Source: Rhodocyclales bacterium (GTDB lineage: Bacteria > Pseudomonadota > Gammaproteobacteria > Burkholderiales > Rhodocyclaceae). Taken from it: a stretch of 64,000 nt of DNA. Shown piece by piece: positions 1 to 64,000 of this stretch; the stretch's first letter is position 1; each line of letters begins with the position of its first letter. A program made the position numbers and the translations under genes. Below the pieces are notes generated by a model. It was not told the origin of the DNA. It saw nothing but the letters and a program-made list of their open reading frames with translations, and searched no databases. The stretch is taken from the NCBI GenBank assembly GCA_016215645.1, contig JACRIX010000051.1:1-64000 (forward strand), written 5' to 3'.

Positions 1-5
1 ATGGC

Positions 6-211
6 GTTGAGGCCAGACGCGGATGGATGCAAGGCGGAGGACGCCGGCAAGGGTAATCCCTTGCCAAGTCCGACAACGCCGCAGACGCCGTGTCTGGCCT
101 CAACCCGAAGGGCCGGGTCGAATTGGGCGCGCTGCGGCGTTGCGGCTCCTGGCGAGGTATGAACATCGCGGCGTCGCCGCGCCTTGCATCGCATCCCAAT
201 TCGATCCCGGC
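6..211. repeat. Nested inverted-repeat intergenic element
   Basis: The first 239 bases hold no convincing gene. Two inverted-repeat pairs are visible. GTTGAGGCCAGAC at 6-18 is the exact reverse complement of 92-104. An imperfect pair, GCCGGGTCGAATTGGG at 112-127 against 195-211, encloses a GC-rich dyad. The layout is that of an interspersed palindromic element rather than a gene. Its left limit may lie outside the window. Confidence 0.55.
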
Positions 212-239
212 GCCACCGTCGCATGATTGTGAACACGCC

Positions 240-1040
240 CTAAGGACTGAGCCCGGAGAGTCCGCCTTGCGCGGCGACCCGGTCCGCCACCCCAATCAGA
301 TGTCCGCGTTGCAGTTCGAGCGCGATCTGCAGCAGGATGGGCCGCAGCTGGGCCTCCTTCATGCCGGGTTTGACGCGCGGGTCATAGAGCATCTTCAGCA
401 GCAGCCAGTCGAGCCCGGTGAGGAAGCTGCGCACCGTGCCATGGTGGAAGATCGTCGGCATCGGTATCGCCGTGTCGTTCGCCAGGCCCAGCATGTGGGT
501 CAGCTCTTCGGTCACGCAGCCGATCAGCTCGCCCTTGCCGCGCGCCCGGTCCACCGGGATCATCGCCACGGCACGAACGATGGCGCCCCTGGGCCCGACG
601 CGGAAGCTTGCCAGGCACATGCTGTCGCGATAGAAGCCCTCGCGCCGGCCGTCGCTGTCGGCGCCCATATGGGACCGGGTGTCCGCCTCCAGTTGATCCT
701 CGCGGGTGAGGACCACCACGTAGTTCGCCTGCTCCGCGGTCGCTGCCGCGTCGATGCTGTGCCCGGTGATCTGCGCCAGGTGGATCAGGTGGGTCTCCAC
801 CAGTCGGGCATGGAGCGCTTCCTCGCCGACACGATGGACAATCGCATAACGGATCGGCACCGTCCATTTTCGTACCGGATTGACGCGTGTCGAATACCCG
901 CTTTTCAGCGCCAGTTCGACGAAGGCATCCACAAGGGCATCAGGGGTTTTCCATCGCGACTCAGAGTCGGCATTTGCCGCCGATGCGCCGCCCAGCACCA
1001 AACCGAGCAGCAGTCCCAGCCATCGGACCGCGAGCCACAT
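240..1040 (-). CDS. DUF2927-like secreted protein
   Basis: Product of 266 residues with an N-terminal hydrophobic signal segment (residues about 1-24, ending near ASAANA), so it is probably exported. The central and C-terminal part resembles DUF2927 proteins: a stretch around CVTEELTHMLGLANDT matches the family pattern of a Cys, an acidic pair and a Gly-Leu-x-Asn-Asp turn. The function of the family is not known. The gene stands alone, transcribed leftward, with no close operon partner in the window. The family assignment is by motif recall and is moderately sure; signal peptide and reading frame are clear. Confidence 0.75.
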   Translation of the reverse strand: MWLAVRWLGLLLGLVLGGASAANADSESRWKTPDALVDAFVELALKSGYSTRVNPVRKWTVPIRYAIVHRVGEEALHARLVETHLIHLAQITGHSIDAAATAEQANYVVVLTREDQLEADTRSHMGADSDGRREGFYRDSMCLASFRVGPRGAIVRAVAMIPVDRARGKGELIGCVTEELTHMLGLANDTAIPMPTIFHHGTVRSFLTGLDWLLLKMLYDPRVKPGMKEAQLRPILLQIALELQRGHLIGVADRVAAQGGLSGLSP

Positions 1041-1180
1041 GACCGTTCCCCTGCGCGGGGCCGGGTTCCTTCACCTCGCCCACCTTCACGGCGCGGACGG
1101 GCGACGAACCGCCCTCAAACCCAGTGTAGCCCAGAACTCCGGGACATCCACTATACGGGGAGCGCTCGCGACCACCGGGT

Positions 1181-1204
1181 CGCCGTCCCGTCAGCGCCGA
1201 CTTT
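1181..1204 (-). repeat. Dispersed GTCGGCGCTG element, copy 1
   Basis: Intergenic copy of a roughly 24-bp dispersed sequence with the pattern RRAGTCGGCGCTGRCG, two variable bases, ACGGCG. Read on the minus strand it is AAAGTCGGCGCTGACG-GG-ACGGCG. It lies just beyond the 3' end of the pirin gene. Confidence 0.7.
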
Positions 1205-1209
1205 TACTA

Positions 1210-1929
1210 TCAGCGGCCGGGAAGCTCACGGGGCCGCAGGTCGAACAGCAGTACTTCGGCGTCCTGGCCGCCGTCGAAGCTCAGGGTTCCGGCTTCGCGG
1301 ATGCGCGCCCCGTCGCCCTCGGTCATTGCCATGCCGTTGATGCGCACGCTGCCGCGTGCGACATGCACGTAAGCGTGGCGGTTTGCCGCCAGCACGAACT
1401 CGGCGCGTTCGGCGCCGTCGAACAGCCCGGCGTAGACGCGAGCATCCTGATACACGCCGAGCGATCCATCGGCCGCATCCGGCGAGATGATCAGGCGCAG
1501 GCGGCCGCGCTTCTCGGCCTCGGCGAATTGCGTCTGCTGGTAGCGCGGTGCTACACGCTGGCGGTCGGGCATGATCCAGATCTGCAGGAAGTGCACGCGC
1601 TCCGTGGCTGAAGGGTTGAACTCGCTGTGGGCGATGCCGGTTCCCGCGCTCATCATCTGCACCTCGCCGGGGCGGATCACCGAACCCGTGCCCATCGAGT
1701 CCTTGTGTTCCAGCGCACCTTCCAGCACGTAGGAAAAGATCTCCATGTCGCGGTGCGGATGGGTGCCGAAGCCCATGCCGGGCTCGACGCGATCGTCATT
1801 GATCACCAGCAGGTCGGAAAACCCGACCTGCTTCGGATCGTGGTAATGGCCGAAGGAAAACGTGTGGCGTGAGTCGAGCCAGCCGAAGTTGGCGACGCCG
1901 CGATCCGTGGCTTTGCGCAGTTCGAGCAT
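1210..1929 (-). CDS. Pirin family protein (YhhW-type)
   Basis: A 239-residue bicupin. The N-terminal cupin carries the metal-binding cluster THPHRDME followed by a downstream His in the AGTGIAHSE motif, the standard pirin/quercetinase ligand set. The start region (LRKATDRG, HTFSFGHYHD) is typical of YhhW-like pirins. These are cytosolic redox-linked metalloproteins; some oxidise quercetin, but the substrate here cannot be inferred. It lies directly downstream of a flavodoxin gene on the same strand, divergent from a LysR regulator, suggesting a small stress or quinone-redox operon. Length is normal for the family. Confidence 0.92.
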   Translation of the reverse strand: MLELRKATDRGVANFGWLDSRHTFSFGHYHDPKQVGFSDLLVINDDRVEPGMGFGTHPHRDMEIFSYVLEGALEHKDSMGTGSVIRPGEVQMMSAGTGIAHSEFNPSATERVHFLQIWIMPDRQRVAPRYQQTQFAEAEKRGRLRLIISPDAADGSLGVYQDARVYAGLFDGAERAEFVLAANRHAYVHVARGSVRINGMAMTEGDGARIREAGTLSFDGGQDAEVLLFDLRPRELPGR

Positions 1930-1953
1930 TTGGTTTCCTCCGGTTTTTGCCGC

Positions 1954-2529
1954 TTAACGGTTCCAGCGTGCGGCGGTGTCGGCGACGCGGGCGCCGAACA
2001 GGCGCGCGGTTTCCAGGTCGCCGGGCGGCGGTCCTTCCTCGGGGCTGGAGTCGGACGGCGATTGCGCCATGGCGCCGGAGAAGGCGCCCAGCCAATTGAC
2101 GTCGTTGCGCTGCGCCGCCTTGCTGTTGGCCGGCATCATGCCGGTGCCGACCCAGACCATGCCCTGCTGCATCGACAGCGCGAACAGGTAGTTGAGGGTC
2201 TGCACCTTGTCGCCGTTCATCGAAGCCGAGTTGGTGAAGCCGGCGGCGATCTTGTTCTTCCACGTCGAGCTGAACCAGGCCTTGGAACTGGCGTCGGCGA
2301 AGCGCTTGAACTGCCACGAGGGCCCGCCCATGTAGGTCGGCGTGCCGAAGACGATGGCATCGGCGGCGTCCAGCTTTTCCCAGGCGCCCTCGGCCAGCTG
2401 GCCTTCGGCATTGATCTCGACCAGCTCGGCGGTGGCGCCACTGACGCTTGCGGCGCCCTGGCAGACGGCCTCGGCCTGCTTGCGGGTATGGCCGTAGCCA
2501 CTGTGATAGACAACAACGGTGTGCGACAT
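1954..2529 (-). CDS. Flavodoxin-family NAD(P)H-dependent oxidoreductase
   Basis: A 191-residue flavodoxin-fold protein similar to WrbA-type quinone reductases. The FMN phosphate loop HSGYGHTRKQ is at the N-terminus and the second flavin loop reads GTPTYMGGPS. I place the start at the ATG at 2529 (MSHTVVVYH), because GGAGGT sits about seven bases upstream; an earlier in-frame ATG at 2550 would add seven residues and lies before that ribosome-binding site. It is followed by pirin in the same direction, so the two are probably co-transcribed and controlled by the divergent LysR gene. Likely role: two-electron reduction of quinones or related acceptors. Confidence 0.9.
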   Translation of the reverse strand: MSHTVVVYHSGYGHTRKQAEAVCQGAASVSGATAELVEINAEGQLAEGAWEKLDAADAIVFGTPTYMGGPSWQFKRFADASSKAWFSSTWKNKIAAGFTNSASMNGDKVQTLNYLFALSMQQGMVWVGTGMMPANSKAAQRNDVNWLGAFSGAMAQSPSDSSPEEGPPPGDLETARLFGARVADTAARWNR

Positions 2530-2716
2530 GGTTGATACCTCCGGTTTCATAGCTTCGATTTTGACGATGATGGATTCCGATAAAATCCCCCAACGTCCTG
2601 CGGTTTAAAGTTGAGTAGAATTATCAGGTAAGCGCAGTATCAGTGATTGCAAGGTTTTCTGTCGTGAGACTTTTCCCGGCGTAACATCGAAAAATTCGAA
2701 TCTATACCCCGATTCC

Positions 2717-3613
2717 ATGCTCAAACTGAGCCTAGACGCCATCGAAATCATCGACGCCATCGATCGTGGCGGCTCCTTTGCCGCCGCCGCCGAGGCCTTG
2801 CACAAGGTGCCGTCGACGATCTCCTACACCGTGGCCAAGCTGGAAGAGCAACTCGGTTTTCCGCTGTTCGTCCGCCGCGGGCCGCGTGTCAGCCTGACGC
2901 CGGCCGGCAGCGAACTGCTCAGCGAAGGCCGCTGGCTGTTGCGCTCGGCGGCGGACCTCGAATCGCGCCTGCGCCGCATCGCCACCGGCTACGAATCCGA
3001 ACTGCGCCTGGTGCATGACTCGCTGTTGCCGGCCGCCGCGCTGGTCGAACACATCCGCGCCTTCGAGGCGCTGGGTTGCGGCACGCGCCTGCGCATCGGC
3101 ACCGAAGTCATGACCGGCAACTGGGAGGCCCTGCGCGAAGGCCGGGCCGACCTGGTGCTGGCGATCGGCGATCCGCCGTCCGGGTTTGCCCAGCATGCCA
3201 CCCGCCTGCGCGCCATCGACTTCGTCTTCTGCGTGGCGCCGTCGCATCCGCTGGCGCGCGTCACGCATCCGCTGAGTGACGAGGATCTGCTGGAGCATAC
3301 GGCGATCGTCGTCGCCGACAGCGCGCGCCTGCTGCCGGCGCGCAGCATCGGCTTCGTCGCCGGACGCTCGCGCATCACCGTGGCCAACATCGAGGCCAAG
3401 ATCGAATTGCAGCGCGCCGGCCTGGGTTACGGCTTCCTGCCGCGCTGCCGGATCGCGGCAGCCCTGAAGCAGCGGGAGCTGGTCGAGGTGGCGGTGGCCG
3501 AACCGCGCGCCGCCGAACCCTTGTGGCTGGCCTGGACCGCAAGCGATGAAGGCGCGGCGCTGAAGTGGTGGCGCGCCCGCCTGCAGGCGCCCGATGCGCT
3601 GGCCGTGCCCTGA
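2717..3613 (+). CDS. LysR family transcriptional regulator
   Basis: A 298-residue LysR-type regulator: winged helix-turn-helix at residues about 5-62 (GGSFAAAAEALHKVPSTIS, then QLGFPLFVRRG) and a substrate-binding domain from about residue 90. It is transcribed divergently from the flavodoxin-pirin pair with a 187-bp gap, the usual arrangement for a LysR protein controlling its neighbour. The effector is unknown. The A+T-rich stretch at about 2600-2715 presumably holds both promoters and the operator. The start ATG at 2717 gives the expected family N-terminus. Confidence 0.93.
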   Translation: MLKLSLDAIEIIDAIDRGGSFAAAAEALHKVPSTISYTVAKLEEQLGFPLFVRRGPRVSLTPAGSELLSEGRWLLRSAADLESRLRRIATGYESELRLVHDSLLPAAALVEHIRAFEALGCGTRLRIGTEVMTGNWEALREGRADLVLAIGDPPSGFAQHATRLRAIDFVFCVAPSHPLARVTHPLSDEDLLEHTAIVVADSARLLPARSIGFVAGRSRITVANIEAKIELQRAGLGYGFLPRCRIAAALKQRELVEVAVAEPRAAEPLWLAWTASDEGAALKWWRARLQAPDALAVP

Positions 3614-3718
3614 CGCCCATGGCTTCGGCAACGACCCTTGCATCATGAATCGTCCGTACCCTTGCCCGGCAAAGGGCGAGCAAACTCGACCCGCCCCCCT
3701 TCCCGCTGCGCGGTCCAC

Positions 3719-3797
3719 GGCTGGCTTTGCACAGCCAGCCGGCTGCGGCGGCGCGACGCATGCGTCGCGAATTCCCGCCTCGCCCCCTCGCGGGGGG
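3719..3797. repeat. Intergenic palindrome cluster
   Basis: The 248-bp gap between the LysR and MFS genes has no gene but three dyads in a row: a stem-loop at 3719-3740 (GGCTGGC/GCCAGCC arms), a perfect 18-bp palindrome CGCGACGCATGCGTCGCG at 3752-3769, and a C5/G5 stem at 3783-3797. There is no U-run, so it looks like a REP/BIME-type repeat rather than a simple terminator. Confidence 0.55.
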
Positions 3798-3861
3798 TTC
3801 CTAATCGGCTCGCTTCGCTCGATATCACTTGTGGCCCATCCGGTCGTTTCGCATTGAGTCG

Positions 3862-5127
3862 ATGACCACCACGTCCCCCCTCGACCCGCGCCGCGAACGC
3901 ATGCTGCTGCTGACCCTGGCCGGAATCCAGTTCGCCCACATCCTCGACTTCATGATCATGATGCCGCTGGGCCCGGTGCTGATGAAGGAACTCGGCGTCG
4001 GCACCCACGAGTTCGGGCTTCTCGTTTCGTCCTACACCTTCTCGGCGGCCTTCACCGGCCTCCTGGCGGCGATGTTCGTCGATCGCTTCGAGCGCAAGCG
4101 CCTGCTGCTCACCATGTTCGGCCTGTTCGCCGTGGCCACGCTGGCCTGCGGCCTGGCGCCGGGCTACTGGACCCTGCTGGTGGCGCGCGGCACGGCCGGC
4201 GCCTTCGGCGGCGTACTGGGCTCGATGGTGCAGACCATGGTCGGCGACCTGATTCCCTTCGAACGTCGCGGCCGCGCCAGCGGCACCATCATGTCGGCGT
4301 TTTCGTTATCCACCGTCGCCGGGGTGCCGCTCTCGCTTTACCTCGCCAACCATTTCGGCTGGCGCTTCCCGTTCTACTTCATTGCGCTGCTTTCCTGCGG
4401 CCTGCTGGCGCTGGGCTGGAAAATGCTGCCGGTATTGCGCGGGCACCTGCCGAGCGCGATGGTGAGCGAGACCGAGCGCGCCCACCCCTTGTCGGCCATG
4501 CGCGCCGTGCTGGCCGACGCCAACCACCGTCGCGCCCTGACCTTCATGGCCCTGATCATGGTCTCCGGTTTCAGCGTGATTCCCTACATCACGATCTACA
4601 TCACCTCCAACGTCAACATCCGCCTGGAGGACATTCCGCTGATCTATCTGTTCGGCGGCTGCGCCACCTTCTTTACCTCGCGCCTGATCGGGCGCCTGGC
4701 CGACCGCCACGGCAAGATCCGCGTCTATCGCCTCGTCGCCTTTGCCTCGCTGCTGCCGCTGCTGGTGATCACCCACCTGTGGCCGGTGCCGCTGTGGCTG
4801 CTGATCGTCTGGTCCACCGTGTTCTTCATCCTGGTGCCGGGGCGCATGGTGCCGGCCATGGCGGTGGTCACCTCGGCGGCACAGCCGCGCCTGCGCGGCA
4901 CCTTCATGTCGATGAACGGCGCGGTGCAACAACTGGCATCCGGCATCGCCTCCTGGCTGGGCGGGGTGATGATTGCGGCGGATGCCACGGGGCGGGTGGT
5001 CGGTTACAACCATGTCGGCTGGCTGGCGGCATTGGCCACTTTGCTGGCCATCGCCTACGTCGGCCGCATCCACATGCACACCGGATCTCCGCCGCCGGCG
5101 GTTGCCCCGTTGCCGGCGGCGGAATAG
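3862..5127 (+). CDS. MFS transporter
   Basis: A 421-residue major facilitator with about twelve hydrophobic segments. The loop 2-3 signature appears as DRFERKRLLL and the second-half equivalent as LADRHGKIRVYR. Substrate is not predictable; this branch is often annotated as drug or sugar efflux (AraJ/YdhP-like). The start is the ATG at 3862 (MTTTSPLDPR); an upstream TTG in the same frame lies inside the repeat-rich region and is unlikely. It ends 4 bp from the end of the convergent acetyltransferase gene. Confidence 0.88.
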   Translation: MTTTSPLDPRRERMLLLTLAGIQFAHILDFMIMMPLGPVLMKELGVGTHEFGLLVSSYTFSAAFTGLLAAMFVDRFERKRLLLTMFGLFAVATLACGLAPGYWTLLVARGTAGAFGGVLGSMVQTMVGDLIPFERRGRASGTIMSAFSLSTVAGVPLSLYLANHFGWRFPFYFIALLSCGLLALGWKMLPVLRGHLPSAMVSETERAHPLSAMRAVLADANHRRALTFMALIMVSGFSVIPYITIYITSNVNIRLEDIPLIYLFGGCATFFTSRLIGRLADRHGKIRVYRLVAFASLLPLLVITHLWPVPLWLLIVWSTVFFILVPGRMVPAMAVVTSAAQPRLRGTFMSMNGAVQQLASGIASWLGGVMIAADATGRVVGYNHVGWLAALATLLAIAYVGRIHMHTGSPPPAVAPLPAAE

Positions 5128-5131
5128 GCCG

Positions 5132-7780
5132 CTAGGCGGCGCTCGCCGCGCGCAATGGCAAACGCATGTCGACCACGCCGGGCCCGGTCTTGAGTTCGAA
5201 ACCCAGCTTGCGCGCGAGATCCTGCATGCGGATGTTTTCGCTCAGGGTTTCACCGCGCAGCTCGCCGATGCCACGATTGCGCGCGCAGGCGATCAGGCTT
5301 TCCATCAGCACGCGGCCGAGGCCGCCACCCTTGACGTCCGAGGCGACCAGGATGGCGAACTCCGCCACGGCGTTGTCCGGATCGGCCACCATGCGCGCCT
5401 CGCCCAACGAGCGTTCGGTGCCATTCGCATCGCGCTCGATGGCGACCAGGGCGATTTCGCGGTCGTAGTCGATCTGCGTGAAGCGCGCCAGCTGCGAGCG
5501 CGGCAGCTTGCGCATGGTGCCGAAAAAGCGCATCCGCGAATCCTCGGGGTCGAGCGAGGCGATCAGGTCGGCCAGGGTGGTTTCGTCCTCGGGGCGGATC
5601 GGCCGGATCAGCAACTGGCGGCCGCACCAGTCGATATGTTGTTCGAGTTCCTTGGGGTAGGGACGGATGGCGAAGCGGCGGAAACCGACGCGGCGGCCGC
5701 GCTTCTCGACATGGATGCGCCGCTCGCGGGCGACCACCCCGCTGGTTTCGACATGGAGGGCGTCAAGCTCGATGGCGGTGATTTCATCGATGTCGGTGAG
5801 CAACTGGGAAACGCGCACCAGGGCGGTGGCGAGCGCGGTTTCGAGGGCCTCGCGTGCATCCTCGGGTGCGTCGCGGACGAAGCCGCCGCGGGCCACGAGG
5901 TCCATTGCCAGGCGGCGGTTGAGCGGCGGCAGGGCGACGAAATTGCGCTGACTGGCGATGCCGGCCTCGCCGAGATAGATCACCGGCCCGAACACCGTGT
6001 CGTCGGCGACGCCCAGGCGCAGCGCCGGCATGCCGCTGCGCGCGGCGCTGGGCCGCAGGCGGTAGCCACTGACGCGGGTCCCCGGAAACTCGATGCGGGC
6101 CCGTGCGCGCAAGCCGCGCGTAGCGATGCGGATGTCCTCGGGCGAGCGCAGCTCGCGCGCCACCAGCGTGTGCTCAAGATCGTTGGCCAGCGCCAGCGCC
6201 AGGTCGATCGGGTAGCCGATGCCATCGGCGGTGACGATGGCCTCATCGATGTTGGCCGCCGGGCTTGCCTCGTCGGATTCGATGCCATAGGCCAGCAGCA
6301 ACTGGCGCGCGGCGCGCGGGGGCAGGACGGCGGCGCCGGCGTCCAGCGTCTCGGCGACGGCGGCGCGGGCGCGTTCGATGTTGGGCACGAAGTCCTCGGC
6401 CACCGAGGGCGGCATCTGCAGCAGCAGTTCGCGGTTGCGCTCGTAATTGACGATGCCGAGAAAAATGCCGATGGCCTTCTCCGGCGAATCGTGGGCGAGC
6501 ACGCCCTGGGCTGCCGCCACTTGCTGCGCCTCCTGCATGGCGCTACCGCCGACCCAGCAGGTAAAGATGTTCTTGACGGTGTTCTTCGCCGCCGCGCCGA
6601 TTGCCATCGCCACCTCGTTGCCGAAGGCGAAGGGCGAGGGCGAATACACCGTGAGCACGGCGTCGATGCCCTTGTCGGCCAGCAGCGCTTCGAGCGCGGT
6701 GGTCCAGCTGGCGGGGCTTAGGTCCGGGGGCAGGGCCAGCGGGTTGCCAGGGGTCGTGCCGACGCGCATCAGGCTGGCCAATTGCGCCGCCGTCTCCGGG
6801 GCGAGCCGGGCAAGTTGGCCGCCATACCTCAGCAGGGCGCTGGCGGCGATGCGGCCCAGTCCCTGGCCGTTGCCGACGATGGCCAGGCGTTCGCCGCGCA
6901 GCGGACGCACCCGCGCCATGGCCTCGGCGGCGTCGAAGAGATCTTCCAGCGTGTCGATGCGGATCCAGCCGGCGCGGCGCAGGGCCGAGTCATAGACGTC
7001 GTCGCTGCGGAAGGGCTGCACACGATCGCCGCGCCGGTCGAGGCGCTCGCCGCGCATCGCCACCACCGGCTTGTTGCGTGCCGCCGCGCGTGCCGCCGAC
7101 ATGAACTTGCGGGCCGCCGGCGCGGTTTCGAACTGCACCAGGATGGCCTCGGTCTCGGGATCCTCCGCCAGCCAGTCGAGCACGTCGGCCAGGTCGATGT
7201 CGAGCCCGGCCGCCAGATGTACCACGGCGGAAAAGCCGATGCCCTTGCTCGCGGCGCGATCCAGCGCCGCCGCCGCGATGGCCGCCGACTGCACCACCAG
7301 CGCAATCTTGCCGCGCCTGGCCATCACCGGCGAGACGCTGGCGTTGAGACCGCAGGAGGGCACCACCAGACCGCCGCTGCCGGGACCCAGCACCCGCACC
7401 AGCCGGGGGCGGGCGGCGTCGAGCACCGCCTTGCGCGCCTGGGCCACCTGTTCCTCGCCCAGCGTTTCGTGCAGGGACGGCCCGATCAGCACCGCACGCG
7501 TGCCGCGCTCGCCAAGCTCGGCAACAATGCCGGCGACGTCGCGCAAGGGGGCACAGATCACGGCCAGGTCGGGCACGGTCTCCAGTTCGGAAACATGCAT
7601 GTGGGCGCCCAGGCCGAACAGCGACTGCTTCCTGGCCCGGGCGCGCAGGATCGGCCCCGTGAAGCCGCCGCCCTCGAGGTTGCGCAGCACGACGTCGGCA
7701 TAGCATCCGGGATGGCCGCCTTCGGCGACCACGGCGACGGAGCGCGGATGGAACAGGAAATCGAGGTTGCGGACGGTCAT
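5132..7780 (-). CDS. patZ: Pat-type CoA-ligase-like / GNAT lysine acetyltransferase
   Basis: An 882-residue multidomain protein in the order of the Pat/YfiQ family. An NDP-forming acyl-CoA synthetase module comes first: CoA-binding Rossmann domain at about 5-130 (LFHPRSVAVVAEG), succinyl-CoA ligase-like flavodoxin domains to about 450, and a degenerate ATP-grasp at about 480-690. A C-terminal GNAT domain at about 695-870 has the acetyl-CoA loop DVKGGGLGRVLM. Homologues acetylate lysines of acetyl-CoA synthetase and other central enzymes, with the ligase part serving a regulatory rather than catalytic role. The ATP-grasp metal-site region reads AIELDALHV instead of the usual NPL-containing motif, consistent with lost ligase activity. 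Monocistronic, divergent from the restriction enzyme gene. Confidence 0.9.
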   Translation of the reverse strand: MTVRNLDFLFHPRSVAVVAEGGHPGCYADVVLRNLEGGGFTGPILRARARKQSLFGLGAHMHVSELETVPDLAVICAPLRDVAGIVAELGERGTRAVLIGPSLHETLGEEQVAQARKAVLDAARPRLVRVLGPGSGGLVVPSCGLNASVSPVMARRGKIALVVQSAAIAAAALDRAASKGIGFSAVVHLAAGLDIDLADVLDWLAEDPETEAILVQFETAPAARKFMSAARAAARNKPVVAMRGERLDRRGDRVQPFRSDDVYDSALRRAGWIRIDTLEDLFDAAEAMARVRPLRGERLAIVGNGQGLGRIAASALLRYGGQLARLAPETAAQLASLMRVGTTPGNPLALPPDLSPASWTTALEALLADKGIDAVLTVYSPSPFAFGNEVAMAIGAAAKNTVKNIFTCWVGGSAMQEAQQVAAAQGVLAHDSPEKAIGIFLGIVNYERNRELLLQMPPSVAEDFVPNIERARAAVAETLDAGAAVLPPRAARQLLLAYGIESDEASPAANIDEAIVTADGIGYPIDLALALANDLEHTLVARELRSPEDIRIATRGLRARARIEFPGTRVSGYRLRPSAARSGMPALRLGVADDTVFGPVIYLGEAGIASQRNFVALPPLNRRLAMDLVARGGFVRDAPEDAREALETALATALVRVSQLLTDIDEITAIELDALHVETSGVVARERRIHVEKRGRRVGFRRFAIRPYPKELEQHIDWCGRQLLIRPIRPEDETTLADLIASLDPEDSRMRFFGTMRKLPRSQLARFTQIDYDREIALVAIERDANGTERSLGEARMVADPDNAVAEFAILVASDVKGGGLGRVLMESLIACARNRGIGELRGETLSENIRMQDLARKLGFELKTGPGVVDMRLPLRAASAA

Positions 7781-7872
7781 GGCGGCGCCGGAAGGAGGTG
7801 GGTGCGGTGCAGGGCGGCAGCTGTGGATTCTGCCATAGTGATCAGGCGCGAATGGATGTCACGCTCCAGGCC

Positions 7873-7896
7873 GGAGTCGGCGATGACGGCACGGCC
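7873..7896 (+). repeat. Dispersed GTCGGCGCTG element, copy 2
   Basis: Intergenic copy: GGAGTCGGCGATGACG-GC-ACGGCC. It has two mismatches to the pattern and lies upstream of the restriction-methylation gene. Confidence 0.55.
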
Positions 7897-7920
7897 TGCG
7901 CCCGGGGCGGCCAAGCCCGC

Positions 7921-7926
7921 TACAAT
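7921..7926 (+). promoter_or_regulatory. Possible -10 box, near-leaderless transcript
   Basis: TACAAT lies nine bases before the ATG at 7936. No Shine-Dalgarno sequence is visible between them, so the transcript could be leaderless or nearly so. There is no convincing -35 box at the matching distance. Confidence 0.35.
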
Positions 7927-7935
7927 CCCGCCATC

Positions 7936-10900
7936 ATGAACGCTGCGCCGACCGACCCCGTCGAATCCTTTATCGCCCGTTGGCAGGGCGTGACCGCCTC
8001 GGAACTGGCCAGCGCGCAAAGCTTCGTCATCGACCTGTGCCGCCTGCTCGGCCATCCCGCGCCGCACCCGACGGCCGAACAGGACTACATGTTCGAGCGG
8101 CCGGTCAGCTTCCGCCACGGCGACGGCGGCAGCAGCCCAGGGCGCATCGACTGCTACAAGCGCGGCTGCTACGTGCTGGAAGCGAAGAAGTTGAGAGTTC
8201 CCAAAGGGACGCAGAGCGCTGGCGCTGGCGGTACGGCGAATGCGGGCTACGACGACGCCCTGCTGCGCGCCCGCTCGCAGGCCGAGAACTATGCCCGCGC
8301 CCTGCCCGCCGGGGAAGGCCGGCCGCCCTTCCTGATCGTGGTCGATGTCGGCAACGTCATCGAGCTGTATGCCGAGTTCACGCGCAGCGGCGCCACCTAT
8401 GTGCCCTTTCCCGATCCGCGCTCGCATCGCATCCGCCTCGCTGACCTGCGCGACGAGGCGATTCGCAAGCGCCTGGCCGCCGTCTGGCTCGACCCGCTAT
8501 CGCTCGACCCGACGCGCCATGCCGCGCGCGTCACGCGCGAAATCGCCGTGCATCTGGCAGCGCTGGCCAAGTTGCTCGAAGCCGACGGCCATGCGCCCGA
8601 GACGGTGGCCGGCTTTCTCACGCGCTGCCTGTTCAGCATGTTCGCCGAGGATGTCGGGCTGATCCCCACGGGCAGTTTCAAGAGCCTGCTCGACGAATGC
8701 GCCGCCAACCCGGCCGCCGTGCCCGGCCTGCTCGGCGGCCTGTGGCGCGACATGGACAGCGGCACCGGCTTCTCGGCCGTGGTGCGCGCCGCGCTGCCGC
8801 GCTTCAACGGCAAGCTGTTCAAAAACCCAGAGGTATTGCCGCTCACGCGCGAGCACATCGGCATGTTGCAGGACGCCGCCAAGGCCGACTGGACCCAGGT
8901 CGAGCCGGCGATTTTCGGCACCCTGCTGGAGCGCGCCCTCGACCCGCGCGAACGCCATGCCCTCGGCGCCCACTACACGCCGCGCGCCTACGTCGACCGC
9001 CTGGTGCAGCCGACCGTGATCGAACCCTTGCGTCAGGCCTGGGCCTACGTGCAGGGCGCCGCGGTGATGCTGGCCAATGCGGGCAAGCAGAAAGAGGCGA
9101 TCAACGAGATCCGCGCCTTCCACCACCGCCTGTGCAGCCTGCGCGTGCTCGACCCGGCCTGCGGCAGCGGAAATTTTCTCTACGTCGCGCTGGAACACCT
9201 GAAGCGCCTCGAAGGCGAAGTGCTGAACCAGTTGCACGACATCGGTCACGGCCAGACCCTGCTCGAAGCCGAAGGCCTTACCGTCGATCCGCACCAGTTC
9301 CTCGGCATCGAGCTCAACCCGCGCGCCGCGGCGATCGCCGAACTGGTGCTGTGGATCGGCTACCTGCAGTGGCACTTCCGCACCCAGGGCAGCGGCCTGC
9401 CGCCCAGCCCGATACTGAAGGACTTCCGCAACATCGAATGCCGTGACGCGGTGCTGGCGCACGACGGAATGGACTACGTGACCGACGCCAAGGGCATCCC
9501 GGTCACGCGCTGGGATGGCCGCACGATGAAGACCCACCCGGTCACGGGCGAACAGGTGCCGGATGAGACCGCGCGCCTGCCGCTGGAGCGTTACCGCAAC
9601 CCGCGCCCCGCGGACTGGCCGATGGCCGACGTGGTGGTCGGCAATCCGCCGTTCGTCGGCGCCTCGACCATGCGCGCCGCGCTGGGCGACGGCTATGTCG
9701 AGGCGCTGCGCGGCGCCTGGCAGGCGGTACCCGAGTCGGCCGACTTCGTCATGTTCTGGTGGCATCACGCCGCGCAACTCGTGGCGCAAGGCAAGTTGGC
9801 GCGCTTCGGTTTCATCACCACCAACAGCCTGCGGCAGACCTTCAACCGCCGCATCGTTCAAAGCGCCATCGACCAAGGCCTGCATCTGGTCTTCGCCGTG
9901 CCCGACCATCCCTGGGTGGACAGCGCCGACGGCGCGGCGGTAAGGATTGCAATGACCGTCGCCGCGCCGGGCGCGGGCGAAGGGCGCCTGTGCAGCGTGA
10001 GCGCCGAGCGCGACGGCAAGGGCGAAGGGCTGGACGTGGAACTGGCCGAGCGCAGCGGCACGATCCACGCCGATCTGAAAGTCGGCGCTGACGTGACGGC
10101 GGCGCAAGCACTGCGGGCGAACGAAAGCCTCGCCAATCGCGGCGTTCAGTTGTTTGGCGCGGGCTTCATCGTCACGCCGGAGGAGGCCGCACGCCTCGAA
10201 AGCGACGCACCGATCAAGCCCTACCGCAATGGCCGCGACCTGACCGACCGGCCGCGCGGGGTCAGCGTGATCGATCTTTTTGGCCGTGACGCGGATGAAG
10301 TGCGCCGCCGCTGGCCGGCGACCTACCAGTGGGTGCTGGAGCGGGTGAAGCCGGAGCGCGACCACAACAACCGCGAGGTTCGCAAGCGCAATTGGTGGCT
10401 GTTTGGGGAGACCAATCCAAAGTTGCGCCGCCAGCTCGCAGGTTTGCCGCGCTATATCGCTACCGTGGAAACTGCGAAGCATCGTGTCTTCCAGTTCCTC
10501 GATGCGTCGATAACGGCCGACAACAAGCTGGTCTGCATCGCGCTGGACGATGGCTATTTTCTCGGCGTGCTGTCGAGCCGTGCGCATGTGGCTTGGGCGC
10601 TGGCCGCAGGTAGTTGGCTCGGTGTCGGCAACGACCCGGTCTATGCAAAGTCTCGCTGCTTCGAAACCTTCCCCTTCCCCGCCGCCACGCCCCAACAACA
10701 GTCCTGCATCCGCGACCTCGCCGAGCAGATCGACGCCCATCGCAAGCAGGTGCTGGCCGAGCATGCCGGGCTGACCTTGACCGGCCTCTACAACGTGGTG
10801 GAAAAGCTGAAAGTCGGCGCTGGCGACACGGCGATTTCGGCGAAGGAAAAGCTGATTCATGAAAAGGGACTGGTCGCGGTACTGAAATCGCTGCACGAGG

Positions 10901-11376
10901 AACTCGATGCCGCCGTGCTCGCCGCCTACGGCTGGCACGACCAGCCTTCCGACGAAGCCATCCTCGAACGCCTGGTCGCCCTCAACGCTGAACGCAGTGC
11001 CGAGGAAGCCGCCGGCACCGTGCGCTGGCTACGTCCCGATTTTCAAGCGCCGGGAAGCACGCAGACCGCGATCGGGCTGGAGTCGGGGGACTCGGGGCGG
11101 AGCTCAGTTGGCAAATGCGTCTCTGACGGAGCCACGAGTCCCCCGACTCCAGCCCGGGCACCCACCCCGGCAAGCCAGCAACAATGGCCCGCCACCCTCC
11201 CCGAACAACTCGCCACCCTCGCCGCCGCCCTCGGCAACGCGCCACAGACCGAACAACAACTCGCCGCAAGCTTCACCGGCAGGGGCCACTGGAAATCCCG
11301 CCTGCCCGACATCCTCGCCGCCCTCGAGGCCCTCGGCCGCGCCCGCCGCTTGGACGACGGGCGGTGGATGGGGTAA
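7936..11376 (+). CDS. MmeI-like single-chain restriction-methylation enzyme
   Basis: A 1146-residue protein combining a nuclease and an N6-adenine DNA methyltransferase. Asp72-x9-Glu82-x-Lys84 (RIDCYKRG...LEAK) matches the D-x9-ExK nuclease motif of MmeI. Methyltransferase motif I is DPACGSGNF near residue 405 and motif IV is NPPF at 570-573, giving the gamma-class order. The C-terminal third should hold the target-recognition domain. Such type IIG/IIL enzymes cut and modify with one polypeptide and need no separate endonuclease gene; none is present. The ATG at 7936 is preferred over an upstream in-frame GTG because conserved sequence begins there. Three dispersed 24-bp elements and a perfect 21-bp inverted repeat lie inside the reading frame, all in frame. 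Confidence 0.88.
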   Translation: MNAAPTDPVESFIARWQGVTASELASAQSFVIDLCRLLGHPAPHPTAEQDYMFERPVSFRHGDGGSSPGRIDCYKRGCYVLEAKKLRVPKGTQSAGAGGTANAGYDDALLRARSQAENYARALPAGEGRPPFLIVVDVGNVIELYAEFTRSGATYVPFPDPRSHRIRLADLRDEAIRKRLAAVWLDPLSLDPTRHAARVTREIAVHLAALAKLLEADGHAPETVAGFLTRCLFSMFAEDVGLIPTGSFKSLLDECAANPAAVPGLLGGLWRDMDSGTGFSAVVRAALPRFNGKLFKNPEVLPLTREHIGMLQDAAKADWTQVEPAIFGTLLERALDPRERHALGAHYTPRAYVDRLVQPTVIEPLRQAWAYVQGAAVMLANAGKQKEAINEIRAFHHRLCSLRVLDPACGSGNFLYVALEHLKRLEGEVLNQLHDIGHGQTLLEAEGLTVDPHQFLGIELNPRAAAIAELVLWIGYLQWHFRTQGSGLPPSPILKDFRNIECRDAVLAHDGMDYVTDAKGIPVTRWDGRTMKTHPVTGEQVPDETARLPLERYRNPRPADWPMADVVVGNPPFVGASTMRAALGDGYVEALRGAWQAVPESADFVMFWWHHAAQLVAQGKLARFGFITTNSLRQTFNRRIVQSAIDQGLHLVFAVPDHPWVDSADGAAVRIAMTVAAPGAGEGRLCSVSAERDGKGEGLDVELAERSGTIHADLKVGADVTAAQALRANESLANRGVQLFGAGFIVTPEEAARLESDAPIKPYRNGRDLTDRPRGVSVIDLFGRDADEVRRRWPATYQWVLERVKPERDHNNREVRKRNWWLFGETNPKLRRQLAGLPRYIATVETAKHRVFQFLDASITADNKLVCIALDDGYFLGVLSSRAHVAWALAAGSWLGVGNDPVYAKSRCFETFPFPAATPQQQSCIRDLAEQIDAHRKQVLAEHAGLTLTGLYNVVEKLKVGAGDTAISAKEKLIHEKGLVAVLKSLHEELDAAVLAAYGWHDQPSDEAILERLVALNAERSAEEAAGTVRWLRPDFQAPGSTQTAIGLESGDSGRSSVGKCVSDGATSPPTPARAPTPASQQQWPATLPEQLATLAAALGNAPQTEQQLAASFTGRGHWKSRLPDILAALEALGRARRLDDGRWMG
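8216..8239 (+). repeat. Dispersed GTCGGCGCTG element, copy 3 (partial)
   Basis: The right two thirds match exactly (GGCGCTGGCG-GT-ACGGCGA at 8221-8239); the left third is diverged. It encodes a Gly/Ala-rich loop right after the nuclease ExK motif. Confidence 0.5.
10078..10101 (+). repeat. Dispersed GTCGGCGCTG element, copy 4
   Basis: AAAGTCGGCGCTGACG-TG-ACGGCG, inside the restriction-methylation gene, read as KVGADVTA. Confidence 0.7.
10810..10833 (+). repeat. Dispersed GTCGGCGCTG element, copy 5
   Basis: AAAGTCGGCGCTGGCG-AC-ACGGCG, a second full copy in the same gene, read as KVGAGDTA. Confidence 0.7.
11074..11155. repeat. Perfect 21-bp inverted repeat inside a coding region
   Basis: The arm at 11074-11094 (starting GGGCTGGAGTCGGGGGAC) is the exact reverse complement of 11135-11155, with a 40-bp spacer. 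The whole element stays in frame within the restriction-methylation gene and encodes a low-complexity Gly/Ser/Pro linker before the C-terminal helical tail. It looks like an inserted palindromic repeat tolerated in a linker. Confidence 0.8.
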
Positions 11377-11413
11377 GGTTGCGTTCCAGAGCAGATAACC
11401 CGCAGGAGACGCC

Positions 11414-11671
11414 ATGTCCGCCGCCGAACCCAGCCTGAGCCAAGCCGATTTGCGCCGCCTCGAAAAGCTCGCTACCGAAGCCGGTCGCACGCCGCGCGCC
11501 ATGTTGAAGTTCGTCCTGCGCGACGGGTTTTCCGAAACCGAGCGTGTCGTGCGTGCCGTCAAGGCAGGGCGCGCCGACGTGAAAGCGGGTCGCACGCAGT
11601 CCCACGCGACGGTCATGGCTAAAGCCGGGGCGATCCTTTCGGGCCATGCCAAGTCGCAACAAGCCGCTTGA
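11414..11671 (+). CDS. ParD-like ribbon-helix-helix antitoxin
   Basis: An 85-residue protein of the small antitoxin type that accompanies ParE/RelE toxins (TPRAMLKFVLRDGFSETERVV, then an Ala/Lys/Gly-rich tail). The ATG at 11414 follows CAGGAGACGC, a good ribosome-binding site. It overlaps the start of a truncated ParE frame by 26 bases, the usual overlap of such operons. With the toxin broken, the antitoxin is probably a relic or acts elsewhere. The family call rests on composition, length and context. Confidence 0.7.
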   Translation: MSAAEPSLSQADLRRLEKLATEAGRTPRAMLKFVLRDGFSETERVVRAVKAGRADVKAGRTQSHATVMAKAGAILSGHAKSQQAA

Positions 11672-11765
11672 CTGGTCGGCGACCGCCGAGCGGGAGTTGA
11701 TCGATGGCCTCGTGCATATCGCTGAAGACAGTCCGCAAGGGGCCCGTCTGGTCATGTTGGTATAG
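11646..11765 (+). pseudogene. Truncated ParE-type toxin (N-terminal 39 residues)
   Basis: The frame opens with MPSRNKPLDWSATAERELID and continues through HIAEDSPQGARLVM, the standard N-terminal helix hairpin of ParE/RelE toxins, then stops at TAG (11763-11765). Complete toxins of this family have about 90-100 residues with a C-terminal beta-sheet carrying basic catalytic or binding residues; all of that is missing. The overlap with the upstream antitoxin is retained. The downstream bases run straight into the nucleotidyltransferase gene, so the 3' part was deleted or replaced. Confidence 0.75.
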
Positions 11766-11774
11766 GTTCGATTC

Positions 11775-12269
11775 ATGGGTATCTTCGACCTGATCAAGCT
11801 GCTGACGGACAAGAAAATCGACTTCGTGCTGGTCGGCGGTCTGGCGGTTGCCTTGCAGGGTTATCAACGTGTGACGATGGACGTGGATGTCGTCCTGGCG
11901 ATGGAGTCAGGCAACCTGGAACGCTTCATTGGCGCCGCGCGCGAAGCCGGTTTGCGGCCGACCATACCGGTGCCGATCGAGTCGCTGGCGCGCCCCGAAC
12001 TTATCGAGCAATGGCATCGCGAGAAGGGCATGCCGGCGTTCAGCCTGCGTGGCGTCGAGGCACAGGCGACGGTTCTCGATGTGCTGGTCAAGCCCGTCGT
12101 GCCCTATGCCGATTTGCGCCGCGACGCGCTGATGGTCGAACTGGGGAGCGCGCAGGTGCCGGTTGCCTCGATTCCGCACCTGATCGCGATGAAGACCGGC
12201 ACCGGACGCGGCAAAGACCAGATCGACATCGAGGAGCTGAAGAAGTTGATGCCGGGGGCCGCGCCATGA
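11775..12269 (+). CDS. Minimal nucleotidyltransferase (AbiEii/MNT-like)
   Basis: A 164-residue protein with a nucleotidyltransferase-fold active site: Gly-Gly at 21-22 (LVGGLAVAL), Asp36-x-Asp38 (MDVDVV) and a candidate third carboxylate at Asp102 (VLDVLV). Related small nucleotidyltransferases are toxins or antitoxins in AbiE-like and MNT/HEPN-like modules. The gene follows a decayed parDE pair and overlaps a 60-codon frame by ATGA, which suggests a two-gene module. No HEPN motif (RxxxxH) is seen in the neighbour, so the class of module stays open. Confidence 0.75.
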   Translation: MGIFDLIKLLTDKKIDFVLVGGLAVALQGYQRVTMDVDVVLAMESGNLERFIGAAREAGLRPTIPVPIESLARPELIEQWHREKGMPAFSLRGVEAQATVLDVLVKPVVPYADLRRDALMVELGSAQVPVASIPHLIAMKTGTGRGKDQIDIEELKKLMPGAAP

Positions 12270-12448
12270 GCGGAGAACAGAACCTGGCCCTGATCCGCCA
12301 GATTGAACAGCACCGCGCATTCCTGTTGACGATTCTGAGCCAGAACCCGGTGCTGCTGGCCCGCGCGGAACCCAGGGTTCGGGAGTTGCTGCAAGCCCTG
12401 CCTTCGCCGCTGCCGGCCGGCGAAGGCAGCCTCAGGCCGCCGGCCTGA
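12266..12448 (+). CDS. Small protein coupled to the nucleotidyltransferase
   Basis: A 60-residue frame starting at the ATG of an ATGA overlap with the nucleotidyltransferase stop. Residues 1-46 form predicted helices (LALIRQIEQHRAFLLTIL, ARVREL-like tail). The last 15 residues (LPSPLPAGEGSL...) come from reading through a short palindrome and are probably not structural. Translational coupling supports a real partner gene, possibly the other half of a toxin-antitoxin pair. I recognise no family. Confidence 0.55.
   Translation: MSGEQNLALIRQIEQHRAFLLTILSQNPVLLARAEPRVRELLQALPSPLPAGEGSLRPPA
12401..12426. repeat. Short stem-loop (REP-like)
   Basis: CCTTCGCCG at 12401-12409 pairs with CGGCGAAGG at 12418-12426. 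It lies in the 3' end of the small frame and has no U-run on either strand. Confidence 0.4.
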
Positions 12449-12460
12449 ACGCAGCGCCGC

Positions 12461-14290
12461 CTATCGCGTCCACCACGCCAGCGCAATGAAGATCACCACG
12501 GCGATGACGCCGTAGGTCTTCCACGGCCGTTCCTTCTCGGCATACGGGTCGCTCAATGCGCGCTCGGCGCCTTCGGGCAGCGTGGCGACTTGCGTCAGCG
12601 AGGTGCCGAAGGGGATGTTGATGCGGGCGCGGGCGTTCACCGCCCAGCCGTTGGCATCGAGGATGGGGCCGAGGTTGCGGCTGCGCAGCTTGAACCAGGC
12701 GACGATTACCGCCGGGCCGGAAATCAGCAGCAGCAGGCCGGCGACGGCCAGCGGCAGTTGCCACCATTTGAGGCCGAGCAGGCCGGTGACCACGGCGGCC
12801 GCGGCGGTGCCGATGGCGCCGACGGCGAGGCCGATGGCGGCGAAGATGCCGGCGAACTTGCCGACGTCGAAAGCTTGTTGCGCGGGCGGCTTGGCCGGTG
12901 GCGCGTCGGCCTTCTTCACCGTCGCGGCGGCGACTTCGGCGAGCTTGCCCTCGACTGCCGTGGCCTTGCTCGCGGCGAGCTTCTGCAACTGTTCGGCCAC
13001 CATCCGCGCGAGCTTCTTGTACGGCGACCAGAAGGCCTGGCGCAGGCTGATCGGGTGATCGACGATCTTGCTGATGGTGGCGTCCCAGTCGCGGCCCTGG
13101 CGGTCGTAGAAGACCCCGTTCCTGCCGACCATCAGCTGGTCCGAGTCGCCGGCGGTAAAGGCGGCGGCGATGGTCTGCCTGGCTCCCGGGCGGACGCAGT
13201 CGCAATACACCAGGCAGATGCGCGAGAGTCCGGCCAGCGCCGCGTGCTTGCCGGCGTCATTGACCGAAATCACCAGTTCGGCGGCGCGGCCGTCGAGGTA
13301 GAGCGTGCCGATCTGGAACGTCGCCTTGCCCTGGCGGGTGTAGAAGTCGCGGAAGGCGACGAAGTTGTTGGCCAGCGGCAGCAGGTCGCGCACGTAGCGC
13401 GCGAGGCGTTCGAGGTCGCGCACGGCCTCGGCCTCGGGGGGCAGGCCGGCCGGCTTGGCGGCCTGCCAGGCATTGAATACGGCGAGTTGGTCCTGTATTG
13501 CCAGCCAGTCGGATTCGGAGAGGCCCGGACGCGCACCGATCAGGGGCACCACCACGGTCTCGCGGAAGGCGCCGATGCGCTCGGCCCAGGCCGGGTTGAT
13601 GCCGGAGTCGATGCCGGCGCCCAGCGGCACCGTAGCGCCGGCGCCGACTCTTGCCAGCGGCAGGGCGGCGATGTCGGCGTGGCCATTGCTCAGGGCCGCG
13701 CCACCCAGGGCCTTGAAGCTGTCGTCGGAGGCGTTCATCGCGTCTTCGGCGCGGGCGTCGAAGGCAGCGAGGCGGCAGCGGACGAAGAAGTCGTCGAGCT
13801 TTTCGCGCACCGCGGCGAGCGCAGTGCAGGCGCCTTCGGTGGCATCGCCCAAAGGACGCGCCGCCGCGCCGGCGGCTTCCCAGGCGGCCAGGGCGCGCGC
13901 GGCGTACTCGGCTTCGGCGGCACTGGCGGCCTCCACGCTGACCAGCGCCCCGCCTTCGGGCAGCAGGCCGTTGGCGGCGGCGAGCACGGCTTCGTCCTTG
14001 ATCGCGGCCAGTGGCACGCCGGCCAGCCTGTTCTCGAACACGCTGCTGTCGGCCAGGCGCGCTGCCGCCCAGTCGATGGCGCCGAGCAGTTCCGGCGCGC
14101 GGATGTGGCCGTCATTGTCGGTATCGATCAGTGCCAGCGTGCGCGCGTCGAACTCGATGCCGGTGGTCGGGCAGGACAGCGCGACCCACAGCTTCTGGTC
14201 GAGCTCCTTGAGGTTCAGCAGGTCGGCGGCGGTATCGATGCGCGCCTGATCGAAGCCGCCGGCGCGAAAGAATTTGAAGGCATGCGGCAT
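12461..14290 (-). CDS. EF-hand-containing membrane protein of unknown function
   Basis: A 609-residue protein starting MPHAFKFFRAGG at 14290, one base after the stop of the upstream hydrolase gene. A canonical 12-residue EF-hand loop DTDNDGHIRAPE lies at 56-67, with Asp at positions 1, 3 and 5 and Glu at 12. The long middle part is Ala-rich and predicted soluble. The C-terminus has two adjacent membrane segments (about 479-507 and 510-534), a soluble stretch, and a final membrane helix at about 591-607. Function is unknown; a calcium-responsive membrane protein is a guess. A dispersed 24-bp element lies at 13628-13651 in frame. Confidence 0.8.
   Translation of the reverse strand: MPHAFKFFRAGGFDQARIDTAADLLNLKELDQKLWVALSCPTTGIEFDARTLALIDTDNDGHIRAPELLGAIDWAAARLADSSVFENRLAGVPLAAIKDEAVLAAANGLLPEGGALVSVEAASAAEAEYAARALAAWEAAGAAARPLGDATEGACTALAAVREKLDDFFVRCRLAAFDARAEDAMNASDDSFKALGGAALSNGHADIAALPLARVGAGATVPLGAGIDSGINPAWAERIGAFRETVVVPLIGARPGLSESDWLAIQDQLAVFNAWQAAKPAGLPPEAEAVRDLERLARYVRDLLPLANNFVAFRDFYTRQGKATFQIGTLYLDGRAAELVISVNDAGKHAALAGLSRICLVYCDCVRPGARQTIAAAFTAGDSDQLMVGRNGVFYDRQGRDWDATISKIVDHPISLRQAFWSPYKKLARMVAEQLQKLAASKATAVEGKLAEVAAATVKKADAPPAKPPAQQAFDVGKFAGIFAAIGLAVGAIGTAAAAVVTGLLGLKWWQLPLAVAGLLLLISGPAVIVAWFKLRSRNLGPILDANGWAVNARARINIPFGTSLTQVATLPEGAERALSDPYAEKERPWKTYGVIAVVIFIALAWWTR
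13628..13651 (-). repeat. Dispersed GTCGGCGCTG element, copy 6
   Basis: Minus strand AGAGTCGGCGCCGGCG-CT-ACGGTG, two or three mismatches; in frame as RVGAGATV within the EF-hand protein. Confidence 0.55.
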
Positions 14291-14291
14291 G

Positions 14292-14936
14292 TCAGGCTCC
14301 GTCTGCGACAAAGGGATTGCTGCGACGCTCATCGCCGAAGGTCGACATCGGGCCATGGCCCGGAATGAACTCGACATCGTCGCCCAGCGGCCAGAGCTTA
14401 TCCCGGATGGAAGCGATCAATTCGCGGTGGCTGCCGCGCGGAAAGTCGGTGCGGCCGATCGATCCGGCAAACAGCACGTCGCCGACGATGGCAAGTTTCG
14501 TCGGGGCGTGGAAGAACACCACATGCCCCGGGGTATGACCCGGCGTGTGCAGCACGCGCAGGGTTTGATGGCCGACCGTTACCGTGTCGCCATCCTCCAG
14601 CCAGCGGTCGGGGGTAAAGGCGGCGGCCGGCGGAAAGCCGAAGCTGCGGCTTTGCTGGGGGAGCTGGTCAATCCAGAAGGCCTCTTCGCGCTGTGGCCCC
14701 TCGATGCGCACGCCGATTTGCTTTGCCAGGCCGCCGGCACCGCCGGCATGGTCGATGTGGCCGTGGGTCAGCAGCAGCTTTTCGATGCGCACCCCGAGGC
14801 TGGCGGCGACGGCCTGCAGGCGCTCGGTATCGCCGCCGGCATCGATCAGGGCGCCCTGCATGGTCTCGGTGCACCAGACCAGGCTGCAGTTCTGCTCGAA
14901 GGGGGTGACGGGGATGATGCGGTAGTCAAGGCTCAT
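14292..14936 (-). CDS. Glyoxalase II-like MBL hydrolase (YcbL type)
   Basis: A 214-residue metallo-beta-lactamase-fold protein with the THGHIDH metal motif, a downstream ligand His in HTPGHTPGH, Asp in VGDVLFAG and a final His in IPGHGPMS. Length and motif spacing match YcbL-type glyoxalase II-like thioesterases, which hydrolyse glutathione thioesters such as S-lactoylglutathione. It is cytosolic and probably binuclear in Zn or Fe. The EF-hand membrane protein gene follows immediately, so the two are likely co-transcribed. Confidence 0.93.
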   Translation of the reverse strand: MSLDYRIIPVTPFEQNCSLVWCTETMQGALIDAGGDTERLQAVAASLGVRIEKLLLTHGHIDHAGGAGGLAKQIGVRIEGPQREEAFWIDQLPQQSRSFGFPPAAAFTPDRWLEDGDTVTVGHQTLRVLHTPGHTPGHVVFFHAPTKLAIVGDVLFAGSIGRTDFPRGSHRELIASIRDKLWPLGDDVEFIPGHGPMSTFGDERRSNPFVADGA

Positions 14937-14987
14937 GGTGGGTGACGACTTTCGATCCGGGAATGGGGGTGGAACGGAGCGGCGGGT

Positions 14988-17384
<2,397 letters not shown>

Positions 17385-17394
17385 GCGAATCTCC

Positions 17395-18912
17395 TCAGTG
17401 GGCCAGGCCGCGACGGTACTGCACGGCCTCCGCAATGTGGGCGGCGGCGAGCGGCACGCCGTCCGCGGCTTCTGCCAGGTCGGCGATCGTGCGCGCGACC
17501 TTGAGGATGCGATGATAAGCCCGCGCGCTGAGCCCGAGTTGTTGCATCGCGCGTTTCAGCAAGGCGGCGCCGTCGCCGCCGGGCAGGCAGCACGCTTCGA
17601 TCTCGTCGGGCGTCAGGCCGGCGTTGGGCTTGCCCTGGCGCGCCAGTTGGCGGGCGCGGGCCGCAGCGACGCGGCCTTGCACCGCCGCCGAGCTTTCGCC
17701 GCCGCCACGCGCGTTCAATTCGGCTTCGCTCACCGCCGGCACGTCGAGCATCAGGTCAATGCGATCCAGCAGCGGGCCGGAGAGCTTGCCGCGATAGCGG
17801 GACACCTGGTCGGGCGTGCAGCGGCATTTCCCCGAGGAATGCCCGAGCCAGCCACAGGGGCATGGATTCATTGCCGCGATCAGCTGGAAGCGGGCGGGAA
17901 ATTCGGCGCGCCGCGCCGCACGCGCGACATGGATGTGCCCGGTTTCCAGGGGTTCGCGCAAGGCCTCCAGCACGCCGCGCTGAAACTCGGGCAATTCATC
18001 CAGGAACAGTGTGCCGTGGTGTGCCAGGGAGATTTCGCCGGGACGCGGCGTGCCACCACCGCCAACGAGGGCGGCGGCGGATGCCGAGTGGTGCGGGGCG
18101 CGAAACGGCCGTTGCTTCCACTGCGCCAGCCGGAAGCTGCCGGCGAGCGAATGCACCGAGGCGCTTTCCAGTGCCTCGTCGTGGGTCATGGGCGGCAGCA
18201 GGCCGGGCAGGCGTTGGGCCAGCATCGACTTGCCGGCGCCGGGCGGCCCGCTGAGCAACAGGCTGTGGGCGCCGGCGGCGGCGATTTCCAGGGCACGCTT
18301 GGCCGGTGCCTGTCCTTTGACGTCGGCCAGGTCGGGATAGGGGCTGAGAGTCGGCGCTGGCGGCACGGCGAACCGGGGCAGCGATTCGTGACCGGAGAGG
18401 TGAGCGCATACTTGCAGCAGGTTTTGCGCCGGCAGGATGTTCATGTCCGCAATCAAGGCCGCTTCCGGGGCGCTTGCCGAGGGCAGGACAAAGGCGCGCG
18501 CGGTCGCCGTCGCGGCGTCGCGATGCATGGCCGCACACATCGCCAGGGTGCCGCGCACGGCGCGCAACTCGCCGGAGAGGGCGAGTTCGCCGGCGAATTC
18601 ATGCTGATCGAGCGCCGTCGCCTTGAGTTGCCCGGACGCGATCAGGATGCCCAGCGCAATCGGCAGGTCGAAGCGTCCGGATTCCTTGGGCAGGTCGGCC
18701 GGCGCGAGGTTCACGGTGATGCGGCGTTGCGGGAATTCGAAGCCGCAGTTCTGGATCGCGGCGCGCACCCGGTCGCGTGCCTCGCGGACTTCGGTGTCGG
18801 GCAGGCCGACCAGGGTGAAAGCCGGCAAGCCGGCGGCGAGATGGACTTCGACCGTGACTTCCGGTGCCGAAAGCCCTTCCAGCCCTCGCGAGCGCAGGAC
18901 GGCGAGGGCCAT
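17395..18912 (-). CDS. comM: ComM/YifB family Mg-chelatase-like AAA ATPase
   Basis: A 505-residue protein, full length for the family. The N-terminal ChlI-like (Lon protease-fold) domain covers about 20-150. The AAA module has Walker A GPPGAGKSM and Walker B LFLDELPEF, and a C-terminal Mg-chelatase domain ends in the arginine-rich QYRRGL motif. ComM is a hexameric helicase that promotes branch migration of transformation DNA in naturally competent bacteria. Cysteines in CPCGWLGH and CRC are the conserved pair. It lies 7 bp downstream of ubiK on the same strand. Confidence 0.96.
   Translation of the reverse strand: MALAVLRSRGLEGLSAPEVTVEVHLAAGLPAFTLVGLPDTEVREARDRVRAAIQNCGFEFPQRRITVNLAPADLPKESGRFDLPIALGILIASGQLKATALDQHEFAGELALSGELRAVRGTLAMCAAMHRDAATATARAFVLPSASAPEAALIADMNILPAQNLLQVCAHLSGHESLPRFAVPPAPTLSPYPDLADVKGQAPAKRALEIAAAGAHSLLLSGPPGAGKSMLAQRLPGLLPPMTHDEALESASVHSLAGSFRLAQWKQRPFRAPHHSASAAALVGGGGTPRPGEISLAHHGTLFLDELPEFQRGVLEALREPLETGHIHVARAARRAEFPARFQLIAAMNPCPCGWLGHSSGKCRCTPDQVSRYRGKLSGPLLDRIDLMLDVPAVSEAELNARGGGESSAAVQGRVAAARARQLARQGKPNAGLTPDEIEACCLPGGDGAALLKRAMQQLGLSARAYHRILKVARTIADLAEAADGVPLAAAHIAEAVQYRRGLAH
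18347..18370 (+). repeat. Dispersed GTCGGCGCTG element, copy 8
   Basis: AGAGTCGGCGCTGGCG-GC-ACGGCG, antisense within comM; encodes AVPPAPTL between the N-terminal and AAA domains. Confidence 0.7.
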
Positions 18913-18919
18913 GGGCGAT

Positions 18920-19174
18920 TCAGCTTTCGGTTCGGGACGCTGCCCTGGCCGCTTCCAGTTCGACGACGCGGGCTTCCAGCGCCTGCAGTTTGGCGCGCGT
19001 GCGCGCCAGCACCTCGCGTTGCACGTCGAATTCCTCGCGTGTCACCAGGTCGAGTTTGGCAAACAGGCTGCCCAGTGCCGCGCGCAGGTTCTTCTCGACC
19101 TCACCGGCCGGCGTCGACGCCAGCAGGGAGGAGACACGGGACGACATTTCGTCGAGCAGTTTGGGATTGAGCAT
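18920..19174 (-). CDS. ubiK: Ubiquinone biosynthesis accessory factor UbiK
   Basis: An 84-residue protein of the YqiC/UbiK family (DUF526): N-terminal amphipathic helix (LLDEMSSRVSSLL) and a long C-terminal coiled coil rich in Glu, Arg and Ala (LARTRAKLQALEARVVELE). UbiK forms a membrane-binding trimer and helps the Ubi complex make ubiquinone under aerobic conditions. Length is normal. Comes before comM in a probable operon that may extend into the kinase gene. The divergent NtrC/sigma-54 region begins about 75 bp upstream. Confidence 0.93.
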   Translation of the reverse strand: MLNPKLLDEMSSRVSSLLASTPAGEVEKNLRAALGSLFAKLDLVTREEFDVQREVLARTRAKLQALEARVVELEAARAASRTES

Positions 19175-19248
19175 GGTCGGAAGAGAGTGGCAGGGACGAA
19201 GAAAAGTCTAGCACAGCGCCGACGTGGCCCCGCCTTGGGCCCGGGTAG

Positions 19249-19263
19249 GCACCAGCATGGTGC
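19249..19263 (+). promoter_or_regulatory. NtrC-type enhancer site
   Basis: GCACCAGCATGGTGC is a perfect dyad of the NtrC consensus form (GCACC-N5-GGTGC), about 96 bp upstream of the sigma-54 core promoter. It should place torF-glnK-amtB under nitrogen control. Confidence 0.8.
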
Positions 19264-19268
19264 GTGTC

Positions 19269-19295
19269 GCCCGGCTTTGGTGCCAGCTTTGGTGC
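19269..19295 (+). promoter_or_regulatory. Weaker tandem NtrC-like half sites
   Basis: Two further TTTGGTGC half sites in direct succession (GCCCGGCTTTGGTGC at 19269-19283, TGCCAGCTTTGGTGC at 19281-19295). The right halves match the NtrC consensus and the left halves are degenerate. They probably support cooperative NtrC binding. Confidence 0.5.
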
Positions 19296-19358
19296 GCTGC
19301 AATCGTCGTGGCGCCATGTGGACCTCTCAGGGTTATGTTTTTAAAGTGAAAAAATGAT

Positions 19359-19374
19359 TGGCACGGTCTTCGCA
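19359..19374 (+). promoter_or_regulatory. Sigma-54 promoter of torF-glnK-amtB
   Basis: TGGCACGGTCTTCGCA has the -24 GG and -12 GC doublets separated by exactly ten bases, and the TGGCAC box is perfect. It lies 46 bp before the torF ATG and downstream of the NtrC sites. Confidence 0.85.
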
Positions 19375-19419
19375 TAACTGCGTCCGTAGTTTTCCAAATT
19401 TCTTCCTAGGAGCTTCACT

Positions 19420-20268
19420 ATGCGTAAGACACTGATTGCCGCCGCCATCGCCGGAGCGTTCGCCCTACCCTCCGTTGCCATGGCCCAGGCCGCCGCCGCG
19501 CCGGCCAGCCCGCACACCTTCTCGCCCAACGTCGGCGTGGTATCCGACTACCTGTTCCGCGGTGTCAGCCAGACTCGTGGCGGCGCTGCCCTGCAAGGCG
19601 GTGTCGACTATTCGCATTCCAGCGGCCTATATGCCGGCGTCTGGGCCTCGACCATCACGTGGGTCAAGGATGCCTATGGCAGCGGCACGACCGAGATCGA
19701 CTATTACGGCGGCTACAAGAACAGCTTCGGCGGCAGCGACTTTACCTATGACATCGGCGCCATTGCCTACACCTATCCCGGCAAGGCCAATGCGATTCCC
19801 GGTACCAACGTGAATCCGAATACCAATGAAATCTACGGTGCGCTTGGTTACAAGTGGGTCACCGTGAAGTACTCCCGCGTCGTGTCCGATGGCTTCATCG
19901 GCTGGCTGGGTAACAACGGCAACACCAGCACCCGTGGGTCTGACTATCTGGAACTCAACGGCGCCTATGACCTTGGCAACGGTTGGGGCTTGAGCGGCCA
20001 CTATGGCCATCAGAAGGTGAAGAACGTAAATGTCACCGCCGCTACCGCCAGCCCGAGCTACAACGACTGGAACATTGGCGTTACCAAGGATGTCGGCTTC
20101 GGTGTTGTCGGCCTGACCTATTCGGCGACCGATGCCAGTGGTTCCTGCGGCAACCCGCTGCCTGCTGCCAATGCATCTGCCTATTGCTGGGGCACCAACC
20201 GTGGCACGACGGGCTTCAAGGACGTGGCAAAAGACACTCTGGTCCTGAGCTTCAAGAAAACTTTCTAA
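19420..20268 (+). CDS. torF: TorF-family outer membrane porin-like protein
   Basis: A 282-residue protein with a clear signal peptide (about 1-23, PSVAMAQA) and an amphipathic beta-strand pattern ending in a terminal Phe (LSFKKTF), as in outer-membrane barrels. The N-terminal VVSDYLFRGVSQT motif is the hallmark of the Gcw_chp/TIGR02001 (TorF) family. In betaproteobacteria this gene often precedes glnK-amtB; a role in entry of small nitrogen compounds is inferred from context, not proven. Two cysteines (CGNP, YCWG) may form a loop disulfide. First gene of the sigma-54/NtrC operon. Confidence 0.9.
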   Translation: MRKTLIAAAIAGAFALPSVAMAQAAAAPASPHTFSPNVGVVSDYLFRGVSQTRGGAALQGGVDYSHSSGLYAGVWASTITWVKDAYGSGTTEIDYYGGYKNSFGGSDFTYDIGAIAYTYPGKANAIPGTNVNPNTNEIYGALGYKWVTVKYSRVVSDGFIGWLGNNGNTSTRGSDYLELNGAYDLGNGWGLSGHYGHQKVKNVNVTAATASPSYNDWNIGVTKDVGFGVVGLTYSATDASGSCGNPLPAANASAYCWGTNRGTTGFKDVAKDTLVLSFKKTF

Positions 20269-20694
<426 letters not shown>

Positions 20695-20706
20695 GGGAGA
20701 GCTGAA

Positions 20707-22230
20707 ATGAAACGCCTATTCGCAACACTGCTGACGGCACTTGCCATCGGCATTTCCGGCGGCGCGTCCAACGCCTGGGCCGCCGATGACAAGCCGGCCG
20801 CTCCGGCGGCGACGGCACCCGCAGCGGAGGCTCCGGCCGCTGCTGCTGCCGCTGCCCCGGCGGCCACCGCCGCCGCACCCGCCGCACCCGCCGCCGCACC
20901 GGCGGCAGCACCGGCACCGGTGCCCAACAAGGGCGACAATGCCTGGCTGATCGTGGCCACGGCCTTCGTGATCCTGATGAGCATCCCCGGTCTGGCGCTG
21001 TTCTACGGTGGTCTGGTGCGCAGCAAGAACATGCTGTCGGTGCTGATGCAGGTGTTCGTCACCTTCTCGGTGATCAGCATACTGTGGGCCGTGTATGGCT
21101 ACAGCGTGGCCTTCACCGAGGGCAACGCCTTCTTCGGCAGCCTCGACAAGCTGTTCCTCAAGGGCATCACGCCGGACTCGGTCGCCGCCACCTTCAGCAA
21201 GGGTGTAGTCGTCTCCGAATTCATCTACGTGGCCTTCCAGGGCGCTTTCGCGGCCATCACCTGCGGCCTGATCGTCGGCGCCTTCGCCGAGCGCATCAAG
21301 TTCTCGGCGGTGCTGCTGTTCATGGTGCTGTGGTTCAGCTTCAGCTACCTGCCGATGACGCACATGGTCTGGTATTGGACCGGTCCGGACGCCTACACCA
21401 CGGCGGAGGCCGCCGACAAGGCTACGGCCACTGCCGGTTACCTGTTCCAGAAGGGTGCGCTTGACTTCGCCGGCGGCACGGTGGTGCACATCAACGCCGC
21501 CATCGCCGGCCTGATCGGCGCCTACATGGTTGGCAAGCGCGTCGGCTACGGCAAGGATTCGATGGCGCCGCACTCGCTGACCATGACCATGATCGGCGCC
21601 TCGCTGCTGTGGTTCGGCTGGTTCGGCTTCAACGCCGGTTCGGCGCTCGAAGCCAACGGCACGGCGGCCCTGGCCTTCGTCAATACCTGGCTGGCCACCG
21701 CGATGGCGGCCACCGCCTGGATGGTGGCGGAATGGCTGATCAAGGGCAAGCCCTCGATGCTGGGTGGGGCCTCGGGCGCTGTCGCCGGCCTGGTCGCCAT
21801 CACCCCCGCCGCCGGCTTTGTCGGCGTGGTCGGTGCGCTGGTGATCGGTCTTGCGGCCGGCGTGATCTGCCTCTGGGGCGTGAATGGCCTGAAGAAGCTG
21901 CTCGGCGCGGATGATTCGCTCGACGTGTTCGGTGTGCATGGCGTCGGCGGCATTCTCGGCGCGTTGCTGACCGGCGTGTTTGCGGCGCCCAGCCTGGGCG
22001 GCAGCGGCATCTACGATTACGTGGCCAACAAGGTGGCCGACAACTACGACATCATGGGCCAGGTCACCATCCAGGCGACGGCGATTGGCGTTACCCTGGT
22101 GTGGTCGGGTGTCGTCGCCTTCGTCTGCTACAAGATCGTCGATATCTTCGTCGGCCTGCGGGTACCGGAAGACGAGGAGCGCGAGGGTCTGGACATCACC
22201 TCCCACGGCGAATCGGCCTACCACAACTGA
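20707..22230 (+). CDS. amtB: Ammonium transporter AmtB
   Basis: A 507-residue Amt protein with a cleavable signal peptide (about 1-25) and eleven membrane helices. The twin pore histidines lie in VVHINAAIAG and FGVHGVGG, and the first-helix motif is ALFYGGLVRSKN. It conducts ammonium and is gated by GlnK from the neighbouring gene. Residues about 27-73 form an Ala/Pro-rich segment before the first core helix; this is longer and more repetitive than in most AmtB proteins and would lie in the periplasm. A strong terminator closes the operon. Confidence 0.96.
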   Translation: MKRLFATLLTALAIGISGGASNAWAADDKPAAPAATAPAAEAPAAAAAAAPAATAAAPAAPAAAPAAAPAPVPNKGDNAWLIVATAFVILMSIPGLALFYGGLVRSKNMLSVLMQVFVTFSVISILWAVYGYSVAFTEGNAFFGSLDKLFLKGITPDSVAATFSKGVVVSEFIYVAFQGAFAAITCGLIVGAFAERIKFSAVLLFMVLWFSFSYLPMTHMVWYWTGPDAYTTAEAADKATATAGYLFQKGALDFAGGTVVHINAAIAGLIGAYMVGKRVGYGKDSMAPHSLTMTMIGASLLWFGWFGFNAGSALEANGTAALAFVNTWLATAMAATAWMVAEWLIKGKPSMLGGASGAVAGLVAITPAAGFVGVVGALVIGLAAGVICLWGVNGLKKLLGADDSLDVFGVHGVGGILGALLTGVFAAPSLGGSGIYDYVANKVADNYDIMGQVTIQATAIGVTLVWSGVVAFVCYKIVDIFVGLRVPEDEEREGLDITSHGESAYHN

Positions 22231-22295
22231 TACGCCTCCCTGCCCCTCCGCCAGGAGGGGCTGCCGCCGGAATCCTCCCCTTCCGGCGGCTACTC

Positions 22296-22325
22296 AACGG
22301 GCGCCCGATGCGGCGCCCGTTTTTT
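22296..22325 (+). terminator. Rho-independent terminator of the amtB operon
   Basis: A ten-base GC-rich stem (AACGGGCGCC at 22296-22305 with GGCGCCCGTT at 22312-22321) followed by a run of six T (22320-22325). Confidence 0.9.
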
Positions 22326-22359
22326 CTGGCGCGTGGAACCTGCCCGGGTCGATGCGGTT

Positions 22360-23286
22360 TTACTTGCCGAACGCCAGGCAGGGATCGGGACGTTCGGCGC
22401 GCGCCGTGAACCAGATCACGTCAAAGGCCGGCGCCGGACCCACCCGGTCAGCCTCGTAGCGCGACGCATCGGTATTGGCGGGGCTGACCTCGACCAGCCC
22501 GATGCTGAGCACGCGTGTCCCGGGGCGACGCGTTTCAAGGTAGTGTGGTACCCCGATGTCACGGCGGGCATGGCCGCGGCCGAGGATGAAGATGACGCCA
22601 TGCCTTATGTTGGCGAGTGCCACGTCGGCCAGGGTGGCGTCCCGCAGGCGTTGCGCGCGCACCAGGCCATCGCGCAGCGGCGCCGATACCTTGCCGCAAT
22701 GGGAGGCCTCGATAATCCCGGACAAGTATTTGTCGCGCGCGCCATCCCAGGCGGCATTGAGGCCGAGACGCTCGCCTTCCGCTGCGGGGAGTGTCGAAAA
22801 GCCGTCGCGCACGACCGGTCGCAGCGCCGCGCGCGGCAGGTTGGCCGCCCGCAGAGGCATCCCGGCCATCTGCGCATCGCTTGCCAAACCGCGATAGTGC
22901 GACCAATTCCAGCCGCGCATCAACGGTCCCAGGTCGCCGCCCGTGGTTGCTACCTCGTCGATGGCGGGCTGCTGGTCAATATCGAACTGTTCCATCAGCA
23001 GCGCGGGCCGTGCCCCTGCCTCCCGGCGGGCGGCGAGGATCCGGCGCTGAAGGCGGTGATGCTCGGGGTTGTCATGGGTTTCACCGAGCAGGAGGATCTC
23101 TGCTTGTGCGGCGCGGCGCAGCAGTTCCATTTCATCGATGAAGGTGGCACTCGCGGGGTCCCAGATTCTTCCGGCCAATGGGTGGTCGCGGTCGCGCAGG
23201 ACCAGTTCGGGTATTCCGGCACAGGCGGAGCACACCAGGACCAGCGCAAGCGTGAGCGAATTCCGCATGGTGCCATGCCGCCGCAT
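22360..23286 (-). CDS. ChaN family lipoprotein
   Basis: A 308-residue protein with a signal peptide and lipobox (LVCSAC, Cys at about 22), then a ChaN/Haem-bd-uptake domain starting with LLGETHDNPEHH. Family members are iron-regulated periplasmic or outer-membrane lipoproteins; ChaN binds heme pairs. Its start ATG shares a base with the TGA stop of the Sel1-repeat gene (TGATG), so the two are translationally coupled. Proximity to a multiheme cytochrome cluster makes a heme-related role attractive but unproven. A second ATG at 23268 is an alternative start. Confidence 0.82.
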   Translation of the reverse strand: MRRHGTMRNSLTLALVLVCSACAGIPELVLRDRDHPLAGRIWDPASATFIDEMELLRRAAQAEILLLGETHDNPEHHRLQRRILAARREAGARPALLMEQFDIDQQPAIDEVATTGGDLGPLMRGWNWSHYRGLASDAQMAGMPLRAANLPRAALRPVVRDGFSTLPAAEGERLGLNAAWDGARDKYLSGIIEASHCGKVSAPLRDGLVRAQRLRDATLADVALANIRHGVIFILGRGHARRDIGVPHYLETRRPGTRVLSIGLVEVSPANTDASRYEADRVGPAPAFDVIWFTARAERPDPCLAFGK

Positions 23287-24419
23287 CAGTCAGGCGCCCG
23301 ATCGAGTATGTCCAGCAGCTGTCGGGCCGCCGGAATTCCCGCCGTTTCGGCCTCCGTCAGCCAGCGACGTGCTTCTACCGGATTGCGTTCGATTCCCCGT
23401 CCCGCCGCGTAAAGTCGGCCGGCGTTGAACTGGCCCGGCGGGTAACCGCTATTCGCCGCGGCGAGATAGTTCGCGAAGGCTGCCTTCTCGTCCCTGGCAA
23501 CACCCCGACCTTTTTCCTGGAGCTCGCCAAGATTGTTTTGCGCCGAGGGCTCACCCTTGCGTGACGCCTCCGCATAGAGCTTTGCGGCACGCAACAGATC
23601 GACCTTGCCGCCGACGCCTTCCGCATGCATCCAACCCAGCAGTGCGGTGGCGCTGGCGCGGCCGTCGCGCGCGGCACGTTCGAGACGGGTCGTGGCGCAG
23701 CCGACATCCGGCGGCTCGGCTTCGAGGCAAATCCGTCCGAGGCGTTCCGCGGCGGCCACATGTCCCGCATCCGCCGCCTCTCTCAGCAGTGCGAGCGCGG
23801 TTCCCGGGTCGTTGTCCTCAATGCATTGGGCATGCCGGAATCTGGCTCCGCCAAAGCCCTTCGCCAGCGCTGCGGCAAATCTGGTGCAGGCCTGCGCCAG
23901 ACTCTTGTCGCCGGCGAGCCCGTGAAGCGCGATTGCGCCGAGGGCATATTCCGCGGCGCCGATGCCGCGTCCAGCCATATTCTCCAGGCCGGTACGGGTG
24001 CCGGCAAATCGGCGGGGGAATTGGGCGAGATAGGCGGCAAACATCGCATCGTCGCCGCGGGACAGGGCTTTTTCCGCTGCCCGGACGGCACGCAGCGCGA
24101 GCTCGGCGAGCTTCTGATTGGCTTGGGTGTCATCCGGAGCGACCCCAAGCACGTTGTTCAAGGCAGTTGACTCTTCCTCGATCACCTCGAATTCGGTACG
24201 TGGGTCAAGCTGTGCCGGCGCAACAGTGTTTTGCTTTGACTTGCCTGAACGCCTGGCGCTTGCCTGCGGCTTTTGCTTAAGCTTCTGAAGCTTCACCGTG
24301 GGCTTTTTCAGGGTGGTCCTGGCCCACACCGAGTCGCTGGGCAAGGCAATTGTCCCCAGCGCCAGTAGCAAGCATGCGGCAATGCGGTAATATGTCTGCA
24401 AATCAGAAGGTAACGGCAC
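23286..24419 (-). CDS. Sel1-repeat (TPR-like) secreted protein
   Basis: About 377 residues: a signal-like hydrophobic segment (ACLLLALGTIALP), a basic Lys/Gln-rich stretch, then at least four Sel1-like repeats in the C-terminal half (motifs such as AAKLYAEASRKGE, AQNNLGELQEKG, GQFNAGRLYAAGRG). These repeats form helical scaffolds for protein contacts. The start is uncertain: a GTG at 24419 or a TTG at 24401; no strong ribosome-binding site is visible. The 5' end abuts the divergent cytochrome gene at 24424, so the two share a very short, overlapping promoter region. Confidence 0.75.
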   Translation of the reverse strand: MPLPSDLQTYYRIAACLLLALGTIALPSDSVWARTTLKKPTVKLQKLKQKPQASARRSGKSKQNTVAPAQLDPRTEFEVIEEESTALNNVLGVAPDDTQANQKLAELALRAVRAAEKALSRGDDAMFAAYLAQFPRRFAGTRTGLENMAGRGIGAAEYALGAIALHGLAGDKSLAQACTRFAAALAKGFGGARFRHAQCIEDNDPGTALALLREAADAGHVAAAERLGRICLEAEPPDVGCATTRLERAARDGRASATALLGWMHAEGVGGKVDLLRAAKLYAEASRKGEPSAQNNLGELQEKGRGVARDEKAAFANYLAAANSGYPPGQFNAGRLYAAGRGIERNPVEARRWLTEAETAGIPAARQLLDILDRAPD

Positions 24420-24423
24420 ATTG

Positions 24424-24783
24424 ATGAAGTCGATTATCAATCTTGGCACCGCACTGCACAAGCTGATCCTGGCGACAGCACTGGCTTTCGCCCTGAGTCC
24501 CGCGGCTGCGCAAAGTATCAACGAGGATGCGGCGATAGCCGTGGCCAGGGCGAGTGGCTGTTTTCGCTGCCACAACGTCGACAAAGCCAAGAAGGCACCG
24601 TCGTACAAACGGATTGCCGCAAAGTACAAGGGCAAGGACGGCGAGGCCGCGCTTGTGAAGCATCTCTCCGGCGCACTGAAGGTCAAGGTGGAGGACGGCG
24701 GCGACGAGGAGCATGAACCGCCGCAGACCAAGGACAAGGCGGAGTTGCTGAATCTCGTGCGTTGGATACTTAGCCGGGAATAG
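24424..24783 (+). CDS. Periplasmic monoheme c-type cytochrome
   Basis: A 119-residue protein with a signal peptide (cleavage near AAAQS) and one heme motif, CFRCH. No methionine follows the heme site, so the usual His/Met ligation of class I cytochromes is not possible; a His in the DEEHEPP segment is the best candidate sixth ligand. The tail KDKAELLNLVRWILSRE resembles that of the second heme domain of the diheme protein at 28573-29811. It lies convergent to the mtrB-type gene and shares a terminator with it. A soluble electron shuttle in the periplasm is the likely role. Confidence 0.88.
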   Translation: MKSIINLGTALHKLILATALAFALSPAAAQSINEDAAIAVARASGCFRCHNVDKAKKAPSYKRIAAKYKGKDGEAALVKHLSGALKVKVEDGGDEEHEPPQTKDKAELLNLVRWILSRE

Positions 24784-24810
24784 ATCGTAGGCGTTTGCCA
24801 TCATTCGACC

Positions 24811-24849
24811 AAATGGAAACAGGCCGCATTGCGCGGCCTGTTTCCATTT
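24811..24849. terminator. Bidirectional terminator
   Basis: A perfect 17-bp inverted repeat (24811-24827 with 24833-24849, arm ending GGAAACAGGCCGC) with a five-base loop between the convergent cytochrome and mtrB-type genes. The flanking AAAT/ATTT gives a short U-tract in each direction. Confidence 0.85.
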
Positions 24850-24862
24850 GTCCTGGCGTGAC

Positions 24863-27160
24863 CTACCAGTGCTTCATGACGGCGGACACTCCGAACACGT
24901 GGTTGCTGTAGCGAGGTGAAGTCATCCCGTTCAGCAGCACGTTTTGCACGGAGTTGGCGCTGACGTTGTCGTAGGCCCAGTCGTACGCCCGCAGGTTTTC
25001 ATACATATAGTTGAAGCGAAGGTCCATTTGTTTGCTGTAGGCCATTTTGGCGAACAATTGCAGGGAGTGCAGCCGCGTCCATGTATCGGGTAGCGGCGAA
25101 GCCGCAGCGAGGCCACTGGCGGTGTTGACGCCACTCTTGCCCACCCCCTGGTTAAAGACGTAGGTTCCGCCGAGGTCCCATTTTTCTTCGGGTTGATATT
25201 TCAGTCCGAATCCGAGCGACCTGTCCAGGTAAGCCATGCGGCCATACCAGTTGTTGGTGTCAAGCGCCCCCGATGTATTGTTTCGAGTCCAGGTCCTGCC
25301 GGTTTGGTCGATTCCCGACTCGGCCAGATTGAGGAAGGCGAACGTGGTCAGGTTCTCTTCCGGTTGGAACTGGACGTCGAAATTCAAACTTCCACCCTCG
25401 GCACGATTTCGCCCCAGGCAGGTATCCGACAGAGGCCCGGTTACGCCGAGCTGCTGCAGGGCGTCTGCGTATTGGCCGCAGTTCGGTCCGCGCGCATCCT
25501 GCCGGAAAACATCGATGCTGCTCTGAAACGTTACGGTCTCACTGAGCGTCCAGTTGCCCGAGGCGCGCACGCGGTTTTCGTCGTAGTCGGCATACATGAA
25601 CGAACGCATGCTCGGGTTGTTGGTCAGCCGGTTTGCTGCCTGGAATGCCGCGTCGGTATAGGTATTGCGGAAGAAGGTGTTCTTGTCATAGTCGGCGCCG
25701 TAGCGCACGGTATGGGCATAGCCGACATTGCCGACAAAGTCTTTGCCGATCGGCCGACGCAGGTCAAGCGAGAGTTTGTCTGTCTGCGTTCGGGTGCGGT
25801 CGGTCAGTGTATATTTTTTGTCATTGTGCTCAACGCCGGCACGAAGCACCGTCTTGTCCATGATTTCATAGTCGCCATCCAATATGAACTTGTGTTCGGT
25901 GGTGCTAACGGGAGCGTTGCTGCGGACGCTTGCCGTACCCAATGCGCCCTGGGTACCGTCGCGCGAGGCATAGACGTATTGCGCAATCGGGGTTTTGTTG
26001 TCGCTGTCGCGATACTGGTAGGCGACTTTGAGACTCATCTTGTCCATGGGCTTGGTAGTCAATGCGATGTCGAGCATCGTGTTGACCACCTTGCCCTCAA
26101 GCGACGCACGTGGCATGGGAATGGCGATGGCCCCGGGATTCGTCGTGTAGGGCAAAAAGGCTTCGTTTTGGCGCGCGATGCCGTAGCTGAATTTGCTGGT
26201 GAGGCGCGTGGCCTTGCTGAAGTTGTAAGCCCCTGTCGCGTTGATCTGGTGGTAATCGTTGCTTGGCGCCAGGGACAATCTGTTGATTGTCGTTCCGGCA
26301 GTCGTGCCCGTGAAGGCATTGGCCCAGGTAAAGGAGTTCAATGCATTCTCGAAACGGGAATAGTGGTATCCCAACTGGAATTGAGCTTGCTTGGTCGCGT
26401 ACGAAAGGATCGCCTCGACTTGCTGCGTCTTGTCGTCGATCTGATAGGGGAGTATCGCGGCACGTGCGGTTGCGCCAGAGTGCGTCGCGCCAACCAGGCG
26501 GGTCCCGTCGCGCCGGTCTTCTCGATAGCGAACCTTGAAATCCCAATCGGACGCCAATGCGGCGTTCAAGCCAAGCCGGTATATGTCTCGTCCCTGCTGG
26601 ATGTTGAATTGAGTCGCGCTTGCCATGCACCCTGCGGTAAGCAAGGTGGCATTGGCTGCTGCGGCACAGCCGGGGGCGAGCGTGAGATTGCTGGTCCCCA
26701 GTCCGGTGTAGATGAAGCGAGCCGTGTCCGTCTGTGATTTCTTCAATCCATCGAAACTGAAGGTGGCATTCCACAGTCCCTGCTCGCCACCTTCCACTTT
26801 CAGCTTTCTGGAATCAAGGCCAAGGTTGGCGCCATGAACCTGCCAATACTGCGCGTCGTTGGTATCGCCACGCGATATCCAGTTAAAGCCGCCGAGTGGA
26901 AAACCACCCTTGTCGGTCAGTCCTGAAAATTGACCGAAACGCAGCGAATCCTTGGAGTTGTAACCGACGCCAAGTTCCACATAATTGTCGGCCCAGCGTG
27001 ACATGTCGGCGTCGCGAAACATGACTTCCGAATCTCGAAAGAGCTTGATCGTCAGCAACTCCTCGGCAAACGTCGGTGTCGCTGCTACCGAGGAGATCAC
27101 CGCGACCGCAATCAGCGTGAGGCGGGAAGGGCATTCGGACGTGTGAGATATTGACTTCAT
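24863..27160 (-). CDS. mtrB: MtrB/PioB-family decaheme-associated outer membrane barrel
   Basis: A 765-residue protein with a signal peptide (about 1-32, TPTFAEE) and a long succession of amphipathic beta-strands ending in a terminal Trp (AVMKHW). MtrB/PioB/MtoB proteins form about 26-stranded barrels that sheath the MtrA-type decaheme cytochrome to make a transmembrane electron conduit. The N-terminal CxxC seen in Shewanella MtrB is absent. The gene lies 30 bp downstream of the decaheme cytochrome gene, the expected pairing. No outer-surface decaheme (MtrC/OmcA type) gene is nearby, so the layout is more like PioAB/MtoAB of iron oxidisers. Direction of electron flow cannot be told from sequence. 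Confidence 0.9.
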   Translation of the reverse strand: MKSISHTSECPSRLTLIAVAVISSVAATPTFAEELLTIKLFRDSEVMFRDADMSRWADNYVELGVGYNSKDSLRFGQFSGLTDKGGFPLGGFNWISRGDTNDAQYWQVHGANLGLDSRKLKVEGGEQGLWNATFSFDGLKKSQTDTARFIYTGLGTSNLTLAPGCAAAANATLLTAGCMASATQFNIQQGRDIYRLGLNAALASDWDFKVRYREDRRDGTRLVGATHSGATARAAILPYQIDDKTQQVEAILSYATKQAQFQLGYHYSRFENALNSFTWANAFTGTTAGTTINRLSLAPSNDYHQINATGAYNFSKATRLTSKFSYGIARQNEAFLPYTTNPGAIAIPMPRASLEGKVVNTMLDIALTTKPMDKMSLKVAYQYRDSDNKTPIAQYVYASRDGTQGALGTASVRSNAPVSTTEHKFILDGDYEIMDKTVLRAGVEHNDKKYTLTDRTRTQTDKLSLDLRRPIGKDFVGNVGYAHTVRYGADYDKNTFFRNTYTDAAFQAANRLTNNPSMRSFMYADYDENRVRASGNWTLSETVTFQSSIDVFRQDARGPNCGQYADALQQLGVTGPLSDTCLGRNRAEGGSLNFDVQFQPEENLTTFAFLNLAESGIDQTGRTWTRNNTSGALDTNNWYGRMAYLDRSLGFGLKYQPEEKWDLGGTYVFNQGVGKSGVNTASGLAAASPLPDTWTRLHSLQLFAKMAYSKQMDLRFNYMYENLRAYDWAYDNVSANSVQNVLLNGMTSPRYSNHVFGVSAVMKHW

Positions 27161-27190
27161 TTCATCACCTTCGCGTATATTTTCGTTGCA

Positions 27191-28177
27191 TCAGCGATGC
27201 AAACGGGCTCCCGACGGATGGTTGGTGCCGTGAATCTTTGAGTGGCAATTGACGCAGCCACCTCCCACGAATCTTTCGGCCGGACTTGCTGATGTTCCCA
27301 GTTGATTGCCACTGAACGCCTGGCTTGAGTGGGTGGCCCCCGATGTCTGGTGGCACTGCTGGCACAGGTAAGGCGCACGAACCTTGAGCATTGGCGCAAT
27401 ATTGGTGCCGTGGGGGGCATGGCAGTTGGTGCAGTCATCCTGTGAGGGGCGGTGCTCCCAGAGAAAGGGGCCGCGGAACTGGGCGTGGCAGGTGTAACAG
27501 GTTTCGTTGACCGTATTTTTTTGCAGGGATGCGCGCTGCGATGAAGAGCCGTGCGGCGCATGGCAGGACGAGCAGGAAAAGAATCCTGCCTTGGTTGGAT
27601 GCGTCGACAGGCGATGCATTTCAGCGCGGCGATCCTGATGGCAGTCAAAACAGACGCTTGCCTGGGTTTCGGTAACCATCACCGGATCCTTGGGCGCGTG
27701 CAGTCGGTGGCAACTGGCGCAGGACTGCTTGGTCTGCTCGTGCTTGCTTCCCTGCCAGTGAATTCGGGCCCCCTTGTCATGGCAGGCCAGGCAAGCTTCG
27801 TTCTGGGGTTCGGCTGCTGACTTTTTGCCAAAGGTTATCGGGACCAGCCCTTGTACCCTCGGCGTCCTGTTGTGGGCGGTCAGATCACCGTGGCAGGTGC
27901 CGCACATGGCATCCTCGGGGGAGCCGGTGATTGACTTTCCTTGCGCTTGTGGCGTACGTGAATCGCCCTTGACGCCGTGCTTGGTCTTGGTGATGGTGTA
28001 GAAGCCCTCGTGGCATTCGATGCAGGGTTTGGTGACCCCGCTCTCGGCGCGAGACCTGGCAGGTGCGGCGTCGTCTTTGCCAGCGGTCTGAGCCGTGGCG
28101 GAGATGGAGAATCCCATGGCCAGCATCATTGCCAACGCGGCAAGAAGGGTGCGACTTGTTTCGATGATCTTTTTCAT
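27191..28177 (-). CDS. mtrA: MtrA/DmsE-family decaheme c-type cytochrome
   Basis: A 328-residue protein with signal peptide (MKKIIETSRTLL, cleavage near ATAQT) and exactly ten CxxCH motifs: CIECH, CGTCH, CLACH, CASCH, CFDCH, CSSCH, CYTCH, CTNCH, CQQCH and CVNCH. Length and heme count match MtrA/PioA/MtoA, which span the outer membrane inside an MtrB barrel. I take the ATG at 28177 rather than one 23 codons upstream, because the signal peptide begins there. The mtrB-type gene follows. No CymA/NapC-type quinol partner is in the window, so linkage to the inner membrane must use another protein, perhaps the diheme helix protein upstream. Confidence 0.95.
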   Translation of the reverse strand: MKKIIETSRTLLAALAMMLAMGFSISATAQTAGKDDAAPARSRAESGVTKPCIECHEGFYTITKTKHGVKGDSRTPQAQGKSITGSPEDAMCGTCHGDLTAHNRTPRVQGLVPITFGKKSAAEPQNEACLACHDKGARIHWQGSKHEQTKQSCASCHRLHAPKDPVMVTETQASVCFDCHQDRRAEMHRLSTHPTKAGFFSCSSCHAPHGSSSQRASLQKNTVNETCYTCHAQFRGPFLWEHRPSQDDCTNCHAPHGTNIAPMLKVRAPYLCQQCHQTSGATHSSQAFSGNQLGTSASPAERFVGGGCVNCHSKIHGTNHPSGARLHR

Positions 28178-28498
28178 AGGTCTCGTTCCGACGATGCGTT
28201 CGAACATTTCGCGGCGATTGCGCGAGAAATTGCCATATGCATTCATGTCCGCCAGCCAAATCTTCAGAATTCACATTACTAAAGTGCTATTTGACTTTGA
28301 TTCAAACAGACTTTTTGAATATTTACAAGCAAAACCGTTGGTTCCTTCCGTATTTCGCCTGCTGGCCCTGTCAGTTTTTTGCAACAGGTCGTCGGATTAC
28401 ACAGAGAGCGCTTTTCGGGTTTTGAAATCGCTTTATGAACAATGGATTGCCTGGATTAGTGCAAGTGTCGCCTGATAATAGGCCCGCGTCATGGACGT
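28178..28498. promoter_or_regulatory. A+T-rich upstream region of mtrAB
   Basis: The stretch between the decaheme gene and the terminator at 28499 has no convincing gene. It is clearly more A+T-rich than its surroundings, especially 28265-28345, as expected for the mtrAB promoter. A dyad-like TTTGAATCAAAGTCAAA on the minus strand around 28297-28313 resembles an FNR site only loosely (spacer one base too long). No confident -10/-35 can be named. Confidence 0.45.
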
Positions 28499-28530
28499 AA
28501 AAAAAGCCCCATACCCGTAGGTATGAGGCC
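28499..28530 (-). terminator. Rho-independent terminator of the diheme cytochrome operon
   Basis: On the minus strand a stem GCCTCATACC/GGTATGGGGC (28506-28529, TACG loop) is followed by seven U (28499-28505). It ends transcription 43 bp after the stop of the helix-linked cytochrome gene. Confidence 0.88.
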
Positions 28531-28572
28531 TTGGCGCCCGCCCGAGCGGAACGTGGGCCTGTGGCCGGGGGC

Positions 28573-29811
28573 TTACTTGGCGCGCGTTGCGATGTAGTCG
28601 GCAACGATCTTGAATTCGTTGCCCTTCATGTCATCGGTGACGCCTTCTTCCTTGTGCGTCTTGTTCTTGGTCAGGCGTGACACCACGCATTCCCAGTCGC
28701 CCTTGTATTTTTCGTGGATGTTTTTCATCGGCGGGCCGGTTTTCTTCTGCACGTAGGCATGGCACTGGGGACAGCCGACACGTTCGATGATCGCCTTCGC
28801 GGCGTTTTCATCCACCGTTCCCAGTGGGGCGCCGGTGGGTGAGGGGCAGGCGGGCAGGTCGGACCCGTCGCGATAGGCGAGCTTCTTCTTGCCGCCGGGC
28901 GCAGCCGCATCGGCCTTGGCTGACTCGGCCTTGGCGGCAGGCTCCGGTTTCCTGGCCTGCGCCTGGGCTTCGGCATCGCGTTTCTGCTGGGCCAGTGCCT
29001 CCGCGTCTCGCTTGGCCTTGGCCTCGGCTTCCTGCCGTGCGCGGTCGTCGGCGTCACGTCTGGCCTTGGCTTCGGCATCACGCCTGGCGGTCGCCTGGGC
29101 ATCGGCGTCGCGCTTTGCCCGGTCCTCGTTCTCGCGCTTTATCGCCTCCAGCCCGGCCGTATCTTTGCGTGCCCTGGCCTCGGCTTCGCGCTTGGCGAGA
29201 TCTTCCTTTTCCTGCTTGGCCCTGGCCTGGGCATCAGCCTCACGCTTGGCCTGAGTCCTGGCTTCGGCGTCCTGTTTGGCCCTGGCTTCGGCATCCCGCT
29301 TCGCCTGGACCTTGGCTTCGGCGGCGGCCTTGGCCCTGGCTTCGGCATCCCGCTTTGCCTGGACCTTGGCTTCTGCGGCGGCCTTGGCCCTGGCTTCGGC
29401 TTCCTGCCTGGCCTGTTGCGCCGCAAGCCGCTTTGCCTCGGGGCTGCCCGGCTTGGGCTTCGCCGCCTCCGCCGCTGCCTGTTCATCGAAGGTCGTCGCG
29501 GCGATAAATTCCGCCATGGCGCGGATATCCGCCGGGGCGACACCCTTCAGTTCGCCGGCATGGGCGGCGGCGGCTGACGTCGCCGCCGATGCCCTGGTCG
29601 GGTCGCCCTTTAGCGCGGCTCGCATCGCCTTCACCGAAGGTGCGATGCCGCGCGCTTCGTAGAAATGGCACTGGGAACACTGCTTCTGTTCGAACAGCGC
29701 GCGGCCACGAAGGGTGCCGGTTGCTCCCTGTGCCTGGGCATCGCCGGTGCCCAACATGCCGAGCGCAAGCAACGCCAGCGGCAATGGCCCGGAGTTCGGT
29801 CGGAATCTCAT
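28573..29811 (-). CDS. Diheme c-type cytochrome with a long TolA-like helical spacer
   Basis: A 412-residue exported protein. Signal peptide at about 1-28; heme domain 1 with CSQCH at 45-49; then, from about 123 to 288, an uninterrupted Ala/Glu/Lys/Arg/Asp-rich segment that should be one continuous alpha-helix; heme domain 2 with CPQCH at 347-351 (tail KIVADYIATRAK). An exact tandem repeat of 18 residues (unit beginning AEARAKAAAEAKVQAKRD) occurs near 138-174. At 1.5 A per residue, about 165 residues reach roughly 25 nm, near periplasm width, as in TolA. No membrane anchor follows the signal peptide. It lies 9 bp after the heme-sensor gene and upstream of mtrAB. A periplasm-spanning electron tether is inferred; I know of no named family with this layout. 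Confidence 0.85.
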   Translation of the reverse strand: MRFRPNSGPLPLALLALGMLGTGDAQAQGATGTLRGRALFEQKQCSQCHFYEARGIAPSVKAMRAALKGDPTRASAATSAAAAHAGELKGVAPADIRAMAEFIAATTFDEQAAAEAAKPKPGSPEAKRLAAQQARQEAEARAKAAAEAKVQAKRDAEARAKAAAEAKVQAKRDAEARAKQDAEARTQAKREADAQARAKQEKEDLAKREAEARARKDTAGLEAIKRENEDRAKRDADAQATARRDAEAKARRDADDRARQEAEAKAKRDAEALAQQKRDAEAQAQARKPEPAAKAESAKADAAAPGGKKKLAYRDGSDLPACPSPTGAPLGTVDENAAKAIIERVGCPQCHAYVQKKTGPPMKNIHEKYKGDWECVVSRLTKNKTHKEEGVTDDMKGNEFKIVADYIATRAK

Positions 29812-29820
29812 GGTGCCGCC

Positions 29821-30702
29821 TCAGCCACCCTGCTTGTTGAAGAATTCCATGGCCTTGATCAGGCTGCGTCGCATGCGATTGAATGCCGAACTGAGTTGCG
29901 CGACTTCGTCGCTGCCGCCCTCGTTGAATTCCCCGATCTCGAAATTTCCGCGACTGATCTCTTCCGCAATCCTGGCCATCTCGCCAAGGCGATTGATGAT
30001 CAGACCGGAAAGCATCACGTTGAGCAGCACAAAGACCGCTCCGAAGACGCCGGTGAGCGTGAACATGAAGGTCTTGAACATGCGATCGGCATTGGCGACG
30101 GGCACCGACATGGGTACCATGACGATCTGCGCGCCGACGATTTCCTTGAGCTTCCAGCCATAGCCATTGTCGCCGTAGATCTTGAACATCTGCGGCGGCG
30201 CCTTTTCCGGCGTGGTATGGCAGCCGAGGCAACCCGACTGCTTGATTTGAATCGGGCGTGCCAGGTAGAGGTAGGGGCCCTTGTTGGTTTCGCGAATTCC
30301 CCATTCCTCCGTCTTGGTAGTATCGGCACGGAAGGTGTTGATCACTCGGGCCTCCCAGTCGGCCGGGCGGTGCTTGACGTTGGTCGGATTCAGTGCGACC
30401 TCGCGGTAACCGTATTCCGGATAGCGCTTCTGCACCGCCTCCATGACCTTGTTCGCGGCATAGGCCGGCACACCCATCATCAACATGTCCTCTTCTTCCG
30501 AGGTTTCCCGCAGATTGGGGCCGACTTCATTCACGGCCCAGGTGCGGGCGGAGAGGATGGTTTCCATCAATACGCCGGCATTCGACAAGACTTCGTCGCG
30601 CGCGTTTTCGGTCAATTGCTTGTAGGAAAAATAGCCGGAAGCGGTCAGCGCCAGGCCGAACACCACCAGCAACATCACATTGAACTTTCCCCTCAGCTTC
30701 AT
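29821..30702 (-). CDS. Tll0287-like (DUF3365) heme sensor with HAMP domain
   Basis: A 293-residue membrane protein: N-terminal helix (about 8-27), a periplasmic Tll0287-like/DUF3365 domain with one heme motif CLGCH near residue 157, a second membrane helix at about 209-232, and a HAMP domain (INRLGEMARIAEEISRGNFE) reaching the C-terminus. Proteins of this type usually pass a redox or ligand signal through HAMP to a kinase, cyclase or chemotaxis domain; here the chain stops at the HAMP with no output domain. It may signal through a partner or serve as a membrane-bound electron carrier. First gene of a two-gene operon with the helix-linked diheme cytochrome. Confidence 0.88.
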   Translation of the reverse strand: MKLRGKFNVMLLVVFGLALTASGYFSYKQLTENARDEVLSNAGVLMETILSARTWAVNEVGPNLRETSEEEDMLMMGVPAYAANKVMEAVQKRYPEYGYREVALNPTNVKHRPADWEARVINTFRADTTKTEEWGIRETNKGPYLYLARPIQIKQSGCLGCHTTPEKAPPQMFKIYGDNGYGWKLKEIVGAQIVMVPMSVPVANADRMFKTFMFTLTGVFGAVFVLLNVMLSGLIINRLGEMARIAEEISRGNFEIGEFNEGGSDEVAQLSSAFNRMRRSLIKAMEFFNKQGG

Positions 30703-30907
30703 GCGAGATCTCCGCTAGATTTTCGGCGCAGAGCATAGCACGCAGGTTTGCGCGGATTGAAGCGTCAGCCCCAAGGCGCGAAATGCGTGCCGCTGCCGAT
30801 GTCTACAGTAATATATCCAAAGAATGAAATATTCGTATTGTTGGTGATTTTTCGTACCGCGCCAAACGTTGTTTGCTTGGTCGGTAAGCAAGGAGAGCGG
30901 GGAAATC

Positions 30908-31648
30908 GTGTCGCAGGTCAGCGCTCCAGTTTCGACAACCGTCATCGCGGGCGACATCGCGGGTGCCACGGCGTATTCGGCGGCAGTGATCGAAGGATTC
31001 GAGCGCGTCCTCGCCGCGGCACGGGGCCTGGGTTTCGTCACCCAGGAGCCCGGCCGTCCAAACCTGACCCTGACCTTGGCTCCGGATCAGGAACTGGCCT
31101 TGCCACTCGATACCCTGGCCAGCACCGCGGCGAGCTTTGATGCGACCGCCAGTCCCTTGCGCCTGCGCCTGGTATTGCATTTCGGTGTCGTTTTTCGCAC
31201 CGAATCGCCGGAGGGCACCAGCTACGTCGGATCGGCCATCCGTTCGACGCAAAGTGTGTTGCGGCGCTCGCCGGCGACTGGCGGTTTGCGCGCCACCGCA
31301 GAATTTGCGGCGCACGCGGCGACCATTGGCAACCTGCCGTTTCGTTTGCAGCCCTGTGCCGAGCCAGCTGCCCTGGACGGCCTGAGTCGGTTGGTGTTCG
31401 GAGTCGCGCCGGGGGCATCGCCGGCAGGATCAGGCAATGGTGGCGTCGACGCCGAGTTCATGGCGTATGCCAAGCGACGGCTGGCGCAGGAGATCGGTCC
31501 GTTTGCCAACGCCCTGGTCGATCGCACCGTGCGCTCGGTTACTTCCACCGAGCAGGTCGTGGCCTTGCTTTGCAATGAAATCGACAACCCGGCGGCGCGC
31601 AAGAAGTTCGAAGATGACTTGAAACGTTTTGCCAACATGCGGGCCTGA
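30908..31648 (+). CDS. Cyclase-like / DUF8082-like regulatory protein
   Basis: About 246 residues starting at a GTG (30908) that follows AAGGAGA by 11 bases. The first half (TTVIAGDIAGATAYSAAV, LRLVLHFGVVF, TSYVGSAIRSTQSVL) has the layout of a nucleotide cyclase domain but lacks a clear second metal Asp and substrate Lys, so it is probably not catalytic. The C-terminal part (RRLAQEIGPFANALVDR, IDNPAARKKFEDDL) resembles the DUF8082 helical domain found at the end of some betaproteobacterial kinases. Function unknown. It is divergent from the heme-sensor operon. Confidence 0.65.
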   Translation: MSQVSAPVSTTVIAGDIAGATAYSAAVIEGFERVLAAARGLGFVTQEPGRPNLTLTLAPDQELALPLDTLASTAASFDATASPLRLRLVLHFGVVFRTESPEGTSYVGSAIRSTQSVLRRSPATGGLRATAEFAAHAATIGNLPFRLQPCAEPAALDGLSRLVFGVAPGASPAGSGNGGVDAEFMAYAKRRLAQEIGPFANALVDRTVRSVTSTEQVVALLCNEIDNPAARKKFEDDLKRFANMRA

Positions 31649-31689
31649 GCCCGATAGAATCCGCCTTCGGCCATTCCGGACTTCCAAAA

Positions 31690-32559
31690 ATGGGTTTCTT
31701 CAGCAAGCTGCTGAATCAGTCGCAACCTGCCGCCTGCCTGCTGTCGGAAACGCATGCGGTGGTGCGCCAGATCGTCGGCGTACTTGGTTACGACGTTGTG
31801 GCAACGGCGGACTACGGTTCGCGACTGGCCCCCGCGCTTAATTTTGCGGTCGAGTATTTCGACAGGCAGATCGCGCAAATCCCCGGTCCGCTGGACATTT
31901 CGGCGGCTCACTACATGCACCATCCCCTGGTCCACGCGCTTTTTCCCGCACGCCAGGAGATCGCCCACGGCATTGGGCGCAGCGTCGATGTCAAGCAGCC
32001 GCTGGCCTTTCTCGCCGGCGCCGATCAGCCCGAGGTTTTCGCCCTGCTCGGTGTCCGTCGGCAGAAAGTGCCCGGTGGCTCCGGGGACCCGGTGTTTTGC
32101 GACCATACGCTGCGTTGCCTTGCGGCGACCGAATCCGGGGCTCGCCAGGGTTTGCGCACGGCGGCTTTGATGCGCGTGGTGGCGGCCTATGGCGAGCATC
32201 TCGACAAGCTGCGCAAGCACGAGAAGTTGCCGCGGGCCGCCTGGAATATCGAGAATCGCGCGGACCTGACGGTCGCTGAGGGTGACAAGGACGCCATGGT
32301 GTTTGCGGGCGAGGAGTTACAGCCGGAAAAGTTGCTGCGTGGCATGGTGGCCTGGTTGCAGCGCCCGGGCGACCACCTTCAGGTTATTGCGGAGTCGCGG
32401 ACTGCCGCTGCCGATGCCGCCCACCAGATCGAGGCGCTGCCGGAACTGCAAATTCGCGATCGCCGCCACTGGTTGGTCTGCTATGTGCGCTTTCCGACCG
32501 CCGAAGGTGTTGCCGCCATGCATAACGAACACGGACAGCACCGCTACATTCGCCTATAG
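31690..32559 (+). CDS. Protein of unknown function
   Basis: A 289-residue protein I do not recognise. No signal peptide, membrane segment or known motif is visible. The first half is mostly helical with a His-rich stretch AAHYMHHPLVHALF; the second half includes AGEELQPEKLLRGMVAWLQ. The gene starts at an ATG 41 bp after the cyclase-like gene in the same direction, so they may form an operon and share a pathway. Reading frame, codon use and length make it a real gene. Confidence 0.7.
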   Translation: MGFFSKLLNQSQPAACLLSETHAVVRQIVGVLGYDVVATADYGSRLAPALNFAVEYFDRQIAQIPGPLDISAAHYMHHPLVHALFPARQEIAHGIGRSVDVKQPLAFLAGADQPEVFALLGVRRQKVPGGSGDPVFCDHTLRCLAATESGARQGLRTAALMRVVAAYGEHLDKLRKHEKLPRAAWNIENRADLTVAEGDKDAMVFAGEELQPEKLLRGMVAWLQRPGDHLQVIAESRTAAADAAHQIEALPELQIRDRRHWLVCYVRFPTAEGVAAMHNEHGQHRYIRL

Positions 32560-32572
32560 CGTATCGGTTGGT

Positions 32573-33001
32573 TCAGCGGCTGGTTTCCGCCAGCGCCGCT
32601 TCCGGTGTGAGAATGCAGAACAGCCCTCGCAGGCCGTCGCGCCGTGCCAATTTCAGCAATGCCTTGTCGGCCGTGACCAGCCAATCGGCCGCTCCGTCGC
32701 GCGCCAGTTCGAGGAACTTCTGGTCATCGCGGTCCTTGCAGCGGGGCAGCGCGGCACACGCTGTGCCAGCGGAAATCGCCGGAATCTGCGCTACCCGTTG
32801 TTCATAGGCGGCAAGCGCAGCCTGCTGCCGGTCGGCGGAGAGCGCAAACATCGGATACGTCAGGACGCGGCGAAACTCCTCCAGGCAGGCCTCGCCGGTC
32901 AGGGCCAGCCATTCGCCCGCGTCGACCTTGTCACGCAGCGGCGTAAAGCGACTGTCGGCGAATACATAAAGGGACACCAGCACGTTGGTGTCGAACACCA
33001 C
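32573..33001 (-). CDS. PIN-domain ribonuclease-like protein
   Basis: About 142 residues with the PIN catalytic pattern: DTNVLVS near the N-terminus, EACLEEFRRV, DRDDQKFLELA, and TADKALL near the end, giving the expected acidic quartet. Members are annotated as putative toxin-antitoxin PIN proteins. No antitoxin gene is adjacent. The best start is a GTG at 33001 immediately followed by a second GTG; no ribosome-binding site is obvious, and the gene starts right after the phaC terminator, so its own promoter must lie within or beyond that hairpin. It converges with the upstream unknown gene. Confidence 0.75.
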   Translation of the reverse strand: MVFDTNVLVSLYVFADSRFTPLRDKVDAGEWLALTGEACLEEFRRVLTYPMFALSADRQQAALAAYEQRVAQIPAISAGTACAALPRCKDRDDQKFLELARDGAADWLVTADKALLKLARRDGLRGLFCILTPEAALAETSR

Positions 33002-33022
33002 GCGCCGCCGTGTGCCCGAAGT

Positions 33023-33059
33023 AAAAACGGGTGCGGACCTGGACGGTTCCGCACCCGTT
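33023..33059 (-). terminator. Rho-independent terminator of phaC
   Basis: On the minus strand, an 11-bp stem (plus-strand arms 33026-33036 AACGGGTGCGG and 33049-33059) followed by five U (33023-33027). It lies about 50 bp after the phaC stop. Confidence 0.88.
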
Positions 33060-33107
33060 GCCTGATCTCCGGGCGGGTCCCGGGCAGGGCCCGTTTCCGG
33101 ATGCACC

Positions 33108-34913
33108 CTACTTCTTCTTCGGCGCGTCGAGGCGGAACTTGACGAAGGAGCCGGGCGCGTCTTCCAGGGCCTTGAACTTGCCCTTGGCCGGGTCGCGCGC
33201 CGGCACCTTGTCGTCATCCAGATTGGTGATCCACTTCTGCCAGTCGGTCCACCAGGAACCTTCGTGCTGCTTGGCACCGGCAAACCATTCGTCGGGGGTG
33301 TCCGGACGCTTGTCGTTGGTCCAGAAGCCGTACTTGTTGGCCGAAGGCGGATTGACGATGCCGGCGATGTGGCCGGAGCCGCCGAGGACGAAGCGCACCG
33401 GGCCGCCCAGGGCCGTCGAGCCGAGATACACGCTGCGCCACGGGGCAATGTGGTCCTCGATGGTGGAGATGAAATAGCAGGGCGTCTTGACCTTGCTGAT
33501 GTCGATCGGCGTGTCGAGCAGGGTGATGCCGCCCGGTACGCGCAGCAGGTTGTTCAGGTACATGTTGCGCAGGTAGTAGCTGTGCATCTTGTAGGGCATG
33601 CGCGTGGAATCGGAGTTCCAGTAGAGCAGGTCGAAGGGGAAGGGTTCCTTGCCCATCAGGTAGTTGTTGACCACGAAGGTCCAGATCAGGTCGTTGGAGC
33701 GCAGCATGTTGAAGGTGGTGCCCATCTCCGAGCCTTCCAGGTAGCCGCGCTCCTCCATTTTCTTTTCGAGGCTGGCGACCTGGCCTTCGTCGATGAAGAC
33801 ACCGAGTTCACCGGGGATCGAGAAGTCGAGCAGGGCGACGAAGAAGGTCGCCGAGGCGATGCGCTTGTCCTTCTTGGCCGCCATGTAGCCCATGGTCGAG
33901 CCGAGCAGCGTGCCGCCGAGGCAATAGCCGATGAGATTGACTTCCTTCTCGCCGGTCTGCTGGCAGACCACGTCGATGGCGGTCAGGGCACCCTCGGTCA
34001 TGTAGGCGTCGAAGCCCTTCTGCGCCAGCTTGGCGTCGGGGTTCACCCAGGAGATGACGAAGACGGTATGGCCCTGGTCGGTACACCACTTGATCCAGGA
34101 ATTGCTCTCGCGCAGGTCGAGGATGTAGTACTTGTTGATCCAGGGCGGGATGATCAGCAGCGGACGCTTCCACTGCTCCTTGGTGGTCGGGCTGAACTGG
34201 ATCAGCTGGATCATCTCGTTCTGGAAGATCACCTTGCCCGGGGTCGAGGCGACGTTCTTGCCCATCTCGAAAGCCGACGGGTCGGTCATCTTGACGCGCA
34301 ACTGGCCGCCGCCTTCCTCGATGTCGCGAAGCAGGTTGTTGAAGCCCTTGAGCAGGTTCTGGCCGTTGCTCTTGACCGTCTCGCGCAACACTTCCGGATT
34401 GGTCATGGCGAAGTTCGACGGTGCCAGCGCATCGATGAACTGGCGCGTGAAGAAATTCACCTTCTTCTTCGAAATGTCGTCGAGGTCCTCGACGTTGCTC
34501 ACCGAGTCATGGATGTGGCGGGCGGTGATCAGGTAGGACTGCTTGATGAAATCGAACAGGAAATGTTCTTCCCACTCGGCGTCGGCGAAGCGCTTGTCAC
34601 CTTTCTTCGCCTGGGCCACGGGCGCGCCCTGCATGCCCATCATGCGCATCGTCGAGTGCTGCCACAGCGAGAAGTAGTCCCACACCAGGTTCATCTGCGC
34701 CTGGGCCAGTTTGTAGGGGTTGGCCAGCATTTTGGCCATCATGTCCATGAAGGCCTGGGCAATGCCGAGATCGTCGGAAGGCGCGGAAATGCCCTTCTTC
34801 ATCTGCCGCTTCATGTGATCGGTGATCAGGTGCGAGGCGCGCTCGGCAACTTCGGCATAGGTCTTGGCGATTTCCTTGGGATCGGGCAAGGCGTGGGCTT
34901 CTTTGGCGGACAT
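33108..34913 (-). CDS. phaC: Class I polyhydroxyalkanoate synthase
   Basis: A 601-residue PHA synthase of normal class I length. The lipase-like box GYCLGG holds the nucleophile Cys331, with Asp487 (IEDHIAPW) and His515 (GGSGHIAG) completing the triad. It polymerises 3-hydroxyacyl-CoA into storage granules in the cytosol. The ATG at 34913 is preceded by AAGGAG; a longer open frame upstream of it is antisense to the metallo-hydrolase and not coding. No phaA/phaB lies directly beside it, although a thiolase is encoded at 40442 in the liu region. Confidence 0.96.
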   Translation of the reverse strand: MSAKEAHALPDPKEIAKTYAEVAERASHLITDHMKRQMKKGISAPSDDLGIAQAFMDMMAKMLANPYKLAQAQMNLVWDYFSLWQHSTMRMMGMQGAPVAQAKKGDKRFADAEWEEHFLFDFIKQSYLITARHIHDSVSNVEDLDDISKKKVNFFTRQFIDALAPSNFAMTNPEVLRETVKSNGQNLLKGFNNLLRDIEEGGGQLRVKMTDPSAFEMGKNVASTPGKVIFQNEMIQLIQFSPTTKEQWKRPLLIIPPWINKYYILDLRESNSWIKWCTDQGHTVFVISWVNPDAKLAQKGFDAYMTEGALTAIDVVCQQTGEKEVNLIGYCLGGTLLGSTMGYMAAKKDKRIASATFFVALLDFSIPGELGVFIDEGQVASLEKKMEERGYLEGSEMGTTFNMLRSNDLIWTFVVNNYLMGKEPFPFDLLYWNSDSTRMPYKMHSYYLRNMYLNNLLRVPGGITLLDTPIDISKVKTPCYFISTIEDHIAPWRSVYLGSTALGGPVRFVLGGSGHIAGIVNPPSANKYGFWTNDKRPDTPDEWFAGAKQHEGSWWTDWQKWITNLDDDKVPARDPAKGKFKALEDAPGSFVKFRLDAPKKK

Positions 34914-34927
34914 GGAGACTCCTTGGG

Positions 34928-35941
34928 TTAGCTGACGAAACGGATGAACCCGTTTTCTTGAATGCGCTGCATGCTTCCTGCGTGTTCCAGGTAATTCAGA
35001 TGGGCGATCGACTCGCCCATGGCAAACATGGTCTGGTGCGGATCGGGGATCTCGCGGTCGAACAGCACGGGAATCAGTTCGGCGGCCGACTTCGGGGCAT
35101 GGCGACAGGCGTCCAGCAGCAAGGCACAGCGTTGCGCGTGGTGCGCATGCAGTTGTTCGACGCGAGCATGGATGCCGCGAAACGGTCGCCCGTGCGAGGG
35201 CAGCACCAGCGTATCGGCGGGCAGGCCCAGAAATTCGTCGATCGAGGCGAGGAACAATCCCAGCGGGTCCGCCAGCGGCGTGCTGGCCATCACCGAAATA
35301 TTGGTCGAAATGCGCGGCAGCAGCATGTCGCCGGAAATCAGGATGCCGAGCCCGGCGCAATACAGGCTCATGTGTTCGGGGGCGTGGCCGTGACCGACGA
35401 TGGTGCGCCATTCGTTGGCGCCGATGCGCAGCCTCTGGTCAGGGAACAAGCGCCGGTAGGTGGCCGGGATTTCCGGTACGCCGCGCTTGTAGCCGTTGCC
35501 GCGCTCGACCAGTCCGTCGATGCGCGACGGCTCCAGGCCGTGCTGGCGGAAGAAGTCGACCATGGCGCTGATGCGGTAGCCGGCGACCTGTTCCACCATC
35601 ATGTGCGCCGCGAGGTATTCGCCCTGGGCGATCCACAGTCCCGCGCCGGTTTCGTGTTCCAGCCAGGCCGCCAGGCCCAGGTGGTCGGGGTGGCAGTGGG
35701 TGACGATGGTGCGCGTCAATCGCCGTCCCATCAGCGCCGACTTCCAGGCATCCTTGATTGGATCCTGCGCAAAGCCGGTGTCGACCGCCGCGTAGCCTTC
35801 GTCGTCTGCCAGCAGCCAGGTATTGATGTGGTTCAGCGCAAACGGCAGGGGCATGCACAACCATTCCACGCCGGGTACGAGCGACACCGCCACGCCGGGG
35901 GCGGGGGCGGTTTCGTGCGGATAGGCGATCGGAGCGTTCAA
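34928..35941 (-). CDS. MBL-fold metallo-hydrolase
   Basis: A 337-residue metallo-beta-lactamase-fold protein with HCHPDHLG, further metal ligands in GHGHAPEH and SGDMLL, and a C-terminal helical winged-helix-like extension typical of the LACTB2/hydroxyacylglutathione hydrolase-related group. Substrate unknown; thioester or CoA-ester hydrolysis is plausible given phaC 14 bp downstream on the same strand. A dispersed 24-bp element at 35721-35744 is read in frame as KSALMGRR just before the metal motif. Confidence 0.88.
   Translation of the reverse strand: MNAPIAYPHETAPAPGVAVSLVPGVEWLCMPLPFALNHINTWLLADDEGYAAVDTGFAQDPIKDAWKSALMGRRLTRTIVTHCHPDHLGLAAWLEHETGAGLWIAQGEYLAAHMMVEQVAGYRISAMVDFFRQHGLEPSRIDGLVERGNGYKRGVPEIPATYRRLFPDQRLRIGANEWRTIVGHGHAPEHMSLYCAGLGILISGDMLLPRISTNISVMASTPLADPLGLFLASIDEFLGLPADTLVLPSHGRPFRGIHARVEQLHAHHAQRCALLLDACRHAPKSAAELIPVLFDREIPDPHQTMFAMGESIAHLNYLEHAGSMQRIQENGFIRFVS
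35721..35744 (-). repeat. Dispersed GTCGGCGCTG element, copy 9
   Basis: Minus strand GAAGTCGGCGCTGATG-GG-ACGGCG, in the metallo-hydrolase gene, read in a different frame from copies 4 and 5 (KSALMGRR). Confidence 0.65.
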
Positions 35942-36063
35942 GCCGCGTCTCTTTGCATCGTGGAGGGGAATCTGCTTAAACTTGCCGGCAGGCGATCTGC
36001 CATTTTATCCAATTTTCAGGGCCTTATGTGCGGTGCAGCATTTTGCCGCCTGAGCCCGCCGCC

Positions 36064-36483
36064 ATGAACCAGACCCAAACCATCACTGAACTGGCTCGCG
36101 ATTTCGGCGTTACCACGCGCGCCATCCGTTATTGGGAATCCCACGGCCTGGTCTCGCCGGCGCGTGAAGGCGGCAATCGCGTCTACAGCAAACGCGACCA
36201 GACGCGCCTCAAGCTGGCCCTGCGCGGCAAGCGGCTTGGGCTCAGCCTGGCCGAGATCAAGGACCTGATCGACATGTACGACACGGCCGAGGACGAGTCC
36301 ACCCAGCTACTCTCCTTCCTCGGCGCGCTGGAACAGCGCCGCGCTGCGCTGGAACAGCAGCGCGACGACATCGAGGCGGTGCTCAAGGAAATCAGCCGCT
36401 TCGAAAGGCAGTGCCGCCAGATGCTCAAGGCCGATCAGGCCGCACCGGAACGTCCCCGGGAACCCCAGGCGAGGCCGCGGTAG
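36064..36483 (+). CDS. liuR: MerR family regulator of the liu operon
   Basis: A 139-residue MerR protein: N-terminal helix-turn-helix (ITELARDFGVTTRAIRYWE) and wing, then a dimerisation coiled coil (ALEQRRAALEQQRDDIEAVL). No effector domain or metal cysteines are present, matching the short LiuR type that represses branched-chain and isovalerate catabolism genes. The ATG at 36064 begins the conserved domain. Its TAG stop is the first three bases of a perfect 28-bp palindrome that sits just ahead of the liu genes. Divergent from the metallo-hydrolase/phaC pair. Confidence 0.9.
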   Translation: MNQTQTITELARDFGVTTRAIRYWESHGLVSPAREGGNRVYSKRDQTRLKLALRGKRLGLSLAEIKDLIDMYDTAEDESTQLLSFLGALEQRRAALEQQRDDIEAVLKEISRFERQCRQMLKADQAAPERPREPQARPR

Positions 36484-36508
36484 TTGACGTTGACGTCAAC
36501 GTCAACTA
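36481..36508. promoter_or_regulatory. Perfect 28-bp palindrome, probable LiuR operator
   Basis: The half TAGTTGACGTTGAC is followed by its exact reverse complement. The core TTGACGTTGACGTCAA-like repeat is of the type used by LiuR/MerR regulators. It overlaps the liuR stop and lies 35 bp ahead of the first structural gene, so binding would block the downstream operon. Confidence 0.8.
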
Positions 36509-36542
36509 CCATTCGCCACCCGCTTCCCCGGCCGGAGAAAAC

Positions 36543-37016
36543 ATGCCCCACACCGCACGTCCCGTCCAGAAACGCTTCGAGCCGCGCAACCCCGGCTGGG
36601 AGGCGGCGGTGCGCGACAGCTTCGCCCGTCAGGGGGTCATGACCCTGATCGGTGCCGAAATGGGCGCGCTGGCCCCCGGGCATTGCGAGATCCGCCTGCC
36701 CTTCCGCGCCGACCTGACCCAGCAGAACGGCTTTTTCCATGCCGGCATCACCAGCACCATTGTCGATAGTGCCGGCGGCTATGCCGGCTACACGCTGATG
36801 CCGGCCGGGTCCGACGTGCTGACCGTGGAATTCAAGCTCAACCTGCTGGCGCCGGCCGATGGCGACTACCTCGTCGCCGAAGGCCACGTACTGAAGACCG
36901 GGCGCAACCTCGTCATTGCGCGCGGCGAGGTCTACGCCATCAGGAACGGCAACGCCACCCACTGCGCGACCATGCAGCAAACCCTCATGACCATGCACGG
37001 CAAGGAGAACAAATGA
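36543..37016 (+). CDS. PaaI-family acyl-CoA thioesterase (hotdog)
   Basis: A 157-residue hotdog-fold protein starting at the ATG after GGAGAA. The motif [21 protein letters not shown] is the PaaI-type active-site segment, with the conserved Asn, Gly and Asp. It should hydrolyse acyl-CoA thioesters formed in the pathway, perhaps to relieve CoA trapping. First gene after the LiuR palindrome, hence probably the first gene of the liu transcript. Confidence 0.88.
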
Positions 37017-37042
37017 CCACCCCCACGCTCATTTCATTCGCT

Positions 37043-37077
37043 GCCCCCCAAGGGGGCTCAGGCCTCCCTTGGGGCGG
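37043..37077. repeat. REP-like stem-loop
   Basis: CCCCAAGGG at 37046-37054 pairs with CCCTTGGGG at 37066-37074, extendable by GGC/GCC. Similar hairpins are common between betaproteobacterial genes. It lies in the 79-bp gap before liuA and could stabilise or attenuate the message. Confidence 0.55.
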
Positions 37078-37095
37078 CCCGGCAGGAGGTCTGTA

Positions 37096-38274
37096 ATGCT
37101 CGGAATCAACTTTGACCTCGGCGAAGACATCGATGCATTGCGTGACGCGATCTGGGATTTCGCCAGGAATGAGATCCTGCCGCGCGCGGCCGACATCGAC
37201 CGCGACAACCTGTTTCCCGCCGACCTGTGGCGCAAGCTGGGTGAGATGGGCCTGCATGGCATGACCGTGCCGGAGGAGTTCGGCGGCACCAACATGGGCT
37301 ACCTGGCCCATGTCGTGGCGATGGAGGAAATCTCCCGCGCATCGGCCTCGGTAGGCCTGTCCTACGGCGCGCACTCCAATCTTTGCGTGAACCAGATCCG
37401 CCGCAACGGCAATGACGCCCAGCGCAGGAAGTACCTGCCCAAGCTGGTCTCGGGCGAACATGTCGGCGCGCTGGCGATGTCCGAGCCGGGCGCCGGCTCC
37501 GACGTGGTGTCGATGAAGCTGCGCGCTGACCTCAAGGGAAGCGGGGCAGATGCGCGCTACGTGCTCAACGGTTCAAAGATGTGGATCACCAACGGCGGCG
37601 ATGCCGACACCCTGGTGGTCTATGCCAAGACCAGCCCCGACGCCGGTGCCAGGGGCATGACCGCCTTCATCGTCGAAAAGGGTTTTGCGGGTTTCAGCAA
37701 GGGCCAGCATCTCGACAAGCTGGGCATGCGCGGCTCCAACACCTACCCGCTGTTCTTCGACGATTGCGACGTGCCGGTCGAGAACGTGCTGGGCGGCGTG
37801 GGCAGCGGCACCAAAGTCCTGATGAGCGGGCTTGACTACGAACGTGCGGTGCTCTCCGGCGGCCCGCTGGGCATCATGGCCGCCTGCATGGACGTGGTGC
37901 TGCCCTTCATCCACGAGCGCAAGCAGTTCGGCCAGAGCATCGGCGAATTCCAGTTGATGCAGGGCAAGCTGGCCGACATGTATTCGACCTGGCAGGCCAC
38001 CCGCGCCTATGTCTATGCGCTGGGCAAGGCCTGCGACCGCGGCGACCATGCACGCACGCTGCGCAAGGACGCCGCCGGCGCCATCCTCTATTCGGCCGAG
38101 AAGGCCACCTGGATGGCCGGCGAAACGATCCAGGCCCTGGGCGGCGTCGGCTACACCAACGACTACCCCGCCGGGCGCCTCTGGCGTGACGCCAAGCTCT
38201 ATGAGATCGGTGCCGGCACCAGCGAAATTCGTCGCATGCTGATCGGCCGCGAACTCTACAACGAGACCATGTGA
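37096..38274 (+). CDS. liuA: Isovaleryl-CoA dehydrogenase
   Basis: A 392-residue acyl-CoA dehydrogenase. The catalytic base position typical of most family members is Gly here ([12 protein letters not shown]), while Glu is present in [12 protein letters not shown], the relocated base of isovaleryl-CoA dehydrogenases. This makes the assignment specific. FAD/CoA motifs [13 protein letters not shown] and WITNGG are intact. It oxidises isovaleryl-CoA to 3-methylcrotonyl-CoA, passing electrons to ETF. AGGAGGT precedes the ATG at 37096. Confidence 0.95.
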
Positions 38275-38279
38275 GCGCC

Positions 38280-38798
38280 ATGAGCGGCAACCTACAGAGT
38301 TGGCAGAAACAGGAGGCCGCCGTGCGAGCCAGCGCCGGCAGCATCGGCACGCTGGCGCTGGAAACCCTGCGCGAGTATTCCGGGCTGGAAATCTTCCGCA
38401 AGATGATCGCCGGCGAGCTGCCCTACCCGCCGATCGCCGATACGCTGGGCTTCATGCTGATCAGCGCCGACAAGGGCCACGTGGTGTTCCAGGGCACGCC
38501 CGAACATCGCCACTACAACCCGATCGGCTCGGTGCACGGCGGATTCCATGCCACGCTGCTCGACTCCTGCGTCGGCTGCGCGGTGCACACCACGCTCGAC
38601 GCCGGGCAGGGCTACACCACGCTGGAGCTCAAGGTGAATTACGTCCGCGCCCTGACCGACCGCGTCGGCCCGGTGCGCGCCGAAGGCAAGGTGATCCATG
38701 TCGGCAAACAGGTAGCGACCGCCGAAGGCCGCATCGTCGATGTGCAGGGCCGCCTCTATGCCCACGCCTCCACCACCTGCCTGGTGTTCCCGCTCTAG
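38280..38798 (+). CDS. PaaI-family thioesterase
   Basis: A 172-residue hotdog thioesterase with the active-site segment GSVHGGFHATLLDSCVG and a second-half strand YTTLELKVNYVR. Starts five bases after the liuA stop (ATG 38280), so it is tightly coupled in the operon. It is the second of three thioesterase genes in this block, and the substrate range is not clear from sequence. Confidence 0.88.
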   Translation: MSGNLQSWQKQEAAVRASAGSIGTLALETLREYSGLEIFRKMIAGELPYPPIADTLGFMLISADKGHVVFQGTPEHRHYNPIGSVHGGFHATLLDSCVGCAVHTTLDAGQGYTTLELKVNYVRALTDRVGPVRAEGKVIHVGKQVATAEGRIVDVQGRLYAHASTTCLVFPL

Positions 38799-38801
38799 GC
38801 C

Positions 38802-39236
38802 ATGCATCTCCTCGACACCTACCGCGGCACGGTTTACCCGTGGCACTGCGACCACATGAACCACATGAACGTGATGTGGTACGTCGGCAAGTTCGACGAG
38901 GCGACCTGGAACCTGATGTCGCACCTCGGAATGAATGCCGCCTTCCTGCGCAAGCACCATCGCGGCATGGCGGCGGTGGACCAGCGCCTCAGCTACCAGC
39001 GCGAGCTGCATGCCGGAAACACGGTGGCCATCCGCACGGGAGTCGTTTCCGTCGGCGAGAAAAAGATCATCTTTTTCCACGAAATGCGCGACGCCGACAC
39101 GGACGAAATCTCGGCCATTACGCTGCTGACCGGCGTGCATCTCGACACCCAGGCCCGCAAGTCTTGTTCCTTGCCCGAAAGCGTGCGCGAACGGGCGCGG
39201 GAACTCATGGTGGACTACGTCCTGCCATGGTCCTGA
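38802..39236 (+). CDS. Acyl-CoA thioesterase (4HBT type)
   Basis: A 144-residue hotdog protein of the 4-hydroxybenzoyl-CoA thioesterase type: the N-terminal YPWHCDHMNHMNVMWYVGKFDE contains the conserved Asp-His-x-x-His-x-x-N active-site pattern. It begins three bases after the previous stop. With two PaaI-type enzymes beside it, this operon devotes unusual capacity to CoA-ester hydrolysis. Confidence 0.85.
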   Translation: MHLLDTYRGTVYPWHCDHMNHMNVMWYVGKFDEATWNLMSHLGMNAAFLRKHHRGMAAVDQRLSYQRELHAGNTVAIRTGVVSVGEKKIIFFHEMRDADTDEISAITLLTGVHLDTQARKSCSLPESVRERARELMVDYVLPWS

Positions 39237-39267
39237 TGCGGTGCTGGGCGTGAGCGAGGGAACCCCC

Positions 39268-40431
39268 ATGAGCGGACTGAAAGTCGGCGCTGAGCGCACG
39301 GTGATCCAGGTCCTCGGCAGCGACCATGTGGCCGAGATCGAACAGGTGCGCCAGTTCTTTCGCAACTACGCCGGCTGGCTCGGCGTCGATCTCTCCTACC
39401 AAAATTTCGACGAGGAGATGGCCTGTCTGCCGGGGCGCTATTCAGCGCCCGAGGGCCGCCTGTTCCATGCCACGGTCAATGGCAAGGGTGCCGGCTGCGT
39501 CGGTATCCGGCCGCTGGCGGAAGGCGTCTGCGAACTCAAGCGGCTGTATGTCGATCCGGCATTCCGCGGCCTGGGTGTCGGCCGCGACCTTGCGCTGGCG
39601 GGGATACGCGCCGCGCGCCAGATCGGCTATCGCAAGATCCTGCTCGACACGCTGCCGGCGATGCGCATCGCCGTCAAGCTGTACCGCGAACTCGGTTTCG
39701 ACGAGGCTCCCGCCTATTACCAGACCGCCGTGGAGGGCACCCAGTTTCTTGCGCTGGACCTCGAGAACTGGTCCGAGGACGCGCTCAACAACCGGACCCT
39801 GCATCACTTGTTCGACTTCAATCGCGCCTGGTCGAACAAGATGCGCGAGGTCGATCCGGGCTATTTCGAAAAACTTTCCCACCTGCAGACGCCCGAGTTG
39901 CTGTGGATAGGCTGCTCGGATTCGCGGGTGCCCGCCAATGAAATCGTCGGCCTGTTGCCGGGCGAGGTCTTCGTCCATCGAAACGTCGCCAATGTCGTGG
40001 TGCATACCGACCTCAACTGTCTGTCGGTGATCCAGTTCGCCGTCGACGTGCTCAAGGTCAAGCACATCATGGTGGTCGGCCATTACGGCTGCGGCGGCGT
40101 CAAGGCCGCGCTCGACGGCGCCCGAGTCGGCCTGGTGGACATCTGGCTGCGCCACGTGCGCGACGTGCGCGCCAAGCACCTGCGCGAAATCGACACCCTG
40201 CCGCCGGAGGCGCGGCACGACCGGCTGTGCGAACTCAATGTACTGGAACAGGTCGCCAATGTCTGCCAGACCTACGTCGTGCAGGACGCCTGGCAGCGCG
40301 GCCAGCCCCTGACCATCCATGGCTGGATCTACGGCCTCAAGGACGGGCTGATGCGCGACCTCGACATCACCGTCAACGCCGCCGACCAGCTTCCCGGCCG
40401 CTATGCCGTTGCGCTTTCAACCTTGATCTGA
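39268..40431 (+). CDS. GNAT acetyltransferase - beta-carbonic anhydrase fusion
   Basis: A 387-residue two-domain protein. Residues about 1-165 are a GNAT domain (VDPAFRGLGVGRDLAL acetyl-CoA loop, VKLYRELGF). Residues about 175-387 are a complete beta-carbonic anhydrase with Zn ligands in CSDSRVPA and HYGCGGV plus HRNVAN. The GAGGGA site before the ATG at 39268 supports this start. Bicarbonate is the cosubstrate of the biotin-dependent methylcrotonyl-CoA carboxylase encoded downstream, so the anhydrase likely feeds it; the GNAT substrate is unknown. Residues 5-12 are encoded by a dispersed 24-bp element. Confidence 0.9.
   Translation: MSGLKVGAERTVIQVLGSDHVAEIEQVRQFFRNYAGWLGVDLSYQNFDEEMACLPGRYSAPEGRLFHATVNGKGAGCVGIRPLAEGVCELKRLYVDPAFRGLGVGRDLALAGIRAARQIGYRKILLDTLPAMRIAVKLYRELGFDEAPAYYQTAVEGTQFLALDLENWSEDALNNRTLHHLFDFNRAWSNKMREVDPGYFEKLSHLQTPELLWIGCSDSRVPANEIVGLLPGEVFVHRNVANVVVHTDLNCLSVIQFAVDVLKVKHIMVVGHYGCGGVKAALDGARVGLVDIWLRHVRDVRAKHLREIDTLPPEARHDRLCELNVLEQVANVCQTYVVQDAWQRGQPLTIHGWIYGLKDGLMRDLDITVNAADQLPGRYAVALSTLI
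39280..39303 (+). repeat. Dispersed GTCGGCGCTG element, copy 10
   Basis: AAAGTCGGCGCTGAGC-GC-ACGGTG at the very 5' end of the GNAT-carbonic anhydrase gene (KVGAERTV). Confidence 0.6.
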
Positions 40432-40441
40432 AGGAACCACC

Positions 40442-41623
40442 ATGTCCGACCCCATCGTCATCGTCTCCGCCACCCGTACCCCCATGGGTGGTTTCATGGG
40501 CGACTTCGCCTCGCTGAGCTGCGCCCAACTCGGCAGCGTCGCCATCAAGGCCGCCGTCGAGCGCGCCGGGCTCAAGCCGGAACAGGTCGATGAAGTCATC
40601 ATGGGCTGCGTGTTGCCCGCCGGCCAGGGCCAGGCCCCGGCGCGCCAAGCTTCCCTGGGTGCCGGGCTGCCGCTGGCGGCAGGCGCAACCACGGTGAACA
40701 AGATGTGCGGCTCGGGCATGCGCGCGGCAATGTACGCCCACGACATGCTGGTCGCCGGCAGCGTCGACGTCATGGTCGCCGGCGGCATGGAGTCGATGAG
40801 CAACGCGCCCTACCTGCTGCCCAAGGCGCGCGGCGGCTACCGCCTCGGCCACGGCGAAGTGAAGGACCACATGTTCCTCGACGGCCTTGAAGACGCCTAC
40901 GACAAAGGCCGCCTGATGGGCACGTTCGCCGAGGATTGCGCTGGGACGTACAAGTTCACACGCGAAGCGCAGGATGCCTATGCCATTGCTTCGACCACGC
41001 GCGCCAAGCAGGCCAACAGCGACGGCAGCTTTGCCTGGGAGATCGCGCCGGTCACCATCAGCGGCAAGAAGGGCGACACCGTCGCCGACCGTGACGAGCA
41101 ACCCTTCAAGGCCCAGCTCGAAAAAATCCCGACGCTCAAGCCGGCCTTCCGCAAGGACGGCACGGTGACGGCCGCCAACTCGTCGTCGATTTCCGACGGC
41201 GCCGCGGCTCTGGTCATGATGCGCGCATCGACCGCCGCGAAGCTTGGCGCCAAGCCGATCGCCACTGTTGTCGGCCATTCCACGTTTGCGCAGGAACCCG
41301 GCCTGTTCACCACCGCGCCGGTCGGCGCCATGAAGAAGCTGCTGGCGAAGAACGGCTGGAGCGCCGACAGTGTCGACCTCTGGGAAATCAACGAAGCCTT
41401 CGCCGTGGTCACCATGGCCGCGATGCACGACCTCGAACTGCCGCACGACAAGGTCAACGTGCATGGCGGCGCCTGCGCCCTGGGCCACCCGATCGGTGCC
41501 TCCGGCGCGCGCGTCATCGTCACCCTGATCGGCGCGCTGCGCAAATACGGCAAAAAGCGCGGCGTCGCCAGCCTGTGCATCGGCGGCGGCGAAGCAACGG
41601 CCGTCGGCATCGAACTGGCTTGA
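40442..41623 (+). CDS. Acetyl-CoA C-acetyltransferase (thiolase)
   Basis: A 393-residue thiolase of normal length with nucleophile Cys89 (NKMCGSGM), His in the NEAFA region, GGACALGHPIGASG and the C-terminal CIGGGEATA loop. It interconverts two acetyl-CoA and acetoacetyl-CoA. In this operon it would finish leucine breakdown after acetoacetate activation; it could equally supply acetoacetyl-CoA for PHA, given phaC nearby. Starts 10 bp after the fusion gene. Confidence 0.95.
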   Translation: MSDPIVIVSATRTPMGGFMGDFASLSCAQLGSVAIKAAVERAGLKPEQVDEVIMGCVLPAGQGQAPARQASLGAGLPLAAGATTVNKMCGSGMRAAMYAHDMLVAGSVDVMVAGGMESMSNAPYLLPKARGGYRLGHGEVKDHMFLDGLEDAYDKGRLMGTFAEDCAGTYKFTREAQDAYAIASTTRAKQANSDGSFAWEIAPVTISGKKGDTVADRDEQPFKAQLEKIPTLKPAFRKDGTVTAANSSSISDGAAALVMMRASTAAKLGAKPIATVVGHSTFAQEPGLFTTAPVGAMKKLLAKNGWSADSVDLWEINEAFAVVTMAAMHDLELPHDKVNVHGGACALGHPIGASGARVIVTLIGALRKYGKKRGVASLCIGGGEATAVGIELA

Positions 41624-41630
41624 CCCTGCC

Positions 41631-42488
41631 ATGACCCTGCAAACCCTCACCTACACGACCGAGGGGCGCATCGCGCGCATCACGCTCAACCGTCCCGAGC
41701 GGCTCAATGCCATCGTGCCGGCGATGCCGCGCGAGATACGGATCGCGGTCGATCGCGCCAATGCCGATGACGAGATTCACGTCATCATCCTGCAAGGCGC
41801 GGGGCGCGCCTTCTGTTCCGGCTACGACCTCAAGGATTTCGCCGAGGCCGACGTCGATACGCCCTGCACCCAGTCGATGCCCTGGGACCCGATGGTCGAT
41901 TACCGCACCATGAAAGGTTTCACGGACGACTTCTTCAGCCTCTGGCGCAGCCACAAGCCGACCATCTGCAAGGTGCAGGGCTTCGCCGTCGCCGGCGGCA
42001 GCGACATCGCGCTGTGCTGCGACCTGGTGGTGATGGCCGAGGATGCCCAGATCGGCTACATGCCGGCGCGCGTCTGGGGCTGCCCGACCACGGCGATGTG
42101 GGTCTACCGCCTGGGTGCCGAAAAGGCCAAGCGCATGCTGCTCACCGGCGACACCATCGACGGCAGGACGGCGAAGGAATGGGGTCTGGTGATCGACGCC
42201 GTACCCGAGGCGGAACTGGAAGAAGCGGTGCTGAAGCTGGCCCAGCGCATGGCCGGTGTACCGAAGAACCAGCTCATGATGCAAAAGCTCATGATCAACC
42301 AGGCCTACGACAACATGGGCCTGGCAAACACGCAGATGATCGCCACGCTGTTCGACGGCATCACCCGCCACTCGCCCGAGGGACAGTGGTTCAAGCACTA
42401 CGCCGAAGAGAAAGGCTACAAGGAGGCCGTGCGCCTGCGCGATTCCGGCGAACCGATTCCCGGCAGCAAGTCATACAAGGATTACTAG
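41631..42488 (+). CDS. Crotonase / enoyl-CoA hydratase family protein
   Basis: A 285-residue crotonase with the oxyanion-hole motif GRAFCSGYDLKDF and a VAGGSDIALCCDL helix. At the position where enoyl-CoA hydratases carry the catalytic Glu, this protein reads IGYMPARVWG, so a simple hydratase mechanism is doubtful; the sequence belongs to a longer subgroup (with CPTTAMW) of uncertain reaction. Follows the thiolase by 7 bp. The next gene is a broken acyl-CoA dehydrogenase. Confidence 0.85.
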   Translation: MTLQTLTYTTEGRIARITLNRPERLNAIVPAMPREIRIAVDRANADDEIHVIILQGAGRAFCSGYDLKDFAEADVDTPCTQSMPWDPMVDYRTMKGFTDDFFSLWRSHKPTICKVQGFAVAGGSDIALCCDLVVMAEDAQIGYMPARVWGCPTTAMWVYRLGAEKAKRMLLTGDTIDGRTAKEWGLVIDAVPEAELEEAVLKLAQRMAGVPKNQLMMQKLMINQAYDNMGLANTQMIATLFDGITRHSPEGQWFKHYAEEKGYKEAVRLRDSGEPIPGSKSYKDY

Positions 42489-42530
42489 GATGAAAGCCAT
42501 CGTGGAATTGTCGCTGACGCGGGATCGGGA

Positions 42531-42615
42531 GGGCGGGTATCCGGATCCGGTAAGTAAAGGGGGAGGAGCGGGCGCGGCCCGCGACGGAGGACATGGACGG
42601 AGCCGGATACCTGCC
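42531..42615. repeat. Inverted-repeat element in the liu operon
   Basis: GGCGGGTATCCGG at 42532-42544 pairs with 42603-42615 (12 of 13 matches); a perfect GCGGGCGCGGCCCGC palindrome-like core sits between at about 42569-42583. It fills the only sizeable gap (about 209 bp) inside the operon. An open frame across it (42490-42696) is not convincing. Confidence 0.5.
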
Positions 42616-42697
42616 GTCCTTGGCGCCCCCGTCCCCTGCCAATCAACACGGCAGCTCATGCGTCTCGAAGCGTACAAAGCACTGTGGAGCAACTGAA

Positions 42698-43837
42698 ATG
42701 CTACTGAGCCCGGAACAGGAACAGATCCGCGACATGCTGCGCGATTTCGCGCGCGAACAGCTCGCGCCCAAGGCCGCCGAATGGGATCGTACGTGCCACT
42801 TTCCGCGCGAGGAGTTGCGTCAGCTCGGCGACCTTGGCTGCTGCGGCATGGTGGTGCCCGAGGTTTGGGGTGGCGCGGGCCTCGACTACGTTTCGCTGGC
42901 ACTGGCACTGGAAGAGATCGCAGCGGGTGACGGCGCCACATCGACCATCATCAGCGTGCAGAACTCGGTGGTCTGCGGCCCGATCAATGCCTTCGGCACG
43001 GACGCACAGAAGGAGAAATACCTGAAGAAACTGGCCAGCGGGGAGTGGCTGGGCTGCTTCTGCCTCACCGAGCCGCACGTCGGGTCGGACGCCGCGGCGA
43101 TCCGCACCAAGGCAGTCCGCGACGGTGACCATTGGGTATTGAACGGCGTCAAGCAATTCATCACCACCGGCAAGAACGCCAACGTCGCCGTGGTCTTTGC
43201 CGTCACCGATCCGGGCGCGGGCAAGAAGGGCATCTCGGCCTTCATCGTGCCTGCCGATACGCCGGGTTACATCGTCGCCCGCGACGAGGAATAGCTCGGC
43301 CAGCAGGCCACGGAATCGGCGCAGATCCTCTTCGAGAACTGCCGCATCCCGGCCGGGTACCTGCTCGGTCTCGAGGGCCAGGGCTACCGCATCGCACTCG
43401 CCAACCTGGAAGGCGGGCGCATCGGCATCGCCGCCCAGGCGGTGGGCATGGCCCGCGCGGCTTTCGAGGCGGCGCTGGCGTATTCGCAGGAGCGCGAGAG
43501 CTTCGGCAAACCGATCTTCGAGCACCAGGCGGTGAATTTCCGCCTGGCGGACATGGCGGTGCAGATCGAGGCGGCGCGCCAGCTGGTGCACCACGCCGCC
43601 AGCCTCAAGGATGCCGGCAAGCCCTGCCTCAAGGAGGCTTCGATGGCCAAGCTCTTCGCCTCGGAAATGGCGGAGAAAATCTGCTCCGACGCAATCCAGA
43701 TCCATGGCGGCTATGGCTACGTGAATGACTTCCCGGTGGAGCGCATCTACCGCGACGTGCGCGTCTGCCAGATTTACGAAGGCGCGTCCGACATACAGCG
43801 CCTGGTGATCGGGCGCTCACTGGCCGGCGCATCGTAA
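42698..43837 (+). pseudogene. Acyl-CoA dehydrogenase interrupted by one TAG codon
   Basis: Reads as a 379-residue acyl-CoA dehydrogenase in one frame except for a TAG at 43292-43294 (codon 199). The surrounding residues are ARDEE[15 protein letters not shown], where homologues normally have Lys before LGQ; one base change AAG to TAG explains it. Before the stop: FCLTEPHVGSDAA and FITTGKNA flavin motifs. After it: the catalytic Glu in [10 protein letters not shown] and the C-terminal helical domain. A truncated product would lack the active site. Sequencing error, recent mutation or suppression cannot be separated here. The rest is well conserved, which argues against an old pseudogene. Confidence 0.88.
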
Positions 43838-43838
43838 T

Positions 43839-43868
43839 TTGCATCAAATGATGCTATATTTGATGCAA
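43839..43868. promoter_or_regulatory. Probable VapB operator
   Basis: A perfect inverted repeat TTGCATCAAAT / ATTTGATGCAA (43839-43849 and 43858-43868, eight-base spacer) with a TATATT between the arms, 23 bp ahead of vapB. This is the expected form for an autoregulated toxin-antitoxin promoter. Confidence 0.75.
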
Positions 43869-43891
43869 GCCCTTATTCCCCGGAGTACGCC

Positions 43892-44155
43892 ATGAGGACC
43901 ACCGTGACCCTGGACGACGACTTGCTAGCCGACATCGAGAAGCTCAGCGGCATTCGCGATCGCTCGCAGTTGCTGCGTGAGGCCCTGCTGGCCCTGCGCC
44001 ACCAGATAGCCTCGCAGCGCCTGGCGCTGCTTGGCGGCAGCGAACCCGCGCTGACGCTGACGCCGCGCCGGCGCGCCGCTGCGCTCGGCGCCGCCGAGCC
44101 CGTGCCCGCCGTATATGCCGCGGGAACCGGCCGTCGCAAGGCAAGGAAAGGCTGA
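43892..44155 (+). CDS. vapB: VapB-type antitoxin
   Basis: An 87-residue protein with an N-terminal ribbon-helix-helix DNA-binding domain (MRTTVTLDDDLLADIEKLSG, RSQLLREALLALR) and a basic, proline-containing tail that would wrap the toxin. CGGAGT precedes the ATG. vapC follows seven bases after the stop. The inverted repeat upstream is the likely autoregulatory operator. The pair interrupts the liu operon between a broken dehydrogenase and the HCCA isomerase, pointing to insertion by transfer. Confidence 0.88.
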   Translation: MRTTVTLDDDLLADIEKLSGIRDRSQLLREALLALRHQIASQRLALLGGSEPALTLTPRRRAAALGAAEPVPAVYAAGTGRRKARKG

Positions 44156-44162
44156 ACCTCGG

Positions 44163-44525
44163 GTGAACGTGCTTGCCGACACCTCGGCCTGGGTCGAGCA
44201 CCTGCGTCGTGGCCATTCACGGATGAGCCACCTGCTTGCCGCCGGTGAGATCGTGGCGCACGACCATGTGGTGGGTGAGTTGTGCCTCGGCGGCCTGCGT
44301 GGCGAGAAACTGGCCGCCGTGCAAGCCCTGCGCCATTGCCACGTCGCCAGCCACGAGGAAGTGATGCACCTGATCGCCGAACGCCGCCTTGCCGGTCGCG
44401 GGCTCGGCTATGTCGATAGCCATCTGCTTGCGGCCGCACTGATCAATCGTTTGCAACTATGGACCATGGACAAGGCCCTGCAGCAGGTGGCGCACGAGTT
44501 CGGCTGCGCGCTGAAGGTGCATTGA
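44163..44525 (+). CDS. vapC: VapC-type PIN ribonuclease toxin
   Basis: A 120-residue PIN protein starting at GTG 44163 (VNVLADTSAWVEHLR). Acidic active-site residues are in ADTSAW, VVGELC, and YVDSHLLAAAL; the C-terminal LWTMDKALQQVA carries the fourth. VapC toxins cleave tRNA or rRNA when free of VapB. The upstream GAACCTCGG gives only a weak ribosome-binding site; coupling to vapB translation is likely. Confidence 0.9.
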   Translation: MNVLADTSAWVEHLRRGHSRMSHLLAAGEIVAHDHVVGELCLGGLRGEKLAAVQALRHCHVASHEEVMHLIAERRLAGRGLGYVDSHLLAAALINRLQLWTMDKALQQVAHEFGCALKVH

Positions 44526-44546
44526 ACTTTCCAGCGGAGAAAACCA

Positions 44547-45155
44547 GTGACCGACAAACTCCCCATCGTTTTCTACTTCGACTTCACTTCGCCCTACTCC
44601 TATCTGGCGAGCGAGCGCATCGATGAACTCGCGGCGAAGTACGATCGTCGGGTGCAGTGGCGGCCAGTCATGCTCGGCGCGGCCTTCAAGGCCTCGGGCA
44701 TGCCGCTGCTGGTGACCATCCCGCTCAAGGGCGAGTACAGCAAGCGCGATTTCGATCGCTCGGCGCGCTTCATGGGCATTCCCTACCGCTTTCCGCCAAT
44801 GTTTCCAGTGTCCTCGCTGTCGGCGGCACGGGCCTACTACTGGCTGCATGGACAGGATTGCGGGAAGGCCCGCGAATTCGCCCACGCCGTGTTTCGCGCC
44901 TACTGGACGGAGGGCCGAGACATCAGCGATACGGCGGTGGTGCTCGACATCGTGAACAGCCAGGGCCTGGAAGTCGGCGCCTGCGAGACGGCGATCGCCA
45001 CCCAGGAGATCAAGGACAGGGTGAAGAACGAAACCGACGCGGCAATCGCCCTGGGCATGTTCGGCGCCCCTTATTTCATGGTCGACGGTGAGCCCTTCTG
45101 GGGCGCCGACCGTCTGCCGCAGATCGAGAAGTGGCTGCAAACAGGAGGCTTCTAG
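44547..45155 (+). CDS. 2-hydroxychromene-2-carboxylate isomerase (DsbA-like)
   Basis: A 202-residue kappa-class GST/DsbA-like protein. The [12 protein letters not shown] motif has the conserved Ser that activates glutathione, and the C-terminal [21 protein letters not shown] matches the family. HCCA isomerases act in naphthalene degradation but many homologues have other, unknown CoA- or glutathione-linked tasks; here it sits among leucine-catabolism genes. GTG start at 44547. Its stop overlaps the GTG of liuB by one base, so the two are coupled. Confidence 0.88.
44970..44993 (+). repeat. Dispersed GTCGGCGCTG element, copy 11 (weak)
   Basis: GAAGTCGGCGCCTGCG-AG-ACGGCG in the HCCA isomerase gene (EVGACETA); two core mismatches. 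Confidence 0.45.
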
Positions 45156-46762
45156 TGTCCATCATCAAGTCCAAACTCAACACGCGCAGCGACGATTACC
45201 GCGCCAACGTTGCCGCCATGCAGGCGCTGGTCGACGACCTGCGTGCGAAGACCGCGCTGGTCTCGCAGGGCGGCCCCGAGGAACATCGCAAGAAGCACGT
45301 CGCTCGCGGCAAGCTGCTGCCGCGCGAGCGCATCAACGGCCTGATCGATCCCGGCGCGCCCTTCCTCGAATTTTCGGCCATGGCCGGTTGGAACATGTTC
45401 AACAACGAGGTCAATTCCGGTGGCGTGGTCACCGGCATCGGCCGCGTCCGCGGCGTCGAATGCATGATCGTGGCCAACGACGCCACGGCGAAGGGCGGCT
45501 CGTATTACCCGATCACGGTCAAGAAGCACCTGCGGGCGCAAGAGATCGCGGCGCAGAACCGGCTGCCCTGCATCTATCTGGTCGATTCCGGCGGCGCCAA
45601 CCTGCCGACCCAGGACGAGGTCTTCCCCGACCGTGACCATTTCGGCCGCATCTTCTACAACCAGGCCAACATGAGCGCGGCAGGCATTCCCCAGATCGCC
45701 GTCGTGATGGGCTCCTGCACCGCCGGCGGTGCGTATGTGCCGGCGATGTCCGACGAGTCCATCATCGTCAAGAACCAGGGCACCATCTTCCTCGGCGGCC
45801 CGCCGCTGGTGAAGGCCGCGACCGGCGAAGTGGTGAGCGCCGAAGACCTCGGCGGCGGCGATGTGCATACGCGCATCTCCGGCGTCTGCGACCACCTCGC
45901 CGAAAACGACCACCATGCGCTGTCGATTGCGCGCCGCGTGGTCGGCAACCTCAACTGGAAGAAGCCGATGTCGCTGGACCTGGCGACGCCCGAGGAACCG
46001 GCCTACGATCCGGCCGAGCTGATGGGCATCATCCCCGCCGACCCGCGCAAGCCCTACGACGTGCGCGAGGTGATCGCCCGCGTGGTGGACGGCTCGCGCC
46101 TCGACGAGTTCAAGTCGCGCTACGGCACCACGCTGGTCACCGGCTTCGCGCGCATCCACGGCTATCCGATCGGCATCGTCGCCAACAACGGCATCCTCTT
46201 CGGCGAGTCGGCGCAGAAGGGTGCGCACTTCATCGAACTCTGCGCCCAGCGCGGCATTCCGCTGCTGTTCATGCAGAACATCACCGGCTTCATGGTCGGC
46301 CGCAAATATGAGAACGGTGGCATCGCCAAGGACGGCGCCAAGATGGTGACGGCGGTGGCTACGGCCCAGGTGCCGAAATTCACCATGATCATCGGCGGCA
46401 GCTTCGGCGCCGGCAACTACGGCATGTGCGGCCGCGCCTACAGCCCGCGCCTGCTGTGGATCTGGCCCAACGCGCGGGTTTCGGTGATGGGTGGTGAACA
46501 GGCCGCCTCGGTGCTGTCCACCATCAAGCGCGACGCCATGGAAGCCGCCGGCAAGACCTGGCCCAGGGACGACGAAGAAGCTTTCAAGGCGCCGATCCGT
46601 GCCCAGTACGAAACCCAGGGCCATCCGTATTACGCGACGGCGCGACTGTGGGACGACGGCATCGTCGATCCGGTGCAGACCCGGCGCACGCTGGGCCTGG
46701 GAATTTCGGCCTCGCTCAATGCCCCCATTCCGCCGACCAAGTTCGGCGTCTTCCGCATGTAA
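45155..46762 (+). CDS. liuB: Methylcrotonyl-CoA carboxylase, carboxyltransferase subunit
   Basis: A 535-residue carboxyltransferase of the biotin-dependent acyl-CoA carboxylase family. The N- and C-domain crotonase-like folds are complete: [30 protein letters not shown], and later [19 protein letters not shown] and [16 protein letters not shown]. The DSGGANLP form is typical of MCC-beta. With LiuD it converts 3-methylcrotonyl-CoA to 3-methylglutaconyl-CoA. GTG start at 45155 follows AGGAGG by seven bases. Confidence 0.96.
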
Positions 46763-46774
46763 TCCGGAGCGACC

Positions 46775-47566
46775 ATGTACACCAACATCGTTACTGAAAT
46801 CGACCTCGGCGTCGGCATCATCACCCTTAACCGGCCGGAGCGCCACAACGCCTTCGATGACGCGCTGATCGCCGAACTCGCCGATGCCATCGACCGCATG
46901 AGCCTTGATCCGGCGGTGCGCGTGCTGGTGATTTCCAGCACCGGCAAAAGCTTTTGCGCCGGCGCTGACCTCAACTGGATGAAGCGTGCCGCCGGCTACG
47001 GCGAAGACGAGAACCTGCGCGATTCGCGTGCGCTGGCGGGCATGCTGCGCCGCCTCGCGCAATGCCCGAAACCGACCATCGCCCGGGTGCAGGGTCCGGC
47101 CTACGGCGGCGGCGTCGGCCTGGTCGCCTGCTGCGACATCGCCATTGCCACCTTCGATGCGCAGTTCTCGCTGACCGAGGTCAAGCTCGGCATCATCCCG
47201 GCGGTGATCAGCCCGCATGTGATCGCGGCCATCGGCGAGCGCTACGCACGGCGTTACATGCTCACTGCCGAGCGTTTCTCCGCCGCCGAGGCCTACCGCA
47301 TCGGCCTGCTGCACGAGATGGTGACGGACGAAACGGCGCTCGACGAAGCGCTGGGCGAGATCATCGACGCCCTTTTGAAGAACGGCCCGCGCGCGCTGGC
47401 CGAGTGCAAGCAACTGATTTTCGCGGTGGCCTGGAAGCCGCTCTCCGATGAGGTGGTCGAGGACACGGCGCAGCGCATCACCCGCCTGCGTGCCAGCGAA
47501 GAGGGCCGCGAAGGCATGAGCGCGTTTCTGGAGAAGCGCAAACCCAACTGGATTGCCCAGGGCTAA
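46775..47566 (+). CDS. liuC: 3-methylglutaconyl-CoA hydratase
   Basis: A 263-residue crotonase with the oxyanion motif KSFCAGADLNWMKR and catalytic Glu in FSLTEVKLGIIPA, which fits AUH/LiuC hydratases. It hydrates 3-methylglutaconyl-CoA to HMG-CoA. It lies between the two carboxylase subunit genes, the classic liuBCD order, 12 bp after liuB and three bases before liuD. Confidence 0.95.
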   Translation: MYTNIVTEIDLGVGIITLNRPERHNAFDDALIAELADAIDRMSLDPAVRVLVISSTGKSFCAGADLNWMKRAAGYGEDENLRDSRALAGMLRRLAQCPKPTIARVQGPAYGGGVGLVACCDIAIATFDAQFSLTEVKLGIIPAVISPHVIAAIGERYARRYMLTAERFSAAEAYRIGLLHEMVTDETALDEALGEIIDALLKNGPRALAECKQLIFAVAWKPLSDEVVEDTAQRITRLRASEEGREGMSAFLEKRKPNWIAQG

Positions 47567-47569
47567 GCG

Positions 47570-49584
<2,015 letters not shown>

Positions 49585-49588
<4 letters not shown>

Positions 49589-50511
49589 CCCTCCCGAGTA
49601 AAGTACGTATCGTCGAAGTCGGCCCGCGTGACGGCCTGCAGAACGAGAAAAAGCCCGTTGCCACCGAAACCAAGGTCGAGCTGATACATCGCCTGGGCAG
49701 GGCCGGCCTCAAGTGTATCGAGGCCACCGCCTTCGTCTCGCCCACGTGGGTGCCGCAGATGGCAGACGCTGCCGAGGTGTTCGCCGCCATCCAGAAGCTG
49801 CCCGATGTCAGCTACCCGGTGCTGACGCCCAACATGAAGGGCTTCGAAGCGGCGCTGGCGGCGGGCGCGAAAGAGGTGGCGGTATTCGGCGCGGCTTCCG
49901 AGTCCTTTTCACAGAAGAACATCAACTGCTCCATCGCCGAGTCGCTGGAGCGCTTTCGGCCCATCGTCGAGGCGGCCAAGGCGGCGGATGTCAGGGTGCG
50001 CGGCTATGTGTCCTGCGTGCTGGGGTGTCCGTATGATGGTGAGATCATGCCGCTGGCCGTGGCCGATGTCGCGGTGGCGCTGATCGAGATGGGCTGTTAC
50101 GAAGTCAGCCTCGGCGACACCATTGGCGCCGGCACACCCGAGCGCACCAAGGACATGATTGAAGCCGTGGCGCGCCGCGTGCCGCTGAAACGGATTGCCG
50201 GCCATTTCCACGACACCTTCGGCATGGCGACGGCCAACATCTACGCTTCGCTGCAGATGGGCATCGGCATTTTCGACAGTTCCATCGCCGGTCTCGGCGG
50301 TTGTCCCTATGCCGCTGGCGCCTCCGGCAATGTCGCCACCGAGGACGTGGTCTGGCTGCTCAGGGGGCTGGGCATCGATACCGGTATCGATCTCGATTCC
50401 CTGGTCGATACCGGGAGCTGGATTTCAAAGAAGCTCAAGCGCGAATCGGCCTCGCGTGTTGCGCGCGCGCTGCTCGCCCGGCGCGAAGCGCAAAGTGCCG
50501 CCGTGGCGTGA
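49585..50511 (+). CDS. liuE: Hydroxymethylglutaryl-CoA lyase
   Basis: A 308-residue TIM-barrel lyase with [11 protein letters not shown] at the N-terminus, metal ligands in HFHDTFGMA, and the catalytic-Cys loop [14 protein letters not shown]. It cleaves HMG-CoA to acetyl-CoA and acetoacetate, the last step of the Liu pathway. Starts within the liuD stop. Confidence 0.97.
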
Positions 50512-50540
50512 TCCTCGGTAAAAAGCATGATGACGTCGCC

Positions 50541-50741
50541 ATGGAGCTTGCGTCGCCGTGCGTCGACCTCTGCCGGATGGATGGGGCCGACGAATTTTGC
50601 ATAGGCTGTTACCGTACCCTGGACGAGATCGTTCGCTGGGCGAATGCCAGCGATGACGAGAAGCGGGAAATTCTTGCCGCCGTCGCGCAGCGTCGTGGCC
50701 GCCTCGATCCTGAGGCCGACCTGAACTGCAAGGACCGATGA
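50541..50741 (+). CDS. DUF1289 small cysteine-rich protein
   Basis: A 66-residue protein with a C-x3-C-x8-C-x2-C cluster (SPCVDLC, EFCIGC) followed by YRTLDEIVRWANASD, the DUF1289 pattern. Such proteins probably bind a metal or iron-sulfur centre; function unknown. Ends overlapping the next gene by ATGA, so it is coupled to the metallo-hydrolase. Confidence 0.85.
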   Translation: MELASPCVDLCRMDGADEFCIGCYRTLDEIVRWANASDDEKREILAAVAQRRGRLDPEADLNCKDR

Positions 50742-51667
50742 AGCTCCCGGATTCGATCCAGGTCATCGAACGCGGTTGGCTGTCGTCGAACAACGTGCTG
50801 TTGTTCGAGGGTGATTCGGCCACCCTGGTGGATGCCGGCTATGTCGGCCATGCGCCACAGACGGTGGCCTTGGTAAAGTCGGCGCTGGCGGCACGGCGCG
50901 GTTCGCCCGGTTTGGGCCGCATCATCAATACCCACTCGCATTCCGATCACATCGGCGGCAATGCGGCGCTACAGGCGGCCTTCGCCTGCCGCATCGTGAT
51001 TCCCGCCGGCATCGAGCGCATGGTCGCCGAGTGGGATACCGACGCCTTGCTGCTCGACGCCGCCAGGCAGCAGGGCGAACGCTTCGCCCATGATGCGGTG
51101 ATTACCGCCGGCGACGAGTTCGAGATGGGCGGCCTGGTCTGGAATGCCCTTGCCGCGCCCGGCCACGATATGGAAGCGCTGATCTACCATTGCCCCGCCC
51201 AGCGCATCCTGATCTCGGGCGATGCGCTGTGGCAGGACGGCTTTGGCATCATCTTCGGCGAAATCATGGGCGCCAGGGATGCCTTGCCGGCGACGCGCCG
51301 CACTCTGGAAGCCATCGGCCGGCTCGGCGTCGATGTCGTCATCCCCGGGCATGGCGCGGCCTTCGGGGACTTCGATGGCGCCCTGGCGCGCGCCTTCCGC
51401 CGCCTCGATTCCTTCGAGGCCGACCCGACGCGCGTCGGCCGCAATGCGGTACGCGCCTGTTTCACCTTCAACCTGCTCGATCTGCAGCGCCTGCGCGAGG
51501 ATGAACTCCCGGCCTACCTCAAGAGCGTGCCTTTCTTCCACAGTGTCAATCAGCGCATGCTGGGTTTCTCCGACGACGACTTCGCGTCCTGGCTGCTGGG
51601 CGAATTGCTGCGTTCGCATTCCATCGAACTGCGCGACGGCTGGATCTATCCGACCATCGCCCCCTGA
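50738..51667 (+). CDS. MBL-fold metallo-hydrolase
   Basis: A 309-residue metallo-beta-lactamase-fold protein with [10 protein letters not shown], a metal Asp in SGDALWQDG and a final His in PGHGAAFG, plus a C-terminal helical extension. Substrate unknown. The sequence around residue 48 (VKSALAARR) is encoded by a perfect copy of the dispersed element. Last gene of the liu transcription direction before rapZ, 47 bp away. Confidence 0.88.
50875..50898 (+). repeat. Dispersed GTCGGCGCTG element, copy 12
   Basis: AAAGTCGGCGCTGGCG-GC-ACGGCG, an exact match to the pattern, read as KSALAARR, shifted by one frame from the KVGA copies. Confidence 0.75.
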
Positions 51668-51714
51668 TTGGTTTGGCCGGACAGGTTCGGTACGAATCCG
51701 CTATGCTTCCATCC

Positions 51715-52557
51715 ATGGAAGTCGTACTCATCAGCGGGCTCTCCGGCTCCGGAAAATCCATCGCGCTCAACGTGCTGGAGGACGCCGGCTACTACTGCGT
51801 GGACAACCTGCCGGCGCCGCTGCTCTCCGACCTGATTGGCCACCTGCGCCTGGAGGGGCATGAGCTGGCCGCCGTGGCGGTGGATATGCGCGGCGGTTCG
51901 AGCATTGCGGCCCTGCCGCCGCAGCTGCGCAAGCTGGAGTCCCACGGTGTAACGCTGCGCTTCGTGTTTCTCGACGCCCGCGATGAGGTCCTGATCCAGC
52001 GCTTCTCGGAAACGCGCCGTCGGCATCCGCTGGCGGAAGGCGACGTGACGCTTGAGGAGGCGATCGGGCGTGAGCGCGAAGCTCTTGAGATGCTCGCCTC
52101 GATGGGGCACCACATCGACACCAGCAATCTGCGGCCGAACGCGTTGCGCGCCAGCATCAAGGATTTCATCACCCTCGACGAGGGCAGCGGAATCACGCTG
52201 CTGTTCGAGTCCTTCGGTTTCAAGCATGGCATCCCGCTCGACGCCGACCTGGTGTTCGACGTGCGTTGTTTGCCCAACCCGCATTACGACCCCTTGCTGC
52301 GCCCGCTGACCGGGCGCCATGCCGAGGTGATCCGCTTCCTCGAGGCACAGCCGGAAGTTGCGCGGATGGAAGCGGACCTGTGCCGCTTCATCGGCGACTG
52401 GCTGCCGGCCTATGTGCGCGACAACCGCTCCTACCTTACCGTGGGCATCGGCTGCACCGGCGGACAACATCGTTCGGTATATCTGGCCGAACGGCTTGCC
52501 GTGCATTTCCGCGCTTCGGCGCGCGTGCTGGTACGGCACCGCAGCCTGATCGAATGA
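51715..52557 (+). CDS. rapZ: RNase adapter protein RapZ
   Basis: A 280-residue protein with Walker A GLSGSGKS, the [11 protein letters not shown] motif and the C-terminal [16 protein letters not shown] signature. RapZ binds glucosamine-6-phosphate or c-di-AMP/GMP-type ligands and, in enterobacteria, delivers small RNA to RNase E; in other groups it is a nucleotide-binding protein of broader role. The ATG at 51715 gives the standard N-terminus; 51703 is an alternative. Not in the usual ptsN/hprK cluster within this window. The next gene overlaps its stop. Confidence 0.95.
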
Positions 52558-53000
52558 GCGACAGCCTGCCTGACGGGCTGCGCGAGCTGCTGCGGACGGC
52601 CGCCGGCGCCGGCGGTGGGCCGTGGCACCGATTGTTGCGTCCGGGCGACGGGTTGCTGCTGCTGGTTTCGGCCGCGCTGGTCGCGGTCTCGTATCCGCTG
52701 CTCTGGCGCGGCGGCGTTGCCGATCGAGCCATCGTCAAGCGCGACGGACAGCTCGTGACCGAGCTGGCGCTGAATGTGCCGCGCCGCTTCGAAGTCGAAG
52801 GCGCCATCGGCACCACGGTGATCGAAGTCCAGCCCGGCCGGGCGCGCGTGCTCTCCGATCCAGGGCCGCGCCAGTATTGCGTGCAACAGGGTTGGCTGAC
52901 GCGGGCGAATGCCGTGGCGATCTGCGCGCCCAATCATGTCACGCTTCAGCTTGGAGGGCGCGGCGGCGCCAACGCGGGGTATGACAGTATCAACTATTGA
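52554..53000 (+). CDS. NusG domain II-containing protein
   Basis: A 148-residue protein with one N-terminal membrane helix ([18 protein letters not shown]) and an extracytoplasmic NusG-II/KOW-like beta domain ending with [19 protein letters not shown]. The pair NusG-II plus Gx transporter is common beside flavin-transfer (ApbE) or Rnf-type genes; no apbE is visible here. Starts at the ATGA overlap with rapZ and overlaps the next gene by 20 bases. Confidence 0.85.
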
Positions 53001-53511
53001 GCTGCCGGTGACAGCCGACGACCGTCGCGTCGCGCGCTATGCGGCGGCGGCGATTGCGCTGTCGGTCGCCGAGGCCGCGCTTCCCAGTCCATTGCCGGGC
53101 ATCAAGCCCGGGCTGGCCAACATCATCGTGCTGGTGGTCCTGGCGCGCCATGGCTGGCGCGATGCCGCCTGGGTCAGTCTGTTGCGCGTGCTGGCCGGCT
53201 CGCTGGCGATCGGGCAGTTTCTCGCTCCCGGGTTTTTTCTCGCCCTGGCCGGAGCCGTGTGCAGTCTCGCGGTGCTGGCCCTGGCGCAGGCACTTCCGGT
53301 TCGCTGGTTCGGCCCGGTAACGGCCAGCGTGCTGGCGGCCTTTGCCCATATCGGCGGCCAGATCCTGCTGGCCCGCGCCTGGCTGGTGCCGCATGACGGC
53401 GTCTTCTACCTGCTGCCGTTGTTCGCCACCGCGGCGCTCGTCTTCGGCACCATCAACGGCCTGATCGCCGCGCGCCTGCTGGCCTTGCCCCAGGGAAAGG
53501 CGACCTCGTGA
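52981..53511 (+). CDS. Gx transporter family membrane protein
   Basis: A 176-residue protein with about five membrane helices and the PGIKPGLANIIVLV motif of the Gx transporter family (once labelled heptaprenyl diphosphate synthase component I). Thought to be an ECF-like substrate-binding membrane subunit, substrate unknown. Its 5' end overlaps the NusG-II gene and its 3' end overlaps the next gene by four bases, a compact operon. Confidence 0.87.
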   Translation: MTVSTIELPVTADDRRVARYAAAAIALSVAEAALPSPLPGIKPGLANIIVLVVLARHGWRDAAWVSLLRVLAGSLAIGQFLAPGFFLALAGAVCSLAVLALAQALPVRWFGPVTASVLAAFAHIGGQILLARAWLVPHDGVFYLLPLFATAALVFGTINGLIAARLLALPQGKATS

Positions 53512-54116
53512 TCGTCCCGCTGTTTCCCTTGCATTCGGTGCTGTTTCCCGGCGGCCGGCTGCCGATGCGCATCTTCGAGCAGCGCTACATGGACATGGTC
53601 AAGGTCTGCCTCAAGGAGTCGAGTTCCTTCGGCATCTGCCTGATCGCCAATGGCGAGGAGGTCGCACGCCCCGGGCGAAAGCCGGCGTCGCCCGAAGCTG
53701 TCGGCACCCTGGCGCACATCACCGACTGGGACATGCCGCAACTCGGCGTGCTCAATATCGTCGCCCAGGGGAGCGACCGCTACCGCGTGCAAAAGCATTG
53801 GGTCGAGCCATCGGGCCTGCTGCGCGCCGAGGTAGCGCTGATTGCCGCGCCTGCCGTGCTGCCGGTTCCCGGCGCCTACGCGCGCCTGGTGCCTTTGCTG
53901 CGTGCCATCGTCGGGGACATGGCGGCCGATGCGCCGAATGCGCCGGCCAAGCCGCATTGCTTCTTCGATGCCGGCTGGCTGGGCATGCGCTATGCCGAAG
54001 TATTGCCGATTCCGCTGGCGGCGAAGCAGAAGCTGCTGGAGATCGAGGACAGCCTGGACCGGCTGGAGATCATCTATCGCTTCCTCGAATCCAAGGGTTT
54101 GTTGCCGGAGGCGTAA
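53508..54116 (+). CDS. Lon substrate-binding (N-terminal) domain protein
   Basis: A 202-residue protein made only of the LON N-terminal domain (IVPLFPLHSVLFPGGRLPMRIFEQRY). It lacks the AAA and protease domains of Lon. Stand-alone LON-N proteins may bind or present substrates; function not established. GTG start at 53508 within the previous stop. Its last 43 bases overlap the 3' end of the convergent mutY gene. Confidence 0.9.
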   Translation: MIVPLFPLHSVLFPGGRLPMRIFEQRYMDMVKVCLKESSSFGICLIANGEEVARPGRKPASPEAVGTLAHITDWDMPQLGVLNIVAQGSDRYRVQKHWVEPSGLLRAEVALIAAPAVLPVPGAYARLVPLLRAIVGDMAADAPNAPAKPHCFFDAGWLGMRYAEVLPIPLAAKQKLLEIEDSLDRLEIIYRFLESKGLLPEA

Positions 54117-55192
54117 AGCGATTCGAGGATGCGGCGCACCGGCGCAGGCAGGGCGGCACTTCCGAGGTGGTCGAAGGCCAGCCATGTCAGGCCTGGCTCC
54201 ATCGTCTGTCGCCCCGGTTTGACCGCCATCACTAGTGGCGCGATGCGCAGCCGGAAGTGGCTGAAGGCGTGGTCGAGAGTCGGCGCTGGCGACACGGCGA
54301 TGATCCGACAGGCAAAGTGCCGCGCCACCCATTCTGCGGCATCGCTGCCGGCCGGCAGCTCCGGCAGGGACAGCAGGCCGCCCCAGATGCCGGCGGGTGG
54401 CCGGGTTTCGAGCAGCACGCGGTGTTCGTGCAGCAATACCAACAGCGTTGCCTCGCGTTGCGGGACGACCTTGCGCGGCTTGCGCATCGGCAGTTCCGCG
54501 GTATGTCCGGCGGCCTTCGCAATGCACATGTCGGCGAGCGGGCAGGCAGCGCAGCGCGGCTTGCTGCGGGTGCAGACCATGGCGCCGAGGTCCATTTGTG
54601 CCTGGTTGTAGATGTCACCCGCGCGCGTTGGCATCAGGTCTTCGGCCAGGGACCACAAACGCTTCTCGACGGCGCCGCTTCCCGGAAAGCCCTCGATGCC
54701 GAATGCCCGGCACAGCACGCGCTTGACGTTGCCATCCAGGATCGGCGCGTGTGCGCCGAAGCAGAAGGTGGCGATTGAATTGGCGGTCGAACGGCCGATG
54801 CCGGGCAGGCCGGCAATGACATCCGGGTCGCGGGGGAATTTGCCGTGGTGCGCGCGCATCACGGCTTGCGCGCAGGCGTGCAGGTTGCGGGCACGGGCGT
54901 AGTAGCCCAGGCCGCTCCAGAGCGCCATCACGTCCTCCACCGGGGCGGCGGCAAGCGCCGGCAAGGTCGGAAAGCGACCCAGAAACCGCTGGTAGTAAGG
55001 CACCACGGTCGCTACCTGGGTCTGCTGCAGCATGATCTCCGACAGCCAGACCCGATAGGCGTCGCGCGTGCTCTGCCAGGGCATGTCGTGGCGGCCGTGG
55101 CGCTTGTGCCAGCGGATCAGGCGCGCGGCGAAGCCGGCGCCCAAATCAATTCCGGGGGGCGACAAGGCCAGGCGAATTGCCGGCGTCCGCAA
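54074..55192 (-). CDS. mutY: A/G-specific adenine glycosylase MutY
   Basis: Up to 372 residues. Helix-hairpin-helix LPGIGRSTANS, catalytic Asp in ILDGNVKRVL, the 4Fe-4S ligands C-x6-C-x2-C-x5-C (CTRSKPRC, CPLADMC) and a C-terminal NUDIX-like 8-oxoG recognition domain. Removes A mispaired with 8-oxoG. No ATG or GTG start exists near the conserved N-terminus; TTG codons at 55192, 55165 and 55144 are candidates, and the last gives the shortest complete protein. It overlaps the FkbM gene at its 5' end and the LON-N gene at its 3' end. Confidence 0.93.
   Translation of the reverse strand: MRTPAIRLALSPPGIDLGAGFAARLIRWHKRHGRHDMPWQSTRDAYRVWLSEIMLQQTQVATVVPYYQRFLGRFPTLPALAAAPVEDVMALWSGLGYYARARNLHACAQAVMRAHHGKFPRDPDVIAGLPGIGRSTANSIATFCFGAHAPILDGNVKRVLCRAFGIEGFPGSGAVEKRLWSLAEDLMPTRAGDIYNQAQMDLGAMVCTRSKPRCAACPLADMCIAKAAGHTAELPMRKPRKVVPQREATLLVLLHEHRVLLETRPPAGIWGGLLSLPELPAGSDAAEWVARHFACRIIAVSPAPTLDHAFSHFRLRIAPLVMAVKPGRQTMEPGLTWLAFDHLGSAALPAPVRRILESLYASGNKPLDSRKR
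54276..54299 (+). repeat. Dispersed GTCGGCGCTG element, copy 13
   Basis: AGAGTCGGCGCTGGCG-AC-ACGGCG, antisense within mutY; encodes AVSPAPTL in the NUDIX-like domain. Confidence 0.7.
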
Positions 55193-55934
55193 GTTTGGCG
55201 CGGAGGGCGGCCACCTCGGCTTTCAATGCATGGTTTTCCTGCCGTAGCGCAATCTGGGAGGCGATTTCGAACTGGTCCCACACATTTGGCGGTAGTGCGA
55301 AACGCTCGCGCAGACTTTCGCGCTCCTCTGCCAGGTAAAAGCGGTTGACCCCATCGAAGTAGGCTTGGTCATAGCGAAACCTGCGCAGCAGTGGTTCCCA
55401 TTCATGATGGTTGTGGGCCGGCGTTCCTGGCAGCACGGCCTCGAGCACGATGACCCAGGGTCTGAAGCGGTGCAGGTCGATACCCTTGAGAACTTCATGC
55501 TCCATACCCTCGACATCGATCGATACCAGGTGAAGCTCGCGTCCGGCAAGGTGCTGATCCAGCACGTCGTTCAGGGTGACACAGGGGACTACCATCTCGG
55601 CTGCCGCATTCTGGCCATGCGCCTGCCAATGCGTTATCGTCGTCGGCATTGCGCTGCTGAGCTGCGTGTGCGGAAAAATGCGGAGATTCACATGACCGGA
55701 TTTCGCGCCGACGGCGACATTCAGAAACTGATCTTCGGGCCGGCTTTGCGCCCACTGCTTGCCAAATGGCAGCGGTTCAAGGGCAAGTCCTCGCCAGCCA
55801 CGCTCATAGAGTGCATAGGTGTTGCTATCCTCGACCGGCAGTGAAGCGCCGACATCGAGGTAGCACCCTTGCGCAATGTCGCCGAAGACACGCTGCAAAA
55901 TGACATCTTCAAAGTTTCGCGTATAGCAAATCAC
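55146..55934 (-). CDS. FkbM family methyltransferase
   Basis: A 262-residue protein with an FkbM-type SAM-dependent domain (about 5-200: [27 protein letters not shown]) and a C-terminal coiled coil ([21 protein letters not shown]). FkbM enzymes O-methylate sugars or polyketides; the coiled coil suggests oligomerisation. Its gene sits oddly between purT (four-base overlap) and mutY, with no other surface-sugar genes, so the target is unknown. Confidence 0.86.
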
Positions 55935-57172
55935 GGTAGGGGCTCCGCTTGCGCGGCAACCGGCTTCACCCGGCTGGCGGCGAGCTTTGCGCGCTGTCGC
56001 GCCTCGTCGGTGGTATCGGCATTCGCCACCGCCACGCCCATGCGCCGCTTGACGAAGCTTTCCGGCTTGCCGAATAGCCGCAGGTCGGATTCCGGCACCT
56101 GCAGCGCCTCGGCCGCGCCTTCGAAGGCGATGCCTTTTTCCTCCAGTCCGCCATAGATCACGGCCGAGGCGCCGGGGCGGCGCAGGCTGGTATCCACCGG
56201 CAGGCCCAGTATCGCCCGCGCATGCAATTCGAATTCCGAGAGGCGCTGCGTCGCCAGCGTCACCAGTCCCGTGTCATGCGGACGCGGGCTGACTTCGGAG
56301 AACCACACCATGTCGCCCTTGACGAACAGCTCGACGCCGAAGATGCCGCGGCCGCCGAGGTTGGCGGTCACCGCCCTGGCGATGTCGCGCGACTTCTGCA
56401 GCGCGACCGGCGTCATCGCCATCGGCTGCCAGCTCTCGACGTAGTCGCCATTCACCTGCACGTGGCCGATGGGCTCGCAGAAAAAAGTTTCCACGTCACC
56501 GGAAGCGCCGACGGCACGCACCGTGAGCTGGGTGATCTCGTAGTCGAAAGCGATGAAACCCTCGACGATGATGCGTCCGGCCCCGACACGGCCGGCCGCC
56601 TGCGAGTAGTCCCAGGCCTGTTGCACGTCGGCCGCTGATTTCGCCAGCGACTGGCCCTTGCCGGAGGATGACATTACCGGTTTGATCACACAGGGATAAC
56701 CGATCCCGCCATCGATCGCGGCCTGCAGCTCGGCCAGCGTGTCGGCGAACTGGTAGGGCGAGGTGGCCAGCCCGAGTTCCTCGGCGGCCAGGCGGCGGAT
56801 GCCCTCGCGGTTCATGGTCAGCTGCGCGGCACGCGCGGTGGGGATGATCTCCGGGCGATGGCCGGCGACGCCGTCGCGCTCGATCTCGACCAGGGTGGCG
56901 GTGGCGATGGCTTCGATCTCGGGCACCACCAGCGCCGGCTTTTCCTTCGCAATCAGTTCGCGCAGCGCCTTGCCGTCGGTCATCGTCACCACATGGCTGC
57001 GGTGCGCCACCTGCATGCCGGGGGCATCGGGGTAGCGGTCGACGCCGATCACCTCGCAGCCCAGGCGTTGCAATGCGATAATGACTTCCTTGCCCAGTTC
57101 GCCGCAGCCGAGCAGCATGACCTTGGTCGCGGAAGGGGAAAGCGGAGTGCCGATACGTTTGGCGATGCCCAT
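55931..57172 (-). CDS. purT: Formate-dependent GAR transformylase PurT
   Basis: A 413-residue ATP-grasp enzyme: [17 protein letters not shown] nucleotide loop, [12 protein letters not shown] in the ATP-grasp, [10 protein letters not shown] and [13 protein letters not shown] near the catalytic centre. It makes formyl-GAR from formate, ATP and GAR in purine synthesis. Length is normal. The start ATG at 57172 lies 59 bp from the divergent flavin reductase gene. Confidence 0.96.
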
Positions 57173-57231
57173 CAGGTGCTCCAGAAATAAAAAGCGTCGC
57201 CGGATTTTAGAGCCTGTTGGCTGCCAACCCC

Positions 57232-57741
57232 ATGAACCAGCCGTTCCAGATTCAATTCGACAGCCGTTCCCTGCGTGATGCCCTGGGCGAGTTCGCCACC
57301 GGGATTGCCGTGGTCACGACGCGCGGCGCCGACGGCCAGCCGGTCGGTGTCACCATCAATTCCTTTGCCGCGGTGTCGCTCGAGCCGCCGCTGGTGCTCT
57401 GGAGCCTCGGCCTAGCTTCGCCGTCGCGTGCGGCCTTCGAGGCCTGTTCCCATTACGCGGTAAATATCCTGGCCGTCGATCAGGTCGAGTTCTCGCAGCG
57501 TTTTTCGCAGGCGCAGCAAGACCGCTTCGCCGGTATCGATCTGAACGTCGGCGCTGGCGGGACGCCGTTGTTGCCCGATTGCAGCGCCTGGTTTGAGTGC
57601 CGCAACGAGACCCGTTACCCCGGCGGCGACCATGTGATCCTGCTTGGCTATGTGGAGAATTTCCGGCGCGAATCGAAAGCGCCGCTGATTTTTCACGGTG
57701 GGCGTTATCGCGAGCTCGCCGATCCGTCGGGCGCCCAATAA
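57232..57741 (+). CDS. Flavin reductase family protein
   Basis: A 169-residue FMN-binding split-barrel protein: [35 protein letters not shown], and the C-terminal [11 protein letters not shown] and [12 protein letters not shown]. These enzymes supply reduced flavin to two-component monooxygenases; no such partner is adjacent. The ATG at 57232 is chosen over one five codons upstream. Contains a dispersed element at 57544-57567 read as NVGAGGTP. Confidence 0.9.
57544..57567 (+). repeat. Dispersed GTCGGCGCTG element, copy 14
   Basis: AACGTCGGCGCTGGCG-GG-ACGCCG, two mismatches, in the flavin reductase gene (NVGAGGTP). Confidence 0.6.
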
Positions 57742-57770
57742 AAAAATGCCCCGCCGGATTCGGGCGGGGC
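57740..57770 (-). terminator. Rho-independent terminator of the 92-residue protein gene
   Basis: On the minus strand, stem GCCCCGCC/GGCGGGGC (57748-57755 with 57763-57770) followed by a U-run at 57740-57746. It overlaps the stop codon of the convergent flavin reductase gene. Confidence 0.85.
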
Positions 57771-57845
57771 TAGCGGCCTTAGAGATCAGGCCGAGGAGGA
57801 GACGGTTGCGGAACGATCAGGTGCGCTCTTTGCGCTCAGTGGCGC

Positions 57846-58124
57846 TCAGTGGCGTTGTGCCTGGGGGTTCCAGCTGAAGAGGGTGCGCAGCGCGAGGCTG
57901 GCGCGGGTCAGCAGCGAGGGGCCGGTCGCACGGCGCGGCGCGGCATCCTGCGGGTTCCACGAAAACAGCGGTTGCAGGCTGTTGCCGGCATCGGCTACCG
58001 ATCCCGCGAGCAGGCGGAAGTAAAGACCGAGGCGCTGGGTCATCAAGCCCTGGATGCGCTGCATTTCGAGGGCGCGGGCTTCCTTTGCTTCCCGGATGAA
58101 CTTTTCTGTGTCGATCTGGTACAT
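57846..58124 (-). CDS. Small protein with duplicated FSWNPQ motif
   Basis: A 92-residue protein I do not recognise. Residues 1-45 are predicted helical (FIREAKEARALEMQRIQGLM). The hexapeptide FSWNPQ occurs twice, near residue 54 and at the C-terminus near 84, each preceded by Leu-rich sequence. AAGGAG lies upstream of the ATG. It has its own terminator and an A+T-rich upstream region, so it is probably expressed on its own. Small helical size recalls phasins, but similarity is too weak to call. Confidence 0.7.
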   Translation of the reverse strand: MYQIDTEKFIREAKEARALEMQRIQGLMTQRLGLYFRLLAGSVADAGNSLQPLFSWNPQDAAPRRATGPSLLTRASLALRTLFSWNPQAQRH

Positions 58125-58241
58125 GATGGACTCCTTTTGCTGCGATGCAATAATCTATGCCTGCAATGTAATTACTTCTTGATAAAACAACAATATGTAA
58201 TAATGGAACAACATTAGTGAAAAATATTCCATAATAAGCCG
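58125..58241. promoter_or_regulatory. A+T-rich divergent promoter region
   Basis: The 117-bp gap between the small-protein gene and the LysR gene is strongly A+T-rich. It contains an ATGGAA/TTCCAT dyad (about 58202-58233) close to the LysR start, a possible autoregulatory operator. Confidence 0.45.
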
Positions 58242-59150
58242 ATGGATCGCGCTGCCGAGATGACTGCCTTTGTGACTACCGTAGAAACCGGCGGCTTTTC
58301 TGCTGCGGCGCGGCAATTGGGTCTGACGCCCTCGGCCCTGTCGAAACTGGTGACCCGGCTCGAAGACCGGCTCGGCGCCCGCCTGCTCCAGCGCACCACG
58401 CGCCGGGTACAGCTCACGGCCGAGGGCGAGGCCTTCTATGCCAGGGCGCGGCCCATCCTCAAGGCGATGGACGAAGCCGAGGCCGAGGTCGCCGAGGCGG
58501 GTACCAGTCCGCGCGGGCTGTTGCGCCTGCACTGCGGCTCGACCTTTGGCATGCACCAGCTGGCGCCGGCGATTCCGCGCTTCCAGGCCCTGCATCCGGC
58601 GGTCACCATCGACATCACGATCAGCGACGAGCGTCTGGACATGATGCAGGAGGGCGTCGATCTCGCGATTCGCATCGGGCCGCTGGAGGAATCCTCGCTG
58701 GTGGCACGGCGCATCTGCAACCTCGAACGGGTGATCTGCGCGTCGCCCGCCTACCTCGCGCGCCATGGTACGCCGCGCACGCCGGACGACCTGCAACAGC
58801 ACAACTGCCTCTGGATCACCAGTTTGCCGGCCCTGCGCCGCTGGCCCTTCGATACCGACGACGGCATTCGTGTGGTGAACGTGGATGGCAATATCGTCAC
58901 CAACAACGCCGAGACCGTGCTGCAACTGGCACTGGCCGGAGTTGGCGTCACGCGCCTGTCGGACGTGGTGGTCGCCGAGGCCATCCGCAACGGCGGCCTG
59001 GTCGCCATTCTTGCCGATTGGCATCATGTCGAGCCGATACCGCTGTTTGCCACCTACCCCAGCGGCCGCAACCTGTCGCCCAAGGTGCGTGCCATGGTTG
59101 ATTTCCTGGTCGCCGAGTTCGGCAATGCGCCGTGGCGCCGCGCCGCTTGA
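58242..59150 (+). CDS. LysR family transcriptional regulator
   Basis: A 302-residue LysR protein: helix-turn-helix at about 2-60 (GGFSAAARQLGLTPSALSKLV, LGARLLQRTTRRV) and a PBP2-type effector domain of the CrgA-like group (LRLHCGSTFGMHQLAP, GVDLAIRIGPL). Effector unknown. Divergent from the FSWNPQ protein gene, which is a candidate target. Confidence 0.94.
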   Translation: MDRAAEMTAFVTTVETGGFSAAARQLGLTPSALSKLVTRLEDRLGARLLQRTTRRVQLTAEGEAFYARARPILKAMDEAEAEVAEAGTSPRGLLRLHCGSTFGMHQLAPAIPRFQALHPAVTIDITISDERLDMMQEGVDLAIRIGPLEESSLVARRICNLERVICASPAYLARHGTPRTPDDLQQHNCLWITSLPALRRWPFDTDDGIRVVNVDGNIVTNNAETVLQLALAGVGVTRLSDVVVAEAIRNGGLVAILADWHHVEPIPLFATYPSGRNLSPKVRAMVDFLVAEFGNAPWRRAA

Positions 59151-59179
59151 GCCCATTCCAACAATTCGAGACGATACCC

Positions 59180-60370
59180 ATGGCCACACTGATACTGCAT
59201 CCCGGCAAGGAAAAATCCGTCCTGCGCCACCATCCCTGGCTGTTCTCGGGCGCCGTGGATCGCCTGGAGGGCCGTGCGCGGCCGGGCGATACCGTCGATG
59301 TCGCCTCCGCCGCCGGCCGGCCGCTGGCCCGCGCCGCCTGGAGCCCGAGTTCGCAGATCCGCGCGCGGATCTGGAGCTTCGATGCCGAGGACGTCATCGA
59401 TCATGCCTTTTTCAAGCGCCGTGTCGCCGCCGCAGTGGCGCGGCGCAAGTCCCTGCCCGAGCTTGACGGCCAGCACGGCCTGCGCCTGATCCACGCCGAG
59501 TCCGATGGCCTGCCCGGAATCATTGCCGACCGTTACGGCGATACCGTGGTGCTGCAGCTCAGCAGCGCCGGCGCCGAGAAGTGGCGTGGCGCCATCGTCG
59601 ACTCCCTGCTCAAGGCCACGGGCGGCACGCGCGTATACGAGCGCTCGGACCTCGATCTGCGTAGCCTCGAAGGGCTGGAGCCGGTCACCGGCTGGCGGCA
59701 CGGACAGGCTGCCGACGAGGAACTGGTGATCGAGGAAAACGGCGTGCGCCTGGGTGTCGATATCGTCGACGGGCACAAGACCGGCTTTTACCTCGACCAG
59801 CGCGACAACCGCCGCCGCGTCGCCGAGCTTGCGGCCGGACGGCGCGTACTCAATTGTTTTTGCTACACCGGCGGCTTTTCGCTACAGGCGCTGGCCGGCG
59901 GGGCGCGCGAGGTGGTGTCGATCGACAGTTCCGGCCCGGCGCTGGAATCGGCGCGGCGCAACCTGGCGCTGAATCCGCCGCTCGACGCCGGGCGCGCGAT
60001 CTGGCTCGAAGCCGATGTTTTCGGCGAGCTGCGCAATCTGCGCGCCGCCGGCGAGCGCTATGACCTGATCATCCTTGATCCGCCGAAATTCGCCCACACC
60101 GCCGCGCATGCCGAACGCGCCGCGCGCGCCTACAAGGACATCAACCTGCTCGGCCTGCAACTGCTGGCGCCGGGAGGCTTGCTGATGACCTACTCCTGCT
60201 CCGGCGGCATAAGCGCCGAGCTGTTCCAGAAGATCGTCGCCGGCGCCGCGCTCGATGCCGGGCGCGCGGCGCGCATCGTCCAGCACTTGCACGGCGCCGC
60301 CGACCATCCGGTGGATCTGGCGTTTCCCGAAGGCGAATACCTCAAGGGCTTGCTGTTGCAGGTGGATTGA
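59180..60370 (+). CDS. rlmI: Class I SAM-dependent rRNA methyltransferase (RlmI-like)
   Basis: A 396-residue protein: N-terminal PUA domain (HPGKEKSVLRHHPWLFSGAV), middle domain with ESDGLPGIIADRYGD, and a Rossmann methyltransferase domain with LNCFCYTGGFSLQA and DPPKFA motifs. RlmI methylates C1962 of 23S rRNA. The ATG at 59180 starts the PUA domain; a longer in-frame extension overlaps the LysR gene and is unlikely. Confidence 0.95.
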   Translation: MATLILHPGKEKSVLRHHPWLFSGAVDRLEGRARPGDTVDVASAAGRPLARAAWSPSSQIRARIWSFDAEDVIDHAFFKRRVAAAVARRKSLPELDGQHGLRLIHAESDGLPGIIADRYGDTVVLQLSSAGAEKWRGAIVDSLLKATGGTRVYERSDLDLRSLEGLEPVTGWRHGQAADEELVIEENGVRLGVDIVDGHKTGFYLDQRDNRRRVAELAAGRRVLNCFCYTGGFSLQALAGGAREVVSIDSSGPALESARRNLALNPPLDAGRAIWLEADVFGELRNLRAAGERYDLIILDPPKFAHTAAHAERAARAYKDINLLGLQLLAPGGLLMTYSCSGGISAELFQKIVAGAALDAGRAARIVQHLHGAADHPVDLAFPEGEYLKGLLLQVD

Positions 60371-60377
60371 AAGTTAT

Positions 60378-60398
60378 GTCTCCGGCCGGGCCGGAGAC
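60378..60398. terminator. Dyad between convergent genes
   Basis: GTCTCCGGC/GCCGGAGAC forms a strong hairpin seven bases after the rlmI stop. No U-run follows, so termination activity is uncertain. Confidence 0.35.
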
Positions 60399-60463
60399 GG
60401 TATCCCTTGCGGACGGCGCTGGCGATGTGGCAACCGCGCGCCGATTTTCGCCGCCGCCGATGC

Positions 60464-61006
60464 TCAGCGCCTGCGTTTCTCCTCCGGCGGCGGCGCCGGA
60501 TTGAAACTCTCCAGCGTGTCCAGCGTCAGGCGGTAGCCGGCATTGCCCCAGGGCGTGTTCGCCGAGTGCAGGCTCAGGGTGCCGCTGACCTTGACCGTGT
60601 CCATGCTGTGCAGGTTCGTCACCGGCTTCTTCGTCACCACGTGGATGATCTGGTTGGCGGGCGGCGGCGGGGTATGGATGCAGGCGCCGAAATAGGGCAC
60701 CAGCAGGAATTCGGAAACCTTGCCGCCCTTGTTTTCCAGGGGGATGGCAAAACCGGGCAGGCGCACCCTGGCGCCGGCCAGCGCCGGATCGGTGGGGGCG
60801 TTGTCCCACATCTGGCGGATCTTCTCCAGCGCTTCCATGGCCCGCGGGTCGTTGTCCTGCAGCTTGCCGAGATCCAGTGCCTTGAGATCCTTGCTCGGGT
60901 CCCAGCCCTTGGGTACCAGCGCTTCCCACTTGATGTCGCGGAAGTCATCGGCGGCCTGCAGGGGCAGGGCGAAGCAAAGGGCGAACAGCAGCACCAGGTG
61001 TTTCAT
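60464..61006 (-). CDS. DUF3299 secreted protein
   Basis: A 180-residue exported protein with signal peptide (MKHLVLLFALCFALPLQA) and a DUF3299 domain: LPGFAIPLENKGG, FLLVPYFGACIHTPPPPANQ, and VSGTLS near the end. The family is often linked with metal-regulated ABC systems; the conserved Cys-Ile-His-Thr-Pro loop could bind a metal. Last gene of a leftward operon after an ABC permease, ATPase, DUF2796 protein and ZIP transporter, so a zinc-related role is likely. Confidence 0.87.
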   Translation of the reverse strand: MKHLVLLFALCFALPLQAADDFRDIKWEALVPKGWDPSKDLKALDLGKLQDNDPRAMEALEKIRQMWDNAPTDPALAGARVRLPGFAIPLENKGGKVSEFLLVPYFGACIHTPPPPANQIIHVVTKKPVTNLHSMDTVKVSGTLSLHSANTPWGNAGYRLTLDTLESFNPAPPPEEKRRR

Positions 61007-61014
61007 GGCATTCC

Positions 61015-62274
61015 TCAGTTTCTCGGGGTCAGGCCGTCGGCCAGCGACATGCGCCAGGCGCGCCAGCCCGGCACCAGGCTGGCCAGCAGACCCGTGGCAA
61101 TGACCCCGCCGAGCAGCGCAAGTTCCTGGCTGCCCGGGAGCCGCGTCGCCAGCACCACGCCGAAGCGCTCCAGCAGCCAGGGAGCGGCGAGGCCGCTGCC
61201 GACGGTGAGCAGGCCGAGGCCGAGCAGGGCGCCGGCGGTGGTGACCAGCACGCCTTCGACGGTCAGCATCAGGAAAATGCGGCCGGGTCCGGCGCCCAGC
61301 GCGCGCAGGATGGCCAGTTCGCGGCGGCGTTCGTTGAGTCCGGCAAGCAGCGTCGCCGCCAGCCCCGCCAGGCCGATCAGCACCACCAGCGCCGAGATTG
61401 CCAGCAGCGTGCGTTCGACCATCGCCACCGCCTGCCACAGTTCGTCCAGCGCCACGCCGGGTAGCACCGCCAGCAGCGGCTCGCCGCGATACTGGTTGAT
61501 GAAGCGCTGCATGCGGAAGACATCGCTGCGCTGCTTGAGCCCCACCAGCGCGGCGGTGATCTCCTTCGGCCGCAGGTCGAATTTGGCGACGAATTCCGCC
61601 GGGATAGCCACCCCCGGCAGCGGCGCGCCGCCGATCCAGTCGAGGTGCAGCGCGCTGATCGATTCGAGGCTGACAAGGACGGTGCGATCGACCGGCGTGC
61701 CGGTGGCGGCGAGGATGCCGACGACGCGGAAGGGCTTGTCGCCATGCTCCGGACCGTGTTCGACCAAGCCGTGGCTGAGCGTGACCTTGTCGTCCAGCCG
61801 ATAGCCCAGACCTTGCGCCACTTCGCTGCCGAGCACGGCCTCGAAGACGCCGGCAAAGGCTTTGCCTTCGCGCCAGCGCAGCGCTTCCCGGTCGCCAAAG
61901 CGGAAGCGGCTGAAATAGTCGGCGCTGGTGCCGAGCACGGCGAAGCCACGATGCGAATCCCCCAGTGACAGCGGCAGTGCCCAGTCGACTGCAGGATGCG
62001 AGGCCAGCGCCCGATAGCTCTCCCAGCCGATGTTGTTGCTTGCCGCGCCGGCGTGGAACACGGCGTAAAGCATCAATTGCACGCCGCCGGTGCGCGCGCC
62101 GACCACCAGATCCACGCCCGACACCGACTGGGTGAAGCTTTGCCGCGCATCCGTGCGAATGCGCTCGACGGCCAGCAGCAGGGTGACCGCCAGGGCGATG
62201 GCGACCAGGGTCAGGCCCAGCGTCAGGCGCCGGCTCCAGGCCGAGAGCGCGGCCAGGCGCAGCACGGCTTTCAT
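61015..62274 (-). CDS. ABC transporter permease (FtsX/MacB type)
   Basis: A 419-residue permease with an N-terminal membrane helix, a large periplasmic MacB-core-like domain (about 45-275) and three C-terminal helices including LNERRRELAILRALGAGPG, the FtsX-domain signature. MacB-type exporters couple ATPase strokes to periplasmic lipoprotein or substrate handling rather than importing. Partner ATPase gene overlaps upstream by four bases. Confidence 0.93.
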   Translation of the reverse strand: MKAVLRLAALSAWSRRLTLGLTLVAIALAVTLLLAVERIRTDARQSFTQSVSGVDLVVGARTGGVQLMLYAVFHAGAASNNIGWESYRALASHPAVDWALPLSLGDSHRGFAVLGTSADYFSRFRFGDREALRWREGKAFAGVFEAVLGSEVAQGLGYRLDDKVTLSHGLVEHGPEHGDKPFRVVGILAATGTPVDRTVLVSLESISALHLDWIGGAPLPGVAIPAEFVAKFDLRPKEITAALVGLKQRSDVFRMQRFINQYRGEPLLAVLPGVALDELWQAVAMVERTLLAISALVVLIGLAGLAATLLAGLNERRRELAILRALGAGPGRIFLMLTVEGVLVTTAGALLGLGLLTVGSGLAAPWLLERFGVVLATRLPGSQELALLGGVIATGLLASLVPGWRAWRMSLADGLTPRN

Positions 62275-62966
62275 GCCTCAACGCTCCGTGCCGCGCGATT
62301 GATCTCGTCGAGGGCCACGCTGCGATCGAAATGTCCGGCGAGGCGGCGATCATGGCTGACAAAGACCAGCGTCGCACCGACGGCGGCGGACTCCTGCAAC
62401 AGCAGGTCGATGAAGATCTGCTGGCGTTCCGCATCGAGAGCCGAGGTCGGTTCATCGGCAATCAGGATTTCCGGTCGGCCGATCAGGGCGCGTGCCGCCG
62501 CGACGCGTTGTTGCTGACCGACCGAAAGCTCCGCTGCGGGCTTGCTCCAGCTCGCCGTATCGAGATCGAGATGGCGCAGCATGCGTTCGGCCTCGGCACG
62601 CGGAACGGCGCCGGCGCGATCCCGTCGCCGCGAGGAGAAGGTGCAGGGCAGCAACACGTTGTCGAGGGCCGAGAGCCAGGGCAGCAGGTTGAACTGCTGG
62701 AACAGGAAGCCGATGTGGTCGGCGCGGAAGCGGTCACGGGCGCGGCCGCCGAGTTGCGTGAGGTCGGTGCCGAGCAATTCGACCGTACCTTGCTGCGGCA
62801 GGGCGACACCGCCAAGCAGGCCGAGCAGGGTGCTCTTGCCGCTGCCGCTGGGACCGTGGAGGAAGACGCGTTCGCCGGCGCCGAGTTCGAGCAGCGGAAT
62901 GTCGAGGCAGTTTTCCGCCTGTCGCGGCCAGCGAAAGACCAGGTCGGAAATTCGCAACGCGGTCAT
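62271..62966 (-). CDS. ABC transporter ATP-binding protein
   Basis: A 231-residue ATPase of the LolD/MacB type: Walker A GPSGSGKST, Q-loop FQQFNLLPW, signature LSVGQQQR, Walker B ILIADEPTSALD and His switch FVSHD. Paired with the FtsX-type permease by a four-base overlap. Belongs to the proposed zinc-handling operon. Confidence 0.95.
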   Translation of the reverse strand: MTALRISDLVFRWPRQAENCLDIPLLELGAGERVFLHGPSGSGKSTLLGLLGGVALPQQGTVELLGTDLTQLGGRARDRFRADHIGFLFQQFNLLPWLSALDNVLLPCTFSSRRRDRAGAVPRAEAERMLRHLDLDTASWSKPAAELSVGQQQRVAAARALIGRPEILIADEPTSALDAERQQIFIDLLLQESAAVGATLVFVSHDRRLAGHFDRSVALDEINRAARSVEA

Positions 62967-62976
62967 GCGCCGGTCG

Positions 62977-63474
62977 CTACCAGGCGAGCACGGGGTTCTT
63001 CGGCGTCAGGCGTCCCGCGCCCTGGCCTGTGGGGCCGGCGCGCCTGGCGTCGAGGCGGTAGAGGCGCTTGAAGCTCTTGAAAATCGTCGTCTCCACCGAT
63101 TTCAAGGCCGCCGGTGTGGCACAACTGAATTCATACGCGGCATCGATGTCGGCATGGGCGGCCGGTTTGTTGCCGTCGAACGTCGGCATCGCGATGCGGA
63201 CGGGCTCCGGCTTGCAGCCGGCCGCCGGCGTCGGCACGAACAGCGCCGGATCGGCCAGCGCCTGTTGCGCCGCGGCCAGCGCGGCCCTTTCCTTGTCGCT
63301 ACGCGGAGCGCGTTCGAAGCCGACGGCGACGTCCAGCGGCAGCTCCAGGCGCAGGCTGAGCCTGCCCTTGTCGATCACGACTTCGAGGCTGCCTTCACCG
63401 TGCACGTGGCCCTTCTCGGCGTGGGCGGGCAGGGCGATGGCGAGCAGGCAGATCAAGAGCGACAGTGTGCGCAT
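62977..63474 (-). CDS. DUF2796 (ZrgA-like) periplasmic protein
   Basis: A 165-residue exported protein with signal peptide (LSLLICLLAIALPAHA) and a DUF2796 domain starting HVHGEGSLEVVI. The family includes ZrgA, a zinc-regulated periplasmic protein. His residues at the mature N-terminus (KGHVHGEG) and in PAAHADID may bind metal, although the long His-rich loop of some homologues is absent. Together with the ZIP transporter upstream it supports a zinc function for the operon. Confidence 0.9.
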   Translation of the reverse strand: MRTLSLLICLLAIALPAHAEKGHVHGEGSLEVVIDKGRLSLRLELPLDVAVGFERAPRSDKERAALAAAQQALADPALFVPTPAAGCKPEPVRIAMPTFDGNKPAAHADIDAAYEFSCATPAALKSVETTIFKSFKRLYRLDARRAGPTGQGAGRLTPKNPVLAW

Positions 63475-63492
63475 GTGCGGTCTCCGGGTGAC

Positions 63493-64000
63493 TCAGTGAG
63501 CATGTCCGTTACCCAGCGCCACCACCAGGATGCCAGCAGCAAGCAGCAGGCCATGCCAGCCGACCGATCGGGTCTCGCGCTTGAGGCGCGGCATCAGGTC
63601 GGCAATCGCGATGTAAAGGAAGCTCGCCGCGGTGATCGTGAGGATGTAAGGGATCCAGTCGCGGACGTTGTCGAAGGCAAAGTAGCCGATGATGCCGCCG
63701 GCCACGGCGGTGAGGCTGGAGACGCCGTTCCAGAGCAGGGCGCGGCCGCGCTTCCAGCCGGCAGCGAGCAGGATGGCGAAGTCGCCGGCTTCCTGCGGCA
63801 CCTCGTGGGCGATGATGGCCGCCGTCGTGCCCCAGCCGAGCACGGGGTCGGCGAGGAATGCCGCGGCGATCAGCATGCCGTCGGTGAAGTTGTGGAAGCC
63901 GTCGCCGACCAGGATCGACAGGGTCTCGCCCTGGCTGCCGGCGACGCCATGATGGTGGTGATGCCCATGGGTATGGTCGTCACATTGCCGGTCGCCCTGA
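63493..64000 (-). CDS. ZIP family metal transporter (5' end outside window)
   Basis: Partial: about 168 C-terminal residues are present and the start lies beyond the right edge. The visible part opens in the His-rich cytoplasmic loop (HTHGHHHHHG), then the two ZIP binding motifs HNFTDG and HEVPQEAGD in helices IV and V, and further helices to the end (LGNGHAH). ZIP proteins bring zinc or related divalent metals into the cytosol. First visible gene of the leftward metal operon, 18 bp ahead of the DUF2796 gene. Confidence 0.94.
   Translation of the reverse strand, partial: QGDRQCDDHTHGHHHHHGVAGSQGETLSILVGDGFHNFTDGMLIAAAFLADPVLGWGTTAAIIAHEVPQEAGDFAILLAAGWKRGRALLWNGVSSLTAVAGGIIGYFAFDNVRDWIPYILTITAASFLYIAIADLMPRLKRETRSVGWHGLLLAAGILVVALGNGHAH

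Follow-up and report, generated by a model that had tools for sequence, protein, structure and literature searches.

How do electrons, or information about redox state, cross the roughly 25 nm that separate an MtrAB-type conduit from the inner membrane? The usual answer is diffusing shuttles. Here we analyse a 64,000-nucleotide stretch of DNA from a Rhodocyclales bacterium (contig JACRIX010000051.1, positions 1 to 64,000; hereafter the window) in which a gene beside mtrA and mtrB encodes a cytochrome with a predicted heme-binding head at each end of a long charged spacer. The gene (28573..29811, minus strand, ATG start) specifies 412 amino acids with CxxCH motifs at residues 45 and 347, and the spacer between the two heads is 88% A/E/K/R/D/Q. 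The window has 196 stop-to-stop frames at least 150 aa long; ranked by their best 100-residue fraction of these residues, this frame comes first at 0.92 and the runner-up reaches 0.67. An earlier note on this DNA had described exactly this reading frame as two separate CxxCH domains joined by about 165 residues of A/E/K/R-rich sequence with an exact 18-residue tandem repeat, and that description is borne out: the helices predicted by AlphaFold2 give about 163 residues and the repeat occupies residues 138-179. The same reading had missed two neighbouring features, a gene for a membrane heme sensor and, ahead of mtrA, a hairpin that resembles a terminator.

For comparison we use 13 distinct sequences of the protein (the window's own, L033-L043 and L077). 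These come from draft genomes and are related to one another, and counts over them are not counts of independent events; L034 and L044 belong to one genome, and L004 and L041 lie on the same contig. The protein is predicted to be exported: an apparent Sec signal peptide (29728..29811, minus strand; about residues 1-28) is visible by eye from the alignment and the hydrophobicity. Past the N-terminus, none of the 13 sequences contains a hydrophobic 19-residue segment (best mean Kyte-Doolittle value 0.87). A cysteine ahead of the first CxxCH is absent in 12 of them, the window protein included, and the one exception, Cys18 of L035, is not a lipobox on our reading. No anchor is therefore apparent, and the suggestion in the earlier note that one heme is held near the inner membrane finds no support here.

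The stalk itself (28954..29442, minus strand; residues 124-286) is predicted by AlphaFold2, run with 12 sequences, to form helices at 124-214 and 218-286, with pLDDT in 10-residue blocks of 77-91 over residues 131-280 and of 68 and 56 at the two ends. The structure prediction proposed earlier for the full chain thus returns a helical spacer together with poorly modelled heads. The only predicted break, at residues 215-217, coincides with a mid-stalk element, RKD[TSP]xxLxxI (29131..29175, minus strand), that is conserved in 13 of 13 sequences. The linkers at the stalk ends are modelled at low confidence; the one leading to the C head combines Pro/Gly/Ala-rich sequence with a YRDGSDLPxC segment (28813..28953, minus strand; residues 287-333). 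In the nucleotide sequence the exact repeat (29275..29400, minus strand) shows up as a 54-nt array spanning 29218-29415. When the spacer is compared with itself at a fixed lag, the longest identical stretch has 24 residues, and none of 2000 shuffled versions yields more than 9. An autocorrelation peak at 18 residues, which equals five turns of a straight helix, is present in the four sequences checked. The longest stalk, in L039 (3927-5525), has 280 helical residues and apparently arose by repeat expansion.

What kind of helix would this be? Single alpha-helix domains are defined by dense opposite charges at i,i+3 and i,i+4 and by the lack of a heptad hydrophobic period. Opposite-charge pairs at these spacings lie far above shuffles in all 13 stalks (z 5.3-6.9; 6.4 in the window), and hydrophobic periodicity exceeds shuffles in none of them at either 3.5 residues (82-295 of 300 shuffles reach the observed value) or 3.667 residues (32-280 of 300); at 3.6 residues there is a weak signal in some stalks (6-120 of 300). 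The charge pattern and the absent heptad period fit a single alpha-helix, as far as sequence statistics can indicate. They also bear on the idea that the stalk is chiefly a structural brace, a helix that mainly spaces the protein or dimerises it as a coiled coil, with electron transfer secondary. Long helices often pair, and the conserved mid-stalk element holds some of the few large hydrophobic residues, yet the strong charge pairing and the missing periodicities make a brace improbable, and we reject a coiled coil on the charge pairing together with the absent 3.5-residue period. Low-complexity sequence of this kind could in principle also be a neutral expansion with no function of its own, as the tandem repeat and its copy-number differences across species might suggest. 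Selection speaks against it: stalk dN/dS is 0.07-0.19 in seven pairs (heads, 0.06-0.18), and none of the 13 sequences has a stalk shorter than 139 residues. A neutral repeat is rejected on the stalk dN/dS, and we regard an expansion of this sort as very improbable indeed.

The earlier note had proposed a molecular ruler or tether whose length matches the periplasm. At 0.15 nm per residue the window stalk measures 24.1 nm, in keeping with the claimed 25 nm; across the 13 sequences the helical length runs from 139 to 280 residues (median 193), that is 20.8-42.0 nm, and the spacer is nowhere cut down to a few residues, an outcome the earlier note had said would count against it. Gammaproteobacterial TolA domain II is A/E/K-rich. 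According to PMC12204202, TolA domain II spans 110-335 residues with a median of 192, close to the 193 found here, and is a periplasm-spanning region, helical in gammaproteobacteria, where it is typically longer than the periplasm is wide. The likeness to a TolA stalk that had been claimed thus holds for length and predicted helix, but not for family: the NCBIfam model tolA_full returns E 0.9 and 8.7 bits against a cut-off of 59.45, and the genus's own TolA domain II, found in 11 of the 14 genomes with the stalk protein, is Pro-rich (19-28% Pro) and 109-124 residues long.

A rigid ruler, with a heme fixed at either membrane, would explain why 11 of the 13 predicted lengths fall between 24 and 31.2 nm, and perhaps why the N-arms cluster: they measure 65, 87 (three sequences), 105 (four), 109 (four) and 165 residues, so that 87, 105 and 109 account for 11 of 13. 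N-arm and C-arm lengths show no significant correlation (Spearman 0.46, p 0.12). Stalk and TolA domain II lengths correlate over 10 genomes (Spearman 0.73, Pearson 0.93), but only with the outlier G210 (280 residues) dropped afterwards; all 11 genomes give a Spearman coefficient of 0.43 (p 0.19), and dropping two more low points after G210 gives 0.47. This correlation hinges on one dropped genome and is not evidence for a ruler. Total length also varies two-fold within the family, no anchor is apparent, and the model shows a break in mid-stalk and linkers of low confidence at the ends. 'Ruler' is too strong a word, and we give the rigid version little credence.

The heads at the two ends are predicted to bind heme. 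The N head (29464..29724, minus strand; residues 30-116) is of the class I c-type, with CSQCH at residues 45-49 and invariant His84 as candidate distal ligand; its profile matches c551/c552 proteins, and the Pfam model Cytochrome_CBB3 finds it below threshold (E 6.5e-5) and matches 9 of the 12 family members scanned at E <= 0.01. The C head (28576..28812, minus strand; residues 334-412; CPQCH at 347-351) resembles MtoD: in a profile search an engineered c555 trimer ranks first (5.8e-13, summed over its repeats), followed by MtoD (4XXL; E 1.3e-5 over a partial domain length) and then by c551/c552 proteins, which makes MtoD the best match among natural solved proteins. In each head a histidine 35 residues past the CxxCH histidine (His84 and His386 in the window) is invariant in all 13 sequences, while in the C head the Met around residue 395 gives way to other residues in several; this pattern makes bis-His ligation a candidate for both heads. 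MtoD of Sideroxydans lithotrophicus ES-1 likewise has His where Met is usual, in a class-I-like monoheme fold encoded in an mto/mtrAB-type cluster, with an unusual bis-His heme (His47/His95) according to PMC4412085; its ligands are 48 residues apart and not 35, and it is a free 11-kDa monomer, whereas the C head is fused to the stalk. Both heads are poorly modelled (pLDDT of 36-69 by block in the full model; mean 50 for a separate C-head model). A Foldseek search of the whole model against the PDB gives a best E of 2.3, and the C-head model, at its mean pLDDT of 50, gives no match at E <= 0.001. Two further cysteines of the C head, 322 and 375 (in DLPxC and GDWEC), are invariant in 13 of 13 sequences and could form a disulfide.

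How widespread is this protein? As far as we searched, the stalk cytochrome appears to be a conserved, genus-restricted family. It matches in 13 of the 31 genomes of the window's genus at E <= 1e-20, and a fourteenth, G199, holds the N-terminal part only, at a contig end. When 84,980 species genomes are scanned with a pattern from the C head, a method limited to close relatives, the result is 12 loci in 11 genomes named Sulfuritalea (4), Rhodocyclales (2) and beta proteobacterium (6); these loci were paired with genomes by frame length and identity. At the family level a 99-aa C-head query matches in 107 of 199 genomes at E <= 0.001, but strong matches occur in two of them only, the window's own and a genus-mate's (92% identity). 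Below these the top match has 47% over 59 residues, and we read the remainder as probably ordinary class I cytochromes. A class-level search with the C-head profile finds 1 of 369 genomes at E <= 1e-8, the window's own, and a search of viral contigs finds no relative.

Within the genus the surroundings of the gene are uniform: the loci read run from the sensor through the stalk, mtrA and mtrB to a convergent monoheme cytochrome. In the window these are an MtrA/DmsE-type decaheme cytochrome (27191..28246, minus strand; TIGR03508, E 2.5e-71), an MtrB/PioB outer-membrane barrel (24863..27160, minus strand; PF11854, E 2e-115) and a monoheme cytochrome c related to those of other mtrAB clusters (24421..24783, plus strand; PF00034, E 4e-5). 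With both the decaheme MtrA and the MtrB barrel present, the cluster is of the MtrAB type. mtrA lies directly downstream of the stalk gene in the window and in all 10 other genus loci that reach far enough (the contigs of L034, L036 and L043 end too early), and homologues far from any cytochrome gene, which the earlier note had named as a result that would tell against it, are not seen. By our sorting, window-type MtrB occurs in the same 14 stalk genomes and in G181, where a 5'-truncated mtrB (L212, contig C72) has neither mtrA nor stalk in 18 kb, either a decayed cluster or an assembly break. The window's genome itself has a second, different mtrAB pair (L213, contig C105), with no stalk or sensor in the 13 kb fetched.

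Beyond the genus, mtrAB does without the stalk in the neighbourhoods read. Relatives of the window MtrB occur in 32 of 399 genomes of the order at E <= 1e-20, the window's included; in 18 of the 31 others, all outside the genus, the stalk cytochrome is absent from the mtrAB neighbourhood, which holds a monoheme relative of the convergent gene in 10 (E <= 1e-4) and a four-heme ORF in 4. Since these clusters carry a monoheme cytochrome and no stalk, and the stalk cluster has retained its monoheme gene, the stalk looks like an addition to the mtrAB cluster. Electron entry at the inner membrane likewise does not seem to depend on it, because NapC-type proteins are found in 30 of the 31 genus genomes (29 over the cut-off) whether or not the stalk is present.

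The start of mtrA lies 326 bp past the stalk gene, and this gap contains, close behind the stalk gene, a terminator-like hairpin (28503..28532, minus strand) with a 13-bp stem followed by a T run. As a prediction it should be read against its background: the terminator scan finds 2 sites in the region and 1.0 +/- 1.0 in shuffles. When 13 stalk-mtrA gaps are folded, a clear hairpin at a T run appears in three (window, L044 and L039); by our sorting four more have a hairpin away from the T run and six have none. No sigma-70-like promoter was found ahead of mtrA in the window. A separate mtrA transcript is possible; with the hairpin unconserved in most relatives and no such promoter found, one long transcript is possible as well. 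Upstream of mtrA in L038, L040, L042 and L043 there is a palindrome, TGATTT...AAATCA, identified by eye and with some arms imperfect, which is perhaps an mtrAB operator and is not seen in the window.

On its other side the stalk gene has an equally constant neighbour. Only 9 bp upstream in the window lies a gene for a membrane c-heme sensor, a Tll0287-like (sCache_heme) domain followed by HAMP (29821..30702, minus strand; PF11845, E 1.8e-35; PF00672, E 4.9e-8), with no fused output domain. Among the 31 genus genomes its orthologues (73-100% identity) and the stalk share one distribution, both being present in the same 14. The sensor is immediately upstream of the stalk in 12 of the 12 other loci that hold that side; distant matches (24-27%, in proteins of about 850 aa) occur in 5 genus genomes, three of them within the 14. 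The Tll0287-like domain was renamed sCache_heme, a c-heme Cache sensor, in a 2026 preprint (PMC12889525), and the HAMP-linked architecture treated there is that of the neighbour gene product and not of the stalk protein. The same text reports that a P. azotoformans HAMP-linked sensor of this architecture binds NO selectively and behaves as an NO sensor in vitro, and that stand-alone sCache_heme forms look redox-related.

Divergent from the sensor is a further conserved gene (30869..31648, plus strand; the true start may be about 14 codons later) with no Pfam match. It lies upstream of the sensor in 12 other genus loci, and a partial match is found where the L038 contig ends; L034 and L035, whose frames came out short under the start rule and which are open for 251 codons, were left out of its alignment and profile. 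Sensor relatives outside the genus help to place it. At E <= 1e-30 the sensor occurs in 34 of 399 genomes of the order, the window's included, and 32 of the 33 others give 34 loci outside the genus, in DNA regions of 4.7-19.5 kb (3 of the 34 hold under 1 kb downstream of the sensor). Within this DNA none of the 34 has mtrA, mtrB or the stalk, and in 22 a kinase motif follows on the same strand within 2.6 kb downstream of the sensor; seven of the next genes were scanned and proved to be six Pkinase proteins and one nucleotide cyclase. The C-terminal profile of the divergent gene matches behind the sensor in 23 of the 34 loci (E 2.5e-16 to 1e-4), and its N-terminal part matches in none of them. 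From these neighbourhood counts inside and outside the genus, the stalk, the sensor and the divergent gene look like a sensing module added to the mtrAB cluster.

Several smaller features of these genes can be recorded. The C-terminal domain of the divergent gene is common to kinases and a cyclase beside sensor relatives, and its N-terminal part may, by eye, be a degenerate cyclase fold. Ser/Thr kinases downstream of the sensor in L127, L128, L139, L149 and others carry copies of a C-terminal domain of about 60 residues (around 'IGPLAKVL', by eye) that Pfam leaves unnamed in the 7 proteins scanned and that is possibly a link to HAMP-only sensors.

Which known proteins does such a molecule resemble? 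The closest known kind is that of the tethered-heme-domain cytochromes, represented by PgcA of Geobacter sulfurreducens. The likeness, taken from its description, lies in single c-heme domains (at least two) on long repetitive linkers with a reach of many nanometres. As described in PMC11520253, PgcA has three domains on flexible (PT)x linkers, works outside the cell, and transfers electrons by tethered diffusion with no packed heme chain, as we would propose by analogy here. The stalk protein, unlike PgcA, has two heads, a predicted stiff charged helix with SAH-like charges where PgcA has a flexible linker, a predicted periplasmic location, and a position beside mtrAB and a sensor. What is new relative to tethered-heme-domain cytochromes is the tether, the compartment and the genetic partner. 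Cytochrome cy has a single head, which a shorter and flexible linker joins to a transmembrane anchor. It is named as membrane-anchored in PMC7876108, and it shares with the stalk protein a heme domain on a tether but not the second head. The open-access literature, judged by title, yielded no cytochrome with a TolA-like, helical or stalk linker, and nothing on Sulfuritalea with MtrB; the earlier statement that no named family is known with this design holds, within that literature, for the helical version and gives way to PgcA as a published tethered-heme-domain cytochrome.

How would the protein work? Cofactors typically lie within 15 A of one another for controlled electron transfer (PMC11520253), and the two hemes are about 25 nm apart; electrons therefore cannot be exchanged through the helix, and the idea of electron flow along the molecule is not supported. 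The heads being too far apart for that, the stalk is best seen as a reach device whose heads dock separately. The likeliest role is that of a tethered two-headed cytochrome connecting MtrAB with the inner membrane, either as a sensor relay or as a respiratory carrier. In the relay, a soluble protein secreted into the periplasm would carry class-I-type heads on the two ends of a charged single alpha-helix that, at 21-42 nm, is long enough for them to reach both membranes at once. Each head would exchange electrons with its own partner by docking, and none would pass along the stalk. One head would work at MtrA, on the periplasmic side of the MtrAB conduit, and its counterpart at the neighbouring Tll0287/sCache_heme-HAMP sensor. 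Through the HAMP domain of the sensor, the conduit's redox state would be signalled to a partner in the cytoplasm, for which the divergent gene product is a possible candidate. Any passage of electrons over the 25 nm between heads would require motion of the whole molecule, folding at the mid-stalk break, or other carriers. The docking partners and the signalling role are what we infer; we favour this relay tentatively, at somewhat less than an even chance. A stronger form, in which the protein is a periplasm-spanning redox antenna that conveys the electron load of the conduit through the c-heme/HAMP sensor to a cytoplasmic output, across the whole envelope, seems to us rather doubtful.

The alternative is a bulk respiratory carrier that, much like PgcA, moves electrons between MtrA and quinone or oxidase partners at the inner membrane, the stalk serving to enrich heads locally at both membranes; this is a serious candidate, if one that we would not expect to prevail. 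It would explain why mtrA is the next gene in every locus that reaches far enough and why the C head is closest, among natural solved proteins, to MtoD from an mto cluster. It also has precedents in the literature: PgcA extends to 180 A, and a strain that lacked shuttles in the periplasm adapted by retaining PgcA there (PMC11520253), and two monohemes of the ES-1 Mto cluster could carry electrons from CymA to MtrA in Shewanella (PMC13390432). In ES-1, by the same source, the periplasmic monoheme PmcA and not MtoD is the partner of MtoA and ImoA, which calls for caution in naming partners from gene order alone. The NapC-type proteins of nearly all genus genomes, present regardless of the stalk, also weaken the case for a carrier. 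We place the relay slightly above it because the gene 9 bp away codes for a sensor and not for a quinone enzyme, and because the cluster retains an ordinary, separate monoheme carrier.

The relay is further supported by the co-occurrence of stalk and sensor in the same 14 genomes, by the hairpin before mtrA, by the kinase motifs behind sensor relatives outside the genus, by the C-terminal domain that the divergent gene shares with proteins at those loci, and by the C head, which tracks the sensor over MtrA: in pairwise distances across 9 genomes, not corrected for the tree, the C head gives r 0.67 with the sensor, 0.35 with MtrA and 0.40 with MtrB. Against it, the distances of the N head (0.66, 0.62 and 0.58, in the same order) and of the stalk (0.58, 0.62 and 0.57) do not side with the sensor; the NO-sensor behaviour of the P. 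azotoformans relative (PMC12889525) leaves redox input a candidate only, by analogy; the divergent gene, lacking a Pfam match, may not be the output; and the hairpin is clear as a terminator in only 3 of 13 gaps, a long transcript being possible.

With hemes placed at the two ends of a helix as long as the periplasm, reach, stiffness and length can be tested by changing the stalk repeats, and the helix offers a ready-made spacer for envelope-spanning devices. The pairing of its gene with that of a membrane heme sensor suggests that the extracellular electron conduit may be monitored by the cell, a function for which we know of no described mechanism, and the stalk protein may in this way link events at the cell surface to the cell interior. 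One stalk homologue, L038, comes from a genome named isolate MnB_8, Mn-Betaproteobacteria, a possible physiological hint.
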